A DNA stretch of 64,000 nucleotides, taken from assembly GCA_913056235.1 (NCBI GenBank), contig CAJXMW010000002.1, positions 496,001-560,000 on the forward strand, read 5' to 3'. The notes under the pieces are model-generated. The model made no database searches. It worked only from the letters and a program-made list of their open reading frames with translations, and had not been told where the DNA came from. Below, one piece after another: positions 1-64,000 of this stretch. The position numbers and the translations under genes were made by a program. Source of the DNA: an uncultured Fodinibius sp. (GTDB lineage Bacteria; Bacteroidota; Rhodothermia; Balneolales; Balneolaceae). Numbering within the stretch: position 1 is the stretch's first letter; every line of letters begins with the position of its first letter.

Positions 1-812
1 TGTCCCTCTTTTCCCTGGAAACCGTGATCCATCAGCCACTCCCGTAAAAACTCTTTGGATAACTGTTTTTGCGGTTCTCCCTTTTCGAGTCGTTCCCCAT
101 ATCCATCCGCATAAAAGTACCGCGAGGAATCGGCCGTATGAACCTCGTCAATAAGGGTTACTTCGCCATCGTGGAGCCCAAACTCGTACTTGGTATCTAC
201 TAGGATGAGACCCTGCTGCTGGGCGATTTTTTGCCCGCGCTCAAATACCTTGAATGCTTTTTCGCGCACTTCCTCCCATATATCCGGGTCCACAATTTCT
301 TGATCTAAAATCTCTTGCTCAGAGATATCCTCGTCGTGACCTTCTTCTGCCTTGGTTGCCGGAGTAAGAATAGGTTCCTCAAATTTTTGATTCTCGACCA
401 TACCATCAGGTAACTCAACGCCGCAAAGGGTGCGCTTACCTGATTTATAGACGCGTGCTGCATGGCCTGTCAGGCAGGCACGAATGACCACTTCAATAGG
501 GATAGGTTTGCATTTTTTAGCAATGGTCACGTTAGGGTGGGGCACGTCCACCACATGCGTGGCTACCAGATCATCCACTTTGTCAAAGGCGAAGGCTGCC
601 AGCGAGTTGAGGATCTGTCCTTTGTAGGGGATGGACTGTTTCATGATGTGGTCAAAAGCTGAAATGCGGTCACTGGCTACAATCCCGATATTTTCATCCC
701 CAAGAGAATACACATCGCGCACCTTGCCGCGATAGGGGGCGGGATACTCTGGGACGTCTGTTTGTGTGATACAATTATTCAGCGCGCTGGAATCGATGTC
801 TGAGTTGGACAC
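1..812 (-). CDS. purC: SAICAR synthase PurC (partial)
   Basis: Phosphoribosylaminoimidazole-succinocarboxamide synthase, the cytoplasmic ATP-dependent step of purine synthesis that joins aspartate to CAIR. Read on the minus strand the protein shows YRGKVRDVY and ASDRISAFDHI (N-lobe, nucleotide site), then KPIPIEVVIRACLTG, LILVDTKYEFG and DEVHTADSSRYF, all characteristic of the family. About 270 residues are present and the last 40 or so run off the left edge. No ATG precedes the conserved part; GTG ending at 812 is the only usual start shortly upstream, with no clear ribosome-binding site, so the exact start is uncertain. It is transcribed away from the following gene. Family call is secure. 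Confidence 0.93.
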   Translation of the reverse strand, partial: MSNSDIDSSALNNCITQTDVPEYPAPYRGKVRDVYSLGDENIGIVASDRISAFDHIMKQSIPYKGQILNSLAAFAFDKVDDLVATHVVDVPHPNVTIAKKCKPIPIEVVIRACLTGHAARVYKSGKRTLCGVELPDGMVENQKFEEPILTPATKAEEGHDEDISEQEILDQEIVDPDIWEEVREKAFKVFERGQKIAQQQGLILVDTKYEFGLHDGEVTLIDEVHTADSSRYFYADGYGERLEKGEPQKQLSKEFLREWLMDHGFQGKEG

Positions 813-1001
813 AGCAATACTATTTTTATTGAATATTTAATATCGATTGAAGATCAAAAAAAGTTTACAAGAATAGAAATGAGATGTAGGGATTTGTCTG
901 TCATTATGAGGGTTAAAAAAGTTTAAAATTATAGTAGGAACTATTTGCTCATAAAAAAACATTTGATAATTGAATTAAGAACCAAAAAAAATTTTGGCCA
1001 A

Positions 1002-1979
1002 ATGACCGACCTGTTTCGTATTCCATACGCGTTGATTAAGCCGCTTTACCGGCGGACTTCGTTCCATAGGTCGGTAATTGATGAGCTGGAGAGTGACCAG
1101 CTCAAAGCAGCTTATGCAGAATGTCGATCGATCACGCGCTATCATGCCAAGACGTTTTATATGGCTACGCGCTTTCTGCCAAATCATAAGCAGCGCGGAA
1201 TCTTTGCTATTTACAGTCTCTGCCGGTACATCGATGACCTTGTAGATGAGGCGGAAGATCTTGTTGAACAAGAAAAGTTGAGTCGACAAGATATCCGGCG
1301 CAGGCTCGACAGTTGGAAACAGAAACTGCAAGATACCTACGACGGCCGGGATCATGACAATGCGATTCTTATTGCCTTTTCGGATGTCTTGAAACGGTAT
1401 CATATCCCCATTGAGATGCCGTTTGAGCTTATGGAGGGGGTCTGCATGGATCTGTTCAAAAACCGCTACGAGACTTTTGATGAGCTCTACGACTACTCCT
1501 TTAAGGTGGCCTCCATTGTGGGATTGATGACGAGCCAGGTATTTGGGTATGAATCCCGCGAAGCACTAGGCTACGCTGTGGATCTGGGGATCGCTATGCA
1601 GCTCACAAATATCCTGCGTGATGTGGGGGAAGATCTGCGACGCGACCGCATCTATCTACCAAAAGAAGACCTCGACCGCTTTGGTGTTACCGAACAGGAC
1701 TTATTCGATTACTCGCTCAATAAGCAGGTGACGGATCTGCTGCGTTTCGAAATTAATCGCACGCGGAGGTATTACAATCGCTCTGACAAAGGCATTCAAC
1801 TGCTGTCGGCAGATAGTCGATTACCGGTATACCTGGCGCGGCAAAATTACAGCCGTATTCTGGATAAGATCGAAGCTAATGATTATAACGTCTTCGACCA
1901 TCGTGCTTATCTGAATGCCACCGAAAAACTTTTCATACTCCCTCAGGCATATTATCAAATGCGGGTTGGTAAGTCCTAG
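1002..1979 (+). CDS. Squalene/phytoene synthase family protein
   Basis: Head-to-head prenyl transferase that condenses two C15 or C20 diphosphates to squalene or phytoene. Both aspartate-rich Mg-diphosphate motifs are present: DDLVD at about residue 78 and RDVGED at about 206, with the family stretch YHAKTFYMATRFLP near 47. Length (325 aa) fits CrtB/HpnC/HpnD-type enzymes. The frame is open from a TTG at 945, which has AGGA five bases upstream, but those 19 extra codons are AT-rich and not family-like, so I prefer ATG 1002. No other carotenoid or hopanoid gene is adjacent, so squalene versus phytoene cannot be decided from context; carotenoid synthesis is my guess. Confidence 0.88.
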   Translation: MTDLFRIPYALIKPLYRRTSFHRSVIDELESDQLKAAYAECRSITRYHAKTFYMATRFLPNHKQRGIFAIYSLCRYIDDLVDEAEDLVEQEKLSRQDIRRRLDSWKQKLQDTYDGRDHDNAILIAFSDVLKRYHIPIEMPFELMEGVCMDLFKNRYETFDELYDYSFKVASIVGLMTSQVFGYESREALGYAVDLGIAMQLTNILRDVGEDLRRDRIYLPKEDLDRFGVTEQDLFDYSLNKQVTDLLRFEINRTRRYYNRSDKGIQLLSADSRLPVYLARQNYSRILDKIEANDYNVFDHRAYLNATEKLFILPQAYYQMRVGKS

Positions 1980-2071
1980 CCCACCAACGGGTATTTCCGC
2001 GTTTACACATAAGCTTCGGAACTGTTATATTCCATTTCAAAATTATGTACTTATAACAGAAAAGGAGTGGA

Positions 2072-2785
2072 ATGGAAAGTAAAACGAAGAAGTGGAGGAG
2101 TCCCAGTCTTGGAAAAGACATGGAGCTGACTATTTACGGAGAGTCAGGAACTCCAATTATCGGACTCCCGACAAGAGGGGCTAGCTGCACGCAATGGAAT
2201 GAATTTGGGATGACCGAGGGCATATCCTATCAGCTTGAGAACGGATTTAACCAGTTATATTGCGTGTCCTCGGTTGATAAGGAAAGCTTACTAAACGAGG
2301 ATGCCTCACCGGAACAGCGCATTACCCGCCAGAAGCAATACGAATCGTATTTGGTCGAAGAGGTTGTTCCTTATGTACAGGAAAAGGCATCGATCAATTT
2401 TGTCATTATTGCCGGAGTTGATCTTGGAGGTTATCATGCCATCACAACCGCACTTAAGCATCCCCAGGCTTTTGGTAAAGCCATTGGTATGAGCGGTATT
2501 TATGACATCAATTGTTTTATGGATGGGTTTTACAGCGACGAAGTATATTACAACAATCCCATAGATTTTGTGCCGAATATGAATAACCAACAGACCCTCA
2601 ACAAAATCCGCGATATTGATTTTCGTCTGGTTAGTTATGATATAGATGAACGCGAGGAACAGGCCCGTCGGATGAGTGATGTACTTCGCATGAAATTTAT
2701 TGAACATGAACTCGATGTTTGGGGCACAGATGAACAAGAGGAATGGGATCTGTGGCCGCAAATGCTTAAGACACATATAATTTAA
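2072..2785 (+). CDS. COG4947-like esterase-fold protein with Ser-to-Asp nucleophile
   Basis: Alpha/beta-hydrolase-fold protein of the small COG4947 'esterase' type, recognised by an opening YGESGTPIIGLPTRG, the block LYCVSSVDKESLLNED, and a GxxGGYHA nucleophile elbow followed by ALKHPQAFGKAIGMSGIYD and NNPIDFVPN. The elbow normally reads GCSFGxYHA; here it is GVDLGGYHA (residues 115-123), and the bases GGA GTT GAT CTT GGA GGT confirm Asp in place of Ser at 117. It may therefore be a non-classical hydrolase or a binding protein. A good AGGAG site precedes the ATG by four bases. It ends two bases before accC, so the two are surely co-transcribed. Substrate unknown. Confidence 0.8.
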   Translation: MESKTKKWRSPSLGKDMELTIYGESGTPIIGLPTRGASCTQWNEFGMTEGISYQLENGFNQLYCVSSVDKESLLNEDASPEQRITRQKQYESYLVEEVVPYVQEKASINFVIIAGVDLGGYHAITTALKHPQAFGKAIGMSGIYDINCFMDGFYSDEVYYNNPIDFVPNMNNQQTLNKIRDIDFRLVSYDIDEREEQARRMSDVLRMKFIEHELDVWGTDEQEEWDLWPQMLKTHII

Positions 2786-2787
2786 CT

Positions 2788-4296
2788 ATGTCAGAGTTCA
2801 ACAAAATTTTAGTCGCCAATCGCGGCGAAATAGCACTACGCGTAATCAGGACCTGCAAGGAACTGGGCAAAAAGACAGTTGCGGTGTATTCTACCCCGGA
2901 CGCCGATGCACCGCACGTGTTGCAGGCAGATGAATCGGTTCATATTGGTCCGGCCGCCTCTTCTGAAAGTTATTTGGTGATCGACAAGATCATACAGGCG
3001 GCCAAGGACACTGGTGCTGATGCTATTCATCCAGGCTATGGGTTTTTGAGCGAAAACGGGAATTTTTCCGAGCGTTGTCGCGAAGAAGACATTATTTTTA
3101 TTGGACCGCGCGCCAAGGCTATCCGACTAATGGGTGATAAAACGGCGGCTCGTGAGCTGATGAGCAAGGCCGACGTGCCATTCCCGCCGGGTACCAAAGA
3201 AGAATTAAAGGATATCGAGGAAGCCGAAAAGATTGCCGATGAGATTGGCTATCCCGTATTGGTTAAAGCCGCAGCAGGGGGCGGCGGAAAAGGGATGCGC
3301 ATTGTTGACAAAAAGGAAGAATTTAAATCAGGTATTAAAGCAGCTAAGTCGGAGGCGCGAAACGCTTTTGGGGATGACCGCGTATATATCGAAAAGTATT
3401 TGGTGGAGCCGCGGCATGTAGAGTTTCAAATTATGGCAGATGAGCACGGAAATGTGTTGCATATCTATGATCGTGAGTGCTCTATACAGCGCAGGCATCA
3501 AAAGGTGATTGAGGAAGCACCCTGTTCGATACTGACGCCAGAGCTACGCTCAGAGATGGCCAAAGCGGCGAAGGATGCGGCACGAGCTGTGGATTATGTG
3601 GGAGCAGGTACCATCGAGTTTCTGGTAGATGCTGACCGCAATTTCTATTTCCTGGAAATGAATACCCGTCTGCAGGTTGAACACCCGGTGACGGAGCTTA
3701 TTACAGGATTAGACCTTGTGGCCTTGCAGATATTGGTTGCTGAAGGTGAAGAGCTGCCACTCGAACAAGAAGAAGTGACTATGGAAGGTCATGCTGTGGA
3801 GTGCCGTATTTATGCCGAAGACCCGCGGGACAACTTTTTGCCGAGTACCGGCACATTGACTAAGCATCGCATTCCGTCAGGCAATGGCGTCCGCGTTGAT
3901 TCTGGAGTGGAAGAGGGGCAGGAGATCACCATCAATTACGACCCGATGATCTCGAAGCTCTGTACGTACGGCAACGATCGGCAGCATGCCATCAAACGAA
4001 TGTTGCGGGCACTGGATGAGTACGAAATATCAGGTTGTCGCACGACCATTCCGTTTTGTAAATATGTGCTTACGCATGAATCATTTACGTCGGGAGATTA
4101 TGACACGCATTTTGTGCCAGACTATTTTAGCGCCCAAAAACTGGATGCAGCAGATCCTCTTGATGACGAGGTGAAAGCGTTGGCCGCTTCGTTGCTAAAG
4201 CTTGAAGATGAAGGAGAAGAAGAATCGCAGGAGCTGGGTCACAATTCGACAAATGGGGCCCACTCTAAATGGTGGAAGCATCGAAAGCAAAAATAA
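2788..4296 (+). CDS. accC: Biotin carboxylase, acetyl-CoA carboxylase subunit AccC
   Basis: ATP-grasp enzyme that carboxylates biotin on BCCP using bicarbonate and ATP, the first half-reaction of acetyl-CoA carboxylase (or a related acyl-CoA carboxylase). It starts KILVANRGEIALRVIR, carries HPGYGFLSEN at 81-90, the glycine-rich ATP loop AAAGGGGKGM at 161-170, and later YIEKYLVEPRHVEFQ and FLEMNTRLQVEHPVTE. Length is 502 aa against about 450 usual: the extra 50 residues are an acidic, low-complexity C-terminal tail ending in a basic patch. No accB is beside it; its partner upstream is the COG4947-like protein two bases away. The function is secure; the tail's role is not known. Confidence 0.95.
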   Translation: MSEFNKILVANRGEIALRVIRTCKELGKKTVAVYSTPDADAPHVLQADESVHIGPAASSESYLVIDKIIQAAKDTGADAIHPGYGFLSENGNFSERCREEDIIFIGPRAKAIRLMGDKTAARELMSKADVPFPPGTKEELKDIEEAEKIADEIGYPVLVKAAAGGGGKGMRIVDKKEEFKSGIKAAKSEARNAFGDDRVYIEKYLVEPRHVEFQIMADEHGNVLHIYDRECSIQRRHQKVIEEAPCSILTPELRSEMAKAAKDAARAVDYVGAGTIEFLVDADRNFYFLEMNTRLQVEHPVTELITGLDLVALQILVAEGEELPLEQEEVTMEGHAVECRIYAEDPRDNFLPSTGTLTKHRIPSGNGVRVDSGVEEGQEITINYDPMISKLCTYGNDRQHAIKRMLRALDEYEISGCRTTIPFCKYVLTHESFTSGDYDTHFVPDYFSAQKLDAADPLDDEVKALAASLLKLEDEGEEESQELGHNSTNGAHSKWWKHRKQK

Positions 4297-4482
4297 GTCC
4301 CACCCTGAAGAGGAACATCAAGCTGGAGACAGCTATTGTTTTGTTATCGATATTGATGATATAATGAGCTTGGCGGAGCTGTTCTGTTTGTCTACTCGTC
4401 GATGAATCGCATTTTGGGATATGGGCTCAAATACCTGGATTCATTCAAACGGACGCACCTGGGACGGGTCGGGCAAAAATAA
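4269..4482 (+). other. Possible gene debris between accC and murQ
   Basis: The 243-base gap before murQ holds two short hydrophobic reading frames in different phases. One starts at ATG 4269 inside the accC tail and encodes 31 residues ending TAIVLLSILMI (stop 4362-4364). The other, open just after that and ending at 4482, reads GGAVLFVYSSMNRILGYG and KYLDSFKRTHLGRVGQ. Each looks like a membrane-protein fragment and neither has a family I recognise. They may be remnants of one decayed membrane-protein gene or chance. Low confidence. Confidence 0.25.
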
Positions 4483-4539
4483 TCCGTCAAATCTTATATT
4501 TTAGTATGCTATCATTTTAATCCGATAAATTATTTTGAC

Positions 4540-5469
4540 GTGGGAAAGAAAGATCAACGGTTGTTTAGTCAGCTACAGAAATTGGATACCGAGCAACGGA
4601 ATCCTGCCACGCAGGAAATTGATCTGGCTGATTCTCTTGAAATTGCCCGAATGATTAATCAGGAGGATAAAAAGGTAGCCAATGAGGTCGAAAAAAAGCT
4701 CCCCGAAATTGCTGGTGCCATTGATTTGGTCAAAGAGGCTTTTGAAATTGGAGGTCGCCTGATTTATGCAGGTGCTGGGACCAGTGGTCGTCTGGGTATT
4801 TTAGATGCCGCCGAATGTCCCCCCACTTTTGGATCAGATCCCAGTCAGGTGATTGGACTTATTGCAGGTGGAAAAGAGGCGGTATTTGTAGCACAGGAGG
4901 GAGCTGAAGATTACGAAGAAAACGGGCGACAGGCATTGCGCGATGAGAATTTGCAAAAAAATGATGTCGTTTGTGGCCTGGCAGCCAGCGGACGCACGCC
5001 TTACGTGCACGGAGCTCTCAAGGAGGCCAACGAAAAAGGATGTCACACTATCTTTGTAACTACAGTGCCGGGCTCCCAAATAGATATCGAGGTGGATGTG
5101 CTTATCGATATTCCGGTTGGACCGGAAGTTATTATGGGAAGCACGCGCATGAAAAGTGCTACGGCCCAGAAAATGGTGCTGAATATGATTACGACTGGCG
5201 CCAATATCCGCCGGGGCAAGGTATTGGAAAATGTGATGGTCGATCTCCAGCTTTCAAATCAGAAGCTGCATGAACGGTCGCGACGCATCATCATGATGTT
5301 CGCCGATGTTGATTATGAAAAGGCGGATGAGTATCTACAGGCTGCTGACGGACACGTAAAAACAGCCTTGATGATGGTTCTCGGAGACTTGAGCAGGGAG
5401 GAGGCCAGACAAAAATTAGATGAGCATGAAGGGTTTATTAGACGTGCATTGCAGGATATTAACACCTAA
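4540..5469 (+). CDS. murQ: N-acetylmuramic acid 6-phosphate etherase MurQ
   Basis: Cytoplasmic lyase that removes the lactyl ether from MurNAc-6-phosphate, giving GlcNAc-6-phosphate and lactate during cell-wall recycling. The SIS-fold signature GAGTSGRLG lies at 78-86, followed by DAAECPPTFG with the catalytic Glu at 92, EGAED around 120-124, and MGSTRMKSATAQK plus LSNQKLHERSRRI near the C-terminus. Length 309 aa is normal. The chosen start is GTG at 4540, since no ATG lies before the conserved region. plsC follows nine bases after its stop. No anmK, murP or nagA neighbour is seen, so its substrate source must be encoded elsewhere. Confidence 0.95.
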   Translation: MGKKDQRLFSQLQKLDTEQRNPATQEIDLADSLEIARMINQEDKKVANEVEKKLPEIAGAIDLVKEAFEIGGRLIYAGAGTSGRLGILDAAECPPTFGSDPSQVIGLIAGGKEAVFVAQEGAEDYEENGRQALRDENLQKNDVVCGLAASGRTPYVHGALKEANEKGCHTIFVTTVPGSQIDIEVDVLIDIPVGPEVIMGSTRMKSATAQKMVLNMITTGANIRRGKVLENVMVDLQLSNQKLHERSRRIIMMFADVDYEKADEYLQAADGHVKTALMMVLGDLSREEARQKLDEHEGFIRRALQDINT

Positions 5470-5478
5470 GACGGCATC

Positions 5479-6225
5479 ATGAGGACACTTTTTGGCATCG
5501 TCATCTGGATATATTGGGCGTTCTGTATTATCCTCTTTTTTGCAATTGTATCGCTGCTGTATGTTATCACCTATCCGTTCGATTCTTATCATTCTATTCC
5601 CAACAGAGCCCTTCGCGGGCTGGCATGGTTCATGCTCAAGGTGAATCCTGGCTGGCGTTTTGATATCCGCGGTGCCGATTCCCAAAAAGTTGCAGAGCCT
5701 ACTATTGTGGTAGCCAATCATCAGAGCTTTTTGGATTTACCCTTGTCCTACTTGTTGCCGTGGACGATGAAATGGGTAGCCAAAAAAGATCTGTTTCGAA
5801 TTCCGATATTCGGGTGGATTATCTATATGACGGGACATATAAGTATTGATCGTCAGAGTATGCGATCGGCCAAGGTCCTGGATAAACTTGTGGAACCTAT
5901 CAAGAATGGCATTCCAGGTATGATTTTCCCTGAGGGTACTCGTACGACTACCGGAGATCTGAAGCCCTTTAAAAATGGTGCCTTTAAACTGGCCAAACGG
6001 TATAATTTTAATGTGCTTCCTGTCGTTTTAGATGGTGGATATCAGGCGATGCCTTCAGGCGAATGGGGACCGGGATACCGTCAGGATTTCGTTATTTCAG
6101 TGCTTGATCCGATATCCTCTGATGAGTATGAATCTGAAAGAGAATTAAAAGAGACTGTTCACACGTTGATAGAACAAGAGTTAAGATCTCTGCGAACGAA
6201 TCACAAAGGTGTGCAAAAAGAATAA
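5479..6225 (+). CDS. plsC: 1-acyl-sn-glycerol-3-phosphate acyltransferase
   Basis: Membrane-bound acyltransferase that adds the second acyl chain to lysophosphatidic acid, giving phosphatidic acid. The N-terminus has one strong membrane segment (about 5-32). The catalytic HX4D motif is NHQSFLD (His81, Asp86), and the acceptor-binding motif FPEGTR is at 150-155. Length 248 aa is typical. It sits in a run murQ-plsC-tonB-like with gaps of nine and three bases, so the three are probably one transcript. A specialised lysolipid acyltransferase of the same family cannot be excluded. Confidence 0.92.
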   Translation: MRTLFGIVIWIYWAFCIILFFAIVSLLYVITYPFDSYHSIPNRALRGLAWFMLKVNPGWRFDIRGADSQKVAEPTIVVANHQSFLDLPLSYLLPWTMKWVAKKDLFRIPIFGWIIYMTGHISIDRQSMRSAKVLDKLVEPIKNGIPGMIFPEGTRTTTGDLKPFKNGAFKLAKRYNFNVLPVVLDGGYQAMPSGEWGPGYRQDFVISVLDPISSDEYESERELKETVHTLIEQELRSLRTNHKGVQKE

Positions 6226-6228
6226 TTA

Positions 6229-6912
6229 TTGCTTAGCAATCAACCTCATACCGATAGAACTGAGATGAGTTACCGTCATCGCATGATGGCGTGTGTAATA
6301 ATAGCCGAAGTGATTGCACTCGGCTTTTTTAATTTCTGGCCCACCCCTGAAGACGGTAGTAAGACTTATCAGGATATCAATTTTTCAGATGATGTTGTTG
6401 CCATCGAAGATGTGGTGATGACCCGTCAGCAGAGTCAGCCTCCGCCACCGCCCACGCCTCAGGTACCGATTCCCGAACCAAACGACAAGGTGATAGAAGA
6501 GGAAATCAAACTGGATGAAATTAACGATACGGAATTTTCTGATTCACTCTCAACGAGTATCACGGGTAGCATGGGGGATTCTGAGAAACCGGTGACTAAT
6601 CCTCAGCGTGGGCCCAGCGTGATCCGTATTGTTGAGCCCACGGTGCCCGAAGCAGCCAAGAAAGCCAATGTGAAAGCTGAGATCTGGGTAAGTTTTCTTG
6701 TGAATGAAGAGGGACTGGTAGAAGAGGCAAGTATTTCTCAGATTAAGCTATATGATCAGGAAACAGGTAATGTTCGAAACGTACAAACCATCGGCTACGG
6801 TCTTGCCGATGCTACAATCAATGCCGCACTACAGTGGAAATTTCGTCCTGCCAAGAACGATGGCAAAATTGTACGAGCCTATACCAGACACATATTTACC
6901 TTTGGATTTTAA
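6229..6912 (+). CDS. TonB-family energy transducer protein
   Basis: Inner-membrane protein with the TonB plan: a short cytoplasmic N-terminus, one membrane helix (about 20-37), a proline-rich spacer with QPPPPPTPQVPIP, an acidic stretch, and a C-terminal TonB domain from about 125 that contains IVEPTVPEAAKKANVKAE and ends GKIVRAYTRHIFTFGF. Such proteins pass proton-motive energy from ExbBD to outer-membrane receptors. The frame starts at TTG 6229, three bases after plsC; ATG 6265 is an alternative, but the longer N-terminus fits related proteins that begin with a short polar tail. No exbB/exbD or receptor gene is adjacent, so its client is unknown. Confidence 0.85.
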   Translation: MLSNQPHTDRTEMSYRHRMMACVIIAEVIALGFFNFWPTPEDGSKTYQDINFSDDVVAIEDVVMTRQQSQPPPPPTPQVPIPEPNDKVIEEEIKLDEINDTEFSDSLSTSITGSMGDSEKPVTNPQRGPSVIRIVEPTVPEAAKKANVKAEIWVSFLVNEEGLVEEASISQIKLYDQETGNVRNVQTIGYGLADATINAALQWKFRPAKNDGKIVRAYTRHIFTFGF

Positions 6913-6914
6913 AC

Positions 6915-6946
6915 GTTGATATCAGCTAAAAATTAGCCTATATTTG
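6915..6946 (+). promoter_or_regulatory. Bacteroidota-type promoter for tRNA-Ser
   Basis: GTTG at 6915-6918 and TATATTTG at 6939-6946 are 20 bases apart, matching the Bacteroidota primary-sigma consensus (TTTG, 19-21 nt, TAnnTTTG) with one mismatch in the -33 box. The second box ends 11 bases before the mature tRNA 5' end. The site lies just after the tonB-like gene stop. Confidence 0.72.
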
Positions 6947-6957
6947 CGTTCTTCTTA

Positions 6958-7045
6958 GGAGAGGTGGCCGAGCGGTCGAAGGCGCACGCTTGGAAAGCGT
7001 GTGTGCGTCTAGCGCGTACCGAGGGTTCGAATCCCTCCCTCTCCG
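6958..7045 (+). tRNA. tRNA-Ser (anticodon GGA)
   Basis: An 88-base class II tRNA. The acceptor stem GGAGAGG (6958-6964) pairs with CCTCTCC (7038-7044), with G7045 as discriminator. The anticodon arm holds CTTGGAAAG, so the anticodon is GGA, reading UCC/UCU serine codons. A long variable arm and the T-loop GGTTCGAATCC are present. CCA is not encoded. It has its own promoter and a terminator downstream. Confidence 0.96.
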
Positions 7046-7083
7046 CACTTCTTTGTTAGATATTCGGAGCACAGGCACAATTT

Positions 7084-7134
7084 AAGACTTCGTTGATCAG
7101 GCTTGAGATAAGCTTGCTCAATGAAGTCTTTTTT
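7084..7134 (+). terminator. Rho-independent terminator after tRNA-Ser
   Basis: AAGACTTCGTTGA (from 7084) pairs with TCAATGAAGTCTT (to 7130) with one G-U pair, and a small inner stem GCTT/AAGC lies within. The right arm runs straight into TTTTTTATTTTT. The remainder of the 7046-7463 gap holds no gene; a second small stem TTCGAGG/CCTCGAA lies near 7367-7395. Confidence 0.85.
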
Positions 7135-7463
7135 ATTTTTACAATACCTGCATAATTGCGTTTTTTGCCAGTCAGGATTTGAGAGAGTAGGCTCATCAGA
7201 CGGTATATATACGGTTATTCTTCAAATTTTGTGATTCTCCTAAATAGATACTTTTTTAAGAAGCGAGAGACAAGAATAGATATCAAAGAGACAGAGGGTA
7301 TTTTGCTTAGGAAAAAAGTAGGCAAATCGATATCATCGTACTCCGATTTGAACGAGCAATAGATTTCGAGGTTTTTTCATAACGCCTCGAATTTAGCGTT
7401 CGGCATTATTATACTCTCATTCTAAATACAAACGGGATAAATTTTAAAGAGGATCATTTACAG

Positions 7464-9698
7464 ATGAAAAAAACGCTGCATTTATTAGCATGTCTTGCAC
7501 TCGTTGTAGGTGTTTGGGCATGTGAACAACCCAAGGCCCCCGATTTTAAACTAAATCATGAAATAGAAGCTCCACTGACCATAGAAAAAACGTATCCCTT
7601 TTTGGGAAAAAGTGAGGCGCTGATCGATACTACCTCCGAGGATTATGTCGATCTGTTTTCGCCCGATGCGAATGGTTTGGTGCGGATTACCAAAGAGCAG
7701 GACTTCGATTTTGGTGATCTCAATGATGCTATTCCAGAAGTAGATGCTGATCCTGCATCAGTAGATGCGGATGTCGGTGAAATATCGTTGACCAACTTTA
7801 ACTCCGGATCAGGTAACGTCGGTACCGCCGGATTCACCGATATTACTGGTTCACAGGTTGTATTAAGTAAGGGAGATCCAGTACCAGCAGGATCAACACC
7901 TGGAACGGTTGAAATTAACTTTAGCACCGATTATTTCCAGAGTGCCGTAATTAAAGAGAACGGTGCCTTGCAGTTGACGATAACCAATCAGCTTGGATTT
8001 AACATAGATGTGTTGAACCTAACTCTTCAATCGGGTAGTAACGATGTGGGATCCACTACTGTGGGAACAGATGGTGATTCAAATGATAACTTTGCACATA
8101 ATACTACTGAAACTGTACTACTTGATGTTCCTGCCAATGTTTCGGCAACTAATCCTCTTGAGGACATTAGTGTTGATATTACCGCCAACTGGAATTCACA
8201 GACGATGAAAGATGACGGTGGTAATCTTATTGTCAATGATGTTATTGGTCAAGGTCTGGTTGCCTCACAGGTGACTGCAGCTGTGGAATCACAATCGTTT
8301 AACGATTCGGGAAGCTCGACCGTAGATCAGAGTAATTTTGAGTTCCGGAACCCTGATTCCTACGTCAAACTCAGCAATGGTGATCTGGACGTAAATATTA
8401 ACAGTGAGTTAAGCATTGCGGTCAACTCCCTGGATATAGCTTTTCCTGATATTGTAGATGACAACGGTCAGCCGCTCAAATTGCCTACTATTAATGTTTC
8501 AGCAACCGGCAATTATTCAAACACTATCGATCTTTCGGGCTACCGCATTAAGGCACAGAATGGAACAGTGCGCTATACTATTGATGCAAAAACTGAAAAT
8601 ACACAGAATGGTTCCGGATCTGGTATGCGTACTATCAGTGAAACTGATGGGCTGATTGCTGAAGTTGATCTTAATAATCTTCAAATCAGTGAGGCTAAAG
8701 GATATGTGGTGCCGAGAGTAGTTATGCTGAATACTGATCAGACGAATGATGGCAGAGAAAATGTTGATGTTTTCAATAATGATGAAGCGGAATTGACCAA
8801 TATTGATGGGATGAGCGATCTTTCGGATCGCGTTTCAGATTTAACTTTTGAGAATCCTACGCTGCGAACTCTTTACAACACCAATCTCGGCGTCAATACG
8901 ACTATTTATGCAATTATTGCCGGGACGGATGCTAAGGGGAATACCACCTATCTGACTGGCAAGTCTGGATCAAAACATGAGGTAACGAGTAGTGAAGTGC
9001 CCAGCCAACTGGAGGTCAATGGTCAGCCGGCTGATGCCAGCAAGTTAATCAAGTTTGCAATTGATACAGCTGAAAGCCCGAGTGCTCAACAGGGAGAGGA
9101 AGGAGACAATGTCTTTAATACAGATCTGACGACGATCTCCAAATTCTTCAGCAACCTGCCTACTAAGATCCGATTCGTGGGAGTTGCCAAGGTTAACAAG
9201 GAGGAGCGTTCCGGAATGATTGTAAATCCGGTTATTTTTGATCCGAAGTTATCTTTGGATCTGCCGCTGAACTTTTCGGCCGATGGCGCCACCTTCAAGG
9301 ATACCCTGGATGCGGATCTCAGCGACTTGCCGGACGGGAGTTCAAAACAGAATATCACCGGGGCAACGTTGAAGTTGAACTACACAAACGCGCTGCCACT
9401 CAATCTGGATTTAGTAATCACTATGCTTGATGAAAATGGTCAAGAGGTTACCCACAAAGGGGATATAACAGTAGATGGTGCTAGTGTTGGCAACAACGGC
9501 TATGTCAGTGATCCTGCCCAGAGCAACGTACAAATTAGTTTTGATGAAGATGAGCTCAAGGATCTTCACCGCACCCGCAGGATGATGTTGGATGTGACTA
9601 TTAATACACCTGAGAAACAAGCCGTTAGTATCAAAGCTGATGATTCTGTCACCCTGCGAATAAGAATGAAAGCTGACATAACTTCTACAGTAAATTAA
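7464..9698 (+). CDS. Large lipoprotein of unknown function
   Basis: A 744-residue exported lipoprotein. Residues 1-19 are a signal peptide and Cys20 (in VVGVWAC) is the likely lipidated residue, although Trp at -2 is unusual. The rest is Asp/Asn/Thr/Ser-rich, with no membrane helix and alternating short hydrophobic strands, which suggests repeated beta-sandwich domains. I recognise no named family. AGAGGA about ten bases upstream supports the ATG. The next gene starts immediately after the stop and encodes an outer-membrane beta-barrel, so the two probably work together at the outer membrane. It lies behind a terminator, so it has its own promoter, which I could not place. Confidence 0.75.
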   Translation: MKKTLHLLACLALVVGVWACEQPKAPDFKLNHEIEAPLTIEKTYPFLGKSEALIDTTSEDYVDLFSPDANGLVRITKEQDFDFGDLNDAIPEVDADPASVDADVGEISLTNFNSGSGNVGTAGFTDITGSQVVLSKGDPVPAGSTPGTVEINFSTDYFQSAVIKENGALQLTITNQLGFNIDVLNLTLQSGSNDVGSTTVGTDGDSNDNFAHNTTETVLLDVPANVSATNPLEDISVDITANWNSQTMKDDGGNLIVNDVIGQGLVASQVTAAVESQSFNDSGSSTVDQSNFEFRNPDSYVKLSNGDLDVNINSELSIAVNSLDIAFPDIVDDNGQPLKLPTINVSATGNYSNTIDLSGYRIKAQNGTVRYTIDAKTENTQNGSGSGMRTISETDGLIAEVDLNNLQISEAKGYVVPRVVMLNTDQTNDGRENVDVFNNDEAELTNIDGMSDLSDRVSDLTFENPTLRTLYNTNLGVNTTIYAIIAGTDAKGNTTYLTGKSGSKHEVTSSEVPSQLEVNGQPADASKLIKFAIDTAESPSAQQGEEGDNVFNTDLTTISKFFSNLPTKIRFVGVAKVNKEERSGMIVNPVIFDPKLSLDLPLNFSADGATFKDTLDADLSDLPDGSSKQNITGATLKLNYTNALPLNLDLVITMLDENGQEVTHKGDITVDGASVGNNGYVSDPAQSNVQISFDEDELKDLHRTRRMMLDVTINTPEKQAVSIKADDSVTLRIRMKADITSTVN

Positions 9699-11204
9699 AT
9701 GCATTATCCTATGAAATTTCTGAAACAATCATTCATCCTTTTAGTTACGATTGGAATTACTCTGGCTTCGGGAACGGCTGTTCAGGCGCAATCGGGTCAC
9801 TTCTCGGCCAGCAGCCTAAGTATGGGGGGAACGGGTACGGCCTATTTGGATACCTATCATGCAAATTTCGTAAACCCGGCCAACCTGATGCTCAACAGTG
9901 ATTCCAAGCCCAGCATAAGTGTTGGAATACTGGGCGGTATTTCTGCTACAGCCGGGGGACCACTAATGAACATCTCAGCATATAATAAACATTTTACAAC
10001 GGGCGAAGTTGTAAATGCTCCCAATGCATTGAATGACTGGTTTGGTCCGGATGCAGCTACTTCCAAGCGAATGGCTTTTGAAAGTGATATCATTCCCATT
10101 GGTTTGTCTTGGCGCGGTGATAAAATGAGTTTTAGTCTGGCACTTCGAAACCGGTCTATGATTTCGGCATCCATGAACCGAGGATATGCAGAAGTGATGC
10201 TATCCGGAGTGACGCAAGAGCGGTTTTCATCACCCAAACCTGTTAATTTTAGTGGTAGTGGTGTCATGTTTAGCGAAGTTTCGGCAGGGGCTTCCCTCAA
10301 ATTGCTGGAACTACCATCATTGCTTGGCATAGGAGAAAATATTAAGGTATATGCTGGAATTGCACCGAAGTATCTTATTCCACATCAAACGTCTAACCTC
10401 GATTTTAATTCAACTCTGCAGGTAACGGACAATCAAATTGTCCATGACTTTGAGTATACGTTCAAAACGGTCGGCAATTTAACCGGCCAGTTCGAAGACT
10501 ATTACAATGCGAGCCAGGACGATAATTTTGATGGTTCACTCGGTGACTTTATAGAACCGGATGCCGACAGCTTTGGCGAAGTACAGGGTTCTGGTTTTGG
10601 TGTGGATCTCGGTGGTACTATCGAGATGGATTTAGCAGGCCCGCTGGAACAAGTGTTTTCTTTTATGAAGGGACCAAAGAAGCTTCGCGTAGGATTGTCT
10701 ATTACTGATCTTGGCAGTATATCCTACAGCAATAATGCTGGCACCTTTAGCAATAATGATACGTTTACCTGGGATGGTGTTGAATTTAAGGACGGTTTCG
10801 ATGAAGCCCTGGCAGATAGTATCTCAAAAGAGATTTACCTAAATTACCAGCCGGGTTCGAAAGATGAAATTACCCGCCAATTACCCACCAAAGTTAGCCT
10901 GGGGACTCATCTGCAGGTTGGTAAGTTAGGAGTCGCCTTTGATTTGCAAAAAGGGGTAAATGAAGTAGGAATGAACAGCAAGCGTGTTGCCTTCGGTATT
11001 GGGGCAGAATACAAGTTATTCAATATTATTCCTTTACGCGCTGGATATCGGACGGGTGGATTGACATCATCCAGTATTACGTTTGGAACCGGCCTTGAAC
11101 TGCGCAACTTTGAACTTACCGTAGGTGCTCTTTCAGTGCCTAACTCCGAAAACCGGGGATCAGGAATCGGCGGTGCCTGGAGCGGTCTTTTATTTAGGTT
11201 CTAG
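9699..11204 (+). CDS. Outer-membrane beta-barrel protein, DUF5723-like
   Basis: A 501-residue protein with a signal peptide cleaved after about ...TAVQAQ and a start typical of Bacteroidota PorV/FadL-like barrels: LSMGGTGTAYLDTYHANFVNPANL. The C-terminus ends in Phe (GLLFRF), as expected for BAM-inserted barrels. The likely family is DUF5723 or a close relative; function is unknown. ATG 9699 follows the previous stop directly; the in-frame ATG at 9711 gives a more classical signal peptide (MKFLKQS) and may be the true start. Its 3' end overlaps the convergent channel gene by four bases. Confidence 0.75.
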   Translation: MHYPMKFLKQSFILLVTIGITLASGTAVQAQSGHFSASSLSMGGTGTAYLDTYHANFVNPANLMLNSDSKPSISVGILGGISATAGGPLMNISAYNKHFTTGEVVNAPNALNDWFGPDAATSKRMAFESDIIPIGLSWRGDKMSFSLALRNRSMISASMNRGYAEVMLSGVTQERFSSPKPVNFSGSGVMFSEVSAGASLKLLELPSLLGIGENIKVYAGIAPKYLIPHQTSNLDFNSTLQVTDNQIVHDFEYTFKTVGNLTGQFEDYYNASQDDNFDGSLGDFIEPDADSFGEVQGSGFGVDLGGTIEMDLAGPLEQVFSFMKGPKKLRVGLSITDLGSISYSNNAGTFSNNDTFTWDGVEFKDGFDEALADSISKEIYLNYQPGSKDEITRQLPTKVSLGTHLQVGKLGVAFDLQKGVNEVGMNSKRVAFGIGAEYKLFNIIPLRAGYRTGGLTSSSITFGTGLELRNFELTVGALSVPNSENRGSGIGGAWSGLLFRF

Positions 11205-11998
11205 ACCTCATCGTCTAAATACTGCTGCACATCAATAAATTTGTGCTGTATAGCTTTGTGAAGCATGTCAGAGCTGTCCATGATAGTAATCCGACCGGGC
11301 AGCTCTTTTAATATTGGATGATTGGTGTTGTGCAGTTCAACATAAAGCTCGGCATGGGGATTGAGCTTTTTAATACGGCTAACCACATGCAGTGTTTTCG
11401 TATCAGGATCGCTAAAGCGGTTGTTTGAAAATACGAAAATAGTACCCGCCTTACTGATGTTGGCCCGTTGCAAAACATCGGGACTAATTGGTTCTCCATA
11501 GATGAATGAGTGCTCTCGGTAAGGGGTGCGATTGACGAGAGAGCCAACGATAACCACATTTCTGTTTTCGTAAAGCTGGCGTTCTTTAATCTCCTGGATC
11601 AACTCATCGGCAAAAGCCGTGTATTCGCAAATTACAACATGGTCTTCAAAATCAACCGAGCCACGGCCGCGCTCCTCTTCTTCAAATTTATGCTGGATTA
11701 CTTGCAGAATGATGGCAATAATATGGGTGTAGCCAAATAGACCGATAGCAATAGCAATCATTCCTGCAACACGACCTGCAGTAGAGTAGGGCACAAGGTC
11801 GCCGTAACCGACTGTGGATGACGTTACAAACCACCACCAGGCTACATCACCAAAATGTTGGATGGTTGATTGTTCCTGCTCGTAAATCCAGAAGATGGTA
11901 GTTGTTACGATGAAGCTGCCGGAAAGCAATACCACCAGAAACAGAATCTGCTTCTGCAGATGCGTCTTACTGGGGGGCTGGCTCGAATTGTTGAACAT
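11201..11998 (-). CDS. Two-helix potassium channel with TrkA-N-like domain
   Basis: Inner-membrane ion channel with a 2TM-pore plan: helix about 17-38, pore loop with the K+ selectivity filter TVGYGD at 62-67, helix about 78-101, then a cytosolic RCK/TrkA-N-type domain from about 118. In that domain the first strand reads HVVICEYTAFADEL, where regulated channels usually have CGYGRVG; the glycine motif for NAD binding is missing, so gating by a nucleotide is doubtful. Length 265 aa suits MthK/Kch-like channels. It stands alone, convergent with the barrel gene to its left. Family is clear, physiological role inferred. Confidence 0.87.
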   Translation of the reverse strand: MFNNSSQPPSKTHLQKQILFLVVLLSGSFIVTTTIFWIYEQEQSTIQHFGDVAWWWFVTSSTVGYGDLVPYSTAGRVAGMIAIAIGLFGYTHIIAIILQVIQHKFEEEERGRGSVDFEDHVVICEYTAFADELIQEIKERQLYENRNVVIVGSLVNRTPYREHSFIYGEPISPDVLQRANISKAGTIFVFSNNRFSDPDTKTLHVVSRIKKLNPHAELYVELHNTNHPILKELPGRITIMDSSDMLHKAIQHKFIDVQQYLDDEV

Positions 11999-12106
11999 AA
12001 ATGATCCCTTGCACTGTTTGTGATGAATTATTTATGCCAACCTCTCTTTTTTGCCGTACTTAGTCAACCAGACCATCAATAGTAATGCTTTATTGATGAG
12101 AGGTAA

Positions 12107-13198
12107 TTAATCCTTAAAGCGGCTGATGTTCACTTCGGGATACAGTGCTGTATCGTTGACAAGATGATCTGCATAGTGTCTTGCAAGGTATTTGCCGTAG
12201 AGCAGTCCTTTTGAACCGAGGCCGGTAAACACATGTAGATTCTTATGCTTGGGATGTTCGCCCAGTATAGGTTTGTAATTGGGAGTAGACGTACGAACAC
12301 CGGCCCACTGATCTACTACTTTTGATTCTTTTTCAAGCTCAGGTAGCGTCCGATGCATTCGTTTGCGCAGGTAATCCTCACCGCCTTGGTCGGGATTCAG
12401 ATCCTCAAAATCGTGTTCATAGGTACTCCCCTGCACAAAGGTATCTTCTTCATCCAGCCGGGCGATATATCCCAGGCTGGAGATGGAGTGTGAAAAGGAG
12501 AGAGGACCACTTGCAGCTTTAAACTTTGCTACCTGTCCTTTGATGAGATTAATAGGCAGCCAATCCCAGTATTTTGATTGAGGAGTATAGTGCCCAGTAG
12601 CAAAGACGAGGTATTTTGTAGCAATGGTGCTATCACCAAGTTCAACATGCCACTTTTTATCGTGATGAATCTCTAGTGGTTGCTGGTTGGTCAAAATGTT
12701 AATTCCCTCATCCCTTAGCCATTGCGCATAGGCTTGAACATACTTGCCAACATCTACGGTAAGCCCGATGGGCAGCCACAGCCCACCGTCTACACATTCG
12801 ATACCTGGATGAATTTCTTTTATTTCACTTTCGCTTTTCCACTGGCACCAGCCGGATGGCCAGGTTGTTTTTTCATGTTGGTTTTTCATTTTTCGGGCCA
12901 TCTTTTCAAGCAGGGCAGGACGAAGTAACCCATTGTTCAGGTAGAACCTCTCATTAGTTGTTGCCTGTATCTTCTCGAGATTCTTGGCAATGGCTTTATA
13001 GCACTGCACCGCCTTCCAGGATTTTTTAGCCCTGCGGCCCGTGGCGGGATTTACAAGCCCACCGGGCGTACCGGATGCGCCGGAGGCCAGTGCATTTTTT
13101 TCAATAACAATAGATGAGAGGTTGTGATCGGTAAGAGAATCGGCAAGGAATAAGCCCGCCAAGCCTGCTCCAAGGATACAAAAGTCAGCGTGCTTCAT
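12107..13198 (-). CDS. FAD-dependent DAO-family oxidoreductase
   Basis: Flavoenzyme of the D-amino-acid oxidase fold. The N-terminal dinucleotide site is ILGAGLAGLFLAD (G10, G12, G15), followed by an acidic residue in VIEKN, and SGASGTPGGLVNP resembles the FAD loop of glycine oxidase and the MnmC C-terminal domain. The C-terminal half has AGVRTSTPNYKPILGEHP and GLGSKGLLYGKYLA, typical of the fold. Length 363 aa. The start codon is three bases downstream of the pncA stop, so it is the last gene of a pncB-pncA operon. Substrate unknown; there is no MnmC methyltransferase half, so the MnmC resemblance may only reflect fold. Confidence 0.82.
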   Translation of the reverse strand: MKHADFCILGAGLAGLFLADSLTDHNLSSIVIEKNALASGASGTPGGLVNPATGRRAKKSWKAVQCYKAIAKNLEKIQATTNERFYLNNGLLRPALLEKMARKMKNQHEKTTWPSGWCQWKSESEIKEIHPGIECVDGGLWLPIGLTVDVGKYVQAYAQWLRDEGINILTNQQPLEIHHDKKWHVELGDSTIATKYLVFATGHYTPQSKYWDWLPINLIKGQVAKFKAASGPLSFSHSISSLGYIARLDEEDTFVQGSTYEHDFEDLNPDQGGEDYLRKRMHRTLPELEKESKVVDQWAGVRTSTPNYKPILGEHPKHKNLHVFTGLGSKGLLYGKYLARHYADHLVNDTALYPEVNISRFKD

Positions 13199-13200
13199 CT

Positions 13201-13815
13201 TTATTTCAGTAACTTTTTGGAGCTTACTTTTTTAGCTCCGGCGTTCAACATTTCAGTCCATGCCTGATCGACTGATCCTTCGATGTCGATTCCTTTGACC
13301 GCATCTTCAACCACATACACATCGAAGCCCTCCTTGACCCCATCGACAACCGACCATTTTACGCAGAAGTCGGTGGCAAGTCCTACAGCATAAATCGTGT
13401 TGATGCCGCGCGCCTCAAGGTATCCGGTGAGCCCGGTGGTGGTTTCATCATCATTCTCATAAAAGGCTGAATAAGAATCGATTTCTTTGCGAAAGCCCTT
13501 GCGGATGATCAGCTGTGACCGGGTCGTTTCCAGATCGGGGTGAAAGTCGGCTCCGGGGCTACCCTGCACGCAATGGTCGGGCCAGAGTACTTGCTGGCCA
13601 TAAGGCATTTCAATGGTTTCAAAAGGCTCTTTTCCCTCATGAGAGGATGCAAAAGAGGAATGTCCAGCGGGATGCCAATCCTGCGTTTGAATGACCACAT
13701 TAAATTGCTTGGAGAGTTCGTTGATCACGGGCACAATCTCGTCGCCGTCGGGTACTTCCAATGCCCCGCCGGGACAGAAATCATTTTGAACATCAACAAT
13801 TAAAAGTGCTTTCAT
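13201..13815 (-). CDS. pncA: Nicotinamidase PncA
   Basis: Hydrolyses nicotinamide to nicotinate and ammonia in NAD salvage. The cysteine-hydrolase triad is visible as Asp8 (LIVDVQNDF), Lys106 (IIRKG) and Cys151 (GLATDFCV); the metal site as Asp46 and His48 (QDWHPAGHSSF) and His81 (WPDHCVQG). Length 204 aa is normal. It lies between pncB, which uses its product, and a DAO-family flavoenzyme; gaps are 10 and 2 bases. All key residues are present, so the call is secure. Confidence 0.95.
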   Translation of the reverse strand: MKALLIVDVQNDFCPGGALEVPDGDEIVPVINELSKQFNVVIQTQDWHPAGHSSFASSHEGKEPFETIEMPYGQQVLWPDHCVQGSPGADFHPDLETTRSQLIIRKGFRKEIDSYSAFYENDDETTTGLTGYLEARGINTIYAVGLATDFCVKWSVVDGVKEGFDVYVVEDAVKGIDIEGSVDQAWTEMLNAGAKKVSSKKLLK

Positions 13816-13825
13816 AGAGTTGCAA

Positions 13826-15265
13826 TCAACTTTTTTGCTTTAGACTTTGTGTGATATTATCTCGAAGATCCATCAATTTTTTACTTATCCCCACTTTGTA
13901 AATATGAGGATTGTCGAATCGTTTGTGCTCGGGATTTAATTTCTCGAGTCGTTGTTTGGCATAGGCTGCGCTCTCGGTGGGAGAGGGAAGTTCATGGAGT
14001 TGCTCACCGTTTTCGAGCAAGGGATGAAGAAGTGGTTCTGAGTTAAAAGATGATACTGTTGAATGTTTGGCAGGATAAAAAGGGTGGTGTATTACATTTG
14101 GTTTTGTTTCTTCAGCCAGTACAATACCATCCCCATAAAAATTACCGTCGCTGTCAAAGTAGCGCAGCACTTTTTTGCGTCCGGGTAACGTAATTTTTTC
14201 AATATTTTCGGAGAGCTTGAGTTTGGGCTGGCCATTTACGGAGCCCAGTTTGTAAACGCCATCGAGGGCCGGAGATTCATGGCCGGTAACCAGACGGGTA
14301 CCCACGCCAAATAGATCGATGGGGGCATTCTGGCTTAGCAAACTTTTAATGAGTCGTTCATCCAGCTGGTTGGAGACAGCAATATTCACATAGTCTAATC
14401 CGGCGTCATCCAGTTGTTGGCGGGCTTTGCGGGAAAAATATGCTAGGTCACCGCTGTCGAGACGGATTCCTTTCATTTTATAGCCTCGCTCTTCGAGCTC
14501 TTTGGCCACTTTTATGGCATTGGGCACGCCGCTGGCCAGCGTATCGTAGGTGTCAACCAGCAGGATGCAGTTATCGGGATAGTACTCGGCGTATTTTCGG
14601 AAAGCGGTCAGCTCATCCTCAAACGACTGTATCCACGAATGTGCCATAGTGCCGCTGGCCGGAATGTTATGAACAAAGGAGGAGTATACATTGGATGTCG
14701 CCTCCACGCCGCCGATGATCGCGGCTTTGCTTGCCTGAATCCCGCCATAGCCCTGGGCGCGTCGCAGTCCAAAGTCGAGCACTTTGTGATCACCAGCAGC
14801 ATATTTCATTCGGGAGGCCTTGGTGGCAATCAGCGACTCGAAATTGAGAATATTCAGCAGCAGCGTTTCCAGTATTTGTGCCTCAATAATGGTGCCTTCC
14901 ACGCGTACAATGGGTTCGCGGGGAAATACAATTTCACCTTCTTTGGCAGCATAAATATCGGCGTTGAATTCGAAGTCACGAAGGTAGTTGAGAAACTCAG
15001 GCCTAAATCCCTGTTCGGCCAGATATTGCAGTTCATCTTCATGAAATCGAAACGATTCCAAGATTTCCAGTAGGTCCGAAATGCCTGCAAAGACAACATA
15101 TCCGCCCTCGAATGGGATATCACGGAAAAAGTAGTCAAAGCAGGCTCGTTCGCCATGCCGTCCGGACAAAAAGTAGCCCTGAGCCATCGTCAGCTCATAA
15201 TAATCAGTATAGATGGCCGGGCGCTTTAAAATTGACTTCGCTTCTTTGGTATCAACCAGTGACAT
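13826..15265 (-). CDS. pncB: Nicotinate phosphoribosyltransferase PncB
   Basis: Converts nicotinate and PRPP to nicotinate mononucleotide, the step after PncA in NAD salvage. It begins YTDYYELTMAQGYF, holds FGLRRAQG at 165-172 and GTMAHSW with the phosphorylated His at 209, and ends with the long C-terminal region seen in the 480-490 aa class. The frame is open from TTG 15310, but ATG 15265 (MSLVDTKEA) lies directly before the conserved start and is preferred, giving 479 aa. It heads the three-gene operon with pncA and the flavoenzyme. Confidence 0.94.
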   Translation of the reverse strand: MSLVDTKEAKSILKRPAIYTDYYELTMAQGYFLSGRHGERACFDYFFRDIPFEGGYVVFAGISDLLEILESFRFHEDELQYLAEQGFRPEFLNYLRDFEFNADIYAAKEGEIVFPREPIVRVEGTIIEAQILETLLLNILNFESLIATKASRMKYAAGDHKVLDFGLRRAQGYGGIQASKAAIIGGVEATSNVYSSFVHNIPASGTMAHSWIQSFEDELTAFRKYAEYYPDNCILLVDTYDTLASGVPNAIKVAKELEERGYKMKGIRLDSGDLAYFSRKARQQLDDAGLDYVNIAVSNQLDERLIKSLLSQNAPIDLFGVGTRLVTGHESPALDGVYKLGSVNGQPKLKLSENIEKITLPGRKKVLRYFDSDGNFYGDGIVLAEETKPNVIHHPFYPAKHSTVSSFNSEPLLHPLLENGEQLHELPSPTESAAYAKQRLEKLNPEHKRFDNPHIYKVGISKKLMDLRDNITQSLKQKS

Positions 15266-15345
15266 AATAATTGGTCTATTGAAAAATACGCTCAAAGATA
15301 CATAATACAATGCTTAAGGTGTAACCGTTCTGATCAATTACAGGG

Positions 15346-15954
15346 CTATCCGCGGAAGTTTTTGCGCTTAATGTACTTCTTGATCTTCTTGTTACCCAGC
15401 CACACTTTTTGGTTGCTTTGAATGCTTACAAGTTCGAGGTTCACAGTGTAAAAGATGGCCAGTTCTTTGCCACTCACCGACTCATCTACAATGGAGTTGA
15501 TGTTGCCTATCAACATATAGTCGGCGCCCAGTTCTTCGCCCAGCTTTTTGATTGTTGCATCGGATGCATGCTCGAGCTGGTCGTAGCGTTCATCGCGAAT
15601 GTCTTTGCGTTCTTGACGGTCAGCCACTACCGAAACCTGCCCGGTATTGACAAAAGCGCGTTCCATCTCTTTGGTAAATACTTCAGCGTCGATGTGTTCC
15701 ATTGTTTCGTTACGTACGCGTCCTACGATAACAATTGGTGCTTTTTCATGTTTGGTTCGGAATTGAACAAGCCAGGGTTTTGAGACGACATCAGCAATCA
15801 TGTCTTCAGCCACGTAGCGGGCGTCAGTGTTATTCCAGCGTCCGGATAAATCGGTTTGGGTTTCTGGTGAAACACGCTCTACTTTTTGAGAAGGAAGACA
15901 TCCCGATAAAGCAAGCAGGCCTGAAAGTGTGATATATAGTATTACGTTTTTCAT
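15346..15954 (-). CDS. LpoB-like lipoprotein
   Basis: Exported lipoprotein of the penicillin-binding-protein activator LpoB family. From ATG 15954 there is a signal peptide with lipobox LALSGC (Cys19). The mature part matches LpoB homologues: a start TDLSGRWNNTDARYVAEDM, then RNETMEHIDAEVFTKEMERAF, VSVVADRQERKDIRDER and GADYMLIGNINSIVDE, ending VWLGNKKIKKYIKR. In enterobacteria LpoB activates PBP1B from the outer membrane; in this group the role is less certain. An upstream in-frame ATG at 15981 gives a poorer signal sequence. The gene just upstream is a broken COG3014 gene, a usual partner in such loci. Confidence 0.83.
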   Translation of the reverse strand: MKNVILYITLSGLLALSGCLPSQKVERVSPETQTDLSGRWNNTDARYVAEDMIADVVSKPWLVQFRTKHEKAPIVIVGRVRNETMEHIDAEVFTKEMERAFVNTGQVSVVADRQERKDIRDERYDQLEHASDATIKKLGEELGADYMLIGNINSIVDESVSGKELAIFYTVNLELVSIQSNQKVWLGNKKIKKYIKRKNFRG

Positions 15955-15987
15955 GGTTTTATTTTTTGTTGGTGATTCCATACCGAA

Positions 15988-17299
15988 TCAATTCCAGTAA
16001 AGTGATTCGATAAGGGTTAGTTTATTTTGTGGGTTGATGGTTGCCGTTTGTTTTTCGCTAAATAGTAACGAGCCATTGGCGTCGTAGTAATTGATAGCAA
16101 AGTGATGCATGCCGGTCGGCAGCTTAAATACGGTTGCGTAGGCACGTCCCGGCATGGTTTGCCAGCCGCGGAGATCCGCCTTTTCAGTTAGTTCCTGACC
16201 TACAATACCAAGCACTTGGGTAAGTCCGCCCAGTAACGCACTCTTTTTCTCGGTTTTTTGGTGATTGTCTGCGTGCCCATCGCTTTTAAGAAAGCTCGCA
16301 CAAACGTTCGGGCATAGATAATGGGCTCCTTCACTTTGTAGACTTCTTCGGCTACCCAATCCATCTCTTCGATAGGAGTAAGAGGCACAAGCAGGGAGTC
16401 ATCCACAGAAATTTTCACATATTGTACGATAGAAGGATATCGACGGAGCGAAGGAAGCGAAAACTTAAGGTACATACCGGGATCATCCAGCCATAAACGA
16501 ATATCACTTTGCCGTTTTTGTGGGCCGCGTCCGCTAAATCCGGTAACAAGCACGTTATATTCATCAGCTTTTGTAAGCAATTGCAACGGCTGGGAATCTA
16601 CCAGCTCTTTTGAATATATGCCTGGCTGATCCACAAAAGCCTTTTGCATATTTTCATAGGATATGCGTGCATCATCCGGCTTGTTGGATTTGGCAAATAA
16701 TACAGTTGACAGGTAGTGGGCCAGAGCACTGTTTTGTACGTTGCTCTTGCCGGTGTTCCAGCTGGCTTGTTGGGTGGTATCAGCTTTTGAAAGGGCTTCT
16801 ACTAGTCCCTTGAACTTAATGTTAAGCTGGCCGAGTTTATAAGATACCCGTCGGGATTCAATCAATGCTGCTTCCAAGTCATGCATGTGCAGGTAGTTTA
16901 GCGACTTGAATACATTCAGGTACACATCCTCATAATCTTCGCCGTCATAGGCCAGGGCATTGTCGTTAATGACAAAAGACTGTACGCCACGGCTGACACT
17001 TTTAGTAAAAAGCTCATTAATTTTATCCTCGGCATCTGAAAATGAAGCGTTACTTGATTGGTACTGTCCCGCAAAATGAAAGGCCGTTGCCTGTTACAGG
17101 TTGAGAAGTACGGCGTCTTTGGACCGGTATACCTCTTTTCGGGAAAAATCATCCAGTAGCTCCACTGATTTCTTGAAATCACGAGAAGCAAAAGAGCTGC
17201 GTAGCGACGACTGGGCAGAATCTAAATGGTACGCCGTACGGCATCTATAGCGATAAGCAGCAGTCTCTCTGATTTAATATGAAAACGAAAAGCGGTCAT
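15988..17299 (-). pseudogene. COG3014-type gene broken by two frameshifts and a stop
   Basis: Conserved protein of the COG3014 type that usually accompanies LpoB genes. The parts, 5' to 3' on the minus strand, are: a start MTAFRFHIKSERLLLIAI from 17299 that ends at a stop after ...VRRT; in another phase SSFASRDFKKSVELLDDF, then ...VLLNL, an in-frame TAA near 17095, and QATAFHFAGQYQSSNASF; then VYLNVFKSLNYLHMHDLEAALIESRRV down to VRAFLKAMG near 16276; finally, in the -1 phase, NHQKTEKKSALLGGLTQVLG to the end LTLIESLYWN. Three separate lesions in one gene argue for real decay and against a single sequencing error. The last shift lies by a run of six A. Confidence 0.78.
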
Positions 17300-17478
17300 G
17301 CCCAATGATATTTAAATTATAATTTACGATTTTTCCCAATTTGTTGCTGCGTTTTCTCTTGATTAGTTTTGATAGCTTTATACGATTTCTTTTAAAATCG
17401 GTTGCTGATATATCTCAAAAAGGCGATCGAAAATTTGTATCTTTGCCTGAACTTAAATTTTAACGATCTGGATAATTT

Positions 17479-19098
17479 GTGAAGCATTACCAATGGGTTA
17501 GCGCAATTCTTTGTCTGGGCGTTTTACTGGTTGGGAGTTGTGCAACCCCTTCATCACCCACCGGCGGCCCACCCGACAAAACCGGACCCAAAATTATCAA
17601 AACGGAGCCACAGACTGGCACTACCAATTTCTCGGGGCGGACGATCACGCTGCATTTTTCAGAGTTTGTCCGGCGCTCAACACTGCGTAAGTCTATTATT
17701 GTTGAGCCCGATATTGGTATCAATTATGAGCTGGATTGGGGGCGAAAGTCCGTCGAAATTGTCTTTGATCGCAAGATTCCTGATTTAACGACACTCATTG
17801 TTACCGTCGGAACGGAGTTCAGTGATATGAATGGCAATAAGATGTCCGAATCCCATAAGATTGCGGTATCCACTGGACCCGAAATTGATAAAGGTAAACT
17901 ATTCGGAAAGGTCATTAATGCCCAAACTGGCGAAGGTACCGACGGGGAGCGTGTCCTGCTGTATCGTGAGCCCTATGATTTAAGCCAGAAGGCTAATTAC
18001 ATTGCTACCACGGATACGGCTGGCGTATTCCAGTTTTCGTACTTGAGAGAGGGAACCTACAAGGCTTTCTGGGTCCAAGATCGTAACCGTAATAAAATTT
18101 GGGATAAACAGCAGGAACAGGCTCAGCCGTTTGGTCAAGAGTTTTTTGAGCTGGAAGAAGCTGCTGCTGATACTCTTGGTACTGTATATACTACTTCTGT
18201 GGATACGACTCAGCCTTCGGTACAGGGCATTGGGCTCTTCTCATCCCGCCGCCTGCGGATGCGGTTCAGCGAAAATATTGTACTTACGGATAGTGCAGCA
18301 ATATCCGTGACTGATACATCGGGTGTGCGATTTACATCAGCCATTCCACTGTATATACAACCGAACGACGCCTATATTCTGTTTGCGCAGAGCCAGCAAT
18401 CGTTGTCACCTAAATCATCTTACAGGTTGGGAATGTCCGGTATTGTTGATGCTTCGGGCAATCGCGTTACTACAACAGGACAAACGTTCACCGGTTCTGC
18501 TCAGAAGGATACCACCAAGCAGCGAATTATCAAACGCAATAATTTGTCAGGATACTATCCCACGGATACCATAAAAGTTACTTATGCGAAACCCATCGAC
18601 GAGCCGGCCATTCGCGACTCTCTGAAGATTGTAGCAGGTGATACGTTGTTAACAGAGTGGCCCAATGTTGAGATTGAGCACAATGTGCTATCCATTGCTC
18701 CAAAAGAGCAGTGGGAGGACGGCCTGCAGTACGAAGTACGCGTCTGGGATCCTTTTATAGAAGATTTTCGCAAAGTCCAGCCCCAGATATGGCACAGCTC
18801 ACAGATGGGAAAACTTAATGTAATGACAGAAGATTCAACGGCTCAAAATGTAAGATTGGAGGTCATAAACAAAGAATCCGGCATTCGACGAGACACCACT
18901 TTTTCCGGTCAGGTAGAAATCACCCAGTTGCCCCCGCTGCAATACAAAGTGATTGCCTACAAGGATGAAAATGGGAACAACGTTTGGGATTTTGGGCAGG
19001 TATCACCTTATGAAGTGCCCGAACCCTACTATATTCGTAAGGGTACGCCAGTTAAAAAAGGACTTACTGCAGACTTGACGATAAGCTTGAATAATTAG
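17479..19098 (+). CDS. Ig-like-domain lipoprotein
   Basis: Exported 539-residue lipoprotein of a family common in Bacteroidota. The signal peptide ends in the lipobox LVGSC (Cys21), followed by the marker motif SPTGGPPDKTGPKI. Residues about 38-130 form a bacterial Ig-like (Big_5/SbsA) domain with ITLHFSEFV; a carboxypeptidase-regulatory-like stretch around 150-190 reads LREGTYKAFWVQDRNRNKIWD, and a second such block KVIAYKDENGNNVWDFGQ lies near the end. GTG at 17479 is the only suitable start. TATCTTTG at 17438-17445 resembles a -7 box but lacks a matching -33 element. mprF follows after 26 bases. Function is unknown, probably cell-surface. Confidence 0.8.
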   Translation: MKHYQWVSAILCLGVLLVGSCATPSSPTGGPPDKTGPKIIKTEPQTGTTNFSGRTITLHFSEFVRRSTLRKSIIVEPDIGINYELDWGRKSVEIVFDRKIPDLTTLIVTVGTEFSDMNGNKMSESHKIAVSTGPEIDKGKLFGKVINAQTGEGTDGERVLLYREPYDLSQKANYIATTDTAGVFQFSYLREGTYKAFWVQDRNRNKIWDKQQEQAQPFGQEFFELEEAAADTLGTVYTTSVDTTQPSVQGIGLFSSRRLRMRFSENIVLTDSAAISVTDTSGVRFTSAIPLYIQPNDAYILFAQSQQSLSPKSSYRLGMSGIVDASGNRVTTTGQTFTGSAQKDTTKQRIIKRNNLSGYYPTDTIKVTYAKPIDEPAIRDSLKIVAGDTLLTEWPNVEIEHNVLSIAPKEQWEDGLQYEVRVWDPFIEDFRKVQPQIWHSSQMGKLNVMTEDSTAQNVRLEVINKESGIRRDTTFSGQVEITQLPPLQYKVIAYKDENGNNVWDFGQVSPYEVPEPYYIRKGTPVKKGLTADLTISLNN

Positions 19099-19124
19099 TG
19101 CAGAATCAGTAGTTCAATTGTTTT

Positions 19125-21674
19125 ATGAAGAAAAAGCTTAAAAAAATAACCCCGTTAATTAGCATCCTCTTCTTCGTGGTTGCGCTCTGGTTTCTCAACC
19201 AGAAGCTGCAGGAGTATGCACTATCGGATATTTTAGCGCAGTTATCGGCCATTCCCAATCACTATATTTTATTCTCTCTGCTGTTGTCTGCTTTAAGCTA
19301 TTTGCTACTTACTGGCTATGATGCGTTGGGTGTTCGTTATATCGGAGAAGAGCTTGGTGCGGGAAAGATTGTGCGTGCCGGTTTCGTGGGCTATGCCTTT
19401 AGTCATAATATTGGCCTGGCGCTTATCACTGGCGGATCGATCCGATATCGTATTTACTCGGCTTGGGGATTTTCGGGGCTGCAGGTTACCCAGATTGTAG
19501 CCTTTAGTGCATTCACTCTCTGGATTGGCTTTTGTTCTGTGGCGGGACTGGCGTTACTCTTCGCGACGCCTGATTTACCCAGTGGCGTTGAACTGCCATT
19601 TGTATCATTACGTGTACTGGGAGGTATTTTGCTGGTGATGGTCGTAGGCTATGTGATCGCCAGTGCAAAATTTAAGGATGAATTTTCGTTCAAGAGCTGG
19701 ACATTTAGATTTCCCGACCTCAAACTTTCGCTGCAACAGGTTTTTATTGCTTCGATCGACTGGTTGCTGATGGCTTCGGTGCTTTATGTGTTGCTGCCGA
19801 GCTCAAGCAACTTTTTCAGTTTCCTGGGAGTATTTATGCTGGCCCAGATCGCTGGTCTTTTCAGCCAGGTGCCCGGAGGGCTGGGCGTATTTGAATCGGT
19901 GATGCTGGTGTATCTTGGTAATTTTATGCCCGGCTCAAAAGTGCTTGGTATTCTTGTTGTATATCGCATTATCTATTACATCCTGCCGTTACTGGCTGCT
20001 CTTATTGTGCTTGGCTATCAAGAATACAAGGTAAACCAACAGAAAGTGGCAGAATTTCGCGAAAAGGCGGCGAACTGGGTACCTCGCGTTGTTCCCCAGG
20101 TGATGAGTTTCTCGGTATTTATTGGGGGTGCCATATTGCTGTTCTCGGGAGCTTTGCCGTCTGAGGTGCCTCGTATGCAGTGGCTGCAGCATTTTATTCC
20201 GCTGCCGGTCATTGAAATGTCGCACTTCCTGGCCAGCTTAATAGGAGCGTCTCTGCTGGTGTTAGCCAGCGCACTTCAGCGCAGAGTACAAGGGGCTTAC
20301 CACTTAACTATCGGGCTTCTTGTTTTTGGGATTATCGTTTCGTTGCTCAAAGGAGCTGATTACGAAGAAGCTTTGATGCTGGGGGTGATGCTTATTGCTA
20401 TGGTGCCATGTCGTGAAGAATTTCATCGGAAAGCATCGTTGATAAGCCAAGTATTTTCAGCGCGTTGGTTTGCCTTGATTGCAATTGTGCTTACTAGCGC
20501 TGTTTGGCTGGGGATTTTTTCCTACAAGCATGTGGAGTACTCCGAGAATCTCTGGTGGGAGTTTACGTTAATGGGAGATGCGCCACGGTATATGCGAGCT
20601 ACGGTTGCGGCATTGGGATTTGCCATTATCGTGGGATTAGTGAAGCTGCTGCGTCCCAAAGGGAAAGAGACGGATGAGCCGGCCGAAGGCGAATTGGATG
20701 TAGCTCGTAATATTTTGGAAGGATCTAAAAAATCGATCTCAAATCTTGTTTTGCTGGGAGATAAAGAATTGCTTGTCAATCAGTCCAAGAGCTCGTTTAT
20801 CATGTTTACCCGAGAGGGCAACAACTGGGTAGCCCTGGGTGATCCTGTGGGACCGCAGTCGGATGCCGAAGAGATGATTTGGGATTTTCGTGACGAATGT
20901 ACTGATGAAGGTTGCCGACCTGTATTTTACCATGTAGGCAATAAGTATCTGGAATATTATGTCGATCTTGGATTGACACTGTTTAAGCTTGGAGAGGAAG
21001 CCAGGGTTCCACTAGAAGAGTTTATTCCCAAACCGGATGTAAACCATACGTTATGGGATCGATACAAAAAGTTGCGTAACGAAGGATACGAATGGGAGAT
21101 ACTTCCCAAAGAAGCGTTGCCTGATTATTTACCCGAACTGAAGGCTATTTCAGAAGCAAATATTCAGGATCAAAATAGAAAGGAACGCGGCTTCTCGGTC
21201 GGCTATTTTGATGAAGAATACCTCCAGAATTTCCCGGTCGCAGTAGTAAAAAAAGATGGAGAGTATCTGGCATTTTCCAATCTTTTATTAGGGGCGGATA
21301 AATATGAATTGGCCACTGACTTGTTACGATATCGTCCGAGTGCTCCTGATGGTATCATTACTTTTATGCTGATTGAGACTATGTTGTGGGGTAAAAAACA
21401 GGGGTACGACTGGTTTAACATGGGAATGGCACCACTTTCGGGAATGGAGGAGCACGATTTTTCCCCGGGCTGGAACAGGCTTGCTGATTTTGTGTTCACT
21501 TATGGTGAAAACTTCTATGGTTTTAAAACGGTCAGAGCATATAAAACTCAGTTTAACCCGGTGTGGGAACCTAAATTCTTGGTTTGTCCCGGAGGATGGG
21601 CGTTGCCAAGCGTACTTTCTAATCTTACCAATATTGTGTCTGGCGGATTTTCCAACCTGGTAAATAAGCAGTAG
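19125..21674 (+). CDS. mprF: Phosphatidylglycerol lysyltransferase/flippase MprF
   Basis: Integral membrane protein with the two-part MprF plan: about 13-14 membrane helices over residues 1-520 (flippase half, with GLFSQVPGGLGVFESVML near 245 marking the YbhN/MprF domain) and a soluble C-terminal DUF2156 GNAT-like domain (about 535-849) with FIMFTREGNNWVALGDPVGP and WFNMGMAPLSGM. Full-length MprF (about 840 aa) transfers lysine or alanine from aminoacyl-tRNA to phosphatidylglycerol and flips the product, lowering surface charge and raising resistance to cationic peptides. Both halves are intact. The amino acid used cannot be told. It may be co-transcribed with the lipoprotein gene 26 bases upstream. 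Confidence 0.92.
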   Translation: MKKKLKKITPLISILFFVVALWFLNQKLQEYALSDILAQLSAIPNHYILFSLLLSALSYLLLTGYDALGVRYIGEELGAGKIVRAGFVGYAFSHNIGLALITGGSIRYRIYSAWGFSGLQVTQIVAFSAFTLWIGFCSVAGLALLFATPDLPSGVELPFVSLRVLGGILLVMVVGYVIASAKFKDEFSFKSWTFRFPDLKLSLQQVFIASIDWLLMASVLYVLLPSSSNFFSFLGVFMLAQIAGLFSQVPGGLGVFESVMLVYLGNFMPGSKVLGILVVYRIIYYILPLLAALIVLGYQEYKVNQQKVAEFREKAANWVPRVVPQVMSFSVFIGGAILLFSGALPSEVPRMQWLQHFIPLPVIEMSHFLASLIGASLLVLASALQRRVQGAYHLTIGLLVFGIIVSLLKGADYEEALMLGVMLIAMVPCREEFHRKASLISQVFSARWFALIAIVLTSAVWLGIFSYKHVEYSENLWWEFTLMGDAPRYMRATVAALGFAIIVGLVKLLRPKGKETDEPAEGELDVARNILEGSKKSISNLVLLGDKELLVNQSKSSFIMFTREGNNWVALGDPVGPQSDAEEMIWDFRDECTDEGCRPVFYHVGNKYLEYYVDLGLTLFKLGEEARVPLEEFIPKPDVNHTLWDRYKKLRNEGYEWEILPKEALPDYLPELKAISEANIQDQNRKERGFSVGYFDEEYLQNFPVAVVKKDGEYLAFSNLLLGADKYELATDLLRYRPSAPDGIITFMLIETMLWGKKQGYDWFNMGMAPLSGMEEHDFSPGWNRLADFVFTYGENFYGFKTVRAYKTQFNPVWEPKFLVCPGGWALPSVLSNLTNIVSGGFSNLVNKQ

Positions 21675-21792
21675 GCACTACTTTTAATATTCAGCACAGT
21701 AAAACGTTTTTAAAGAAGTCCGTATGCTCAAAAAATTGGCTTAAATTTGTTACCTTTCTGATCTACGAATCATCAATGAAAAGAATTTTTGT

Positions 21793-24700
21793 ATGTCTGA
21801 AGATACCCTGACATCCGACCAAGCAAAGAAAAGCGAAGTGGAAGAGCAGTCTAAATCTCAGCAGTCTGAGGGGCCGGAGGTTTATGAAGCAGAACACAAG
21901 ATCCGGTTTGTGACAGCGGCCAGTTTGTTTGATGGTCACGATGCGAGCATTAATATCATGCGTCGCATTCTGCAGAGCAGTGGTGCTGAAGTGATTCACC
22001 TGGGACATAACCGATCGGTGCAAGAGATTGTAGATTGCGCCATCCAGGAAGATGTGCAGGGCATTGCCGTGAGCTCCTACCAAGGCGGACATATGGAATA
22101 CTTTAAATATATGGTTGAGCTGCTCGAAGAACGTGGTGCCTCCCACATAAACGTTTTCGGTGGCGGCGGCGGTGTTATTGTCGATGATGAGATTAAGGAG
22201 CTACACGAAGCCGGGGTATGTCGCATTTTCTCGGTAGAAGATGGCAAAGAGATGGGACTCCAGGGCATGATCAATTACATGCTCGAGAAATGCGATTTTG
22301 ACACGGCTGATGTTGAAGAGGTGGATGCCCAGAAAGTTACTGAACAAGATTACAAAACTATCGCTCGCTGTATTTCAGCCATTGAAAACGCTCACAATGA
22401 GATTATTTCAGTTGAGGATGAAAAACTGCTGGACGGCAAGGGCAGCATGATTCCCGCCCAGAAAAATGGACATCCCATTCCGCTTATTGGCATTACGGGA
22501 ACGGGCGGTGCCGGCAAAAGTTCGCTTACTGATGAGCTCGTCCGGCGATTCCTGACCGAATTTGAAGATATCGATATTGCAGTTATTTCTATCGATCCCT
22601 CTAAAATCCGTTCCGGTGGGGCGCTGCTTGGTGATCGCATTCGGATGAATAGCCTTGATCCCGATCGGGTATATATGCGAAGCCTGGCGACGCGGGTCAG
22701 CAATCGGGCAACGAGTCAGTCGGTAAAAGGTGCTGTCGAGATTTGCAAGACCGCGGGCTTTGACTTGATCATTGTGGAAACCAGCGGCATTGGTCAAAGC
22801 GATACTGAGATTTTAAACGTTTCCGATATCCCGATGTATGTGATGACCAGCGAATATGGGGCGGCCACGCAGCTCGAAAAGATCAATATGCTGGAAGTGG
22901 CAGAAATGGTGGTATTGAACAAGTTTGAGAAGAAAGGTTCGCTCGACGCTCTTCGTGACGTGCGCAAGCAGATGAAACGTAATCGTGGCGCCTGGAATCA
23001 GGATGCTGAAGCAATGCCGGTGTTTCCGACTATTGCCGCTCAGTTTAATGACGAGGGCGTGAATAGACTTTTTACGGCGCTGATCAATAAAATTAATGAA
23101 CACTACAGTTTAAGCTGGGATACCAAGATCTATACTAATCCTGAACCGGCTGAAGATATTCAGACGCAGGCCATTATCCCGGGAAAACGACAGCGCTATC
23201 TCTCTAATATTTCTGAGACTATTCGGGATTATCATAGCTGGGTTGAACAACAAACAGATATTGCCAGCAAGCTGGATGAAGTTACTGGCACTATTGAGCA
23301 GGTAGATCGGTGGAAGCCGGATGAGGAAGACACGATGAAGGAGAATCTAAAAACTATGCGTGAGCACTGGCTTGGCAAGCTCGACTCGCGGTGTAAAAAG
23401 ATTCTCGAAGGCTGGGACGAGTTGTACGAGGAGTACCGTTCTGATTATGTGGAAGTGCAGGTGCGCGACAAGACATTCAAAAACAAAATGTTCCGCGAGT
23501 CGCTCAGCGGACTGGAAATTCCACGCGTTGCACTGCCCAAAACGGAACACAAAGGGGAACAGCTTAAATTTGCACTCAAGGAGAACTTACCGGGGTATTA
23601 TCCTTTTACAGCGGGTGTGTTCGAATTCAAGCGTGAAGGTGAAGATCCTACCCGGATGTTTGCCGGTGAGGGGACACCAGAGCGTACGAATAAACGATTC
23701 CACTATCTAAGTGAAGGAATGCCGGCAGCACGTCTCTCTACGGCTTTTGACTCGGTTACGCTGTATGGCGAAGATCCCGATCACCGTCCAGATATTTACG
23801 GGAAAGTCGGTAACTCCGGAGTGAGCATCTGTACGCTGGATGATATGAAAAAGCTGTATTCGGGCTTCGAGTTGACTTCCAGTAAAACGTCGGTATCTAT
23901 GACGATCAACGGCCCGGCGCCGATGATCTTGGCCATGTTTATGAATACGGCCATTGACCAGGAAGTTGAGCGTTACCTCAAAGAGAACGGCAAGTGGGAA
24001 GAGGCTCAGAAAAAAATCAAAGAGTATTTTGAGGAACGAGATGTTGAAGCCCCCGGGTATAACAACGAGCTGCCCGAGACCAATGACGGTTTCGGCCTTG
24101 GACTGCTGGGTATTACCGGCGACCAGTTGGTTGATGATGAGACCTACAACGATATTAAGGAAAAAGCGATGTCAGTTGTACGGGGTACGGTTCAGGCTGA
24201 TATCCTGAAAGAAGATCAGGCGCAAAATACCTGTATCTTTTCTACCGAGTTTGCCCTCAAAATGATGGGCGACATCCAGCAGTATTTTACTGACCATAAT
24301 GTCCGGAATTATTACTCAGTATCTATATCCGGCTACCACATTGCCGAGGCGGGCGCCAATCCCATTACGCAAGCGGCATTTACGCTGGCAAACGGTTTTA
24401 CCTATGTTGAGTATTACCTGTCCCGCGGTATGGATATTGACGAATTTGCACACAACCTTTCATTCTTTTTCAGCAACGGACTGGATCCCGAATATGCCGT
24501 GATTGGTCGTGTTGCCCGACGCATCTGGGCCGTTGCCATGCGGGAGAAATACGGGGCCAATGAGCGTTCGCAGAAGCTCAAGTATCATATCCAAACGAGT
24601 GGACGATCGCTTCATGCCCAGGAAATTCAGTTTAATGATATCCGTACGACCTTGCAGGCGTTGATGGCGATTTATGATAACTGTAACTCGCTGCACACCA

Positions 24701-25290
24701 ATGCTTATGACGAAGCCATTACCACGCCTACCGAGGAATCGGTTCGCCGAGCACTAGCTATTCAGCTCATCATAAACAAGGAGATGGGTCCGGCCAAGAA
24801 TGAGAACATCAACCAGGGTTCATATTTTATCGAAGAGCTTACCGACTTGGTTGAGGAAGCCATCCTTAGTGAGTTTGATCGGCTGACCGAACGCGGCGGC
24901 GTGCTGGGAGCGATGGAGAATATGTACCAGCGCGGCAAAATTCAGGATGAGAGTCTGAAATATGAGGCCAAGAAACACAGTGGCGAAAAGCCCATCGTCG
25001 GGGTAAATACGTTTACCAAGGATGATGAAGACGATGATGAGAAAGAAGAGAAGGAAGTGGATTTGATTCGCTCGACCAAAGAAGAAAAAGAGCAGCAAAT
25101 CGACAATCTGGAAGCGTTCTGGAAGCGTAACGAGGATGAAGCGGATGAGGCTATTGAGCAGCTTAAAGTAGTGGCCCGTAACAACGGTAATATTTTTGAA
25201 GAGCTGATGGAGACCGTGAAGGTAGCATCGCTGGGACAGATCTCGCAGGCGCTTTACGAAGTGGGCGGGCAATATCGTCGCAATATGTAA
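21793..25290 (+). CDS. icmF: Fused isobutyryl-CoA mutase IcmF
   Basis: Adenosylcobalamin enzyme interconverting isobutyryl-CoA and n-butyryl-CoA (also pivalyl/isovaleryl-CoA in some homologues). Order of domains: B12-binding domain (about 35-165) with FDGHD, His49 as Co ligand; MeaB-like G-protein chaperone (about 228-420) with P-loop GTGGAGKSS at 236-244; linker; mutase TIM barrel (about 590-1165). In the barrel [19 protein letters not shown] has the Phe of IcmF where methylmalonyl-CoA mutase has Tyr, and [13 protein letters not shown] gives the IcmF Gln. At 1165 aa it is longer than usual owing to an acidic N-terminal leader and a Glu/Asp/Lys-rich insert around 1077-1100. No riboswitch is seen upstream. 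Confidence 0.95.
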
Positions 25291-25309
25291 ATTTTAAATT
25301 ACATTTTAG

Positions 25310-26128
25310 ATGAGGTTACGATCCGGACTTTTTACACTCCTTATTTTTATCATTCCAAATGTAATCAATGCTCAGATAACTGATTTCGAAGCCAAAACTT
25401 TCGAGGATAGTGCGGGCAATGAGCTTAACTATCGTATTTTAAAGCCTGCCGACTATGACACTTCAAAAACGTATCCGCTGGTGCTGTTTTTGCACGGGGC
25501 CGGTGAACAGGGATCAGATAATATTAGTCAGCTCAAGTGGGGTGTTTCGCATTTTGCTGATCCTAAGTTCAGAAAAAAGTATCCAGCTTTTGTGGTAGCC
25601 CCACAGGTTCCCGAAGGAGAGACATGGGGCGGGCTTCCCAACCGTGACCCTGGGTCTGCAACCTATTCGATGCCGCTGCGCGATGAGCCCACTCAGCCCA
25701 TGAAATCGACGATCAGATTGCTTGATAGTCTTGAGCAGAGGCATGCTATTGATGTGTCTCGTATTTACGTCACAGGCCTTTCAATGGGCGGATTTGGTAC
25801 CTTTGATCTCATCCAGCGCATGCCTAACAAGTTTGCTGCCGCCGTGCCCATCTGCGGAGGCGGTGATACCAGCAAAGCATTCCTTTTGAAAGATGTGCCG
25901 CTTTGGATATTTCATGGGAGCAAAGATGAGGTGGTATCCCCGGAATTTTCTCGCTCCATGGTAAGTGGCATTCGTATTGCGGGCGGTTCACCGGGTTATA
26001 CAGAATATCCGGATCAAGGACATATCGGCGCCTGGGTGCAGGCCTACAGCAACCCGCATTTGTACAAATGGATGTTCAATCAAAAATTAAGCGACAAGAA
26101 AGCACAACTGAATAAACTCGAAAAGTAA
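25310..26128 (+). CDS. Secreted alpha/beta hydrolase (COG4099-like)
   Basis: Serine hydrolase of the phospholipase/carboxylesterase or 'predicted peptidase' type. Signal peptide residues 1-22 (…VINAQ), then LVLFLHGAGEQGSDN (oxyanion region), nucleophile elbow GLSMGG with Ser158, acid in FHGSKDEVVSPE and His in YPDQGHIGAW. Length 272 aa. It stands 19 bases after icmF and four bases before the Gfo/Idh/MocA gene, so it probably opens or joins the sugar cluster, where such enzymes can deacylate sugar esters. Substrate is not predictable. Confidence 0.85.
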   Translation: MRLRSGLFTLLIFIIPNVINAQITDFEAKTFEDSAGNELNYRILKPADYDTSKTYPLVLFLHGAGEQGSDNISQLKWGVSHFADPKFRKKYPAFVVAPQVPEGETWGGLPNRDPGSATYSMPLRDEPTQPMKSTIRLLDSLEQRHAIDVSRIYVTGLSMGGFGTFDLIQRMPNKFAAAVPICGGGDTSKAFLLKDVPLWIFHGSKDEVVSPEFSRSMVSGIRIAGGSPGYTEYPDQGHIGAWVQAYSNPHLYKWMFNQKLSDKKAQLNKLEK

Positions 26129-26132
26129 ACGC

Positions 26133-27308
26133 ATGTCGATGGATCAATCAATTCGTTATGGAATGGTCGGCGGCGGTCCGGATGCCCTAATCGGCGACGT
26201 ACATCGGATGGCTGCACGGCTTCAGGGTAATATTAACTTAGTGGCCGGCTCGTTTTCTTCGGATGCTGAAAAATCGCGGCAGTTCGGTCTGCAGCTTAAT
26301 CTGAATGAAGACCGGCTTTACGATTCCTACCGGCAGATGGCCGAGCAGGAAAGTCAGCTACCCAGCGATGAGCGCATCGACTTTGTGACCGTTGCCACTC
26401 CCAACCATCTGCACTTTGATGTTTGTAAGGCATTTATCGAGGCGGGCATCAACGTGGTGTGTGACAAACCGATGACCAACACCATCGAAGAGGCCGAGGA
26501 GCTATGCCGGCTGGTGGAGAAGCACGACACTATCTTTGCACTCACGCATAACTATTCCGGTTATCCCATGGTGAAGGAGGCCAGGGAGCTAGTCAGCAGC
26601 GGTAAGCTTGGCAATCTCCGTAAAGTCGTTGTTGAGTATTCGCAGGGATGGCTCTCCCAGCCCATCGAAGAGGAGGGCAACAAGCAGGCGGCATGGCGGA
26701 CTGATCCCGATAAGGCGGGCGTCTCGTCGGTCATTGCCGATATTGGTTCGCATGCCGAGCATTTGGTAGAATACATTACGGGGCTAAAAATTCAGCAGCT
26801 CTATGCCGACATAAATACTTTTGTGGAAGGACGCGACCTGGAAGATGATGCCAACATGCTGATCCACTATGAGCAGGGCGTACGTGGGGTTCTGATCTCA
26901 TCCCAAATATCCATTGGCGAAGAAAACGGTCTGCACATTCGTCTCTATGGTGATGAAGCATCTTTGGAGTGGAAGCAGGAAGATCCCAATTATCTGCACC
27001 TCAAATATCCGGATGGGCCGGAAGAAATTTATAAAAAAGGCAATCCCTATTTATCGGCCGTGTCCTATCAGAATACACGCATTCCGCCGGGACATCCCGA
27101 GGGGTTTATCGGTGCTTTTGCTAATATATATGCCAGCGTAGCAGAAGCTATTAAAGCCGATAAAAGGGGAGAGCAGGTTAATTCAAATGACTATGATTTC
27201 CCGATGGTGCATGACGGTTTGACCGGCGTTCGATTTATTCACAAAGCGGTCGAAAGCGGTAAGAAAAAAAGTTGGGTTGCTATGAAAGATTCTGTAACGG
27301 AGGATTAG
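26133..27308 (+). CDS. Gfo/Idh/MocA family oxidoreductase
   Basis: NAD(P)-dependent sugar oxidoreductase with an N-terminal Rossmann domain (GMVGGGPDALIGDVHR near 9-24; TVATPNHLHFDVC near 88-100; VVCDKPMTNT with the catalytic-site Lys around 113) and the C-terminal alpha/beta dimerisation domain. No export signal, so it acts in the cytoplasm. It follows the secreted hydrolase by four bases and precedes the TIM-barrel protein by three, so the three form one transcript. In 3-keto-glycoside pathways such enzymes reduce or oxidise the C3 position of sugars; that role here is inferred from the neighbours. Confidence 0.9.
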   Translation: MSMDQSIRYGMVGGGPDALIGDVHRMAARLQGNINLVAGSFSSDAEKSRQFGLQLNLNEDRLYDSYRQMAEQESQLPSDERIDFVTVATPNHLHFDVCKAFIEAGINVVCDKPMTNTIEEAEELCRLVEKHDTIFALTHNYSGYPMVKEARELVSSGKLGNLRKVVVEYSQGWLSQPIEEEGNKQAAWRTDPDKAGVSSVIADIGSHAEHLVEYITGLKIQQLYADINTFVEGRDLEDDANMLIHYEQGVRGVLISSQISIGEENGLHIRLYGDEASLEWKQEDPNYLHLKYPDGPEEIYKKGNPYLSAVSYQNTRIPPGHPEGFIGAFANIYASVAEAIKADKRGEQVNSNDYDFPMVHDGLTGVRFIHKAVESGKKKSWVAMKDSVTED

Positions 27309-27311
27309 TCT

Positions 27312-28244
27312 ATGGACAGGTTGAGCTTTATCAAGTATTGTAGTTTCGCTGCAGCTTCGGCAAGCATGCCCGGGTTGATAAATTCTGTTTTTTCTGATTC
27401 GGATTCGTCGGATCTATTCTTTGATATCTCCCTGGCCGAATGGAGTCTTCATCGCATGCTGCAAAATGGAGAGCTTAATAATCTGGAATTTCCGGCCGTG
27501 GCAAAAAATGAATTTGGCATCAATGCCGTGGAGTATGTTAGCGGTTTCTTTGCCGATAAAGCTAATGACAAAGCCTATCTAGATGAGCTTAATACGCGAT
27601 GCTCAGACCTGGGAATTAATCAGCTCCTGATCATGATTGATGGTGAAGGAAATCTGGGAGTGACTGACGAGCAAGAGCGACTTCGAGCCGTCAAGAATCA
27701 TCATAAATGGGTAAGGGCAGCAGAGTATTTGGGATGTCATTCCATCCGCGTCAACGTGTTTGGGGATGGTACCCGTGAAACTCAGAAGGCGGCCGCGGTA
27801 GATAGCTTGGGGCGATTGTCAGAATTTGCCCAGGATTACAGTATCAATATTATTGTTGAAAATCATGGAGGATATTCTTCTGATGGGCAATGGATCTCTG
27901 ACGTAATGCAGCAGGTGGGGATGGAAAATTGTGGCACGCTACCCGATTTTGGCAATTTTTGCATAAAAAGTGAAAAAGGGTCCTGCGTTGAGGAATACAA
28001 TCGCTATAAGGGCGTTCGTCAGATGATGTCGTTTGCCAAAGGAGTTAGTGCTAAAAGCTATGCTTTTGATGATCGTGGAGAGGAAACCACAATTGATTTT
28101 CGCAGAATGTTGAAAATTATAAAAGGTGCGGGGTATACCGGGCACATCGGTGTAGAGTATGAAGGAAGTGACCTCGGAGAATATGAAGGTATTAAAGCGA
28201 CAAAGTCATTGTTATTACAAGCGGGAAAGGACTTATCCCAATAG
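27312..28244 (+). CDS. TIM-barrel sugar-phosphate isomerase/epimerase family protein
   Basis: AP-endonuclease-2-type TIM barrel (PF01261). Visible family features are AEWSLHRMLQNGELNNLEFP at the first strand, LIMIDGEGNLG, IIVENHGGYSSDG with a metal-ligand Glu, LPDFGNFC, and GHIGVEYEGSDLGEYEG with the last metal Glu. The N-terminus (DRLSFIKYCSFAAASASM) resembles a weak export signal without twin arginines. Enzymes of this type isomerise or epimerise sugars and also include 3-keto-glycoside lyases of the sugar-processing clusters. Start is three bases after the upstream gene. Specific substrate not known. Confidence 0.84.
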   Translation: MDRLSFIKYCSFAAASASMPGLINSVFSDSDSSDLFFDISLAEWSLHRMLQNGELNNLEFPAVAKNEFGINAVEYVSGFFADKANDKAYLDELNTRCSDLGINQLLIMIDGEGNLGVTDEQERLRAVKNHHKWVRAAEYLGCHSIRVNVFGDGTRETQKAAAVDSLGRLSEFAQDYSINIIVENHGGYSSDGQWISDVMQQVGMENCGTLPDFGNFCIKSEKGSCVEEYNRYKGVRQMMSFAKGVSAKSYAFDDRGEETTIDFRRMLKIIKGAGYTGHIGVEYEGSDLGEYEGIKATKSLLLQAGKDLSQ

Positions 28245-28373
28245 TGGTAATTTATTATAGATTTATTGATACTTGAGGTAATATTTTTTAAGTACAGATT
28301 CGCATTGGAAAAAAACTTACAGGCGTAATAAGAATCGGGACACTTTTGTTAATTCAAAGAAACAATACATAGC

Positions 28374-29870
28374 ATGGATCAAAATAATGGTGATGACAGC
28401 AAGGGCATTTCACGGAAAGACTTTCTAAAAACATCAGGGGCAGCTGCAGCTGGTTTAACAGTTTTGCCCAGTACCGTTGTTTCAGGTCTCGGACATCAGA
28501 TGCCGAGTGATAAGCTCAACATCGCCGGCATTGGTGTTGGGGGTATGGGTGGTGCAAACCTGGCCAATATGAGTAGCGAAAATATCGTTGCACTCTGCGA
28601 TGTGGACTGGGATTATGCGGCCGATACCTTTAACGAATTTCCCGATGCACAAGTCTATGAGGATTTCCGCCGCATGTTCGACGATATGGGCGACGATATC
28701 GATGCTGTGGTCGTGGCTACGCCAGATCATACTCATTATGTGGCAGCGGCCGAGGCCATGCGTCGCGGCAAGCATGTGTACGTGCAGAAACCGCTCACAC
28801 ACTCGGTGTACGAGGCGCGACGCTTAGCACAGATTGCAGAAGAGACGGGCGTCGTAACCCAGATGGGCAATCAAGGCAACTCTGCTGATGGTATTCGAAA
28901 AATTTGTGAGTGGATCTGGAACGGCGAAATTGGTGAAGTGCAAGAAGTACACGCTTGGACCAATCGTCCTATTTGGCCGCAGGGTCTTGAACGTCCCACC
29001 GAAACGCCCTCTACACCGCCTACGCTTAATTGGGATTTATTTGTAGGACCAGCGCCCTGGCGGCCTTATCACCCGTCATATACGCCCTGGAACTGGCGTG
29101 CTTGGTGGGATTATGGTACCGGAGCACTTGGTGATATGGGATGCCATATCGTCGATCCGGTATTCAAAGCCCTGCAGCTTGGTCAGCCTAAGACCATCGA
29201 AGGCAGTTCTACGCAATTGAATACCGAGAGTGCCCCGCTGGCGGAAAAAGTGACTTATCACTTTCCACGACGGCCTAAAAAGGGCAATGTGGAAATGCCG
29301 CCGGTCGAATTTACCTGGTACGACGGGGGACTAATGCCCGAACGTCCCGAAGGCATCCCGGAAGGAAAAACAATGGGCGACAGCGGTGGCGGAGCAATGT
29401 TCGTGGGATCCGAGGGCACGCTCATCTGCAGCACCTATGCACTGGATCCTTATATTATTGGTCGGGAGGATAATCCACCAAAGGTATCCGAACAATTTCG
29501 ACGAATCCCCAATGCGATGAATGGGGGACACGAGATGGACTGGGTACGTGCCTGTAAAGAGCCGGAAGGTGACCGCACGATGCCAAGTTCAACATTCGAC
29601 TATGCCGCCCCGCTCACCGAAGTTGTACTGATGGGGAACCTGGCAGTGCGCCTACAAGATCTCAAGCGAACTTTGCAGTGGGATGGAGAGAACATGGAAT
29701 TCACCAATATCGACAGTGAAGACGAAATCCGTGTTGTTACCACCGATGATTTTAAAGTGGTCAACGGGGACCCGAAATTTGAAACAAACTACGAGACTAT
29801 TAACGCCCAACAGGCAGCGGAGCGATACATCCGCCCTCCCTATCGCAAAGGATGGAGTTACGAATCTTAA
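28374..29870 (+). CDS. Exported Gfo/Idh/MocA family oxidoreductase
   Basis: Second Gfo/Idh/MocA enzyme (498 aa), of the long class that carries a Tat-like leader. The leader is SRKDFLKTSGAAAAGLTV, with Arg-Lys in place of Arg-Arg, so export is likely but not certain. The Rossmann start is GIGVGGMGGAN, then VVVATPDHTHYVAAAEAM and the motif VQKPLTHSV (QKP in place of the usual EKP). The C-terminal part has WRAWWDYGTGALGDMGCHI, typical of this class. Family members with bound NAD act on glycosides in the periplasm. It is 22 bases upstream of the DUF1080 gene; the 129-base gap before it could hold a promoter, though I see no clear box. Confidence 0.88.
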   Translation: MDQNNGDDSKGISRKDFLKTSGAAAAGLTVLPSTVVSGLGHQMPSDKLNIAGIGVGGMGGANLANMSSENIVALCDVDWDYAADTFNEFPDAQVYEDFRRMFDDMGDDIDAVVVATPDHTHYVAAAEAMRRGKHVYVQKPLTHSVYEARRLAQIAEETGVVTQMGNQGNSADGIRKICEWIWNGEIGEVQEVHAWTNRPIWPQGLERPTETPSTPPTLNWDLFVGPAPWRPYHPSYTPWNWRAWWDYGTGALGDMGCHIVDPVFKALQLGQPKTIEGSSTQLNTESAPLAEKVTYHFPRRPKKGNVEMPPVEFTWYDGGLMPERPEGIPEGKTMGDSGGGAMFVGSEGTLICSTYALDPYIIGREDNPPKVSEQFRRIPNAMNGGHEMDWVRACKEPEGDRTMPSSTFDYAAPLTEVVLMGNLAVRLQDLKRTLQWDGENMEFTNIDSEDEIRVVTTDDFKVVNGDPKFETNYETINAQQAAERYIRPPYRKGWSYES

Positions 29871-29892
29871 ATCAATTAACAGATTAAGTATT

Positions 29893-30693
29893 ATGAAACT
29901 GAATACTACATTAACACTTGTAATTGGATTTGGCCTGCTGATTGGCAGTTGCCAGTCTTCAGACAAAAAGGATAAAGAAATGGCCCAGCAAAGTAAGGAA
30001 GACGTCCCTGTTAATACCTTAAGCAAGGTTGAGAAAGAAGAGGGATGGAAGCTATTATTTGATGGTAAAACCCCCAGCGATCAATGGCGTGGATATTGTG
30101 ACCAGGCCTTTCCCGACAGCGGCTGGGTTGTTGCAGACGGAGCTCTGAAAGTACAGGGATCCGGTGCCGGCGAAGCTGGTGGTGCTGGCGGAGATATTGT
30201 GACCAAGAAAAAGTACAGCGATTTTGAGCTCAAGCTCGAGTGGAAAGTGTCTAAAGGTGGAAACAGCGGCATTTTCTACCTTGCTGAGGAGCAGTGCGGC
30301 GAAAATGGTCAGGCCATCTGGAAATCTGCGCCCGAGATGCAGATTCTGGACAACGAAAACCATCCGGATGCCCGCCTCGGAGAAAACGGCAATCGACAGG
30401 CCGGTTCGCTCTATGATCTGGTTCCTGCTCAGCCGCAAAATGCCAATCCACACGGAGAGTGGAATTCTGCCCGTATCTTAGTTTATGACGGGACCGTAGT
30501 TCACTATCAGAACGGGGAAAAAGTGCTCGAATATCATCTTTGGACCGAAGATTGGAAAGAGATGGTGAAGAACAGCAAGTTTGCGGAATATGATGGTTTT
30601 GCGGATGTAGCCAAGGAAGGATATATCGGCCTGCAGGATCACGGAAATGATGTGTGGTTTCGCAACATCAAAATTAAAGACATGACCAACTAG
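29893..30693 (+). CDS. DUF1080 (3-keto-disaccharide hydrolase) lipoprotein
   Basis: Periplasmic lipoprotein of 266 aa with lipobox LLIGSC, then a concanavalin-like beta-sandwich DUF1080 domain: EEGWKLLFDGKTPSDQWRGY at its start, FELKLEWKVSKGGNSGIFY in the middle, and EGYIGLQDHGNDVWFRNIKI at the end, all diagnostic. Members have been described as hydrolases of 3-keto-glycosides. ATG 29893 is chosen because it begins the lipoprotein signal peptide; the frame is open further upstream inside the preceding gene, but that stretch is not protein-like. The GMC gene follows after 41 bases. Confidence 0.9.
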   Translation: MKLNTTLTLVIGFGLLIGSCQSSDKKDKEMAQQSKEDVPVNTLSKVEKEEGWKLLFDGKTPSDQWRGYCDQAFPDSGWVVADGALKVQGSGAGEAGGAGGDIVTKKKYSDFELKLEWKVSKGGNSGIFYLAEEQCGENGQAIWKSAPEMQILDNENHPDARLGENGNRQAGSLYDLVPAQPQNANPHGEWNSARILVYDGTVVHYQNGEKVLEYHLWTEDWKEMVKNSKFAEYDGFADVAKEGYIGLQDHGNDVWFRNIKIKDMTN

Positions 30694-30734
30694 AGTTAAC
30701 TAGCCCATTTCAAACATAAGCAGGGATCAAGTTC

Positions 30735-32447
30735 ATGGAGATAATTGAAAGTCCGGATAAGTATGATGTTGTAATTGTGGGATCGGGAGCCGGCGGTGGT
30801 ATGGCGGCTCATCAGCTCACAAAAGCCGGTGCAAATGTCTTAATGCTGGAGGCCGGAGGCTGGTTCGACTCTGAAGATTTTGCCATGTTCAAGTGGCCAT
30901 ATGAATCGCCACGGCGGGGAGCTCCCACCCAGCTTCAACCTTTTGGTTCTTTTGATGCCTGTTTTGGTGGTTGGGATATCGAAGGTGAACCCTATACCAC
31001 TACCGAGGATACTGAATTTGACTGGTTCCGTGGTCGCATGCTGGGCGGTAGAACCAATCACTGGGGACGCATTTCGCTGCGGTTTGGACCCGATGATTTT
31101 CGTGTTCACAGTAAAGATGGAATGGGAGACAATTGGCCTATTAGCTATCAGGATTTGAAACCCTATTATGACCGTCTTGACCGTCTGGTCGGGATTTTCG
31201 GAACGCATGAGGATATCCCTAATGCACCGGGTGGCGTTTATATGGATCCACCGGAGCCGCGCTGTTACGAGCATATGATTAAAAATGCTTGCGACGATAT
31301 GGATATTGCGTGCATTCCCTCCCGCATGTCGATTATTACAGAGTCGCACAATGGACGAGCAGCATGCCATTATTGTGGGCAGTGTAATCGAAGCTGTTCG
31401 ACCCATTCAAACTTTTCGACGCCTTCTGTGCTGTTACCACCTGCGCTGGAGACTGGTAATCTTGAGATCATAACCAACGCGATGGTGCGAGAAGTAACGT
31501 ATAGTGATGGTAAAGCAACTGGTGTATCATATATCAACAAAAAAGATGGAAAGGAATATAAGGTCCGTGCAAGAGTGGTTGTACTTGCAGCCAGCGCTTG
31601 TGAATCGGCCCGCCTGCTGCTTAATTCAAAATCTTCCGATTTCCCCAATGGGTTAGCTAACTCCAGCGGTGTAGTCGGTAAATACCTGATGGATTCGACG
31701 GGGACCAGTGTGGCAGGTGTGATTCCTGATTTGATGAATGCGCCAGCTCACAACGAAGACGGTACGGGTGGTATGCATATGTATATTCCATGGTGGAAGG
31801 ACAACAGCAATCTCGATTTTGCCCGTGGATACCATGCTGAACTCTGGGGCGGTCGCGGTATGCCCAGCTACGGTTTTATGGGAGGAATACAAAATTATAA
31901 TGATCTGTTTTTGGACCGTCCAAAGGGTGGCGGTGGATATGGTAAACAGTTGAAAGAAGATTACCGCCGTTATTACGGTTCTATTGTTGGATTTTCGGGG
32001 CGTGGAGAATGTATAGCCCGCGAAGATAATTACTGTGAAATTGATCCCAACACCGTAGACGAATGGGGTATACCATCACTTAAATTCAATTATAACTGGA
32101 GCGATCAGGAGTACAATCAGGTTAAACATATGCAGGAAACCTTCCGCTCGATTATAGATGAAATGGGTGGAGAACCGCTCTGGGATATGCCATCCAAAGA
32201 GGATGGGTATGGCATTAGTACACCGGGGTATATTATCCACGAGGTGGGAACGACCCGGATGGGGGATGATCCCGATGAATCGGTACTAAACGAATATTGC
32301 CAGGCGCACGACGTCGATAACCTCTTTGTGGCCGATGGCGGACCGTTTGTGTCGCAGCCGCATAAAAATCCAACATGGACGATTCTGGCGCTATCGATGC
32401 GTACCTCGGATTACATCGCCGACCAGATGAATAAAGGAAATCTTTAA
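30735..32447 (+). CDS. GMC oxidoreductase, probable glycoside 3-dehydrogenase large subunit
   Basis: FAD enzyme of the GMC superfamily (570 aa). FAD site VIVGSGAGGGMAAHQLTKAG near 14-33; substrate-side motif RMLGGRTNHWG near 101-111; a cysteine cluster CHYCGQCNRSC (Cys211, 214, 217, 221) like the Fe-S site of bacterial FAD sugar dehydrogenases; and the catalytic pair His543/Asn545 in QPHKNPTWT. No signal peptide: it is probably carried out with the Tat-exported small subunit encoded next. Likely reaction is oxidation of a sugar or glycoside at C3 with electrons passed to a c-type cytochrome; the precise substrate is inferred from neighbours. Confidence 0.9.
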   Translation: MEIIESPDKYDVVIVGSGAGGGMAAHQLTKAGANVLMLEAGGWFDSEDFAMFKWPYESPRRGAPTQLQPFGSFDACFGGWDIEGEPYTTTEDTEFDWFRGRMLGGRTNHWGRISLRFGPDDFRVHSKDGMGDNWPISYQDLKPYYDRLDRLVGIFGTHEDIPNAPGGVYMDPPEPRCYEHMIKNACDDMDIACIPSRMSIITESHNGRAACHYCGQCNRSCSTHSNFSTPSVLLPPALETGNLEIITNAMVREVTYSDGKATGVSYINKKDGKEYKVRARVVVLAASACESARLLLNSKSSDFPNGLANSSGVVGKYLMDSTGTSVAGVIPDLMNAPAHNEDGTGGMHMYIPWWKDNSNLDFARGYHAELWGGRGMPSYGFMGGIQNYNDLFLDRPKGGGGYGKQLKEDYRRYYGSIVGFSGRGECIAREDNYCEIDPNTVDEWGIPSLKFNYNWSDQEYNQVKHMQETFRSIIDEMGGEPLWDMPSKEDGYGISTPGYIIHEVGTTRMGDDPDESVLNEYCQAHDVDNLFVADGGPFVSQPHKNPTWTILALSMRTSDYIADQMNKGNL

Positions 32448-32455
32448 CTAGTCTT

Positions 32456-32500
32456 GAGTCATGTGTATTGGGTAGTGAATAAAACCACTTTTCATGACTC
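32456..32500 (+). repeat. Inverted repeat between large and small subunit genes
   Basis: GAGTCATG at 32456-32463 and CATGACTC at 32493-32500 are perfect inverted copies, 29 bases apart, in the 80-base spacer. With no T-run behind it, it is more likely an mRNA stability or processing element than a terminator. A chance pairing is possible. Confidence 0.4.
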
Positions 32501-32527
32501 AGAACCCACTACTTAGTACTAAAAACC

Positions 32528-33142
32528 ATGGATAGACGAGAACTTTTAAAAACACTCTCACTGGGAACGTTGGCTGCGGGTTTTGCTATGACCGGCTGTA
32601 AAACGGCGCCCAAAGAAGCTTCGAAAGAACATAAGTTTTGGAAACATGTGACCGAAGAGGATCTGGAGATGTGGGAGACCCAGTTCTTTACTGATCACGA
32701 GTTTGAGACCGTTCGCCAGCTGGCTAATATGGTCATTCCCGCCGACGAACGATCTGGCAACGCCGAAGATGCGGGCGTCCCCGAGTTTATTGATTTTATG
32801 ATGCTCGACCGCCCCGAGAATCAGACTCCCATGCGTGGTGGCCTTAACTGGTTGGATGTGCAGTGCCGGCGATTCTTCGACAATAACTTTATCAACTGCA
32901 CTGATCAACAGAAAAAAGAGATGCTTGATAAGATTGCCTATCCCGACGAGGCAGCCCCGGAAATGCAGGCCGGTGTCAACTTTTTCAACAGTTTTCGCGA
33001 TCTCGTGGCTGCTGGATTCTGGTCCAGCAAAATGGGGATCGAAGATATAGGCTACATTGGTAACAAGGCGACTAACTGGGATGGTTGTTCCCACGAAGCC
33101 CTGGAGCATATTGGCCTAGAAGAGAAGTCGAACAAAGGGTAG
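32528..33142 (+). CDS. Gluconate 2-dehydrogenase subunit 3 family protein (Tat)
   Basis: Small subunit that pairs with the GMC flavoprotein. The leader MDRRELLKTLSLGTLAAG carries the twin arginines (R3, R4), and MTGC gives a lipobox Cys24, so it may be a Tat-exported lipoprotein. The body matches the family: EFETVRQLANMVIPADERSG, AGVPEFIDFMMLD, and AAGFWSSKMGIEDIGYIGN. It is presumed to carry the GMC partner through the Tat channel and hold it at the membrane. It ends the cluster, facing a minus-strand terminator. Confidence 0.9.
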   Translation: MDRRELLKTLSLGTLAAGFAMTGCKTAPKEASKEHKFWKHVTEEDLEMWETQFFTDHEFETVRQLANMVIPADERSGNAEDAGVPEFIDFMMLDRPENQTPMRGGLNWLDVQCRRFFDNNFINCTDQQKKEMLDKIAYPDEAAPEMQAGVNFFNSFRDLVAAGFWSSKMGIEDIGYIGNKATNWDGCSHEALEHIGLEEKSNKG

Positions 33143-33144
33143 TA

Positions 33145-33182
33145 ATTAAAAAAGGCGACCCTTCAGGAATGAATGGTCGCCT
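33145..33182 (-). terminator. Terminator of the minus-strand operon (TPR gene side)
   Basis: GGCGACC at 33154-33160 pairs with GGTCGCC at 33175-33181, with an extra A-T pair outside. Read on the minus strand the hairpin is followed by TTTTTTAATTA, so it ends the 33-43 kb operon; the plus-strand side lacks a T-run. Confidence 0.8.
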
Positions 33183-33209
33183 CTAAAAATAATAAACGCC
33201 TATCAATAT

Positions 33210-33896
33210 TTACTTAGCGGTTGCCAGCAATCCCAACAGCTTTTGTGCATCTGTTACTTGAGAGCTGTTGTCATATTCATCAATAATTTTTTGAGCATAC
33301 TCTTCGGCTTTTGCACTGTTGCCGACATCATGGAATGCTTTTGCCGCCTCAAGGTAATTATAAGGCGTTGTTGATTCATTAACGTCCCATTCAGCAGCTT
33401 TAACATACAATTCTGCAGCTTGGGCATGATTCCCGAGCTCGGTGTGAATTACACCGTTAAAAGATATCGGCCCAACCCCCATAATACCTTCGGGTACTTC
33501 ATATTCCTGGATGTAGCTTAGAGCTTCTTGGGGATTTCCGAGTTTGAACTCACTAACTGCAGCATAGTAGCGGGCAAGGTTGGCTGCGTCGGTCATGCTG
33601 TAGTTATTGATGATCTGCTGAAATCCCACGGTGAAATCGGCTTCGGAGCCGGTGAGTGCCTTTTGAAAATTACCCTGCAGGTAGGCTTGTGTAGCTTGTC
33701 CCATCAATTGCTGGGCTTGATTTTCTTGTGATGTGGAGTAGTAATAGTATCCAACTGATCCGCCGATAATGACAATCAAAGCTATGGCGGCACCGATAAC
33801 AGCATTCTTATTGCTGTCATAAAAGCTCTGGGCTTTTGAAAAAGTATCAAGGAGTACGTCGTGTTCTAATTCTTCTTTAACTTGTTTCTTACTCAT
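33210..33896 (-). CDS. TPR membrane protein (YfgM-like)
   Basis: 228 residues with a short cytosolic start, one membrane helix (about 32-54, AVIGAAIALIVIIGGSVGYYY) and a periplasmic part made of tetratricopeptide-like helices, including SYIQEYEVPEGIMGVGP, NHAQAAELYVKAAEWD and YNYLEAAKAFHDVGNSAKAEEYA. The layout recalls YfgM-type proteins that help envelope-protein folding, but sequence similarity is too weak to assert it. It is the last gene of the minus-strand block, 68 bases after lolD, with a terminator beyond. Confidence 0.75.
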   Translation of the reverse strand: MSKKQVKEELEHDVLLDTFSKAQSFYDSNKNAVIGAAIALIVIIGGSVGYYYYSTSQENQAQQLMGQATQAYLQGNFQKALTGSEADFTVGFQQIINNYSMTDAANLARYYAAVSEFKLGNPQEALSYIQEYEVPEGIMGVGPISFNGVIHTELGNHAQAAELYVKAAEWDVNESTTPYNYLEAAKAFHDVGNSAKAEEYAQKIIDEYDNSSQVTDAQKLLGLLATAK

Positions 33897-33964
33897 GGTA
33901 AAACTGGTTATTCTTGGTTTTCAGAAGTAGGTGAAAATAGGATTGTTTTCAATGATAGTAAAAT

Positions 33965-34648
33965 TTAAAGGGCTGATAACTTCCCTTTGGACAGTTCATA
34001 GATGATATCTGAGCGTTCGGCAATATCTTTTTCGTGAGTAATCAGCAAAATGCTTACATCTTCCTTTGTTCGCAGGTCAAACAACAGTTTCAAAAGGATC
34101 TCCGTGTTTTTTTCATCGAGGTTGCCGGTGGGTTCGTCGGCAAGGATTAGGTCTGGTTTGTTCATCAGGGCGCGAGCCATGGCTACACGCTGTTGTTCAC
34201 CGCCTGAGAGCTGCGTAGGGCGGTGTTCGGCACGTCCGGGAATCCCAAAGTCTTCGAGTAGATTCATGGCTCTGTCGTGGGCATCTTCTTCGGATTCCCC
34301 GTGGATAAGAGCCGGCATCATGATATTTTCAACGGCAGTAAACTCCGGCAGCAGGTGATGAAATTGGAAGACAAAACCCAGTTTTTTATTTCGGAATTCG
34401 GCCAACGATTCTTTTGACATATCATAGATGGGCTCTTCGTCCCATAACACAGTGCCGGCATCGGGTTTATCAAGTCCACCCAGAATGTGCAGCAGGGTGC
34501 TTTTGCCGCAACCGCTGGCGCCAACTACGGTAACAACTGATCCTTTTTCGATGGCGATAGATGTATCTTCAAGAACGGTCAATGATCCATTACCCGATTC
34601 GTTGGCAAATCGCTTGGTGATGTCTCTGCCTTCTAAAATAGTTGACAT
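33965..34648 (-). CDS. lolD: ABC transporter ATP-binding protein LolD-like
   Basis: ATPase of the MacB/LolD group. Walker [10 protein letters not shown] at 43-51, Q-loop in [12 protein letters not shown], signature [15 protein letters not shown], Walker [14 protein letters not shown], and H-loop [14 protein letters not shown]. Length 227 aa is exactly that of LolD, which energises release of lipoproteins from the inner membrane. No LolC/LolE permease gene is near, which is common in this group. Its start is six bases after the end of the phosphoesterase gene. A MacB- or FtsE-like role cannot be excluded. Confidence 0.85.
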
Positions 34649-34654
34649 GATTTA

Positions 34655-35479
34655 CTATCCTTCGAGATTGCTGGAGTTAAAGGCGGGGTAAATGATTGGT
34701 TCGATGTGCTCGCATTTGCCGGATTCAAGATCTACTTTGGCCAAAATTGCGCAGAGATGATTATTGCCGTTGGCCAGCCGGTAGCGATGGGGCGTACCAA
34801 GTTTAAAGCGTTTCATCGAGGTGTTCTTGTCCATCCCCAGTACTGAATCGAAGGAGCCGGTCATACCAACATCACTGATATATCCGGTACCATGGGGAAA
34901 GATGCGGGCATCGTTGGTGGGTACATGGGTGTGCGTTCCTACAAAAACGGAAATGTCTCCGTCAAGATGCCAGGCCATGGCAAGTTTCTCGGCGGTGGCT
35001 TCTGCGTGAAAATCCACAAAAATTACATCTGCGTTTTCATCCCGCATGCGCTCAATCACCCAGTCGGCAGTGGTAAAGGGATCGTCAATAGGCTGCATAA
35101 AGGTACGTCCCTGCAGGTTCAAAACTCCAATCTTTTTGTCCATCTCAGGGATATCGTACAGCCCAAAACCGTAGCCGGGATTTCCTTTGGGATAGTTCAT
35201 GGGACGCAAAATGTTGCCATCCTCTTTCATATAATCGAAGACTTTCCATTTGGCAAAGGAGTGGTTGCCACCGGTGATAACATGAACGCCGAGATCATAC
35301 AACCGGCTGATGATCGAACGATTGATCCCTTTGCCTTCATGGGAATTTTCGCCGTTGGCAATCACAAAATCAGCTTCATGCTTGTCGATAAGGCTGGGTA
35401 GAATGGTCTCGAGCAGGCTGAGCCCTGGTTCACCAACAATATCACCTACGAACAGAATGTTGACTAAATCTTTTGCCAT
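34655..35479 (-). CDS. YmdB-type metallophosphoesterase (TIGR00282)
   Basis: Calcineurin-like phosphoesterase of the YmdB group (274 aa), known in Bacillus to hydrolyse 2',3'-cyclic nucleotides and possibly cAMP. Metal-site motifs are FVGDIVGEPG (Asp13), ANGENSHEGKG (Glu44, Asn45), TGGNHSF, VDFHAEATAEK and FVGTHTHVPTND. It starts 87 bases after zapA in the same direction; that order (zapA, ymdB) recurs in other bacteria. Physiological substrate here is unknown. Confidence 0.88.
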   Translation of the reverse strand: MAKDLVNILFVGDIVGEPGLSLLETILPSLIDKHEADFVIANGENSHEGKGINRSIISRLYDLGVHVITGGNHSFAKWKVFDYMKEDGNILRPMNYPKGNPGYGFGLYDIPEMDKKIGVLNLQGRTFMQPIDDPFTTADWVIERMRDENADVIFVDFHAEATAEKLAMAWHLDGDISVFVGTHTHVPTNDARIFPHGTGYISDVGMTGSFDSVLGMDKNTSMKRFKLGTPHRYRLANGNNHLCAILAKVDLESGKCEHIEPIIYPAFNSSNLEG

Positions 35480-35566
35480 ACCGTGGATATTTGTGCAAAT
35501 AATAGCTTCTCAAATGAAGCTGTAAAGGTAAGGAAAATTACGTCCTTATCAGAATTGGATTGGCAA

Positions 35567-35860
35567 CTAACTCTGGATATCCTCAATGAACTCTTCGAGT
35601 GTCTTATTGACATCTTTCAGCACTTCATCACCCTGCTGATTTAGCTCACGATTACGCTTGCGTTCTTCGAAAAGCTCCTCTGCTATGCTCAGGGCTGCAA
35701 GCGTCATAATAGTAGTGTCGGGCTGTTTGTTGAGCTCCTTCTTATATTGCTGAAACTTCTCATCCACATACTGGGCAATACGCTTCATGGCCTCTTCTTC
35801 AGAGTCCTCAACCTTGAGCGGGTACTGCTTGCCTAATATGGTAACTTTGATTGATTTCAT
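35567..35860 (-). CDS. zapA: Cell division protein ZapA
   Basis: Small FtsZ-associated protein (97 aa) that bundles FtsZ filaments. It begins KSIKVTILGKQYPLKVEDSEEE, the N-terminal ZapA domain, followed by a long helix that forms the tetramer coiled coil (EELFEERKRNRELNQQGDEVL). Its ATG overlaps the stop of the upstream coiled-coil gene by four bases, so translation is coupled. Confidence 0.9.
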   Translation of the reverse strand: MKSIKVTILGKQYPLKVEDSEEEAMKRIAQYVDEKFQQYKKELNKQPDTTIMTLAALSIAEELFEERKRNRELNQQGDEVLKDVNKTLEEFIEDIQS

Positions 35861-36114
35861 TCGTCCTCCTCCAGATGATCATCAATTTTAGATATGAGTC
35901 CAAGCACCTGGTGACGCAGGGAGAGCCGTTCGGATTCAGAAATGGCCGAATAGATATCCGTTTGTCCATCCTGAATCTCCTTGAGCTTTGAACGCAATTC
36001 GCTGTTCTCTTTTTTGAGCTCCTTGATTTCATCCTTCAGCGAATTTACTTCGCCGCGAATCTCGTCAAGCAGTTCGTGGAATTGATTGTGATATGGAGTG
36101 TCGTTTGAGAGCAC
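35857..36114 (-). CDS. Small coiled-coil protein upstream of zapA (ZapB-like)
   Basis: 85 residues, mostly one heptad-patterned helix (about 12-50, LLDEIRGEVNSLKDEIKELK then KENSELRSKLKEI) with an acidic end. No membrane segment. Coding overlap of four bases with zapA and nine bases from pheT indicates an operon. Size, composition and position suggest a ZapB-like partner of ZapA in division-ring assembly; this is inference from context, as coiled coils carry little family signal. Confidence 0.75.
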   Translation of the reverse strand: MLSNDTPYHNQFHELLDEIRGEVNSLKDEIKELKKENSELRSKLKEIQDGQTDIYSAISESERLSLRHQVLGLISKIDDHLEEDE

Positions 36115-36123
36115 TAACGCGAA

Positions 36124-38532
36124 TTATTGTCGAAGTTTCGCTGAGTATTTATCCTCAAGAACATTTAGAACTTTATTAATTATAGGTTCTACATCCTTGA
36201 TAGTCAACGTTTTATTTTTATCGAGGAAGGAAAGTCGAAATGCCAGGCTTTTCTTATTTTCGCCCAGTGATTCACCTTCAAACACGTCAAACACGTCGAG
36301 TGTTTGCAGCGATTCTCCTGCTGTCTGTTCGATGGTTTTAAGCAGGTCACCTGCTCTGATCGACGAATCGACAACAACCGCGAAGTCGAAGTCAAAAGCC
36401 GGAAATTTTGATACCGGTTCGTAGCGGTTTTCCTCAATCTGTTTACAGGCTTCCAGGATTTGCGTTAGCGAAAACTCTGCTACAAAAGCCGGGAGTTCGA
36501 TTTCATATTGCTTCAGCAAATCTTTTGATACCTTATAAATCCGTCCAACTTCCTGATCTTCAAATCGGTAGATCAAGGCATTATCGTCGGTAGCCTCCAT
36601 TGTTAGGGCGTCATGGAGATCAAATTTTTGCAGGAAACTCCGGACAGGTCCCTTGAGGTCAAAGACGTCGTAATGCTCAGGATCGGTTTTCCAGTGCTCG
36701 ATCGTCTTAAAACCAGCCAGCCCAAACAGGATATTTGTTTCTTCTTTAATGTTGTCATAATAGGTGCCCTCGGCTGTTTTCTCAAATACGTTGCCGACCT
36801 CGAAGAAGCGCACTTGCTTCACTTTGCGATTAAAGTTGTAGGCTACTGATGTTAGGAATCCGTACAACAGGGAAGGGCGGAGGGTCGTCATGTCCGCCGA
36901 GATGGGATTTAGCGTATGAATCATCTCATCTAAATCTCCCAGCAATTTTGCGTCTTCTTCGGGCATTAATGAGTTGGAGTAAATCTCCCGAAATCCCATG
37001 CCTTTGGCGGTTTCCTTGGCTTCCGACACCAATTGCTCCCAATCGGTCAGTTGCTCAGGAGAGGTAAAGCTACCGTGCTTGGGTGTGGGGATGTTGTTGT
37101 AGTCGTACAACCGACCGACCTCCTCGATGAGGTCCACTTCGCGCGTCAGATCGGGACGAAATGTGGGAATAGAATATTTCAACACTTCATCGTCTTTATC
37201 GAGCAATTCAAACTCCAGCCCGTTCAGGATATTGGCAATTTCGTCGGTGGAGAAATCGGTTCCCAGCAGTTTATTGACGTACGACTTGCGTAGTTGAAGT
37301 TCTTTTTCTTCTGTTTCTGTGGGATGCACGTCTGTGCAAGCATCCACAATTTCACCGCCTGCAATATCGGCCATCAACTGGGCGGCACGTTCTGCTGCCA
37401 TACGTTGCAACTGCGGGTCAATACCGCGTTCAAAGCGGTACGACGCATCGCTTTGCAGCATCTGTTCCTTGGCTGTTTTGCGGATATCTGCCGGATTAAA
37501 GTAGGCGCTTTCGATAAGCACGTTTGAGGTATCGTCGCTCACCTCAGAATCAACCCCACCCATCACACCGGCAATGGCTACCGGTTCTTCGGCATCACAG
37601 ATGAACAGCGTACCAGCTGAACATTCACGTTTTACATGGTCGAGCGTTTCAAATTCGATCTCTTCCTCGAAATCCTTGATAACAATTTTATCACCTTTAA
37701 TGGTGTCCGCATCGAAGCCGTGGAGCGGCTGACCCAGTTCAAACATCACGTAATTGGTGATATCCACCACGTTATTGACGGGACGTACCCCAATGGCATT
37801 TAATCGATTTTGCAGCCACGTCGGCGATTCTTCAATCTCTACGCCTTTTACCATCTTACCTACATAGCGGTGGCATTTTTGGGGAGATTCAATCTCTATC
37901 TCAATTTCATCCAGCGGCTTTGCTTCGCCAAAGTTTGTCTCAAAAGGTTTGCAGAGCTCAAGGTCAAGGGCCGCGGCCAGGTCACGAGCGACTCCGAGGT
38001 GGCAGGTGGCATCGGGACGATTGGGGGTGATCTCTATTTCGATAATGGTATCCTGGTAAAGGTCAATGGCCTCATGCAGCGGTGTACCCACTTCCAGCGA
38101 CTCATCGAGCACCATGATACCACTGTGGTCGTCACCAAGTTGTAGTTCGTCTTCAGCACAGATCATCCCTTTGGATTCTTCCCCGCGCAGCTTCGCTTCT
38201 TTGATCACAAACGGATCGTCGCCTTCTTTGGCCGGGGGCAGGGCGGTGCCCACAGTAGCCACGGGTACTTTTTGTCCTGCCGCGACATTGTCGGCGCCAC
38301 AGACAATTTGCACAGTTTCATCACTGAGATCGACAATACAAATATGGAGACGGTCGGCATTGGTATGTTCTTTAACTTCCAAAATTTCGCCGACGATAAC
38401 GCCTTCCAGTTTATTGCCGTATGAGGAGACTTCTTCGACTTCAAGTCCAATGAGCGTTAGCTTTTCGGCGGTCTCCTCAGGCGAAAGCTCAAGATTGATA
38501 AATTCTTTTAGCCAGTTGTATGAAATCTTCAT
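36124..38532 (-). CDS. pheT: Phenylalanyl-tRNA synthetase beta subunit
   Basis: 802-residue beta chain of the alpha2beta2 enzyme that charges tRNA-Phe. Domains in order: N-terminal B1, tRNA-binding OB fold (about 40-150, VIVGEILEVKEHTNADRLH), editing B3/B4 (ITPNRPDATCHLGVARDLAA onward), B5 (about 405-475), catalytic-like core (YSNSLMPEEDAKLLGDLDEM) and the C-terminal anticodon-binding FDX-ACB domain (about 708-802, VSKFPAFDFDFAVVVDSS). ATG at 38532. pheS ends 114 bases upstream, a longer gap than usual. Confidence 0.96.
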   Translation of the reverse strand: MKISYNWLKEFINLELSPEETAEKLTLIGLEVEEVSSYGNKLEGVIVGEILEVKEHTNADRLHICIVDLSDETVQIVCGADNVAAGQKVPVATVGTALPPAKEGDDPFVIKEAKLRGEESKGMICAEDELQLGDDHSGIMVLDESLEVGTPLHEAIDLYQDTIIEIEITPNRPDATCHLGVARDLAAALDLELCKPFETNFGEAKPLDEIEIEIESPQKCHRYVGKMVKGVEIEESPTWLQNRLNAIGVRPVNNVVDITNYVMFELGQPLHGFDADTIKGDKIVIKDFEEEIEFETLDHVKRECSAGTLFICDAEEPVAIAGVMGGVDSEVSDDTSNVLIESAYFNPADIRKTAKEQMLQSDASYRFERGIDPQLQRMAAERAAQLMADIAGGEIVDACTDVHPTETEEKELQLRKSYVNKLLGTDFSTDEIANILNGLEFELLDKDDEVLKYSIPTFRPDLTREVDLIEEVGRLYDYNNIPTPKHGSFTSPEQLTDWEQLVSEAKETAKGMGFREIYSNSLMPEEDAKLLGDLDEMIHTLNPISADMTTLRPSLLYGFLTSVAYNFNRKVKQVRFFEVGNVFEKTAEGTYYDNIKEETNILFGLAGFKTIEHWKTDPEHYDVFDLKGPVRSFLQKFDLHDALTMEATDDNALIYRFEDQEVGRIYKVSKDLLKQYEIELPAFVAEFSLTQILEACKQIEENRYEPVSKFPAFDFDFAVVVDSSIRAGDLLKTIEQTAGESLQTLDVFDVFEGESLGENKKSLAFRLSFLDKNKTLTIKDVEPIINKVLNVLEDKYSAKLRQ

Positions 38533-38646
38533 TTAGTAAAAATGCTTTAACAAATGGTTATATCGAGAGTGAGCAAGAACTCTTTTGTTTATTGGGTTTA
38601 TAAAAAGTTGCTCACTTTGATCGAGATGACACTATAGAATTTGTTG

Positions 38647-39657
38647 TTAATGAAATTGTTCTAAAAAGCGGACATCGTTGTCGTAGAATACGCGGATATC
38701 GTCGATCTGGTGTCGGAGCAGGGCAATGCGTTCAACGCCCATTCCCCAGGCGAATCCGGTATATTTCTCAGGGTCAATTCCCACTGATTTAAAGACGTTG
38801 GGATCAACCATGCCGGATCCCAGAATTTCGAGCCATTTACCGTCCTCATTAGAATTCGGTGTCTCCCACCAAATATCCATCTCAAGGCTGGGCTCGGTAA
38901 ACGGAAAGTAGCCCGGCCGCAACCGGTACTTAACATCCTTGCCGAACATCAGTTTGGCGAAGCTGATAAGCGTTTCTTTGAGCTCGGCCACACTCACATC
39001 GGTATCCACATAGAGGGCTTCGACCTGGTGAAACAGAAAATATGATTTTGGGGATACGGCCTCATTGCGATAGACGCGTCCCGGCATGATCGAGCGAATG
39101 GGTGGTTCTTGTTCTTTCATCAGCCGAATTTGAACAGGAGAGGTGTGCGTGCGAAGCACCAGATCTTCCTTGTCATCATTTTTCTCAATAAAAAAGGTAT
39201 CCTGTTCGTCACGGGCCGGGTGGTTCGGCGGAAAGTTCAGCGCCGTAAAGTTGTGAAAGTCATCCTCGATCTCTGGTCCGTCGGCAATGGAAAAGCCCAG
39301 CCGATAAAAAATATTTTTCATCTCTTCCAGGGTCTGCGTCAGCGGATGGTAAGATCCGAGCGAATGGGGCGGGGCGGGCAGCGTAATATCATCAGAAGCT
39401 TTTAGGGAAGCAGCCTCTTCTCGTGCCAGTCGCTTCTCAGCATCATCGAACGTGGACTGGGCTAAGTTCTTGACCTCATTCATGGCACGGCCAACCTCAG
39501 CCTTCTTTTCGTTCGGCACTTCGCTCATCCGAGAAAACATGGCCTGCACTTTACCATTGCGGGAGAGAAATTCCAGACGGAAGGCCTCCAGTTCTTCCTC
39601 ATTTGAGATCGTGTAATCTTGTACTTTTTGCTTTAATGCTTGTATATCGTCGAGCAT
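38647..39657 (-). CDS. pheS: Phenylalanyl-tRNA synthetase alpha subunit
   Basis: Catalytic alpha chain (336 aa). An N-terminal coiled-coil arm (about 1-90) is followed by the class II core: HPLTQTLEEMKNIFYRLGFS, DGPEIEDDFHNFTALNFP, LRTHTSPVQIRLM (motif 2 region), GRVYRNEAVSPKSYFLFHQVE and the motif 3 GFAWGMGVERIALLRH. It is preceded by the rplT terminator, so it may have its own promoter in the 183-base gap; none is obvious. Confidence 0.96.
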   Translation of the reverse strand: MLDDIQALKQKVQDYTISNEEELEAFRLEFLSRNGKVQAMFSRMSEVPNEKKAEVGRAMNEVKNLAQSTFDDAEKRLAREEAASLKASDDITLPAPPHSLGSYHPLTQTLEEMKNIFYRLGFSIADGPEIEDDFHNFTALNFPPNHPARDEQDTFFIEKNDDKEDLVLRTHTSPVQIRLMKEQEPPIRSIMPGRVYRNEAVSPKSYFLFHQVEALYVDTDVSVAELKETLISFAKLMFGKDVKYRLRPGYFPFTEPSLEMDIWWETPNSNEDGKWLEILGSGMVDPNVFKSVGIDPEKYTGFAWGMGVERIALLRHQIDDIRVFYDNDVRFLEQFH

Positions 39658-39775
39658 GAAATTAGTCGAAAATAATTAACAGCTATATATGAAATACGCA
39701 CCACGGTTACCGCTAGGCTGGGGCGTACTGCGTATTGGTAGGTGGAATCTATTTAATTCGATGGAACCCTTCAAT

Positions 39776-39819
39776 GAAAATAAAAAACCGATCCTCCAAC
39801 AGAATGGGGGACCGGTTTT
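39776..39819 (-). terminator. Terminator after rplT
   Basis: Arms at 39784-39797 and 39806-39819 (AAAACCGATCCTCC against GGGGGACCGGTTTT, one mismatch and one G-U pair) form a strong hairpin. On the minus strand the stem runs into TTTTTTATTTTC. The flanking A and T runs make it potentially active in both directions. Confidence 0.82.
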
Positions 39820-39840
39820 AAATAATATTGTTACACACTA

Positions 39841-40188
39841 TTAGCTTTGTGCTTCTTCAACAATAGCGGTAAACGTATCCGGATCAGTGACGGCAAGATC
39901 AGCCAAGACCTTGCGATTGATCTCAATATCTTTTTTTCCTAAGGCTCCCATCAGTCGCGAGTAGGTTGTACCATTCTGACGGGCAGCTGCATTAATGCGT
40001 GTGATCCAGAGCTTTCTGAATTCACGTTTGCGGACTTTACGGTCGCGATACTGGTACAGCATCCCTTTTTCAACCGTGTTTTTCGCAAACTTATAAACAT
40101 TTTTTCGCTTGCCCCAGTAACCTTTCGCCTGTTTTAAAATCTTGCGGCGACGGCGACGGGAAGCCACCTTGTTTCTTGAACGTGGCAT
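39841..40188 (-). CDS. rplT: 50S ribosomal protein L20
   Basis: 115-residue 23S-rRNA-binding protein needed early in 50S assembly. It begins [20 protein letters not shown] and contains [19 protein letters not shown] and [18 protein letters not shown], all diagnostic. It follows rpmI by 32 bases and is closed by a terminator. In other bacteria L20 represses this operon by binding its leader; the long infC-rpmI gap is where such a site would lie. Confidence 0.97.
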
Positions 40189-40220
40189 TTTGTCTAATGT
40201 TTAAGAGTTAAAATTAGTGC

Positions 40221-40418
40221 TTAACTATAAGGAAGCATTTGCTCAACATCCTTCTTTTGGGTCTTGTCGACCGTCGTAGGTTTGCCAAGCTTGCGTTTCC
40301 TTCGTCGTTTTTTCTTGGTGAGGATATGGCGTTTGCCAGCTTTTTTACGCTTATACTTACCGGAACCGGTTTTCTTGAAGCGTTTTTTAGCCCCACTATG
40401 TGATTTCATCTTTGGCAT
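40221..40418 (-). CDS. rpmI: 50S ribosomal protein L35
   Basis: 65-residue, very basic ribosomal protein. It opens [20 protein letters not shown] and holds [15 protein letters not shown], typical of L35. AAAAGG lies about nine bases before the ATG. It stands 232 bases downstream of infC, behind a terminator-like hairpin, so L35-L20 can be made separately from IF3. Confidence 0.96.
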
Positions 40419-40555
40419 AACAAATACCTTTTGATTCTTGAATTAGATGGCTAGGAAGATAAACAATTCAGTTTACAGATTAAACTCTGAAGTCAATAAA
40501 ATTATCAGTTGGATTAAAACAGATAATTTGCCAACAAGATAAACGGCTAAGACTT

Positions 40556-40599
40556 GGTTAATTAAAAGAAAAGCCCTGTTGAAAAGTATCCAACAGGGC
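40556..40599 (-). terminator. Terminator or attenuator between infC and rpmI
   Basis: GCCCTGTTG at 40573-40581 and CAACAGGGC at 40591-40599 form a perfect nine-pair stem with a nine-base loop. On the minus strand it is followed by TTTTCTTTTAATTAA. It can end thrS-infC transcription or act as an attenuator in the rpmI leader. Confidence 0.85.
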
Positions 40600-40650
40600 A
40601 GAGGTATTAATGTAGAATTAGAATACTGTCGGTATAATAACGCCTGCTAC

Positions 40651-41211
40651 CTATGAACCGCCTTTACCGGTTGGAGCCAACATCATAATCATGCGGCGAC
40701 CTTCCATATTTGGTTTCGATTCGATCTCGCTGACATCACTTAGTTCCTCAGCCAGATCCTGTAGCAGTTCTTCACCGCGCTCGGTATAAAGCATATCGCG
40801 ACCGCGAAATTGGACAGTGGCTTTTACCTTGTCACCGTCTTCAAGAAATTCGCGGGCATGGCGTGTTTTAAATTCGAGGTCATGGTCGTCCGTATTGGGA
40901 CGGAACCGCAGCTCTTTCACCTGAACGGTGTGCTGCTTCTTCTTGGCCTCTTTCTCTTTTTTCTTCTTTTTGTACATATACTTGCCAAAATCGAGCACCT
41001 TGCATACCGGAGGATCGGCATCGGGTGCAACCTCAACAAGATCTAATCCATACGATTCTGCAATTTCCAAAGCACGGTCAATGGGTACAACTTCGTGATC
41101 CTTTTCAACATCTTCTGGGTGAATGACCCTTACTCTTGATGCCCGGATCTCCTCATTAGAATTGGGACGATCGTCGTTGCCCCGTGGTCGTGGTCGTCTG
41201 CTTCTTGCGAT
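40651..41211 (-). CDS. infC: Translation initiation factor IF-3 (AUC start)
   Basis: IF3 binds the 30S subunit, keeps it apart from 50S and proof-reads start codons. The N-domain includes IRASRVRVIHPEDVEKDHEV and ESYGLDLVEVAPDADPPVC; the C-domain holds VKELRFRPNTDDHDLEFKTR and ends RRMIMMLAPTGKGGS. The frame has no ATG, GTG or TTG before the conserved N-terminus, and an in-frame TAG lies four codons upstream of ATC at 41211-41209. ATC, preceded by AGAGG with six bases between, is therefore the probable start (186 aa, MARSRRPRPRGND). A rare start codon is known to mediate IF3 autoregulation. thrS ends 31 bases upstream. Confidence 0.93.
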   Translation of the reverse strand: MARSRRPRPRGNDDRPNSNEEIRASRVRVIHPEDVEKDHEVVPIDRALEIAESYGLDLVEVAPDADPPVCKVLDFGKYMYKKKKKEKEAKKKQHTVQVKELRFRPNTDDHDLEFKTRHAREFLEDGDKVKATVQFRGRDMLYTERGEELLQDLAEELSDVSEIESKPNMEGRRMIMMLAPTGKGGS

Positions 41212-41242
41212 AAGTAACCTCTATTGTTTTTATTGGAATTAA

Positions 41243-43189
41243 TTAGTGTTTAGGTACTTCTTTGTTGTCAATCTCTGTTATGAGATTAGAAATAAATTCA
41301 GAAAATTCAAAGGTACCAATGTCACCTTCTTTATGTCGTCGAACCGACACGGTACCATTGGATACCTCATTGTCACCTACTATTAACATATAAGGAATTT
41401 TACTCGTTTCAGCATCACGAATTTTTCCGCTGACTTGCTCATTGCGCGTATCAACTTCTACCCGCACATCGTGATCTTTGAGCTCGGATGCACACTTGTA
41501 GGCATATTCGTTGATGTCATCCGAAACAGGGATGATCTGTACCTGCGTAGGAGCCAGCCATACGGGAAAATCACCAGCAAAATGCTCGATCAATATGCTG
41601 GTAAAACGTTCCATAGATCCAAAAGGTGCACGGTGGATAATCACCGGACGATGTTTGCTGTTGTCCGATCCCACATACGTCAAGTCAAAACGTTCTGGCA
41701 TCACATAATCCACCTGCACAGTGCCTAACTGCCATTTTCGGCCGATGGCATCGCGAATAATAAAGTCGATTTTGGGACCATAAAAGCTGGCCTCGCCGCG
41801 GGCTACCGTATAGTCAAGATTCATCTCGTCGGCCACTTCTTTGATCTCGCGTTCGGCACGATCCCAGTATTCGGTTTGACCGCCATATTTATCCTCGTTG
41901 TCATCTCGGAAAGAGAGGCGGATATCCACATCCATTTCAAAGGTGCCAAAGACCAGCTCGGTCAGTTCAATACAGTTGATGATCTCTTGCTTGAGCTGAT
42001 CGTGTGTGCAGTAAATATGTGCGTCGTCCTGGGTAAACCCACGGACGCGTGAAAGACCGTTCAGTTCGCCGGATTGTTCATAGCGATACACGCTGCCAAA
42101 CTCAGCCAATCGCAGTGGCAGGTCACGATAACTGTGCAGTTCGTTCGAGTAGATCCGGTGATGATGCGGGCAGTTCATCGGCTTGAGAAGATAACCTTCT
42201 TCATCGTCACCCATCTCAATCGGGTTGTATTGCGACTCCCGATAGTAGGGATAGTGCCCGGAAGTGCGATACAATTCGAGGTGGCCAATATGTGGTGTAA
42301 TTACTTCCTGGTAGCCGCGCTTTTTCTGCTCTTCGCGCAGGAATGCCTCAAGTGTCCGACGCAGGGTGGTGCCATTGGGTAGCCATACGGGCAAGCCTTG
42401 GCCCACCATTTGATCGATCATGTAAATACCGAGCTCTTTACCCAGCTTTTTATGGTCGCGCTTTTTAGCTTCTTCGACCCGTTCGATGTATTGATCTAAC
42501 AATTTCTGTTTGGGGAAGGAAATACCATAAATACGTGTGAGCTGTTCGTTTTCTTCATCCCCGCGCCAATAAGCACCGGCCAGGCTGGTCAACTTTACCG
42601 CCTTTATACGTCCCGTATCGGGAATATGCGGACCTTTGCAGAGATCGGTAAAGTTACCCTGCTTGTAAAAGGTAATATTTCCATCCTCGAGCTCACTGAT
42701 GAGATCAAGTTTGTATTCGTTGCCCACATCTTCATAAAATTCAAGAGCTTCGTCTTTGGAGACCGGCACGCGCTCGAACTCCGATTTCTTGCGTGCCATC
42801 TCAATCATTTTGTCTTCGATCTCTTCAAGATCATCCTGTCCTACAGTCTGATCTCCAAAATCGATATCGTAATAAAAACCATCTTCAATGGGCGGACCAA
42901 TGCCGAACTTGGCATTGGGATAGAGTTCTTGAATGGCTTCAGCCAATACGTGAGCTGAGGAATGCCAGAAGGTGTATTTCCCATCTTCGCTGTCCCATGT
43001 GTTTATAGTGATGGTGCCATCGCGATTGATAGGGCGGCTCAGCTCCATAATTTCATCATCAAGGGTAATGCTGAGGGCCTCGCGAGCTAATCCTTTTGAA
43101 ATGTATTCAGCAACCTCTCGTCCGGTTGTGCCTTTGGGGAATTCTTTCTCACTCCCATCAGGGAAAGTGATAGTGATTTGTTCAGCCAT
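41243..43189 (-). CDS. thrS: Threonyl-tRNA synthetase
   Basis: Charges tRNA-Thr. 648 aa with the full domain set: TGS (about 1-65, ITFPDGSEKEFPKGTTGREV), editing N2 domain with HSSAHVLAEAIQ and the later SAD part (GAYWRGDEENEQLTRIYG), catalytic class II core with MNCPHHHRIY (zinc Cys and His) and RYEQSGELNGLSRVRGFTQDD (motif 2), motif 3 at HRAPFGSMERF, and the C-terminal anticodon domain (PTQVQIIPVSD). It heads the thrS-infC block. The 267-base gap upstream is AT-rich and should hold the promoter; I see no T-box or leader peptide. Confidence 0.97.
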   Translation of the reverse strand: MAEQITITFPDGSEKEFPKGTTGREVAEYISKGLAREALSITLDDEIMELSRPINRDGTITINTWDSEDGKYTFWHSSAHVLAEAIQELYPNAKFGIGPPIEDGFYYDIDFGDQTVGQDDLEEIEDKMIEMARKKSEFERVPVSKDEALEFYEDVGNEYKLDLISELEDGNITFYKQGNFTDLCKGPHIPDTGRIKAVKLTSLAGAYWRGDEENEQLTRIYGISFPKQKLLDQYIERVEEAKKRDHKKLGKELGIYMIDQMVGQGLPVWLPNGTTLRRTLEAFLREEQKKRGYQEVITPHIGHLELYRTSGHYPYYRESQYNPIEMGDDEEGYLLKPMNCPHHHRIYSNELHSYRDLPLRLAEFGSVYRYEQSGELNGLSRVRGFTQDDAHIYCTHDQLKQEIINCIELTELVFGTFEMDVDIRLSFRDDNEDKYGGQTEYWDRAEREIKEVADEMNLDYTVARGEASFYGPKIDFIIRDAIGRKWQLGTVQVDYVMPERFDLTYVGSDNSKHRPVIIHRAPFGSMERFTSILIEHFAGDFPVWLAPTQVQIIPVSDDINEYAYKCASELKDHDVRVEVDTRNEQVSGKIRDAETSKIPYMLIVGDNEVSNGTVSVRRHKEGDIGTFEFSEFISNLITEIDNKEVPKH

Positions 43190-43456
43190 TCGTGTTTAAA
43201 AGTGCATTTAAATAATTATTTCTACGTCCTTATAAGCCTGTAAAGATATAAAAATAAAAAAAGACCTACAGTGCTATTATAAGGTAATTTCAAGGCCTGC
43301 ATTAGTCTTTAACATTAAGAAAAAAATCTTGTTTCTTATCACTTCATTTTTTGCTTACCAAGCCTAAAAGTTTTACATATGTATCTCAAAAGATTAGTTT
43401 ATCTGAAATTATTTAATCGACGACTTTTTTTGGGATAACATAATAGTTCAAAAGAA

Positions 43457-45925
43457 ATGAGTAGCACGACCCCATCTTTTTTTGATTCGCAACCGATATT
43501 CATTTTAGATCATCAGTCGCTTGATATATTGGATGTAAATGAAGCGGCTGTTGATTTTTATGGGTACTCCCGAGATGAGTTTCAGCAACTGAATGTTAAC
43601 GACCTGGGAGAAAAGAAAAAGCGTGTTGATCTGATTCCGGATTCGTCTGATAAGTATGACAGTGTTGATAAAGTTTGGATTCAAGAAACAAAGGAGGGCG
43701 AAAAGATTTATGTGCAGTATACGCACCACGACTTTTACCACAATGGCAGTCCTGCTAAAATTGCCATTGCCCATGACGTAAGTGAACAAGTGAGGCATGA
43801 AGAAAAGCGCCGGGCCAATTTTCCGAAATTTATCACCCATGAATCGAACTTTCCGCTTGCCGAAATTGAATGGAATGCTGATTTGCAAGTGCAGAACTGG
43901 TCAGAGAAGGCACAGGAGCTGTTTGGATGGCGGGAAGATGAGGTGATAGGGCAGGAAAATTTCTTTGACCTGTTCATCGATGAGAATGAGCTTGCTGCAG
44001 CCAAGCAAAATTTAAGAGACGCTGTTAAAGAGGGGGCAAGCAACTATTCCACCGAAGGAAAAGTTAATACCAAAGAGGGCGACAGCCTGATTTGCGAGTG
44101 GCACAACTCTTTAATCTATGATTCCAGCGATGAGCTCCATTCTATGTATACGCTGGTTACTGATATTAGTACCCGTAAAGAATCGCAGCATTTATTTCGC
44201 ACTCTTTCTGAAAAATCGCTGGTAGGTGTTTTCCTGATCCAGGACGGGAAATTTCAGTATGTAAATCCCAAGTTATCGGATATATTCGGTTACGACCAGC
44301 AAGAGATGATCGATACTTTTGCTCCCCATGAGCTTGTACATTCATCTGATCAACAGCTGGTACAGGAAAATATCAAAGAACGGCTGGATGGGATCTCCAA
44401 TTCTGAGAAGTATGAAGTAAAAGGAGTGACCAAAAAAGGTCATTTAATTGATATCATTATTTATGGTTCAAGGACAAAATATCGAGGCCGGCCGGCTATC
44501 GTAGGTACTGTTTTGGATGTCACCAAAGACAAGGAGATCGTTCGTAAATACCGTGCCAGCGTGGAAACATTCCAAGATCTTTTTGACTCAATTAGTGATG
44601 CTATTTATATCCAGGATGAAGAGGGGCGATTTCTGGAGGTGAATCAGGGTGCTGTAGAGATGTACGGCTATGAGGAATCCTTCTTTATGGGCAAAACGCC
44701 CGAAGCATTGTCTGCCCCCGGCAAAGTAGATCCGGCCCAGATGCAGGCGCGCATTAAGATGGCATTAGATGGTAAACCACAAAACTTTAAGTGGTGGGGC
44801 AAACGAAAAAATGGTGAAGTATTCCGCAAGGAGATGAGCATCAGCAGAGGGACCTACTTTGGGGATGATGTAGTGATCACTGTAGCCCGTGATGTCAGTG
44901 AGCGCTACGAAGCCGAAGAGCAGTTGCGCAAGAGTGAAGAATTGTTCCGCCAGCTATTTCAAAATTCCCCTATTCCTATCGCACTGCTGGACAAGCGTCA
45001 GGAAATTCGGCGTATAAACACCGCTTTTCAAGATACCTTTGGATATGAGATCAACGAAGTGAAGGGCTTGGATATTGATCAACTCATTGTTCCTGATGAA
45101 GAGGTTGATACGGCCCAGCAAATATCCGACGCTGTAATGAGTGGCAATACTACCAATCATTTTGGAAAACGACTCAAAAGAGACGGTAGCCTGGTGGATG
45201 TGTTAATTTATGGAGTGCCAGTGGTTGTGGATGGTAAACCGGTGTCCATTTTCGGTATCTACGTGGATATTACCGATCGCAAACAGGCTGAAGAGCGGGT
45301 TAAAAAATCGCTTAAGGAGAAAGAGGTCTTACTGGCTGAAATCCATCATCGCGTCAAAAATAACCTGGCTGTAATAACGGGACTTTTAGAACTTCAGTCG
45401 TTTAATACCGGATCTGCAGAAGCAACTGAGGTATTGAAAGAAAGCCAGATGCGGGTCAACTCCATTGCGCTCATCCACGAAAAACTGTATCAAAACGAAA
45501 ACCTTTCATCCATACTTTTTGAGCAGTACCTCGAAGAGCTGACCGAGGTTATCGTTTCCACTCTCAGTTCGTCGGAGACTGATATTAGTATCAATATCGA
45601 GGCCGATCCCATCAAGCTGACGGTGAATCAGGCTATTCCCTGTGGGCTTATCTTGAATGAAATTATTACTAATGCTCACAAGCATGCCTTTACCGATCGC
45701 GATGAAGGTCAGATTGATATCTCGCTGAAAGGAGAAGATGGACTAATCACCATGCAAATTCTCGATAATGGCGTTGGGATTCCCGACGACGCTAGTTTAG
45801 AGAACCCCACTTCGCTGGGACTAAAACTCATTGGCACGCTTTCCAAGCAGCTTAACGGGAAGGCCCGTTTCGAAAATACAGACCCCGGCACAAAATTTAC
45901 GCTTCAATTTACGCTTGAGGAATAA
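43457..45925 (+). CDS. Multi-PAS sensor histidine kinase (HisKA_2 type)
   Basis: Cytoplasmic sensor kinase of 822 aa with no membrane helix. Five PAS domains follow one another (about 5-120, 130-250, 255-370, 375-495, 500-620), each with a start such as FQDLFDSISDAIYIQDEEG and an end such as VARDVSERYEAEEQ. The dimerisation domain is of the HisKA_2/HWE-like type with EIHHRVKNNLAVITGLL (phospho-His about 631), and the ATPase has NEIITNAHKHAF and DNGVGIPDD plus SLGLKLIGTLSKQLNG. No response regulator is adjacent, so it is an orphan kinase; signals could be redox, light or small ligands. It diverges from thrS. Confidence 0.92.
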   Translation: MSSTTPSFFDSQPIFILDHQSLDILDVNEAAVDFYGYSRDEFQQLNVNDLGEKKKRVDLIPDSSDKYDSVDKVWIQETKEGEKIYVQYTHHDFYHNGSPAKIAIAHDVSEQVRHEEKRRANFPKFITHESNFPLAEIEWNADLQVQNWSEKAQELFGWREDEVIGQENFFDLFIDENELAAAKQNLRDAVKEGASNYSTEGKVNTKEGDSLICEWHNSLIYDSSDELHSMYTLVTDISTRKESQHLFRTLSEKSLVGVFLIQDGKFQYVNPKLSDIFGYDQQEMIDTFAPHELVHSSDQQLVQENIKERLDGISNSEKYEVKGVTKKGHLIDIIIYGSRTKYRGRPAIVGTVLDVTKDKEIVRKYRASVETFQDLFDSISDAIYIQDEEGRFLEVNQGAVEMYGYEESFFMGKTPEALSAPGKVDPAQMQARIKMALDGKPQNFKWWGKRKNGEVFRKEMSISRGTYFGDDVVITVARDVSERYEAEEQLRKSEELFRQLFQNSPIPIALLDKRQEIRRINTAFQDTFGYEINEVKGLDIDQLIVPDEEVDTAQQISDAVMSGNTTNHFGKRLKRDGSLVDVLIYGVPVVVDGKPVSIFGIYVDITDRKQAEERVKKSLKEKEVLLAEIHHRVKNNLAVITGLLELQSFNTGSAEATEVLKESQMRVNSIALIHEKLYQNENLSSILFEQYLEELTEVIVSTLSSSETDISINIEADPIKLTVNQAIPCGLILNEIITNAHKHAFTDRDEGQIDISLKGEDGLITMQILDNGVGIPDDASLENPTSLGLKLIGTLSKQLNGKARFENTDPGTKFTLQFTLEE

Positions 45926-45964
45926 TGTGCCGAAGGTGTTGCAACCAGCCGTACTCAAGCTGAC

Positions 45965-48676
45965 TTATTGCTGGTTCATCATGTTTTCGATCTCTTTCAT
46001 CTTGCGTCCAAACTCTTCCCAATTACCGCTTTGCAGTGCTTGACTTGCTTCGTTCCAGAGCCCTTTAAGCTGCGAGAATTCTTGCGAAGTGGCACCAGTA
46101 GGTTGTGCAGGCAAGGCCTTTGTAGTATCGATTTCTGCTGCGGCAACACGTTCTTTTTTCTTCCCATAGAGCGCTTCTATAGATTCCCAAAGAGTGGGTT
46201 GCATGGCAATTTTTTCTCCCGAGGTTGCAATAACACGTTGCAGTTGCGGGATGTCAACGCCTTCGGCGATTAGAAAGACCGGTTCTACATAGATGAACGA
46301 ATTTTCGATGGGGATGACCATCAGGTTACCCCGTATGACCCGTGAGCCGCGTTGATCCCAAAGGGCAAGCTGTCGTGATATCTCTGTATCCTGATCGATA
46401 CGTGCCTCAATCTGGGCCGGACCAAGGATTAGCCGCTCTTTCGGCAGCTGATACACCGATGCTTCGCCATAGTTGGGATAGTCGGAGTTGGCAGCCATCC
46501 ACCCAATCATATTATCCCGGTTTTGAGGCGTTAATGGACTGATAAGTAAGTATTGCAACTCTTCTTGGCCGGGCAATTTGGTCAATACGTAGTACGGTTC
46601 CATAGCTATTGATTGGCCCCCGTACTTCTCATTGGGACGCGTCCACAGATCCTCGTTGTTGTAAAATACCTGCGGATCCGTCATGTGATACTTGTTGTAC
46701 TTGTCAATTTGAGCCTTGAAGTAATGGATGGGATATCGCACGTGCTGTCGAAGTCCATCTGACATCTGATCCATCGATTTAAACATATCGGGAAAAATAT
46801 CTCGATATACATTCAAAATCGGATCGTCCTCATTGGAGACGTAAAAGTCTACTGATCCATTATATGCATCCACCACAACTTTGACTGAGTTACGAATGTA
46901 GTTGTATTCTCCCTCATAAGGCTCCGAATACGGATAATGCGGCGTGGTAGTATAGGCGTCCTGCATCCAGTAGAGTTTACCGTCGTTGAGTACAAGATAT
47001 GGATCATCTTTAAGCTTCAGGAAGGGGGCAATTTTCTTCACGCGATCTTTGATCCGCTTCCAAAAAATAATTTTGCTGTCTTCGTTAATGTAGTCAGTCA
47101 ACAGGATGTTGGTGTCGCCAAACTGCCAGGCAAACAGCAATTTTTTAAAGAAGCTGCCAATGCCCACGCCGCTGCTACCTTGGTAATGGGTATACACATT
47201 TTTATCGCCCCGCGGGTAGTCCAGTTCTTCTACATTGGTATCCACAATTTTGTATTCAGAGTTGTGTTCCCCATAGTAAATGGCTGGTTGTTCTACATTA
47301 AGTCCCATCTCGCTTACTGGTGGGATATCCTTAATGACCAGCCGGGGGTCGCCTTGTGTGCCTTCCTGAGCTACGGGACTCATTACCAATCCATAGCCGT
47401 GTGTGTATTGCAGATGGCGATTAACCCATGTGTCGGCCTGTTCGGGTAACTGCTCGGAGAGCTCCCGTGCTGATACCATCATCTGCATGTAGCCCTCGTT
47501 GGTGGTATAGCGATCCACATCCACATTATAAAACTGGTAATAGAGCCGAATTTCTTGCAGTTGCCGGTAGGTTTGGATAAGCAGGCGGGGATCCCACAGG
47601 CGGATATTTTCAATCGTTTGTTCGTTTTCCTGTACCATCGACCAGGTCATCTCCTTGGCCGGTTGAGCGCTGTAGGGTTGTGTCTTCATCTCATCGAGTG
47701 CATACGCCTTGCGCGTCTGGTCAATGCTGTTTTTGATGTATGGTTCTTCGAGCTGTAGCTCGCTGGGTTCCACTACAAATTTTTGAATCATGCCGGGTAA
47801 CAGCGCATTGCCCACCCCTCCGATAACAATGGTAGCTATGCCGCCAATGAGTAGCCATTTAAAACAGCTTTTGTAGAGTTGAAAAAATGCTAAAAGTCCC
47901 AACAAGGCACAGAGAATGCATAAAATCCAGATGACAGGCAGGTGTACATTTATATCCACATAGCCGGCACCATAGACCGCACCGCCGGCATTATAGAGCA
48001 GATCATAGCGTTGCAGGTAATATCCCCATGAGAGTAGCAGTAACCAGATTCCCAGGTTAATACTAATGTGTTTCTTGACGCTACTGGCAGCATTAAGTGT
48101 TTTTGATTGAATAGATAGTGCACCAGCGTACACGTAGAGTATAATGGTGGCAATGGTGACGAAAAAGACCAGCGATGTCAGGCTGTTTTGAATAAGTTCG
48201 ATAAAGGGCAGACGCAGCACGTAGAAACCAATGTCGTGACCAAAAATCGGATCGATCTGCCCAAAAGTCTCATTCCAGTGGAATCGAAAATAGGTATCCC
48301 ACCGCATAAAAAAGGCCAGGGAGAAAAAGCCGCTGACGACTGCGCCGAGGCCGTAAAAGACATTTTTAATCTTTTTTGTGCTGATACTTTGGATATTGAG
48401 CTGAGCAAGGGGCGACTGTCCGAAACTCATTGTACTGAACTGCTTACCCAGCATATTCATGTTGGGCAGCACATATAACAGCGCCACCGCCAGGGATCCC
48501 AGCAGTAGCAAGGCCTGGGTTGTTTTTATCGTCCAGAACACTTGTGCATAGCCGAGATTTTCGAGCCATAACCACTCCACAATCCAGTCGGTAAAACCAC
48601 CGATGATGGCTATGACCAGCAGCAGAGGGATCAGAAACCAGTAAATTTTAGAAGAAGGTCTGGAAATTTTATTCAT
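45965..48676 (-). CDS. UPF0182 family membrane protein
   Basis: Large membrane protein of 903 aa in the UPF0182/COG1615 family. Seven or so membrane helices occupy residues 1-290, starting with YWFLIPLLLVIAIIGGFTDW, followed by a long extracytoplasmic domain with family blocks such as EPYIKNSIDQTRKAYALDEM, IRLWDPRLLIQTYRQLQEIR, YTHGYGLVMSPV, and SPLTPQNRDNMIGWMAANSD, and an acidic, Gln-rich end. The function is unknown. The gene faces the kinase gene with a 39-base gap. Confidence 0.9.
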   Translation of the reverse strand: MNKISRPSSKIYWFLIPLLLVIAIIGGFTDWIVEWLWLENLGYAQVFWTIKTTQALLLLGSLAVALLYVLPNMNMLGKQFSTMSFGQSPLAQLNIQSISTKKIKNVFYGLGAVVSGFFSLAFFMRWDTYFRFHWNETFGQIDPIFGHDIGFYVLRLPFIELIQNSLTSLVFFVTIATIILYVYAGALSIQSKTLNAASSVKKHISINLGIWLLLLSWGYYLQRYDLLYNAGGAVYGAGYVDINVHLPVIWILCILCALLGLLAFFQLYKSCFKWLLIGGIATIVIGGVGNALLPGMIQKFVVEPSELQLEEPYIKNSIDQTRKAYALDEMKTQPYSAQPAKEMTWSMVQENEQTIENIRLWDPRLLIQTYRQLQEIRLYYQFYNVDVDRYTTNEGYMQMMVSARELSEQLPEQADTWVNRHLQYTHGYGLVMSPVAQEGTQGDPRLVIKDIPPVSEMGLNVEQPAIYYGEHNSEYKIVDTNVEELDYPRGDKNVYTHYQGSSGVGIGSFFKKLLFAWQFGDTNILLTDYINEDSKIIFWKRIKDRVKKIAPFLKLKDDPYLVLNDGKLYWMQDAYTTTPHYPYSEPYEGEYNYIRNSVKVVVDAYNGSVDFYVSNEDDPILNVYRDIFPDMFKSMDQMSDGLRQHVRYPIHYFKAQIDKYNKYHMTDPQVFYNNEDLWTRPNEKYGGQSIAMEPYYVLTKLPGQEELQYLLISPLTPQNRDNMIGWMAANSDYPNYGEASVYQLPKERLILGPAQIEARIDQDTEISRQLALWDQRGSRVIRGNLMVIPIENSFIYVEPVFLIAEGVDIPQLQRVIATSGEKIAMQPTLWESIEALYGKKKERVAAAEIDTTKALPAQPTGATSQEFSQLKGLWNEASQALQSGNWEEFGRKMKEIENMMNQQ

Positions 48677-49189
48677 GGTAAGTAATATGACGGTTCAGGA
48701 AGTTTGGTTTGCCAGCGTACTAAAATCAAATCGTAAAATAGCAACCATTTTACAGAAAGAAGAATTTGGAATGTTAGCCAAGGCTGCTAAGACCAGCCAG
48801 ATATCTGATTAACCAAAATGGTTAAATACTATCAAAAGCAGAAAATTATGGATGATGCATTGGTACTTATAGCAGATATTGAGGCATAACGAGAGGTAAA
48901 AGGAGGGAAGCATAAAAGTCGTACCTTTGCTGAGTATGTACTCATTGGGACATTGCTTTCGGCTCTGCATGCGATGACAGTTGCATTCTTTATTAAAGCT
49001 ATTTCTACACTGTAGCAGCTGTTACAGCGGGAGGGTGTAGGGGGCGCTCTTACAACACAAAGTGCATTTCTTGATCCACTAAGTAATTAATTTTGCGTAA
49101 CTTGGATGCAATCATACAAATCAGCGAGGTGCTGGTTTTGTGAGGGTGCTTTTTATTACCAGGTAGGTAATTGTAAGCCCACAACTTAA
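48677..49189. other. Gene-poor stretch with a possible decayed small membrane-protein gene
   Basis: No intact gene is seen in these 513 bases. At 48849-49015 one plus-strand frame reads MDDALVLIADIEA, TAA, then EVKGGKHKSRTFAEYVLIG and TLLSALHAMTVAFFIKAIS before a TAG, and continues with QLLQREGVGGALTTQSAFLD to another stop. The hydrophobic middle looks coding; the stops suggest decay. No family recognised. TACCTTTG at about 48931 resembles a -7 box but has no partner. Confidence 0.3.
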
Positions 49190-49312
49190 ATGGACATTCA
49201 TATGGATCCCAAAACTGGAAAAAAAGCTCCTAAAAAAGCCGATACCAAGAAAGCTGCGAAACCTGCTGAAGAAACCAAACGGGAAGAACGTAAGCACCTT
49301 GGTAAAAAGTAA
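49190..49312 (+). CDS. Lysine-rich small protein (40 aa)
   Basis: A short frame, ATG 49190 (or the in-frame ATG 49202), stop 49310-49312, encoding DPKTGKKAPKKADTKKAAKP and ending ETKREERKHLGKK. It is about one-third Lys, with Ala, Pro and Glu, has no membrane part and no known domain. The composition resembles small basic proteins seen in this group or histone-H1-like tails. A long hairpin follows 49 bases later, which would suit a short, separately transcribed gene. No family assigned; coding is plausible, not proven. Confidence 0.45.
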   Translation: MDIHMDPKTGKKAPKKADTKKAAKPAEETKREERKHLGKK

Positions 49313-49360
49313 TTAATATCTATCTCAGGTAAGGGTCCGATCCCCTTCCCGAATTACAGC

Positions 49361-49420
49361 AAAGAGCATCAGTTCTTCTCATTCAGACTTAAAGTTTGAA
49401 GGGTAGAGTTGGTGCTCTTT
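49361..49420 (+). terminator. Long imperfect inverted repeat, probable terminator
   Basis: About 29 bases on each side pair around a two- to four-base loop: AAAGAGCATCA at 49361 with TGGTGCTCTTT ending 49420, and inner TTCAGACTT with AAGTTTGAA. U-rich CTGTTT follows. It probably ends the short lysine-rich gene. The rest of 49313-49670 shows nothing else except a 9-base inverted repeat (CCAATTTTT/AAAAATTGG) at 49621-49652. Confidence 0.6.
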
Positions 49421-49670
49421 CTGTTTAAAAGAAGGAAAAAATCCTTATCTGCTTAAAACTCGCGTTAAGTTATTGAAAATATTTAATTTAGACGCAACAC
49501 TTATCCATATGAGTGGTCGATAAATATTATGAGGTTATATGCCTTAATATTATGCTGTGCAATTGTTTAGCATGATATCACCTATAAAAATTATAGACCC
49601 TTCTTTAAGGATGTATTTACCCAATTTTTGAGTTTGATTACTGAAAAATTGGTCGAGAATGTTATTGTTA

Positions 49671-49817
49671 CTATCCCCGGAGACTTGAAATCAGACCAAT
49701 AAAAAATACGCCAAGAAGAAGGGCAATTACTCCTTCAAAGGTGATCAGATGATTCATCAAAAATTCGATTCCAAGTTGAAGATAAGCGACAGCTAAATTG
49801 ATTATGTCCTTAATCAT
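49671..49817 (-). CDS. Small membrane protein (48 aa)
   Basis: Minus-strand ATG 49817 to TAG 49671. The peptide begins MIKDIINLAVAYLQLGIEFL and continues MNHLITFEGVIALLLGVFFI then GLISSLRG. It holds an amphipathic first half and one strong membrane helix at about 29-43, with a positive C-terminus. No family recognised. It stands alone in a gene-poor region; an inverted repeat at 49621-49652 lies just downstream. It could encode a holin-, toxin- or regulator-like micro-protein, but nothing in the sequence decides. Confidence 0.45.
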   Translation of the reverse strand: MIKDIINLAVAYLQLGIEFLMNHLITFEGVIALLLGVFFIGLISSLRG

Positions 49818-49928
49818 ACCGGTCCCATTTATTTTTGTTAGGTGCATCTATACTAAAATGGGGGGCGGATGTTCCCGCAGCGAATGAACATTATAGGTAG
49901 CTGGGTACTACTCATCATATTAAAACAT

Positions 49929-50314
49929 CTAAACTAGCATTCGCGGTTTTATATTTTGATTCATGTGGAGAATATTTTTGGGATTATATTTGGTTTTAGT
50001 TCCACAAGACGTTCATAGTTATTGCCATATGCAGCGGAAACCCGGTTTTACTCTTCTTCGGTCATAAAGTTAACATAAGCACCTTCGGAAGCATAAGGTG
50101 CTGCTGGTTTGAAGAATCGACGTACCCAGCTAATGCATTTATCATCATTGGCAGAATTTTCCCATCGGGCATGTACATTCATCACAAACTTGGCATCTCG
50201 GCTGGAATAGGCCTCTCGATCGATGGGGCCGGCATTGGGCACAGGCGTTAGCTCCATCCTGATCTTACCTACGATCTGAACATAGCAGTACAGCGTCCTC
50301 TTTGTGGTTCCCAT
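49929..50314 (-). pseudogene. Remnant of a BBE-type FAD-linked oxidase
   Basis: Only the C-terminal berberine-bridge-enzyme (BBE) part of an FAD oxidase is left. Read on the minus strand: ELTPVPNAGPIDREAYSSRD, AKFVMNVHARWENSANDDK, WVRRFFKPAAPYASEGAYVN, FMTEEE, an in-frame TAA at 50050-50048, then NRVSAAYGNNYERLVELK in the same frame, and after a frameshift NPKNILHMNQNIKPRMLV. Intact members end just so (…YERLxxLKxxYDPxNxFxxNQNI). The FAD-binding domain is missing, so there is a 5' deletion, one stop and one frameshift. No mobile element is visible at the break. Confidence 0.85.
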
Positions 50315-50443
50315 TCATATAGAGGTAGTGGTGGAAAGTGAGCTTTATGCATATCGGTATCCGGTTGGTTACAGTCAGCTGTTACTATCTTGAATCCCGA
50401 TTTGGGCTATTCAGTTCCTGTCTTTCTAATTGCTACCTCAATT

Positions 50444-51286
50444 TTAATCAACTAGATAAATACCGTCATCTTCAATGCGGATAAGCTCTTCTTTGTAGAG
50501 ACTGCCAATGGCTTTCTTAAATGTTTTTTTGCTCATCTCAAGTCGCTCTCGGATCTCATCGGGATCGCTTTTATCGTGCAGATCCAAGTAGCCACCCACT
50601 TGTTTGAGTCGCTGCAGGATGTGTTCGGCATTGGGAGCAACCTTTTTGTAGCCGATAGGCCGGAGTGTCACATCAATTTTATTGTCATCCCGTATTTGTT
50701 TGATATAGCCGGTTTTCTGGTCTCCCGGGTAAACATCAGTAAAAAATTCGTTGTGGTAGATTAGTCCTTCATGCACCTGATTAATGATTACTTTGTAACC
50801 AAGATCTGTTTTTTTCCAGATCCGCAGGTCTACTTTTTCGCCTTCCTCAACGGTGATTGTCTCATTATCGAGATACTTGTCGATTTTGGCACTTGCCGCC
50901 AGGCGGTTTGTCTTTTCATCCAGATACATATATACCAGGTATGACTGGCCTTCGTTCATGCTGTCGATCTGCTCACGGTGAGGCACAAACAGGTCTTTGT
51001 CGAGTCCCCAGTCGAGATAGGCACCGTAGCGGTTAACGTCTTTGACCTTTAAGAAGGCTACACTATTGAGCGTTACTTTGGGCTGCTGCATGGTGGCCGT
51101 TACCCGCTCTTCGCCATCCTTGTAGATAAAAACACGTACGTTTTCGCCCTCTTGCAAGTCGCGGAAGGCAAGACGAGAGGGCAGCAGTACTTCATCATCG
51201 GCACTGCTGGATGTATCCTGCAGGAAGTAACCGTGGGGTGTGTTTCGGGCAACGTTGAGGGTGTAATAGGTACCGAGTTTGAACAT
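50444..51286 (-). CDS. cvfB: CvfB-like S1/winged-helix RNA-binding protein
   Basis: 280 residues with the CvfB (YitL) plan: three S1-type OB folds and a C-terminal winged helix. Seen: LNVARNTPHGYFLQDT and DEVLLPSRLAFRDLQEGENV (first S1), FLKVKDVNRYGAYLDWGLDKD (second), VIINQVHEGLIYHNEFF (third), and PDEIRERLEMSKKTFKKAIG (winged helix). In staphylococci CvfB binds RNA and affects virulence gene expression; in other bacteria its role is unclear. It stands alone. Confidence 0.88.
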   Translation of the reverse strand: MFKLGTYYTLNVARNTPHGYFLQDTSSSADDEVLLPSRLAFRDLQEGENVRVFIYKDGEERVTATMQQPKVTLNSVAFLKVKDVNRYGAYLDWGLDKDLFVPHREQIDSMNEGQSYLVYMYLDEKTNRLAASAKIDKYLDNETITVEEGEKVDLRIWKKTDLGYKVIINQVHEGLIYHNEFFTDVYPGDQKTGYIKQIRDDNKIDVTLRPIGYKKVAPNAEHILQRLKQVGGYLDLHDKSDPDEIRERLEMSKKTFKKAIGSLYKEELIRIEDDGIYLVD

Positions 51287-51396
51287 GAACTTAGGTTTCG
51301 GGTGATAAGATTTGCAAAGCCAAAGATACGGTCATCTCGGCGTTTCACCAACCGTTGTCATGGTATTTAATCGCTCCAACCCAGCGCTATTGTAAT

Positions 51397-51744
51397 TTAG
51401 TTATCTGTTTGAGAACTCCCCACAAACAGAATGGTGACCAGCAGAATGGTATCCCGCTTAACGTTCAGCGAATGAGGCTGGTTGCGACTCAGATAGAGCC
51501 AGTCGCCGCTGGAGAGCAGATGAGTTTCTCCATCAACGGTAAATTCCGTTCTCCCCTCCAGGCACTGTACCGACACTTCGCCATCCACACTATGCTTGGT
51601 AATTTCTTTACCTTTGGGAAGTACCATCCGAATGGCTTCCATGTCTTCCGTTTTCATAAGTGCCAGGGTGGCATCTTCTGGCATATCTTCTTTTAACGAA
51701 TAAAGATTGACAACTTCTCCGGGTCTTATTTTTTTCTGCGCCAT
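51397..51744 (-). CDS. Cupin-domain protein
   Basis: 115 residues forming one cupin barrel. The second-motif region reads CLEGRTEFTVDGETHLLSSGDWLYL then PHSLNVKRD, with the His of the usual metal site in NQPHSL and another in ITKHSV. The metal site is incomplete compared with active dioxygenases, so it may be a sensor or ligand-binding protein. Isolated gene, function unknown. Confidence 0.8.
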   Translation of the reverse strand: MAQKKIRPGEVVNLYSLKEDMPEDATLALMKTEDMEAIRMVLPKGKEITKHSVDGEVSVQCLEGRTEFTVDGETHLLSSGDWLYLSRNQPHSLNVKRDTILLVTILFVGSSQTDN

Positions 51745-51976
51745 ATTTTCCCTTTTGGTTCAACTTACCTCCCTAAATTAACATACAGATCTGGAACTAC
51801 AAATGTGCTGTCCATTAAATTTGAAAGTGCATAGTTTTGTTTCGTATTCCCATTCTGGCCGTCGAATATTGTCCTGAAATTTGAATCCGGTGTAGACCAA
51901 TTCCGGGATGAATTATATCATCTTCGATGAGTTTGTGGATCGTTAGCCGTTGGGTATAGGCATTACGCAAGGCCTG

Positions 51977-52909
51977 TTATAAACTACTGCAGTGGTTTTT
52001 GAGCGCAGCAATATCTTCATCGGTGAGTGATAAATCGAAGATATTTTGTTTGCCCATGATGGGATACATAATTGATTGGGGATTGTTTTCAACATGGTCT
52101 AACCCCATCGCATGACCGGCTTCGTGTGCCAACACAGTTTTAAGCTGGGCAATGTTGGAGAATTGAAAAATATTGATTCGTTCATCATCTCCCTTTCTAA
52201 AATATCGGCCCTGGTTGAATTTTTTTGCAACGCCAAAGCGATTATTGTACTTGCTTATAAGTTCATTTTGGATATCAATCAGCCTGTTGAGCTTACGAGA
52301 TTTTGTATTGGTTTTTTGGCGAAGCATCTCCATGGTATCCTGTTTACGTTCTACAGTAGGGCGAAGCAGTTTTATTTCCTTCTCCATTTGCTTCAGCTTC
52401 TTGTAGGTCTCTTCAGGTATCTTTTTTCCCTTCCATTTGTTAGCTAATTCAGAGTATTCCCGAGCTTTTTCGTTGTATTCTGCCAACGTACTCTCGAAGT
52501 CCTTTTGCTTTTCCTGGAAGGTCGTGCGAAGATTTTCATATTCTTGTTCCAACACTTCTATTTGATCTTTTTTGGTTTGAATCTCATTGGTAAGCAATTG
52601 CTCTGATTCGGTTCTTTTTTGTTCTTCACCATATATCAGGTGTATCACCACCTTGCCATCTTTGCGGTATTCCAGCACTTGTTGATCCATAGCTGTGGCC
52701 CAAAGTCTTTCAACTTCTTTCATGGTTTCGGAGAGCTTTTGTTCGGTGATATCAAAGCGGGAGTCAATATCCCCAAACTGGTAGGTCAATGGTTCGGTGC
52801 AGGGTTCGGTCGTTGATGGAGAGTTCCTATAAATGGAACCATAGTTGACAGTGAGTATGCCACCTACAACCGTGAGCAGGGATACAAGGGCAAGGGCTTT
52901 CAAGTTCAC
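51977..52909 (-). CDS. Matrixin-type zinc metalloprotease with coiled-coil insert
   Basis: 310 residues: an N-terminal hydrophobic anchor or signal (about 3-22), a short globular stretch, a long charged coiled coil (about 85-220, e.g. EVLEQEYENLRTTFQEKQKD), and a C-terminal metzincin site HEAGHAMGLDH at 262-272 with the Met-turn SIMYP at 279-283. All three zinc His and the catalytic Glu are present, so it should be active in the periplasm or at the surface. The coiled coil in front of the catalytic part is unusual for matrixins. GTG start at 52909. Isolated gene. Confidence 0.85.
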   Translation of the reverse strand: MNLKALALVSLLTVVGGILTVNYGSIYRNSPSTTEPCTEPLTYQFGDIDSRFDITEQKLSETMKEVERLWATAMDQQVLEYRKDGKVVIHLIYGEEQKRTESEQLLTNEIQTKKDQIEVLEQEYENLRTTFQEKQKDFESTLAEYNEKAREYSELANKWKGKKIPEETYKKLKQMEKEIKLLRPTVERKQDTMEMLRQKTNTKSRKLNRLIDIQNELISKYNNRFGVAKKFNQGRYFRKGDDERINIFQFSNIAQLKTVLAHEAGHAMGLDHVENNPQSIMYPIMGKQNIFDLSLTDEDIAALKNHCSSL

Positions 52910-53011
52910 TCAGGTGCAATTAATTGATAGTTCATTAGTAAGGTAAAAGGCAGAAGGGGAAGAGGAAAGAAAACTCTTTATACTGAGTATATTTTGTACC
53001 TGAGAAAAGTG

Positions 53012-53860
53012 CTATCTGCTTTTATTGAAATGCGTCTCGGCATGTTGAGCTAAATCGAGCACTGCGTTGGTATATAAGCTGCTGGGATTGTATCGGAGTA
53101 CCGCAGTTTCAATATCGCCGGTGCGTTCTTTAAAATAGGCCAGATAGTTGCCCACCGACATAATGTTGTTTTTCATATTGAAAATATCATCCCCCACAAA
53201 CCATTTGTTCAGCGAGTAGGGGATAAACTGGGCAAAAGCCACGGCTCCGGCATAGCTGGACTTAAGCTCAAAAACATCAATATTTTTACGCTTGGTAAAT
53301 TCAAGAAGCTCATTGAGCTGCTCCAGAGCAAAATCCTGTCGATACCCTTTGGCATACATCGAAACATAGGCATTAAAAGGATTGTAGCTGCCCGTATTTT
53401 TACCAAAGTCAGATTCTATTCCAAGGATAGCTGCTATAACATACTTGGAGATGCCATAGGTTTCTTCAGCAACTTTAAGAGGCTCACGGTAGGTATCGAT
53501 AAAGCGGATAATTTCATCCGACTTCTTATCAAATCCTAGTACATGCTTGTAGGAATCGAGAGACTGCGATTTGCGTTCAGCTGACTTTCGGAAACGGTTA
53601 GCGATATCTTCATAAATCTCGAAACGCTTATCCTTGAGCAGTTCCCGAATATCGATGCCTTGCTTTTGAAAATGTGCAATCAGCGCGTCAAGTTTTTCGT
53701 CATTAATCTCTGCAGAAAGGGTGCCGGGATCAGGAGAAAATAAATTCCAGGATAGGGTCTCGGCATCGGCCGTGGTGGCATGGGCTTTTGATATAGCCGA
53801 AGTTAAACCAACCCATGAGAACATACCAATCACAAAAACCAACAACTTAGATCTGAACAT
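53012..53860 (-). CDS. MltB-like lytic transglycosylase
   Basis: Exported 282-residue peptidoglycan lytic transglycosylase (SLT_2 type). Signal peptide about 1-29, then a helical part, then the catalytic domain: YGISKYVIAAILGIESDFG with the catalytic Glu149, TGSYNPFNAYVSMYAKGYRQ, SSYAGAVAFAQFIPYSLNKW and ETAVLRYNPSSLYTNAVLDLA. These enzymes cleave glycan strands to 1,6-anhydro ends, feeding recycling. The known family motif order is kept, though the domain is shorter than in E. coli MltB. Separate gene, 102 bases from the metalloprotease gene. Confidence 0.87.
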   Translation of the reverse strand: MFRSKLLVFVIGMFSWVGLTSAISKAHATTADAETLSWNLFSPDPGTLSAEINDEKLDALIAHFQKQGIDIRELLKDKRFEIYEDIANRFRKSAERKSQSLDSYKHVLGFDKKSDEIIRFIDTYREPLKVAEETYGISKYVIAAILGIESDFGKNTGSYNPFNAYVSMYAKGYRQDFALEQLNELLEFTKRKNIDVFELKSSYAGAVAFAQFIPYSLNKWFVGDDIFNMKNNIMSVGNYLAYFKERTGDIETAVLRYNPSSLYTNAVLDLAQHAETHFNKSR

Positions 53861-54068
53861 AAATCCGCCTTTGAACCTAAATTTTTCAGGATAATATCTA
53901 TTACTATTATAACAAACCTTTCGAAGAAGTAAAGCCGGAACTATCGTTTTTTCATCAATTAAAATTTACAACTAAGCATCTTATTGAGATAAGTTTTTCC
54001 AATTGCTTGTGGGGCAATCCATTCCATCCTTTTAGGAAAAACATCAATGCATTCAGAACTGATACGTT

Positions 54069-54881
54069 TTAAGAAGAACTAGCCAGTTCTCGTTGATTCC
54101 GAGCAATCCAGTCGAGGATATAATGGGCCTCTTCTTTCCAGTTCTCCAGCCCAAGCACAAAATGATTTCGCCCGGGAAACTCCTTGTAATCAAGTACGGA
54201 CCCATTCTTTTTATATTTTTGGTAATTCCGCTCATTTAGGTGTGCGGGGATGATTTTGTCATCGCTTCCGGAGATAAGCAGTAGCGGGGGATGTGGTTTC
54301 TTAAAATCAACTTTTGCAGCACCGGTAAGTCCGTCACGTATCACTCGTTTAGATTCGGGAATGGTGTAGGTTTCGTAGGTGGCTTTTTGTTTGTCTTTTG
54401 GCAGTCCATTAACAAAGGCGTATTGCCAATCTTTGAACGACATCAGGTATGTTGTGTCCGAAGAGGTGAACAGGCCTAACGACTTCCATGTGGCCCGCAG
54501 GAACGAAGGCTCATAGGGGACGACACCCAGTGGCGGTACCGAATGGATGGCCACACCCGCTGCAGGCAGGTCCTGATTTACTAATACTTGGGTAATGAGT
54601 CCGCCGAGCGAGTGACCGATCACAATTGGCTTTTCATCACAGTTTCGTATGATATTCGCATAGTACTCAATGACGGCATTGAGCCTAAGTCGGGCCAACC
54701 CAATATTTTGGTCAGGATGTTTTTTTCGAAGCTCATCGGCAGAGGCATCTTTGTGGGGCCAGGCCGGTGCCAGGGTCTTATATCCCTTGCTGTCAAAATA
54801 GGATTTCCATTGATCCCAGCAGTGATTTGTGACAAAAGCACCGGTGATAAATACAACGGTGCCGGTTTTTTGAGAGTTCAT
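54069..54881 (-). CDS. Alpha/beta hydrolase
   Basis: Cytoplasmic serine hydrolase of 270 aa. It opens VVFITGAFVTNHCWDQWKSYF, has the elbow GHSLGG (Ser91) at 89-94, an Asp in LLISGSDDKIIPA and a His in FPGRNHFVLG. No signal peptide. It is similar to lipase/esterase-like hydrolases annotated generally in many bacteria; substrate unknown. Isolated gene. Confidence 0.85.
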   Translation of the reverse strand: MNSQKTGTVVFITGAFVTNHCWDQWKSYFDSKGYKTLAPAWPHKDASADELRKKHPDQNIGLARLRLNAVIEYYANIIRNCDEKPIVIGHSLGGLITQVLVNQDLPAAGVAIHSVPPLGVVPYEPSFLRATWKSLGLFTSSDTTYLMSFKDWQYAFVNGLPKDKQKATYETYTIPESKRVIRDGLTGAAKVDFKKPHPPLLLISGSDDKIIPAHLNERNYQKYKKNGSVLDYKEFPGRNHFVLGLENWKEEAHYILDWIARNQRELASSS

Positions 54882-55031
54882 GGGGCTTTAACAGTATCTA
54901 CGACGTGATTGATTGTTTATTGTCGCCGAATATAACCAAAACAGTTAACAGTTTTAGGAATTACATTCACTGACCAGCTATTCGTTCCAGTGTTATCCGA
55001 TAATACAAAACTATTTTATTAACCATACTTT

Positions 55032-55060
55032 TTTAGCCTGATGATTCATCGTCAGCCTAA
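55032..55060. repeat. REP-like inverted repeat, copy 1
   Basis: TTTAGCCTGATGA, a four-base loop TTCA, and TCGTCAGCCTAAA's start form a near-palindrome. All but one base of this 29-base unit recurs at 57745-57773. It lies just downstream of the FrnE-like gene stop. No T-run follows on the minus strand, so it is more like an interspersed repeat than a terminator. Confidence 0.7.
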
Positions 55061-55063
55061 AGA

Positions 55064-55735
55064 CTACCCCTCAACTGTAGGCACGCCTTCATCATCTTGG
55101 AGCCACTCGTTCCATGATTGTTTCAGCGCCTTCAGAAATACCTCTGTTTCCCGGGCACCCGAAATAGCATATTTGCGATGAAAAAGGAAGAACGGCACTC
55201 CGCGAACCTCCATGCTCTGGGCAATCTGGATATCGTGTTTCACCTGGTTGGCGTATTCATCGCTGGTCAAAGCTTCTTTGGCTTGATCTGTGTCCAATCC
55301 AATATCGGAAGCCAGGGATACCAGCGTCTCATGATCAGCGATATTTTTGCCGTCGGTAAAGTAGGCGCGAAACAGTGCTTCCTCCATGTTGTCACCTTTG
55401 CCTTGCGTTTTCGCAAACTGGACCAACCGGTGCGCATCAAAGGAGTTGGCCACCACCGCCTGATCCATATTGTATTCCAGTCCTACTTCTTCGGCCATAT
55501 TGGTGACGCGCTGGTTCATCTGCCGGGCCTGTTCCGGCGACCAGCCCTTGGTATCGGCCAAGTACTCGTTGATATTCAGGTCAGGATCGGTTTCCATGTC
55601 GGGATTGAGCTGGAAGCTCTTCCACTGAATATCCAGCTCATCAGCGTATTCAAATTCTTCAAGTGCTTGCTCAAAGCGCCGCTTGCCGATATAGCAGAAC
55701 GGGCACATTACATCGGACCAGATTTCTACTTTCAT
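55064..55735 (-). CDS. DsbA-family oxidoreductase, FrnE-like
   Basis: Thioredoxin-fold 2-hydroxychromene-2-carboxylate/FrnE-type protein. From ATG 55735 it starts MKVEIWSDVMCPFCYIGKRR with the CPFC active-site pair (Cys11, Cys14), then WKSFQLNPD, and near the end VRGVPFFLFHRKYAISGARE containing the cis-Pro motif. Length 223 aa fits cytosolic FrnE-like proteins implicated in disulfide chemistry and oxidative stress. The frame is open ten codons further upstream, but those residues do not match the family. Isolated gene. Confidence 0.9.
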   Translation of the reverse strand: MKVEIWSDVMCPFCYIGKRRFEQALEEFEYADELDIQWKSFQLNPDMETDPDLNINEYLADTKGWSPEQARQMNQRVTNMAEEVGLEYNMDQAVVANSFDAHRLVQFAKTQGKGDNMEEALFRAYFTDGKNIADHETLVSLASDIGLDTDQAKEALTSDEYANQVKHDIQIAQSMEVRGVPFFLFHRKYAISGARETEVFLKALKQSWNEWLQDDEGVPTVEG

Positions 55736-55793
55736 GAGAAATAATTTCTTGGCATTAAATTTCACTCACTAAACAAAATGACAGCAAAAAGAT

Positions 55794-56723
55794 TCATTCT
55801 TGGTTTGGCAGTTGCCAGATATCCACCCGGTTAAGTGCGATGTATGGCACGGCTACCCGATTTCGTTTGGTATCAATGCCCATATCGGCAGGGTTGCCGG
55901 GTACGCGCAGGAAAATTTTCCCCGATCCATTCTTGATCAGCTGCAGTGTTGAATCGGCCTGGCTGGTAACGATAAAGCTATTCTGACTAATTGGCTCGAT
56001 GCCATCATAATCTCCGCCGAGGCCCGTGCCGGCACTGTCGAGCTTGTTGTTGGCCGGATGCCATGTTAAAAATGTCTGCCCGTCGCCCCAGGCAGCCATC
56101 ACCAGTCGCTGGTTGGCCTTATCAAGCATGATGCCGTTGTTGACATGCGAAAGCGAATCAACGGCGATTGAAACATTGTTGCCCGACATCCGGTAGAGCA
56201 GGGGCTTGCCACTGTCGGTCACATAAAGGTGATTATCCGGACCGATGGCTACATCATTCAAAAATCCCGGCTCAAAATCCGTAAAATCAGTGAAGGAGAT
56301 ATGCGCACCGGAATGGCGATTGAAGCCGTGAATGCCTTTCTGGTCGGCAACGAAAAGTGTATCGCCGCTGATCGTCATGCCACGCGGGCCATGCATCGGA
56401 TGCGCACTAGTGCCGGTCATAAACTTCAGCGAATCAATAGTGCCATCTGGTTGTGCCCGGCTGATAAATCCATTGGAATCGGCCGCCGCATCCCCATTAA
56501 AGTTGGAGATAAAATATACGTCCTGTTTGGGATCATACTGCACGGATTCGGGTCCCTTGAGTCCACCCTGAATGGTGAGAACCCGATCCGTGCTGTCTTG
56601 TACCATATCCCAGCTTAGGTTTGTGGCGGGGGATTCATCGCCAGAACGACATCCCACAGACAAGAAAACGACAACAATGGATGCAAATAATAGTCGGAAT
56701 GGAGATTGTGAACTCATTATCAA
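55794..56723 (-). CDS. SMP-30/NHL-type beta-propeller lipoprotein
   Basis: 309 residues. Signal peptide with lipobox FLSVGC (Cys25), then a six-bladed-propeller sequence of the SMP-30/gluconolactonase or NHL kind: GPESVQYDPKQDVYFISNF, GPRGMTISGDTLFVADQKG, FLNDVAIGPDNHLYVTDSG, and VNNGIMLDKANQRLVMAAW. It is probably anchored at the outer or inner membrane facing the periplasm. Catalytic ligands of true lactonases are not evident to me, so a binding or scaffold role is equally possible. Isolated gene. Confidence 0.8.
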   Translation of the reverse strand: MIMSSQSPFRLLFASIVVVFLSVGCRSGDESPATNLSWDMVQDSTDRVLTIQGGLKGPESVQYDPKQDVYFISNFNGDAAADSNGFISRAQPDGTIDSLKFMTGTSAHPMHGPRGMTISGDTLFVADQKGIHGFNRHSGAHISFTDFTDFEPGFLNDVAIGPDNHLYVTDSGKPLLYRMSGNNVSIAVDSLSHVNNGIMLDKANQRLVMAAWGDGQTFLTWHPANNKLDSAGTGLGGDYDGIEPISQNSFIVTSQADSTLQLIKNGSGKIFLRVPGNPADMGIDTKRNRVAVPYIALNRVDIWQLPNQE

Positions 56724-56853
56724 TCTATTGATTTGAAGGTTATGAACACCGCTAAATAAACTATTTTAGCAGAAGGACCAAAATTGCCCCATACGGTAAA
56801 CGATGCTGGTTCAGGTAGTCAAAGAGCTGTTCATTTTTGGGAGAAAGAATATC

Positions 56854-57345
56854 TTATTTGCCTTCGGTCAGCAAATCTTCAATATCCAGCGGACGTGTGT
56901 ACATGTTGATCGAGCCATCCTCGTGGTGCGGCCACTGCTCTTTGGGGCGATCCCAGTAGAGCTCCACGCCGTTATTGTCCGGATCATCCAGGTACAAGGC
57001 CTCTGAGACGCCGTGGTCACTGGTGCCGGTCAACGGGTACTCTTCATCCAGAAGCCGCTGCAGAATTTCAGCCAGGTCTTTGCGGTCAGGATAGCGGATG
57101 GCCGTATGAAACAGGCCTGCGCTGTTTTTAGGTGCCGGCGGGCCGTCCTTGCTGTGCCAGGTATTGAGACCGATATGGTGATGATATCCACCGGCCGAAA
57201 TGAAGGCCGCTCCATCGCCGTAGGTAGTGGTAATCTCAAAGCCCAGCAGTCCGCAGTAGAAATCCAGAGACCGTTGCAGATCAGAAACTTTCAAGTGTAC
57301 GTGACCGATGCTCGTCTGGGATGGTACGGTATAATCTTCTGACAT
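56854..57345 (-). CDS. VOC-family (glyoxalase/dioxygenase-like) protein
   Basis: 163 residues from ATG 57345. Two beta-alpha-beta-beta-beta modules: the first with IGHVHLKVSDLQRSLDFYCG, LLGFEITTTYGDGAAF and HHHIGLNTW, the second with GLFHTAIRYPDRKDL and LDDPDNNGVELYWDRP. Candidate metal ligands are His in HVHLKV, His in GLFHTA and Glu in GVELYW, the extradiol dioxygenase pattern (catechol 2,3-dioxygenase-like YfiE group). The frame is open upstream but the extra residues are not family-like. It may share a transcript with the zinc-ribbon gene 14 bases upstream. Substrate unknown. Confidence 0.85.
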   Translation of the reverse strand: MSEDYTVPSQTSIGHVHLKVSDLQRSLDFYCGLLGFEITTTYGDGAAFISAGGYHHHIGLNTWHSKDGPPAPKNSAGLFHTAIRYPDRKDLAEILQRLLDEEYPLTGTSDHGVSEALYLDDPDNNGVELYWDRPKEQWPHHEDGSINMYTRPLDIEDLLTEGK

Positions 57346-57359
57346 AGCGTATGGGTTAC

Positions 57360-57569
57360 TTAATTTCCAAAGAAATCCAACACATTTTCCAGGGTGCTGG
57401 AATCTGTTTTGTACATCTCCGTGTAATGGCACTGGGTGCAGGTGATGGTGGTAAACTTCTGGTTTTGGATGTTGAAGAATTTGGAGAAAAAACCGCCGGT
57501 GCCGGAAACCTGACCTGTTTCAAATTGACGGTTGCTACACTTGGGACACTTCCAGTTGCGATGTTGCAT
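57360..57569 (-). CDS. COG3478-type zinc-ribbon protein
   Basis: 69-residue protein with two CxxC knuckles, CPKC at 8-11 and CTQC at 44-47, and the middle segment GGFFSKFFNIQNQKFTTIT, typical of the small 'nucleic-acid-binding protein containing a Zn-ribbon' family. Function is unknown. It begins 14 bases upstream of the VOC gene and could be read with it. Confidence 0.85.
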   Translation of the reverse strand: MQHRNWKCPKCSNRQFETGQVSGTGGFFSKFFNIQNQKFTTITCTQCHYTEMYKTDSSTLENVLDFFGN

Positions 57570-57680
57570 GGATTAATGGGTTTATTCGAATGTTGGTTAC
57601 CAGCTCATATTAGATATTGGGAGCCGGAAATCAAAGGATTGGAAAAGGTGAGCAAAGATGAAACGGCAGAAGGGAGTGTT

Positions 57681-57773
57681 GCCCACAGATGAACCAGTGG
57701 GCTAAATCTTATTTAAAGTCCGTTTAAACGGACTTGATTCCTAGTTTAGCCTGATGATTCATCGTCAGGCTAA
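57681..57773. repeat. Composite REP-like element with three inverted repeats
   Basis: Three hairpins follow one another. First GCCCAC (57681-57686) with GTGGGC (57697-57702). Second a perfect 20-base palindrome at 57716-57735 (AAGTCCGTTT/AAACGGACTT). Third the 29-base unit TTTAGCCTGATGA...TCGTCAGGCTAA at 57745-57773, nearly identical to the copy at 55032-55060. Such a mosaic of palindromes is typical of REP/BIME elements that are spread by RAYT transposases; no transposase gene is present here. Confidence 0.7.
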
Positions 57774-57819
57774 TATTGGCAATAATACTTAACATGCAGG
57801 CCAGATTGATAGTCCCGCT

Positions 57820-57840
57820 GGACGGATTGACAATCCGTCC
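57820..57840. repeat. Perfect inverted repeat
   Basis: GGACGGATTG, one A, CAATCCGTCC: ten-base perfect arms around a single base. It belongs to the same repeat cluster, 46 bases after the composite element. No T-run follows, so it is not a simple terminator. Confidence 0.65.
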
Positions 57841-58124
57841 TACAATGGTCTAAAGCATATTTCGATTCGCAGTACTGTACAGAGCAAGTACTACGCGGAG
57901 TGACTGCTCTGTGCTATGTAGTTGGAGTGCATAATGCAAAGGGAGCTTATAACTTTGGAATAGACTTCGCCCCGAACTAAGTGGTCGCTTGGCGATTCTA
58001 TCATAAAGAATTGGCTGCTGGTTAAAACTGGTTCTAGCCTGACACATGAACTACGTTTTGGTAATGGGAGAAAAATTTATTTACAATTCAGAAATTAAAA
58101 AATAAACATCAAGATTGTCTTTTT

Positions 58125-60041
58125 ATGAAACTCAAAAAAGTAACCATCGAAAATTTTCGGTCAATTAAAGAGCAAACTATAGAAATTGATGACTATAATT
58201 GTTTGGTGGGTCCCAATGGAGCAGGTAAGTCAACGGTATTAAATGCCTTGAATGTATTCTTCAGAAACAATAAAGAAGCAAATACGGATATTTCTACTTT
58301 AACTGAGGAGGATTTTCACTACAAAAACACAGATGAACCTATCCGTATTTATTTAGAGTTCACAGATCTTTCAGAGGAAGCGAAGCAAGATTTTAAAGCT
58401 TATTATAGAAACGAAAGTCTGCATATTTATGCTGAAGCGTTATGGAATGAAAACTCTCAAAAGGCAAAGATTAAACATTATGGCCAGCGCGAAGTCATTG
58501 ATGATTTTGCTATTTACTTTAGAAAAGATAAGAATGATGCCTATGCCAGTGAGCTGAAAGAAACTTATCAGAATATTAGATCTGAGTATAGTAACCTTCC
58601 AGATGTATCAGTGAAAGCTGATATGAAAAATGCTTTAAGAGAGTATGAGGAAACTCATCCAGAGCAGTGTTCCTTGAAACCGAGCGAAGATCAGTTCTAT
58701 GGAGTCTCAAGAGGAGCAAACAAGCTAGAAAAATATGTGCAGTGGGTATATGTTCCAGCAGTTAAAGATCCTTCATCTGAAGAGGAAGAAGCGAGTAAAA
58801 CTGCGCTAGGCCAATTACTGGATAGGACTATTAGGGAAAAAGTTGATTTTGAAGATCCAATCCAAGAATTAAAAAATGAACTAGCTCAAAAGTACCAGGA
58901 TTTATTAGATGAAGAGTCAGATGTTTTAGAGGATATTTCAAATTCTTTAGAGCAAAGGTTACATGATTGGGCACATGCAGGGACAAAATTAGAGTTAGGA
59001 TGGCACTATGATTCAGATAAATCTGTCAGGATTAAAGAACCCAATGCGAAGGTTCGCCTTGGGGAAGATAATTTTGTGGGTGAAATTGCAAGATCAGGTC
59101 ACGGTCTGCAAAGGTCATTTATAATATCATTATTACAGGAACTGGCTGAAGGAAAAGAGGATGAGTCACCAACACTTTTGTTAGGTTTTGAAGAACCTGA
59201 ACTTTACCAACATCCTCCGCAAGCTAGACATATTCAAAATGTATTAGAGGGTTTATCTAAATCCAATTCACAAATATTGTTGACTACTCATAGTCCTTAT
59301 TTTGTGTCAAGTAAAGGTTTTGAGAATATTCGGCGCTTTTCAAAAAATAATGGGGAGGGCACAGAGATTAAATCAAGTTCAATTCAAAAGATAAACGAAC
59401 TGATTGCTAATTCATTAGGTGATGATCCACGTACCAACACCTCATTTATGGCTGCTATGGAACAGATTATGCAACCATCTCAAAATGAATTATTCTTTTC
59501 AAAGGTTGCAATTTTAGTAGAAGGCCAAGAAGATGTAGCTTATTTGACGGCTGAATTATTAAAGAAAGACTTATGGAAAAAATTTAGGAAGCTAGGCTGT
59601 CATTTTGTGATAGGTGCAGGTAAAAGTAAAATGAGTAGGCCTTTAGCAATCGCAAAAGAATTAGAAATACCAATATTTTTAATGTTTGATGCAGATACGG
59701 ATAAAAAGGGAAATCAGAAAAAAGATAACAGATGTTTGTTAGGTATTTCTGAAAACGATTCTATAAATCCACTACCCGAAGAAAATATATTTGAGAATAA
59801 CGTTATTGTATGGCGTACGAATATTGGAGATGAGGTTAAAATGGAATATGGCTCAAAAGATAAATGGAACCAATATTACGATAGCATAAAGCAGGAAAGA
59901 GCTATTGAGGATATTACCAAAAAGAATTGGTATCGTATATCAACTATGTTAGAGGAATTATCCGATGAAGGATGGAATTCAGAATTATTAAATAAATCTG
60001 TTAATAGTATTCTCGAATTTGCTGAAGGAGTTAATTCATAA
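58125..60041 (+). CDS. OLD-family ATP-dependent endonuclease
   Basis: 638-residue protein with an SMC-like ABC ATPase half and a TOPRIM nuclease half. Walker A GPNGAGKST at 29-37 after MKLKKVTIENFRSIKEQ; Walker B LLLGFEEPELYQHP near 350-363; H-loop LLTTHSPYF; TOPRIM acidic site ILVEGQED near 463-470 and DAD at 522-524. OLD proteins act as nucleases in phage exclusion; the class paired with a UvrD helicase is Gabija GajA, but no helicase gene is here, so it is a solitary OLD. Base composition is markedly more AT-rich than rmuC and other neighbours, and REP-like repeats lie upstream: probably acquired. rmuC follows after 170 bases. Confidence 0.9.
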   Translation: MKLKKVTIENFRSIKEQTIEIDDYNCLVGPNGAGKSTVLNALNVFFRNNKEANTDISTLTEEDFHYKNTDEPIRIYLEFTDLSEEAKQDFKAYYRNESLHIYAEALWNENSQKAKIKHYGQREVIDDFAIYFRKDKNDAYASELKETYQNIRSEYSNLPDVSVKADMKNALREYEETHPEQCSLKPSEDQFYGVSRGANKLEKYVQWVYVPAVKDPSSEEEEASKTALGQLLDRTIREKVDFEDPIQELKNELAQKYQDLLDEESDVLEDISNSLEQRLHDWAHAGTKLELGWHYDSDKSVRIKEPNAKVRLGEDNFVGEIARSGHGLQRSFIISLLQELAEGKEDESPTLLLGFEEPELYQHPPQARHIQNVLEGLSKSNSQILLTTHSPYFVSSKGFENIRRFSKNNGEGTEIKSSSIQKINELIANSLGDDPRTNTSFMAAMEQIMQPSQNELFFSKVAILVEGQEDVAYLTAELLKKDLWKKFRKLGCHFVIGAGKSKMSRPLAIAKELEIPIFLMFDADTDKKGNQKKDNRCLLGISENDSINPLPEENIFENNVIVWRTNIGDEVKMEYGSKDKWNQYYDSIKQERAIEDITKKNWYRISTMLEELSDEGWNSELLNKSVNSILEFAEGVNS

Positions 60042-60211
60042 ATGTAATGGCAGAGGATGACACCATCTGTCACCCATCTCCATTATCTTACCGCCACACT
60101 GGAAACTGGCTGGCCGAACCGTGATATTGCTACCTAAGGCGAAAGCTTCGCGGAGTAGAGCTCAGATCCGAACTAACCTTCAACTTTTAACCTCTAACCT
60201 ACAACACCCAG

Positions 60212-61618
60212 ATGGAATTGATTTCAATCTTGTTTATAGTCATTGGCGTTATCCTTGGCTACGCCATCGCTCATTTCAAGTATAAAAGCAGTCAGGCACT
60301 TAGCAAAGAGGAAGCCGACGCATTGGAGGCCGAACGTGAGCAGGCGATGCAGACTATCTCACGGCTGGAGGAGCGCAACGAAAATCTGTCCCAGCAGCTT
60401 GAGGATGCCGAGGCCGAGGAGAAAGAAGCCACTCGTCACGCTAATGAGGCCGAGAAGCAGCTGGCCGAACTCAATGCCGACTACCGCAATCTGAAGGAGC
60501 GGCTCAGCGAGCAGAAAGAGGAGATGCAGAACCTACAGGAAAAGTTCAAGGACGAGTTTGAGAACCTGGCCAACAAGATCCTGGAGGAGAAGTCCCAGAA
60601 GTTTACCGAGCAGAACAAGGAAAAGCTGGATCAGCTGCTGAAGCCCCTCGGTGAAAAGATGGAGGAATTTAAGAAGAAGGTCGAGGAGACCCACAAAGAA
60701 GATATCGAGGGACGCAGCTCACTGAAACAGCACCTGGAGCATCTGAAAGAGATGAACCAGCAGATGGCCAAGGAGGCGAAGGATCTGACCAAAGCACTGA
60801 AGGGCGAATCCAAGACGCAGGGCAGCTGGGGCGAAGTGATCCTGCAGCGTATCCTCGAGAAGTCGGGGCTTACCAAGGGACGCGAATACGAAATTCAGGA
60901 AAGTCACACTACCGACGAAGGACGGCGCCTGCAACCGGATGTGGTGGTCCACCTGCCGGACGAGAAGCGTTTGGTGATCGATTCCAAAGTTTCGCTGACG
61001 GCCTACGAGCGAATGACCTCGGCCGAGGACGAAGACGAGCGGGAAAGCGCGCTCAAGCAGCACGTGGCATCTTTGCGAAGTCATGTGAAGGGGCTCAGCA
61101 GCAAAAATTACGAGCAGCTTTACGGCGGCAACAGTCCCGATTTCGTGCTGATGTTTGTGCCTATTGAATCGGCCTTTGGCGTGGCGTTGCAGCAGGACAC
61201 GAGTCTCTACTATGACGCTTTCGACAAGAATATCGTGATTGTGAGTCCTTCTACGCTGCTGGCTACGCTGGCCACCATCGACAGTGTCTGGAAGCAGGAG
61301 TATCAGAGTAAAAATGCGCAGGAGATCGCCGAGCGCGGCGGTGCACTGTATGACAAGTTTGTACTGTTTGTGGAGAGCATGCAGGATATCGGCCAGCGTA
61401 TCCGTCAGACCCAGGAAAGCTACGACGAGGCGATGGGACGCCTTTCCGAAGGGCGCGGTAATGTAATCCGTCAGGTGGAGATGCTGCGGGAACTGGGCGC
61501 CAAATCCAGCAAGAATATGCCGGCCGAATTAGCCGACCAGCATGAGCTGAGCGATGGGGAGGAGCAGGCCGCTGACGGTGACGAGGAGGAATCGCCGGAG
61601 TTTGAGTTTAACGATTAA
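60212..61618 (+). CDS. rmuC: DNA recombination protein RmuC
   Basis: 468 residues: an N-terminal membrane helix (about 3-20), a long coiled coil to about 180, then the restriction-endonuclease-like RmuC domain: QGSWGEVILQRILEKSGL, RLQPDVVVHLPDEKRLVIDSK with the nuclease-fold acidic/Lys core, and IVSPSTLLATLATIDSVWKQE. RmuC limits inversion at short repeats in E. coli; its molecular action is not known. It has higher GC than the OLD gene before it. Acidic C-terminal tail. Co-transcription with the OLD gene is possible but the 170-base gap with a small stem argues for its own start. Confidence 0.93.
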   Translation: MELISILFIVIGVILGYAIAHFKYKSSQALSKEEADALEAEREQAMQTISRLEERNENLSQQLEDAEAEEKEATRHANEAEKQLAELNADYRNLKERLSEQKEEMQNLQEKFKDEFENLANKILEEKSQKFTEQNKEKLDQLLKPLGEKMEEFKKKVEETHKEDIEGRSSLKQHLEHLKEMNQQMAKEAKDLTKALKGESKTQGSWGEVILQRILEKSGLTKGREYEIQESHTTDEGRRLQPDVVVHLPDEKRLVIDSKVSLTAYERMTSAEDEDERESALKQHVASLRSHVKGLSSKNYEQLYGGNSPDFVLMFVPIESAFGVALQQDTSLYYDAFDKNIVIVSPSTLLATLATIDSVWKQEYQSKNAQEIAERGGALYDKFVLFVESMQDIGQRIRQTQESYDEAMGRLSEGRGNVIRQVEMLRELGAKSSKNMPAELADQHELSDGEEQAADGDEEESPEFEFND

Positions 61619-61635
61619 GGTTGATCCCATCTTAT

Positions 61636-61719
61636 TCTTCCCCTACAGGTTGGGGAAGAGACTCGTCAACTAAGTTTAGGAATAAAAAGGAGTCCCTCTC
61701 CCTAATTTTTAGGGAGAGG
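61636..61719. repeat. Two inverted repeats after rmuC
   Basis: TCTTCCCC (61636-61643) pairs with GGGGAAGA (61652-61659). Then CCTCTCCCTAA (61695-61705) pairs with TTAGGGAGAGG (61709-61719) around a TTT loop. The C/G-rich wording of the second resembles interspersed hairpins common in Bacteroidota intergenic DNA. They could serve as a terminator for rmuC, but there is no T-run. Confidence 0.55.
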
Positions 61720-61850
61720 ACAGGAGAGGGTCAAATAAAGAAAACAAAAGAGGGACAAAAATTAGGTGGCAGGAGATATCCGTAAATAGGAGAAGCCAAA
61801 ACCGATTTAATAATTTTATTTATCCCAAAAGCTTTTCATATTCCCGCCTT

Positions 61851-62447
61851 ATGAAAAAATGCAGCCCTTATCTTATTTGCCTTCTTTTTTTATTTGGATC
61901 AACAAGTATCACATTTAGCCAAGATGTAACTATTAATCGCTCAAGAGGTGGTGAAAACCTGAAGAGCGCGTCCAAAGCGCGGAGTATTGCCCTTACCAAT
62001 ACGGCATTGTCCATTGGTACAGGTATTGGGATGGTCGCCCTCTTCGAGAATAATACCGCTAAGACCATTGGTGGTATCTTGGGAGCATATGGCGTAATAA
62101 TTGGACCATCGACCGGAAATTTTTATGCCAATGATTATCCACGGGGATTTGCCGGTGCCGGTGTCCGGGTTATCGGGGCCTTTCTCATGGCCGACGGCAC
62201 CAGTGAACTATTTGGACGCGAATTTGCCGATGCGCTGGGCGTCGATGATCAAGAGGTTTCGCTAACGGATACTAAAATACTGATAGGCGAAGCGTTGATT
62301 TTAGGGAGCATGATCTACAATATTCTCAGCGTAGATAAGTCGGTGGCGGAATACAATAATAGCTCGCGGCGATTTGCCATTAATGTAAAATCAACAGTCA
62401 TCAATGATAAGGTGGCGCCGGTGTTAACGGCTAATATCAATTTTTGA
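61851..62447 (+). CDS. Secreted hypothetical protein
   Basis: 198 residues with a signal peptide (about 1-23, …STSITFS). The mature part contains several hydrophobic glycine-rich segments, e.g. NTALSIGTGIGMVALF, TIGGILGAYGVIIGPS and GAGVRVIGAFLMADG, which could be membrane strands or helices, and ends in Phe (ANINF). No family recognised; a small outer-membrane protein is conceivable. It stands alone between rmuC and the convergent anti-sigma-like gene. Confidence 0.65.
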   Translation: MKKCSPYLICLLFLFGSTSITFSQDVTINRSRGGENLKSASKARSIALTNTALSIGTGIGMVALFENNTAKTIGGILGAYGVIIGPSTGNFYANDYPRGFAGAGVRVIGAFLMADGTSELFGREFADALGVDDQEVSLTDTKILIGEALILGSMIYNILSVDKSVAEYNNSSRRFAINVKSTVINDKVAPVLTANINF

Positions 62448-62484
62448 GGATAATTCAGAGAGGTGGAGAAACGAGTGCAGGTGG

Positions 62485-63399
62485 CTACTGCTGCTCCGGA
62501 TTATACTTGAGTGGCTTCACCAAGGAGGCCAGGGTGTTACCATTGTGATTTGATATGGCCGCATACCATACATCATCCCATTTCCAGGATACCACATGCT
62601 TGCCGTTGACATTGCGAATGTAAAAATCTTCCGGCTTGTTGCACTTTTTAACGGCCTCTTTGTACCGGTCGAGATGCCCAAATTCTTTGAGTTTGTCCAG
62701 TTTAAAGGCAAAAATGTAGATGTACTGGCTTTGATCTGGCAGGAAGTACTCTAACATCGGCGCTTTATAATTGGGTACAAACTCCCCGTAAACGACGCCC
62801 TTGAATTCAGCATTTTCCAACGCAGGGATGGTGATCGGCATATCATAATTCCGGGCCAATTGTATTTCGGCCGAACTCATGTTGGCCGTTGAGATTGTTG
62901 GCGGTACAAACTGTCCCTTGTGTTGTTTGAAATGCTCATAAGCATATTCTTCAATATTATAAACGGTCTGATATTCAGCCGGCTGATCGTAGAAATTAAA
63001 AAATCCCCAGAAAGCAGCGGCAATTAACAGGGTAGCAGCTATAGAAAAAGCAAAGTGACGAAATGAGCTCGACTCTTGGGTATTGCTGTGGTCGGGATTT
63101 TGCTCAGCAGGACCACCGCCGGCCAGGTCGTAGATAGGCACATCCATATTTTGTAGCGAAGCTTCTTGCTGACCGATCGTTTTCACATACTGACGAAGAG
63201 AGTCCGGGGCTTTGGCGCATGGACAGCGTGACTCAACAAGTGCTTTAATTTTTTTGATGGATTCGTATTCCTTCCGCACCTCTGGGTTCTGTGCGATAAA
63301 ATCCATGAAAGCCTTGCGTTCGTCAGCAGTCGCTTCACCATCAACGATAGGGGCGATCAGCTCAAACGCTTCGTCTTTCGTTAGCTCATTCTTACCCAT
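62485..63399 (-). CDS. Anti-sigma-factor-like membrane protein
   Basis: 304 residues. A helical N-terminal domain with LIAPIVDGEATADERKAFMD and ESRCPCAKAPDSLRQYV recalls zinc-binding anti-sigma domains, although the usual HxxxCxxC is reduced to a CPC pair. One membrane helix lies at about 113-130 (FAFSIAATLLIAAAFWGFF), followed by a 170-residue extracytoplasmic domain. Such proteins hold an ECF sigma factor at the membrane, but no sigma gene precedes it, so the partner, if any, is elsewhere. The 124-base gap upstream holds nothing else. Confidence 0.65.
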   Translation of the reverse strand: MGKNELTKDEAFELIAPIVDGEATADERKAFMDFIAQNPEVRKEYESIKKIKALVESRCPCAKAPDSLRQYVKTIGQQEASLQNMDVPIYDLAGGGPAEQNPDHSNTQESSSFRHFAFSIAATLLIAAAFWGFFNFYDQPAEYQTVYNIEEYAYEHFKQHKGQFVPPTISTANMSSAEIQLARNYDMPITIPALENAEFKGVVYGEFVPNYKAPMLEYFLPDQSQYIYIFAFKLDKLKEFGHLDRYKEAVKKCNKPEDFYIRNVNGKHVVSWKWDDVWYAAISNHNGNTLASLVKPLKYNPEQQ

Positions 63400-63523
63400 A
63401 ATATTTTTTTGCTCATCTGCTAGATGTTTGCGAATGGATGTAGTTCTTACTCATCACTTCAACATAGTCCCCTATAGCAGTGTTCCAATCCTTAAACTTA
63501 ATTTTCTGCTCCACTCTACAAAT

Positions 63524-64000
63524 TTACTCCGACTGTTGATGCGCCAGCAACACGTAAAAACCATCAAGAACTGACAGGTTTGTATGTGTTACTTTTTGGA
63601 TCTCAGTGCTAATTTCTTGAGCATCATGCAATTGACTTATTTCAAATTCTGTTTCAGACAAGAGATGCTTGTAGCTGTCAATGGAACGGTCGAACTGTAG
63701 TTGCTCATTCACCAGCTTAACGCTGCTCTTGAAAACCCAGCGATAGAAAGAAGGTAATTCATTCAGGGCAAAATGGGTGCTTATTAAAGCAGGGTTGTGC
63801 GAGAAATATTGCCGTATTTGCTGTAAACAACGGGATACGGTTTCAGGAGCCAGGTAATCAAAGAACCCCTCGGCTACAATAATAGTTTTCCTGGATGGAT
63901 CAATGCGAGGATGATCGCTGAATTCGGTTTTGAGATCATCGGCAGGCAGATGTGAGGTGATGATATCCGGATGAGGCTGCCCGGGATAGCAATTGCTTAA
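63524..64000 (-). CDS. LCM-type SAM-dependent methyltransferase (partial)
   Basis: The C-terminal 158 residues of a protein running in from the right edge. They include RKTIIVAEGFFDYLAPETV, matching the motif of leucine-carboxyl-methyltransferase-like (PF04072) enzymes (…EGxxxYL), and RCLQQIRQYFSHNPALISTH; the end reads VTHTNLSVLDGFYVLLAHQQ. The frame is open to base 64000, so the true start lies outside. A GTG at 63712 is internal and not the start. Substrate unknown. Confidence 0.72.
   Translation of the reverse strand, partial: LSNCYPGQPHPDIITSHLPADDLKTEFSDHPRIDPSRKTIIVAEGFFDYLAPETVSRCLQQIRQYFSHNPALISTHFALNELPSFYRWVFKSSVKLVNEQLQFDRSIDSYKHLLSETEFEISQLHDAQEISTEIQKVTHTNLSVLDGFYVLLAHQQSE

Follow-up and report, generated by a model that had tools for sequence, protein, structure and literature searches.

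OLD-type ATPase–nucleases are of a kind known to fight phages, and one gene of this family lies directly before rmuC in the window analysed here, a 64,000-nucleotide stretch of DNA from an uncultured Fodinibius sp. The locus raises the question of whether this gene acts on its own, belongs to one of the known multigene OLD systems, or forms with RmuC a functional pair that would be new, as a preliminary description had suggested.

The OLD gene

The gene occupies positions 58125–60041 of the forward strand and codes for a protein of 638 aa, which matches the Pfam domains AAA_15 (PF13175, E = 2.3e-55) in its ABC ATPase part and OLD-like_TOPRIM (PF20469, E = 4.2e-11) in its Toprim part. The N-terminal ABC ATPase displays what we take to be a Walker A motif (GPNGAGKS, residues 29–36, 58209–58232), an ABC signature-like motif (SGHGLQR, residues 324–330, 59094–59114), a Walker B region (residues 350–360, 59172–59204) and an H-loop (TTHS, 59283–59294), and the C-terminal Toprim core (residues 457–524, 59493–59696) contains the glutamate and DxD motif of the family, all on the forward strand. 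In an alignment of the window gene with relatives from 16 of the 19 relative loci (the partial relatives L073, L081 and L082 were excluded and are also absent from the OLD tree), G29, N31, G32, G34, K35 and S36 of Walker A, G325, H326, G327, Q329 and R330 of the signature, and E466 and D522-x-D524 of the Toprim core are invariant in 17/17 rows; residues 353–366 of the Walker B region and T388 and H389 of the H-loop are likewise invariant. The reading frame and these family-invariant residues are intact in the window. At the level of sequence, domains and residues confirm a genuine OLD-type ATPase–nuclease gene, for whose product nuclease and ATPase activities and a role in defence are predicted.

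Composition, distribution and origin

With a GC content of 34.7% (z = −4.8) and a GC3 of 26.9% (z = −4.2), both relative to 40 other ORFs of at least 200 aa in the window, OLD has the lowest GC of the 41 sizeable window ORFs, bearing out the earlier impression that it is far more AT-rich than its neighbours. Close full-length relatives are absent from the 11 congeners, a strong relative is missing in the other 57 of the 58 genomes of the relatives search, and strong relatives occur in 3 of 393 other genomes of the phylum (4 of 394 including its own). There are, nevertheless, 19 relative loci at 40–51% identity spread over many phyla, which are intermixed in the OLD tree. Such rarity in the phylum and absence from congeners, combined with 40–51% identical copies across phyla, suggests horizontal acquisition, and this conclusion is supported by the foreign composition of the gene. 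Nine GenBank phage records, including Burkholderia phage KS5 and P2, match OLD at about 25–31% identity, and 363 plasmid records also match it, every one at less than 60% identity; two plasmid records, chosen for the highest scores, were opened. A phage-borne origin was considered and set aside, a pattern scan of viral_contigs having yielded no case.

A variable site upstream of rmuC

The left boundary of the site is a small gene on the reverse strand (57360–57569, 69 aa), located in the congeners by tblastn, whose zinc-ribbon-like label is our reading of its CxxC pairs; the copy in G002 gave no NCBIfam match. Besides this gene, the neighbours of OLD are rmuC and a gene that we read as glyoxalase-like. 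The site could be judged in 9 of the 12 genus genomes, with G001 and G011 having other left neighbours and G004 being cut off. Between the zinc-ribbon-like gene and rmuC lie OLD in G000, Gabija genes in G008, an OsmC-like gene in four congeners (G002, G003, G005 and G009) and no ORF of at least 100 aa in G006, G007 and G010. The Gabija pair of G008 is complete (GajA, 1.7e-209; GajB, 4e-169), is situated between a zinc-ribbon remnant and rmuC, and is AT-rich too (GC 33% and 31%); on its left, the sequence aligns with the G006 allele, which lacks Gabija, and on its right lies the conserved rmuC upstream element described below. OLD and gajB stop 54 nt and 55 nt, respectively, before the motif CACACTGGAAACTGG. 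The congeners thus retain the flanks without OLD, the empty sites that had been proposed as a check, and differing defence cargo between conserved flanks together with cargo-free alleles marks the interval as a hotspot, with two defence cargoes making a small sample. Given a different phage-defence system at the equivalent site of a congener, we regard the neighbourhood as the result of a favoured insertion site and not of a new partnership.

The preliminary description had further placed OLD behind a REP-like cluster (57681–57840) and proposed acquisition at a repeat hotspot. A cluster of five inverted repeats is indeed present at 57688–57912. Of these, the hairpin at 57746–57773 is REP-like and dispersed in low copy; the repeat stretch has 8 other partial matches in the genome, and 7 of them overlap this hairpin. 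The hairpin GGACGGATTGACAATCCGTCC (57820–57840), in contrast, is unique at up to 2 mismatches and hence belongs to no dispersed family. The stretch 57571–58124, which holds the repeats, found no counterpart by blastn (E ≤ 0.01) in any of 16 rmuC regions, and the longest exact direct repeat between 57901–58125 and 60039–60215 is 9 bp, a length that 6 of 50 shuffles match or surpass; repeat-driven insertion was rejected on these grounds. Thus, acquisition at a hotspot is supported, and repeats as its cause are not. No target duplication or mobility gene accounting for the insertion was found, and the promoter and terminator scan remained at shuffle level.

rmuC and its upstream element

The rmuC gene (60212–61618, forward strand; Pfam RmuC, E = 1.7e-113) follows OLD on the same strand after a gap of 170 bp, and 69 of 92 genomes of the family contain it. 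OLD and rmuC are separated by an intact conserved element (60058–60128, forward strand; TGCCA-like..TGTCA .. ACTGGAAACTGG .. GTGATATT), which occurs upstream of rmuC in 11 of the 12 genus genomes, being missing from G001, and may represent a promoter or regulatory site. One exact pattern of the element, used to look for a genome-wide regulon, gave 0 matches; the window copy itself deviates from this pattern and is also unmatched.

None of the 24 OLD-family loci, some of which have short flanks, showed an RmuC. Conversely, a window-type OLD was found in 1 of 53 rmuC upstream regions, from 53 of the 69 rmuC-bearing family genomes (G004 with only 290 bp upstream), by phmmer at 1e-4 with OLD, GajA and GajB as the only queries, a search that did not link OLD to GajA and that distant OLDs could therefore escape. 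The window RmuC matches the PADLOC model of RT-associated RmuC (5.4e-165), which we read as general RmuC homology. Since RmuC is seen in none of the OLD loci and rmuC is widespread with its own upstream element, the functional pairing proposed earlier is unsupported: the adjacency does not recur in the loci surveyed, relatives keep rmuC and its flank without OLD, and OLD genes elsewhere are unlinked to rmuC. An OLD–rmuC operon or pair was accordingly rejected, and RmuC is best explained as a bystander.

Neighbourhoods of OLD relatives

Several relatives of the window OLD clade adjoin Mre11-like and Rad50-like genes. Both are present in 4 of 22 relative loci and in 1 of the 2 plasmid loci, which were picked for high scores, and a Rad50-like gene alone is found in one more of each; most of the 22 loci have no such pair within the available DNA. 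A PF13514 search of the own genome of the window gave nothing obvious, the best match being an 817-aa ORF (E = 4e-8). PADLOC-matching genes adjoin the relatives in L065, L071, L075 and L152, in a scan of 10 neighbouring proteins from 6 of the 22 loci; L064 and L067 adjoin housekeeping-type genes, and for some relatives the neighbour is gatB or a gene resembling that of DNA polymerase III alpha.

We tentatively raise the possibility that this OLD clade is an unrecognised one whose natural partner might be an Mre11–Rad50-like (YhaO/YhaN-like) complex. The three-gene form would then constitute a distinct anti-phage or anti-plasmid system, found on plasmids and in several phyla, and the window gene would be a version without partners, located at a defence hotspot. 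Recognising or holding DNA ends would in that event fall to the Rad50-like complex, with OLD as the effector that cuts.

Proposed function and alternatives

We propose that OLD is probably a horizontally acquired stand-alone (class 1-like) anti-phage nuclease housed in the variable site between the zinc-ribbon-like gene and rmuC. From what is understood of the family, a helical insertion domain of the ABC ATPase would mediate dimerisation, and the Toprim domain would cleave nucleic acid through two-metal catalysis once licensed by the ATPase, which would sense the state of infection. Analogy with P2 Old and Gabija suggests a phage block of RecBCD-type end processing as the likely trigger; in a search for RecB and RecD, the own genome was found to encode RecB-like and RecD-like ORFs. 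As the class 1 OLD of E. coli, YbjD/OldB, is described in PMC13261556 as RecBC-independent and as retaining its phage phenotype without the Toprim domain, the trigger and the cutting step could differ in the window OLD.

Other readings have to be weighed against this. A chance single insertion at a site that is no hotspot, with the G008 Gabija being coincidental, would fit the two defence cargoes among nine judgeable genomes and the lack of a target duplication; however, two different AT-rich nuclease systems ending 54–55 nt from a common motif and the OsmC-like gene within the interval in four further congeners speak for a hotspot, and the Gabija allele in particular makes chance insertion the less likely reading, so that we hold it improbable. 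OLD is also unlikely to be a remnant, possibly inactive, of a larger module (e.g., OLD–Mre11–Rad50-like) that lost its partners. The loci with both partner-like genes would favour such an origin, but the frame and invariant residues of OLD are intact, most relative loci have no such pair, with L064 and L067 beside housekeeping-type genes, and the PF13514 search gave nothing obvious.

A housekeeping role in DNA repair or the cell cycle, as reported for the archaeal OLD Cran1 in PMC12796447, seems decidedly unlikely: the Mre11-like and Rad50-like neighbours could mean repair, and gatB or the polymerase gene adjoins some relatives, but the confinement of strong relatives to so few genomes of the phylum, the foreign composition, the congeners without OLD and the restriction or defence neighbours of some relatives all point away from it. 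Highly improbable, and largely refuted, is a functional two-gene defence unit of a new OLD class with, for instance, cutting or nicking by OLD and resection by RmuC. The close spacing on one strand, the RT-associated RmuC match and the known defence role of an RmuC domain in Shield ShdA (PMC10270631) would agree with it; against it stand the counts in both surveys, the conserved element separating the genes, Gabija at the equivalent place in G008 and the strongly different compositions of OLD and rmuC.

A stand-alone OLD has wider bearing, as such isolated genes are described as rare and little understood, with a figure of 0.45% of bacterial genomes cited in PMC13261556. The locus adds a clade of OLDs that can occur on their own and pinpoints a position in the chromosome at which this genus takes up OLD-type defence genes, and its evidence speaks against a tempting OLD–RmuC story. 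The recurring OLD, Mre11-like and Rad50-like neighbourhood is a candidate for a further OLD-based system, bearing on how OLDs sense unprotected DNA ends.

Comparison with known OLD systems

A PADLOC scan of 10 neighbouring proteins (OLD, rmuC and the zinc-ribbon peptide standing outside it) gave no match for 10/10 at 1e-5, and no UvrD, RT or AriB partner was thereby detected near OLD. Shield likewise involves an RmuC domain, that of ShdA, and an RmuC-domain protein adjoins the window OLD, but the latter is the product of a widespread gene not confined to defence islands. A retron-associated (class 3) OLD was rejected for want of an RT among these neighbours; the retron_eff_Eco8 model scores 73.7 bits on the window OLD against a cut-off of 250. 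The ATPase part also matches the AriA model of PARIS (E = 2.4e-55); however, PARIS has its Toprim in a separate protein, AriB, whereas the window OLD carries it in the same chain and has no AriB-like protein among the 10 neighbours. Gabija (class 2 OLD, GajA and GajB) shares the OLD architecture, and in G008 its two genes sit at this very site of the chromosome. In contrast to Gabija with its adjacent GajB-type UvrD/PcrA/Rep-like helicase, the next gene here is rmuC; the window OLD is 26% identical to the G008 GajA, and its profile score is 145 with Gabija versus 171 with P2 Old. Membership in Gabija was rejected for want of the helicase, in agreement with the earlier view that OLD lacks a UvrD partner.

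Class 1 OLDs (P2 Old, Thermus scotoductus OLD 6p74 and E. coli YbjD/OldB) are single genes, as here, and share the N-terminal ABC ATPase and C-terminal Toprim. They are defined in PMC10568477 as isolated genes without a helicase partner and away from other defence genes, and the glyoxalase-like, zinc-ribbon-like and rmuC neighbours conform to this isolation, whereas some relatives of the window OLD adjoin Mre11/Rad50-like genes. Class 1 proteins also lack the class 2 C-terminal helical domain and are about 50 aa shorter on average; the window OLD, at 638 aa versus 528 for the 6p74 chain and 586 aa for P2 Old, is not shorter, about 100 of its C-terminal residues lie beyond the stretch matched to 6p74, and its AlphaFold model (pLDDT 70.6, pTM 0.45), used for fold ranking only, is too weak to judge that domain. 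The P2 Old profile match has a probability of 99.5%, with the window clade separate from P2 Old in the tree. In a PDB sequence search, the class 1 OLD 6p74 is the best match (8e-32), followed by PtuA (2.7e-13) and GajA (about 2e-10), and 6p74 is also the top Foldseek match of the AlphaFold model.

A probable defence insertion hotspot upstream of rmuC

The ORF at 58125-60041 (+) codes for a 638 aa OLD-type ATPase-nuclease, a new OLD family member lodged at a probable defence insertion hotspot. Its protein combines an AAA_15 domain (residues 1-394, E = 2.3e-55) with an OLD-like_TOPRIM domain (residues 457-524, E = 4.2e-11) in Pfam searches, and its top PADLOC model is Old (1.1e-56), with AriA and many GajA models ranking next. 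Because the residues of Walker A, the signature motif, Walker B and the H-loop, as well as Toprim E466, D522 and D524, do not vary across a 17-sequence alignment (the window protein plus 16 relatives), the gene looks intact. The preliminary description had called it strongly AT-rich relative to its neighbours, and this is borne out: its GC content of 34.7% is the lowest among the 41 window ORFs of at least 200 aa (z = -4.8 against the other 40; GC3 26.9%, z = -4.2), with the dip at 58-60 kb being visible in a 1 kb profile. On the same strand, rmuC (60212-61618, +) follows 170 bp 3′ of it.

The rmuC gene is present in 69 of 92 family genomes, including all 12 of the genus. Among the 53 of these 69 whose upstream regions were surveyed, the window OLD occurs in one (the window only) and GajA/GajB in one (the congener G008). 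A zinc-ribbon-like gene (57360-57569, -) or its remnant lies upstream of rmuC in 9 of the 12 genus genomes. The cargo between the two is OLD in the window's own genome, a Gabija pair in G008 and an OsmC-like gene in G002, G003, G005 and G009 (the G002 copy matching OsmC-type NCBIfam models only below cut-offs); no ORF of at least 100 aa is found at the site in G006, G007 and G010. G001 and G011 show different neighbours at rmuC, and the G004 contig begins 290 bp before it. The G008 pair (locus L101, contig G008:C33, 1950-5818 when reversed) is complete, with GajA and GajB matching PADLOC models at 1.7e-209 and 4e-169, and very AT-rich, with GC contents of 33% and 31% compared to 52% for rmuC. 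Its left flank is alignable to the Gabija-free G006 allele and appears eroded, as only a 25 aa zinc-ribbon match was found there. These alleles, a small sample with two defence cargoes only, suggest a probable insertion hotspot immediately ahead of the region that controls rmuC.

Of the earlier proposal of a defence gene at a repeat hotspot, the insertion hotspot is supported but a role of the repeats is not. The longest direct repeat spanning the OLD insertion is at shuffle level, and a blastn comparison of 57571-58124 with 16 rmuC regions yields no hit at E ≤ 0.01, giving no sign that repeats caused the insertion. Five inverted repeats lie within 57688-57912. Since seven of the eight other partial matches of 57681-57960 in the genome overlap the hairpin at 57746-57773, the label REP-like suits this low-copy element, but not the GGACGGATTGACAATCCGTCC hairpin, which is unique in a genome search allowing up to 2 mismatches. 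The dispersed hairpin, of the TTAGCCTGATGATTCATCGTCAGGCTAA type, is also seen at 55032-55060 in the window, alongside 7 other partial genomic copies.

An element at 60058-60128 (TGCCA-N5-TTGTCA-like, then ACTGGAAACTGG and GTGATATT) is kept in the same place upstream of rmuC in 11 of the 12 genus genomes, G001 being the exception; the stop codons of OLD and gajB lie 54 and 55 nt, respectively, before its CACACTGGAAACTGG core. Elsewhere in the family, the genes preceding rmuC are alpha/beta-hydrolase-like or, in genus g19, grpE-dnaJ-like (names read from sequences). Because of the latter arrangement, the element is perhaps a candidate heat-shock-type promoter.

Distribution and origin of the OLD gene

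OLD matches at E ≤ 0.001 occur in 15 of 58 genomes, own included, among which a strong full-length match is confined to the own genome, the next best (G011) having 26% identity. At 1e-60, the family profile matches 4 of 394 phylum genomes, again including the own, and one of the other three (G428) is clearly more distant. Relatives with 40-51% identity are encoded at 19 loci elsewhere (three partial or split), from planctomycete, Nitrospira, Desulfobacteraceae, Gammaproteobacteria, Gemmatimonadetes, Acidimicrobiaceae, Flammeovirgaceae and other assemblies, and these groups are intermixed in the OLD tree. Weaker relatives are frequent on plasmids (363 records, all below 60% identity). The patchy spread, the relatives in many groups, the mixed tree and the AT-rich composition together point to gain by horizontal transfer.

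Genomic neighbours of OLD relatives

A functional OLD-RmuC pairing, which had also been suggested, is not supported by these data: with phmmer at 1e-6, none of 24 OLD-family loci (the 19, three from the phylum-genome profile search and two plasmids) yields an RmuC hit, several of them having short flanks (e.g., L066, L074, L081, L082, L153). With the window OLD also in just one of the 53 rmuC upstream regions, we rejected the pair. In Shield, RmuC domains act in defence, and its authors separate them from housekeeping RmuC (excerpts of PMC10270631). The window RmuC matches a PADLOC RT-associated RmuC model at 5.4e-165, a score that we attribute to general homology, given how common rmuC is in the family. 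The OLD gene is ordinary in kind and informative in location, rather than part of a new OLD-RmuC system.

In 4 of 22 OLD loci (the 19 and the three phylum-genome loci), namely L065, L066, L070 and L076, Mre11-like (metallophosphoesterase) and Rad50-like (AAA_27-type) genes adjoin OLD, the Pfam domain check covering the L065 pair only. L073 has a Rad50-like gene beside OLD, and the remaining 17 show no Mre11-like or Rad50-like gene within the available DNA. Of two plasmid loci selected for high score, that of Roseibium (L159) has both genes and that of Paracoccus (L160) a Rad50-like gene, with an intervening 375-aa ORF that is Mre11-like by eye only. We posit that OLD and these neighbours, presumably YhaO/YhaN-like, might constitute a three-gene system, a candidate that recurs on plasmids and across several phyla. 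PADLOC also places SNF2-helicase and type IIG-like genes near the L065 relative, and TmtA (L071), ZorD-like (L075) and HamB-like helicase (L152) genes near others. The OLD-Mre11-Rad50 combination was not found in the literature searched, including portions of PMC7049728, PMC10586767, PMC12839542 (which cites an earlier ABC-ATPase survey) and PMC6755086; we do not claim that it is unreported.

Mode of action and comparison with known systems

Among relatives, P2 Old is reported to be lethal in a recBC background and to block lambda (PMC10568477), and the proposed target of Gabija is linear DNA that remains when RecBCD is missing (PMC12407980). Activated P2 Old is said to cleave a host tRNA, while YbjD/OldB does not depend on RecBC and can do without its Toprim domain (both from PMC13261556). 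The host likely encodes a RecBCD-type complex, as a UvrD_C/PDDEXK ORF adjoins a RecD_N-containing ORF in its genome. By analogy, the most likely scheme is that an OLD ATPase dimer would sense blocked end processing and then license Toprim cutting.

The best match in a PDB sequence search is the class 1 protein 6p74 (8e-32), followed by PtuA (2.7e-13) and then GajA (about 2e-10). 6p74 also ranks top in Foldseek (7.2e-15), at a TM of about 0.3 and with a weak model (pLDDT 70.6, pTM 0.45). Profile comparison gives probabilities of 99.5% for P2 Old and 99.1% for the G008 GajA; in the tree, neither P2 Old nor GajA groups within the window clade, but their branches are long and the program marks their positions as unsure. 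A P2-Old-like OLD from another genus of the family (L041, G030) groups with P2 Old. Class 1 OLD proteins are described as encoded by single, isolated genes (parts of PMC10568477 and PMC7049728), and the window OLD is likewise such a gene.
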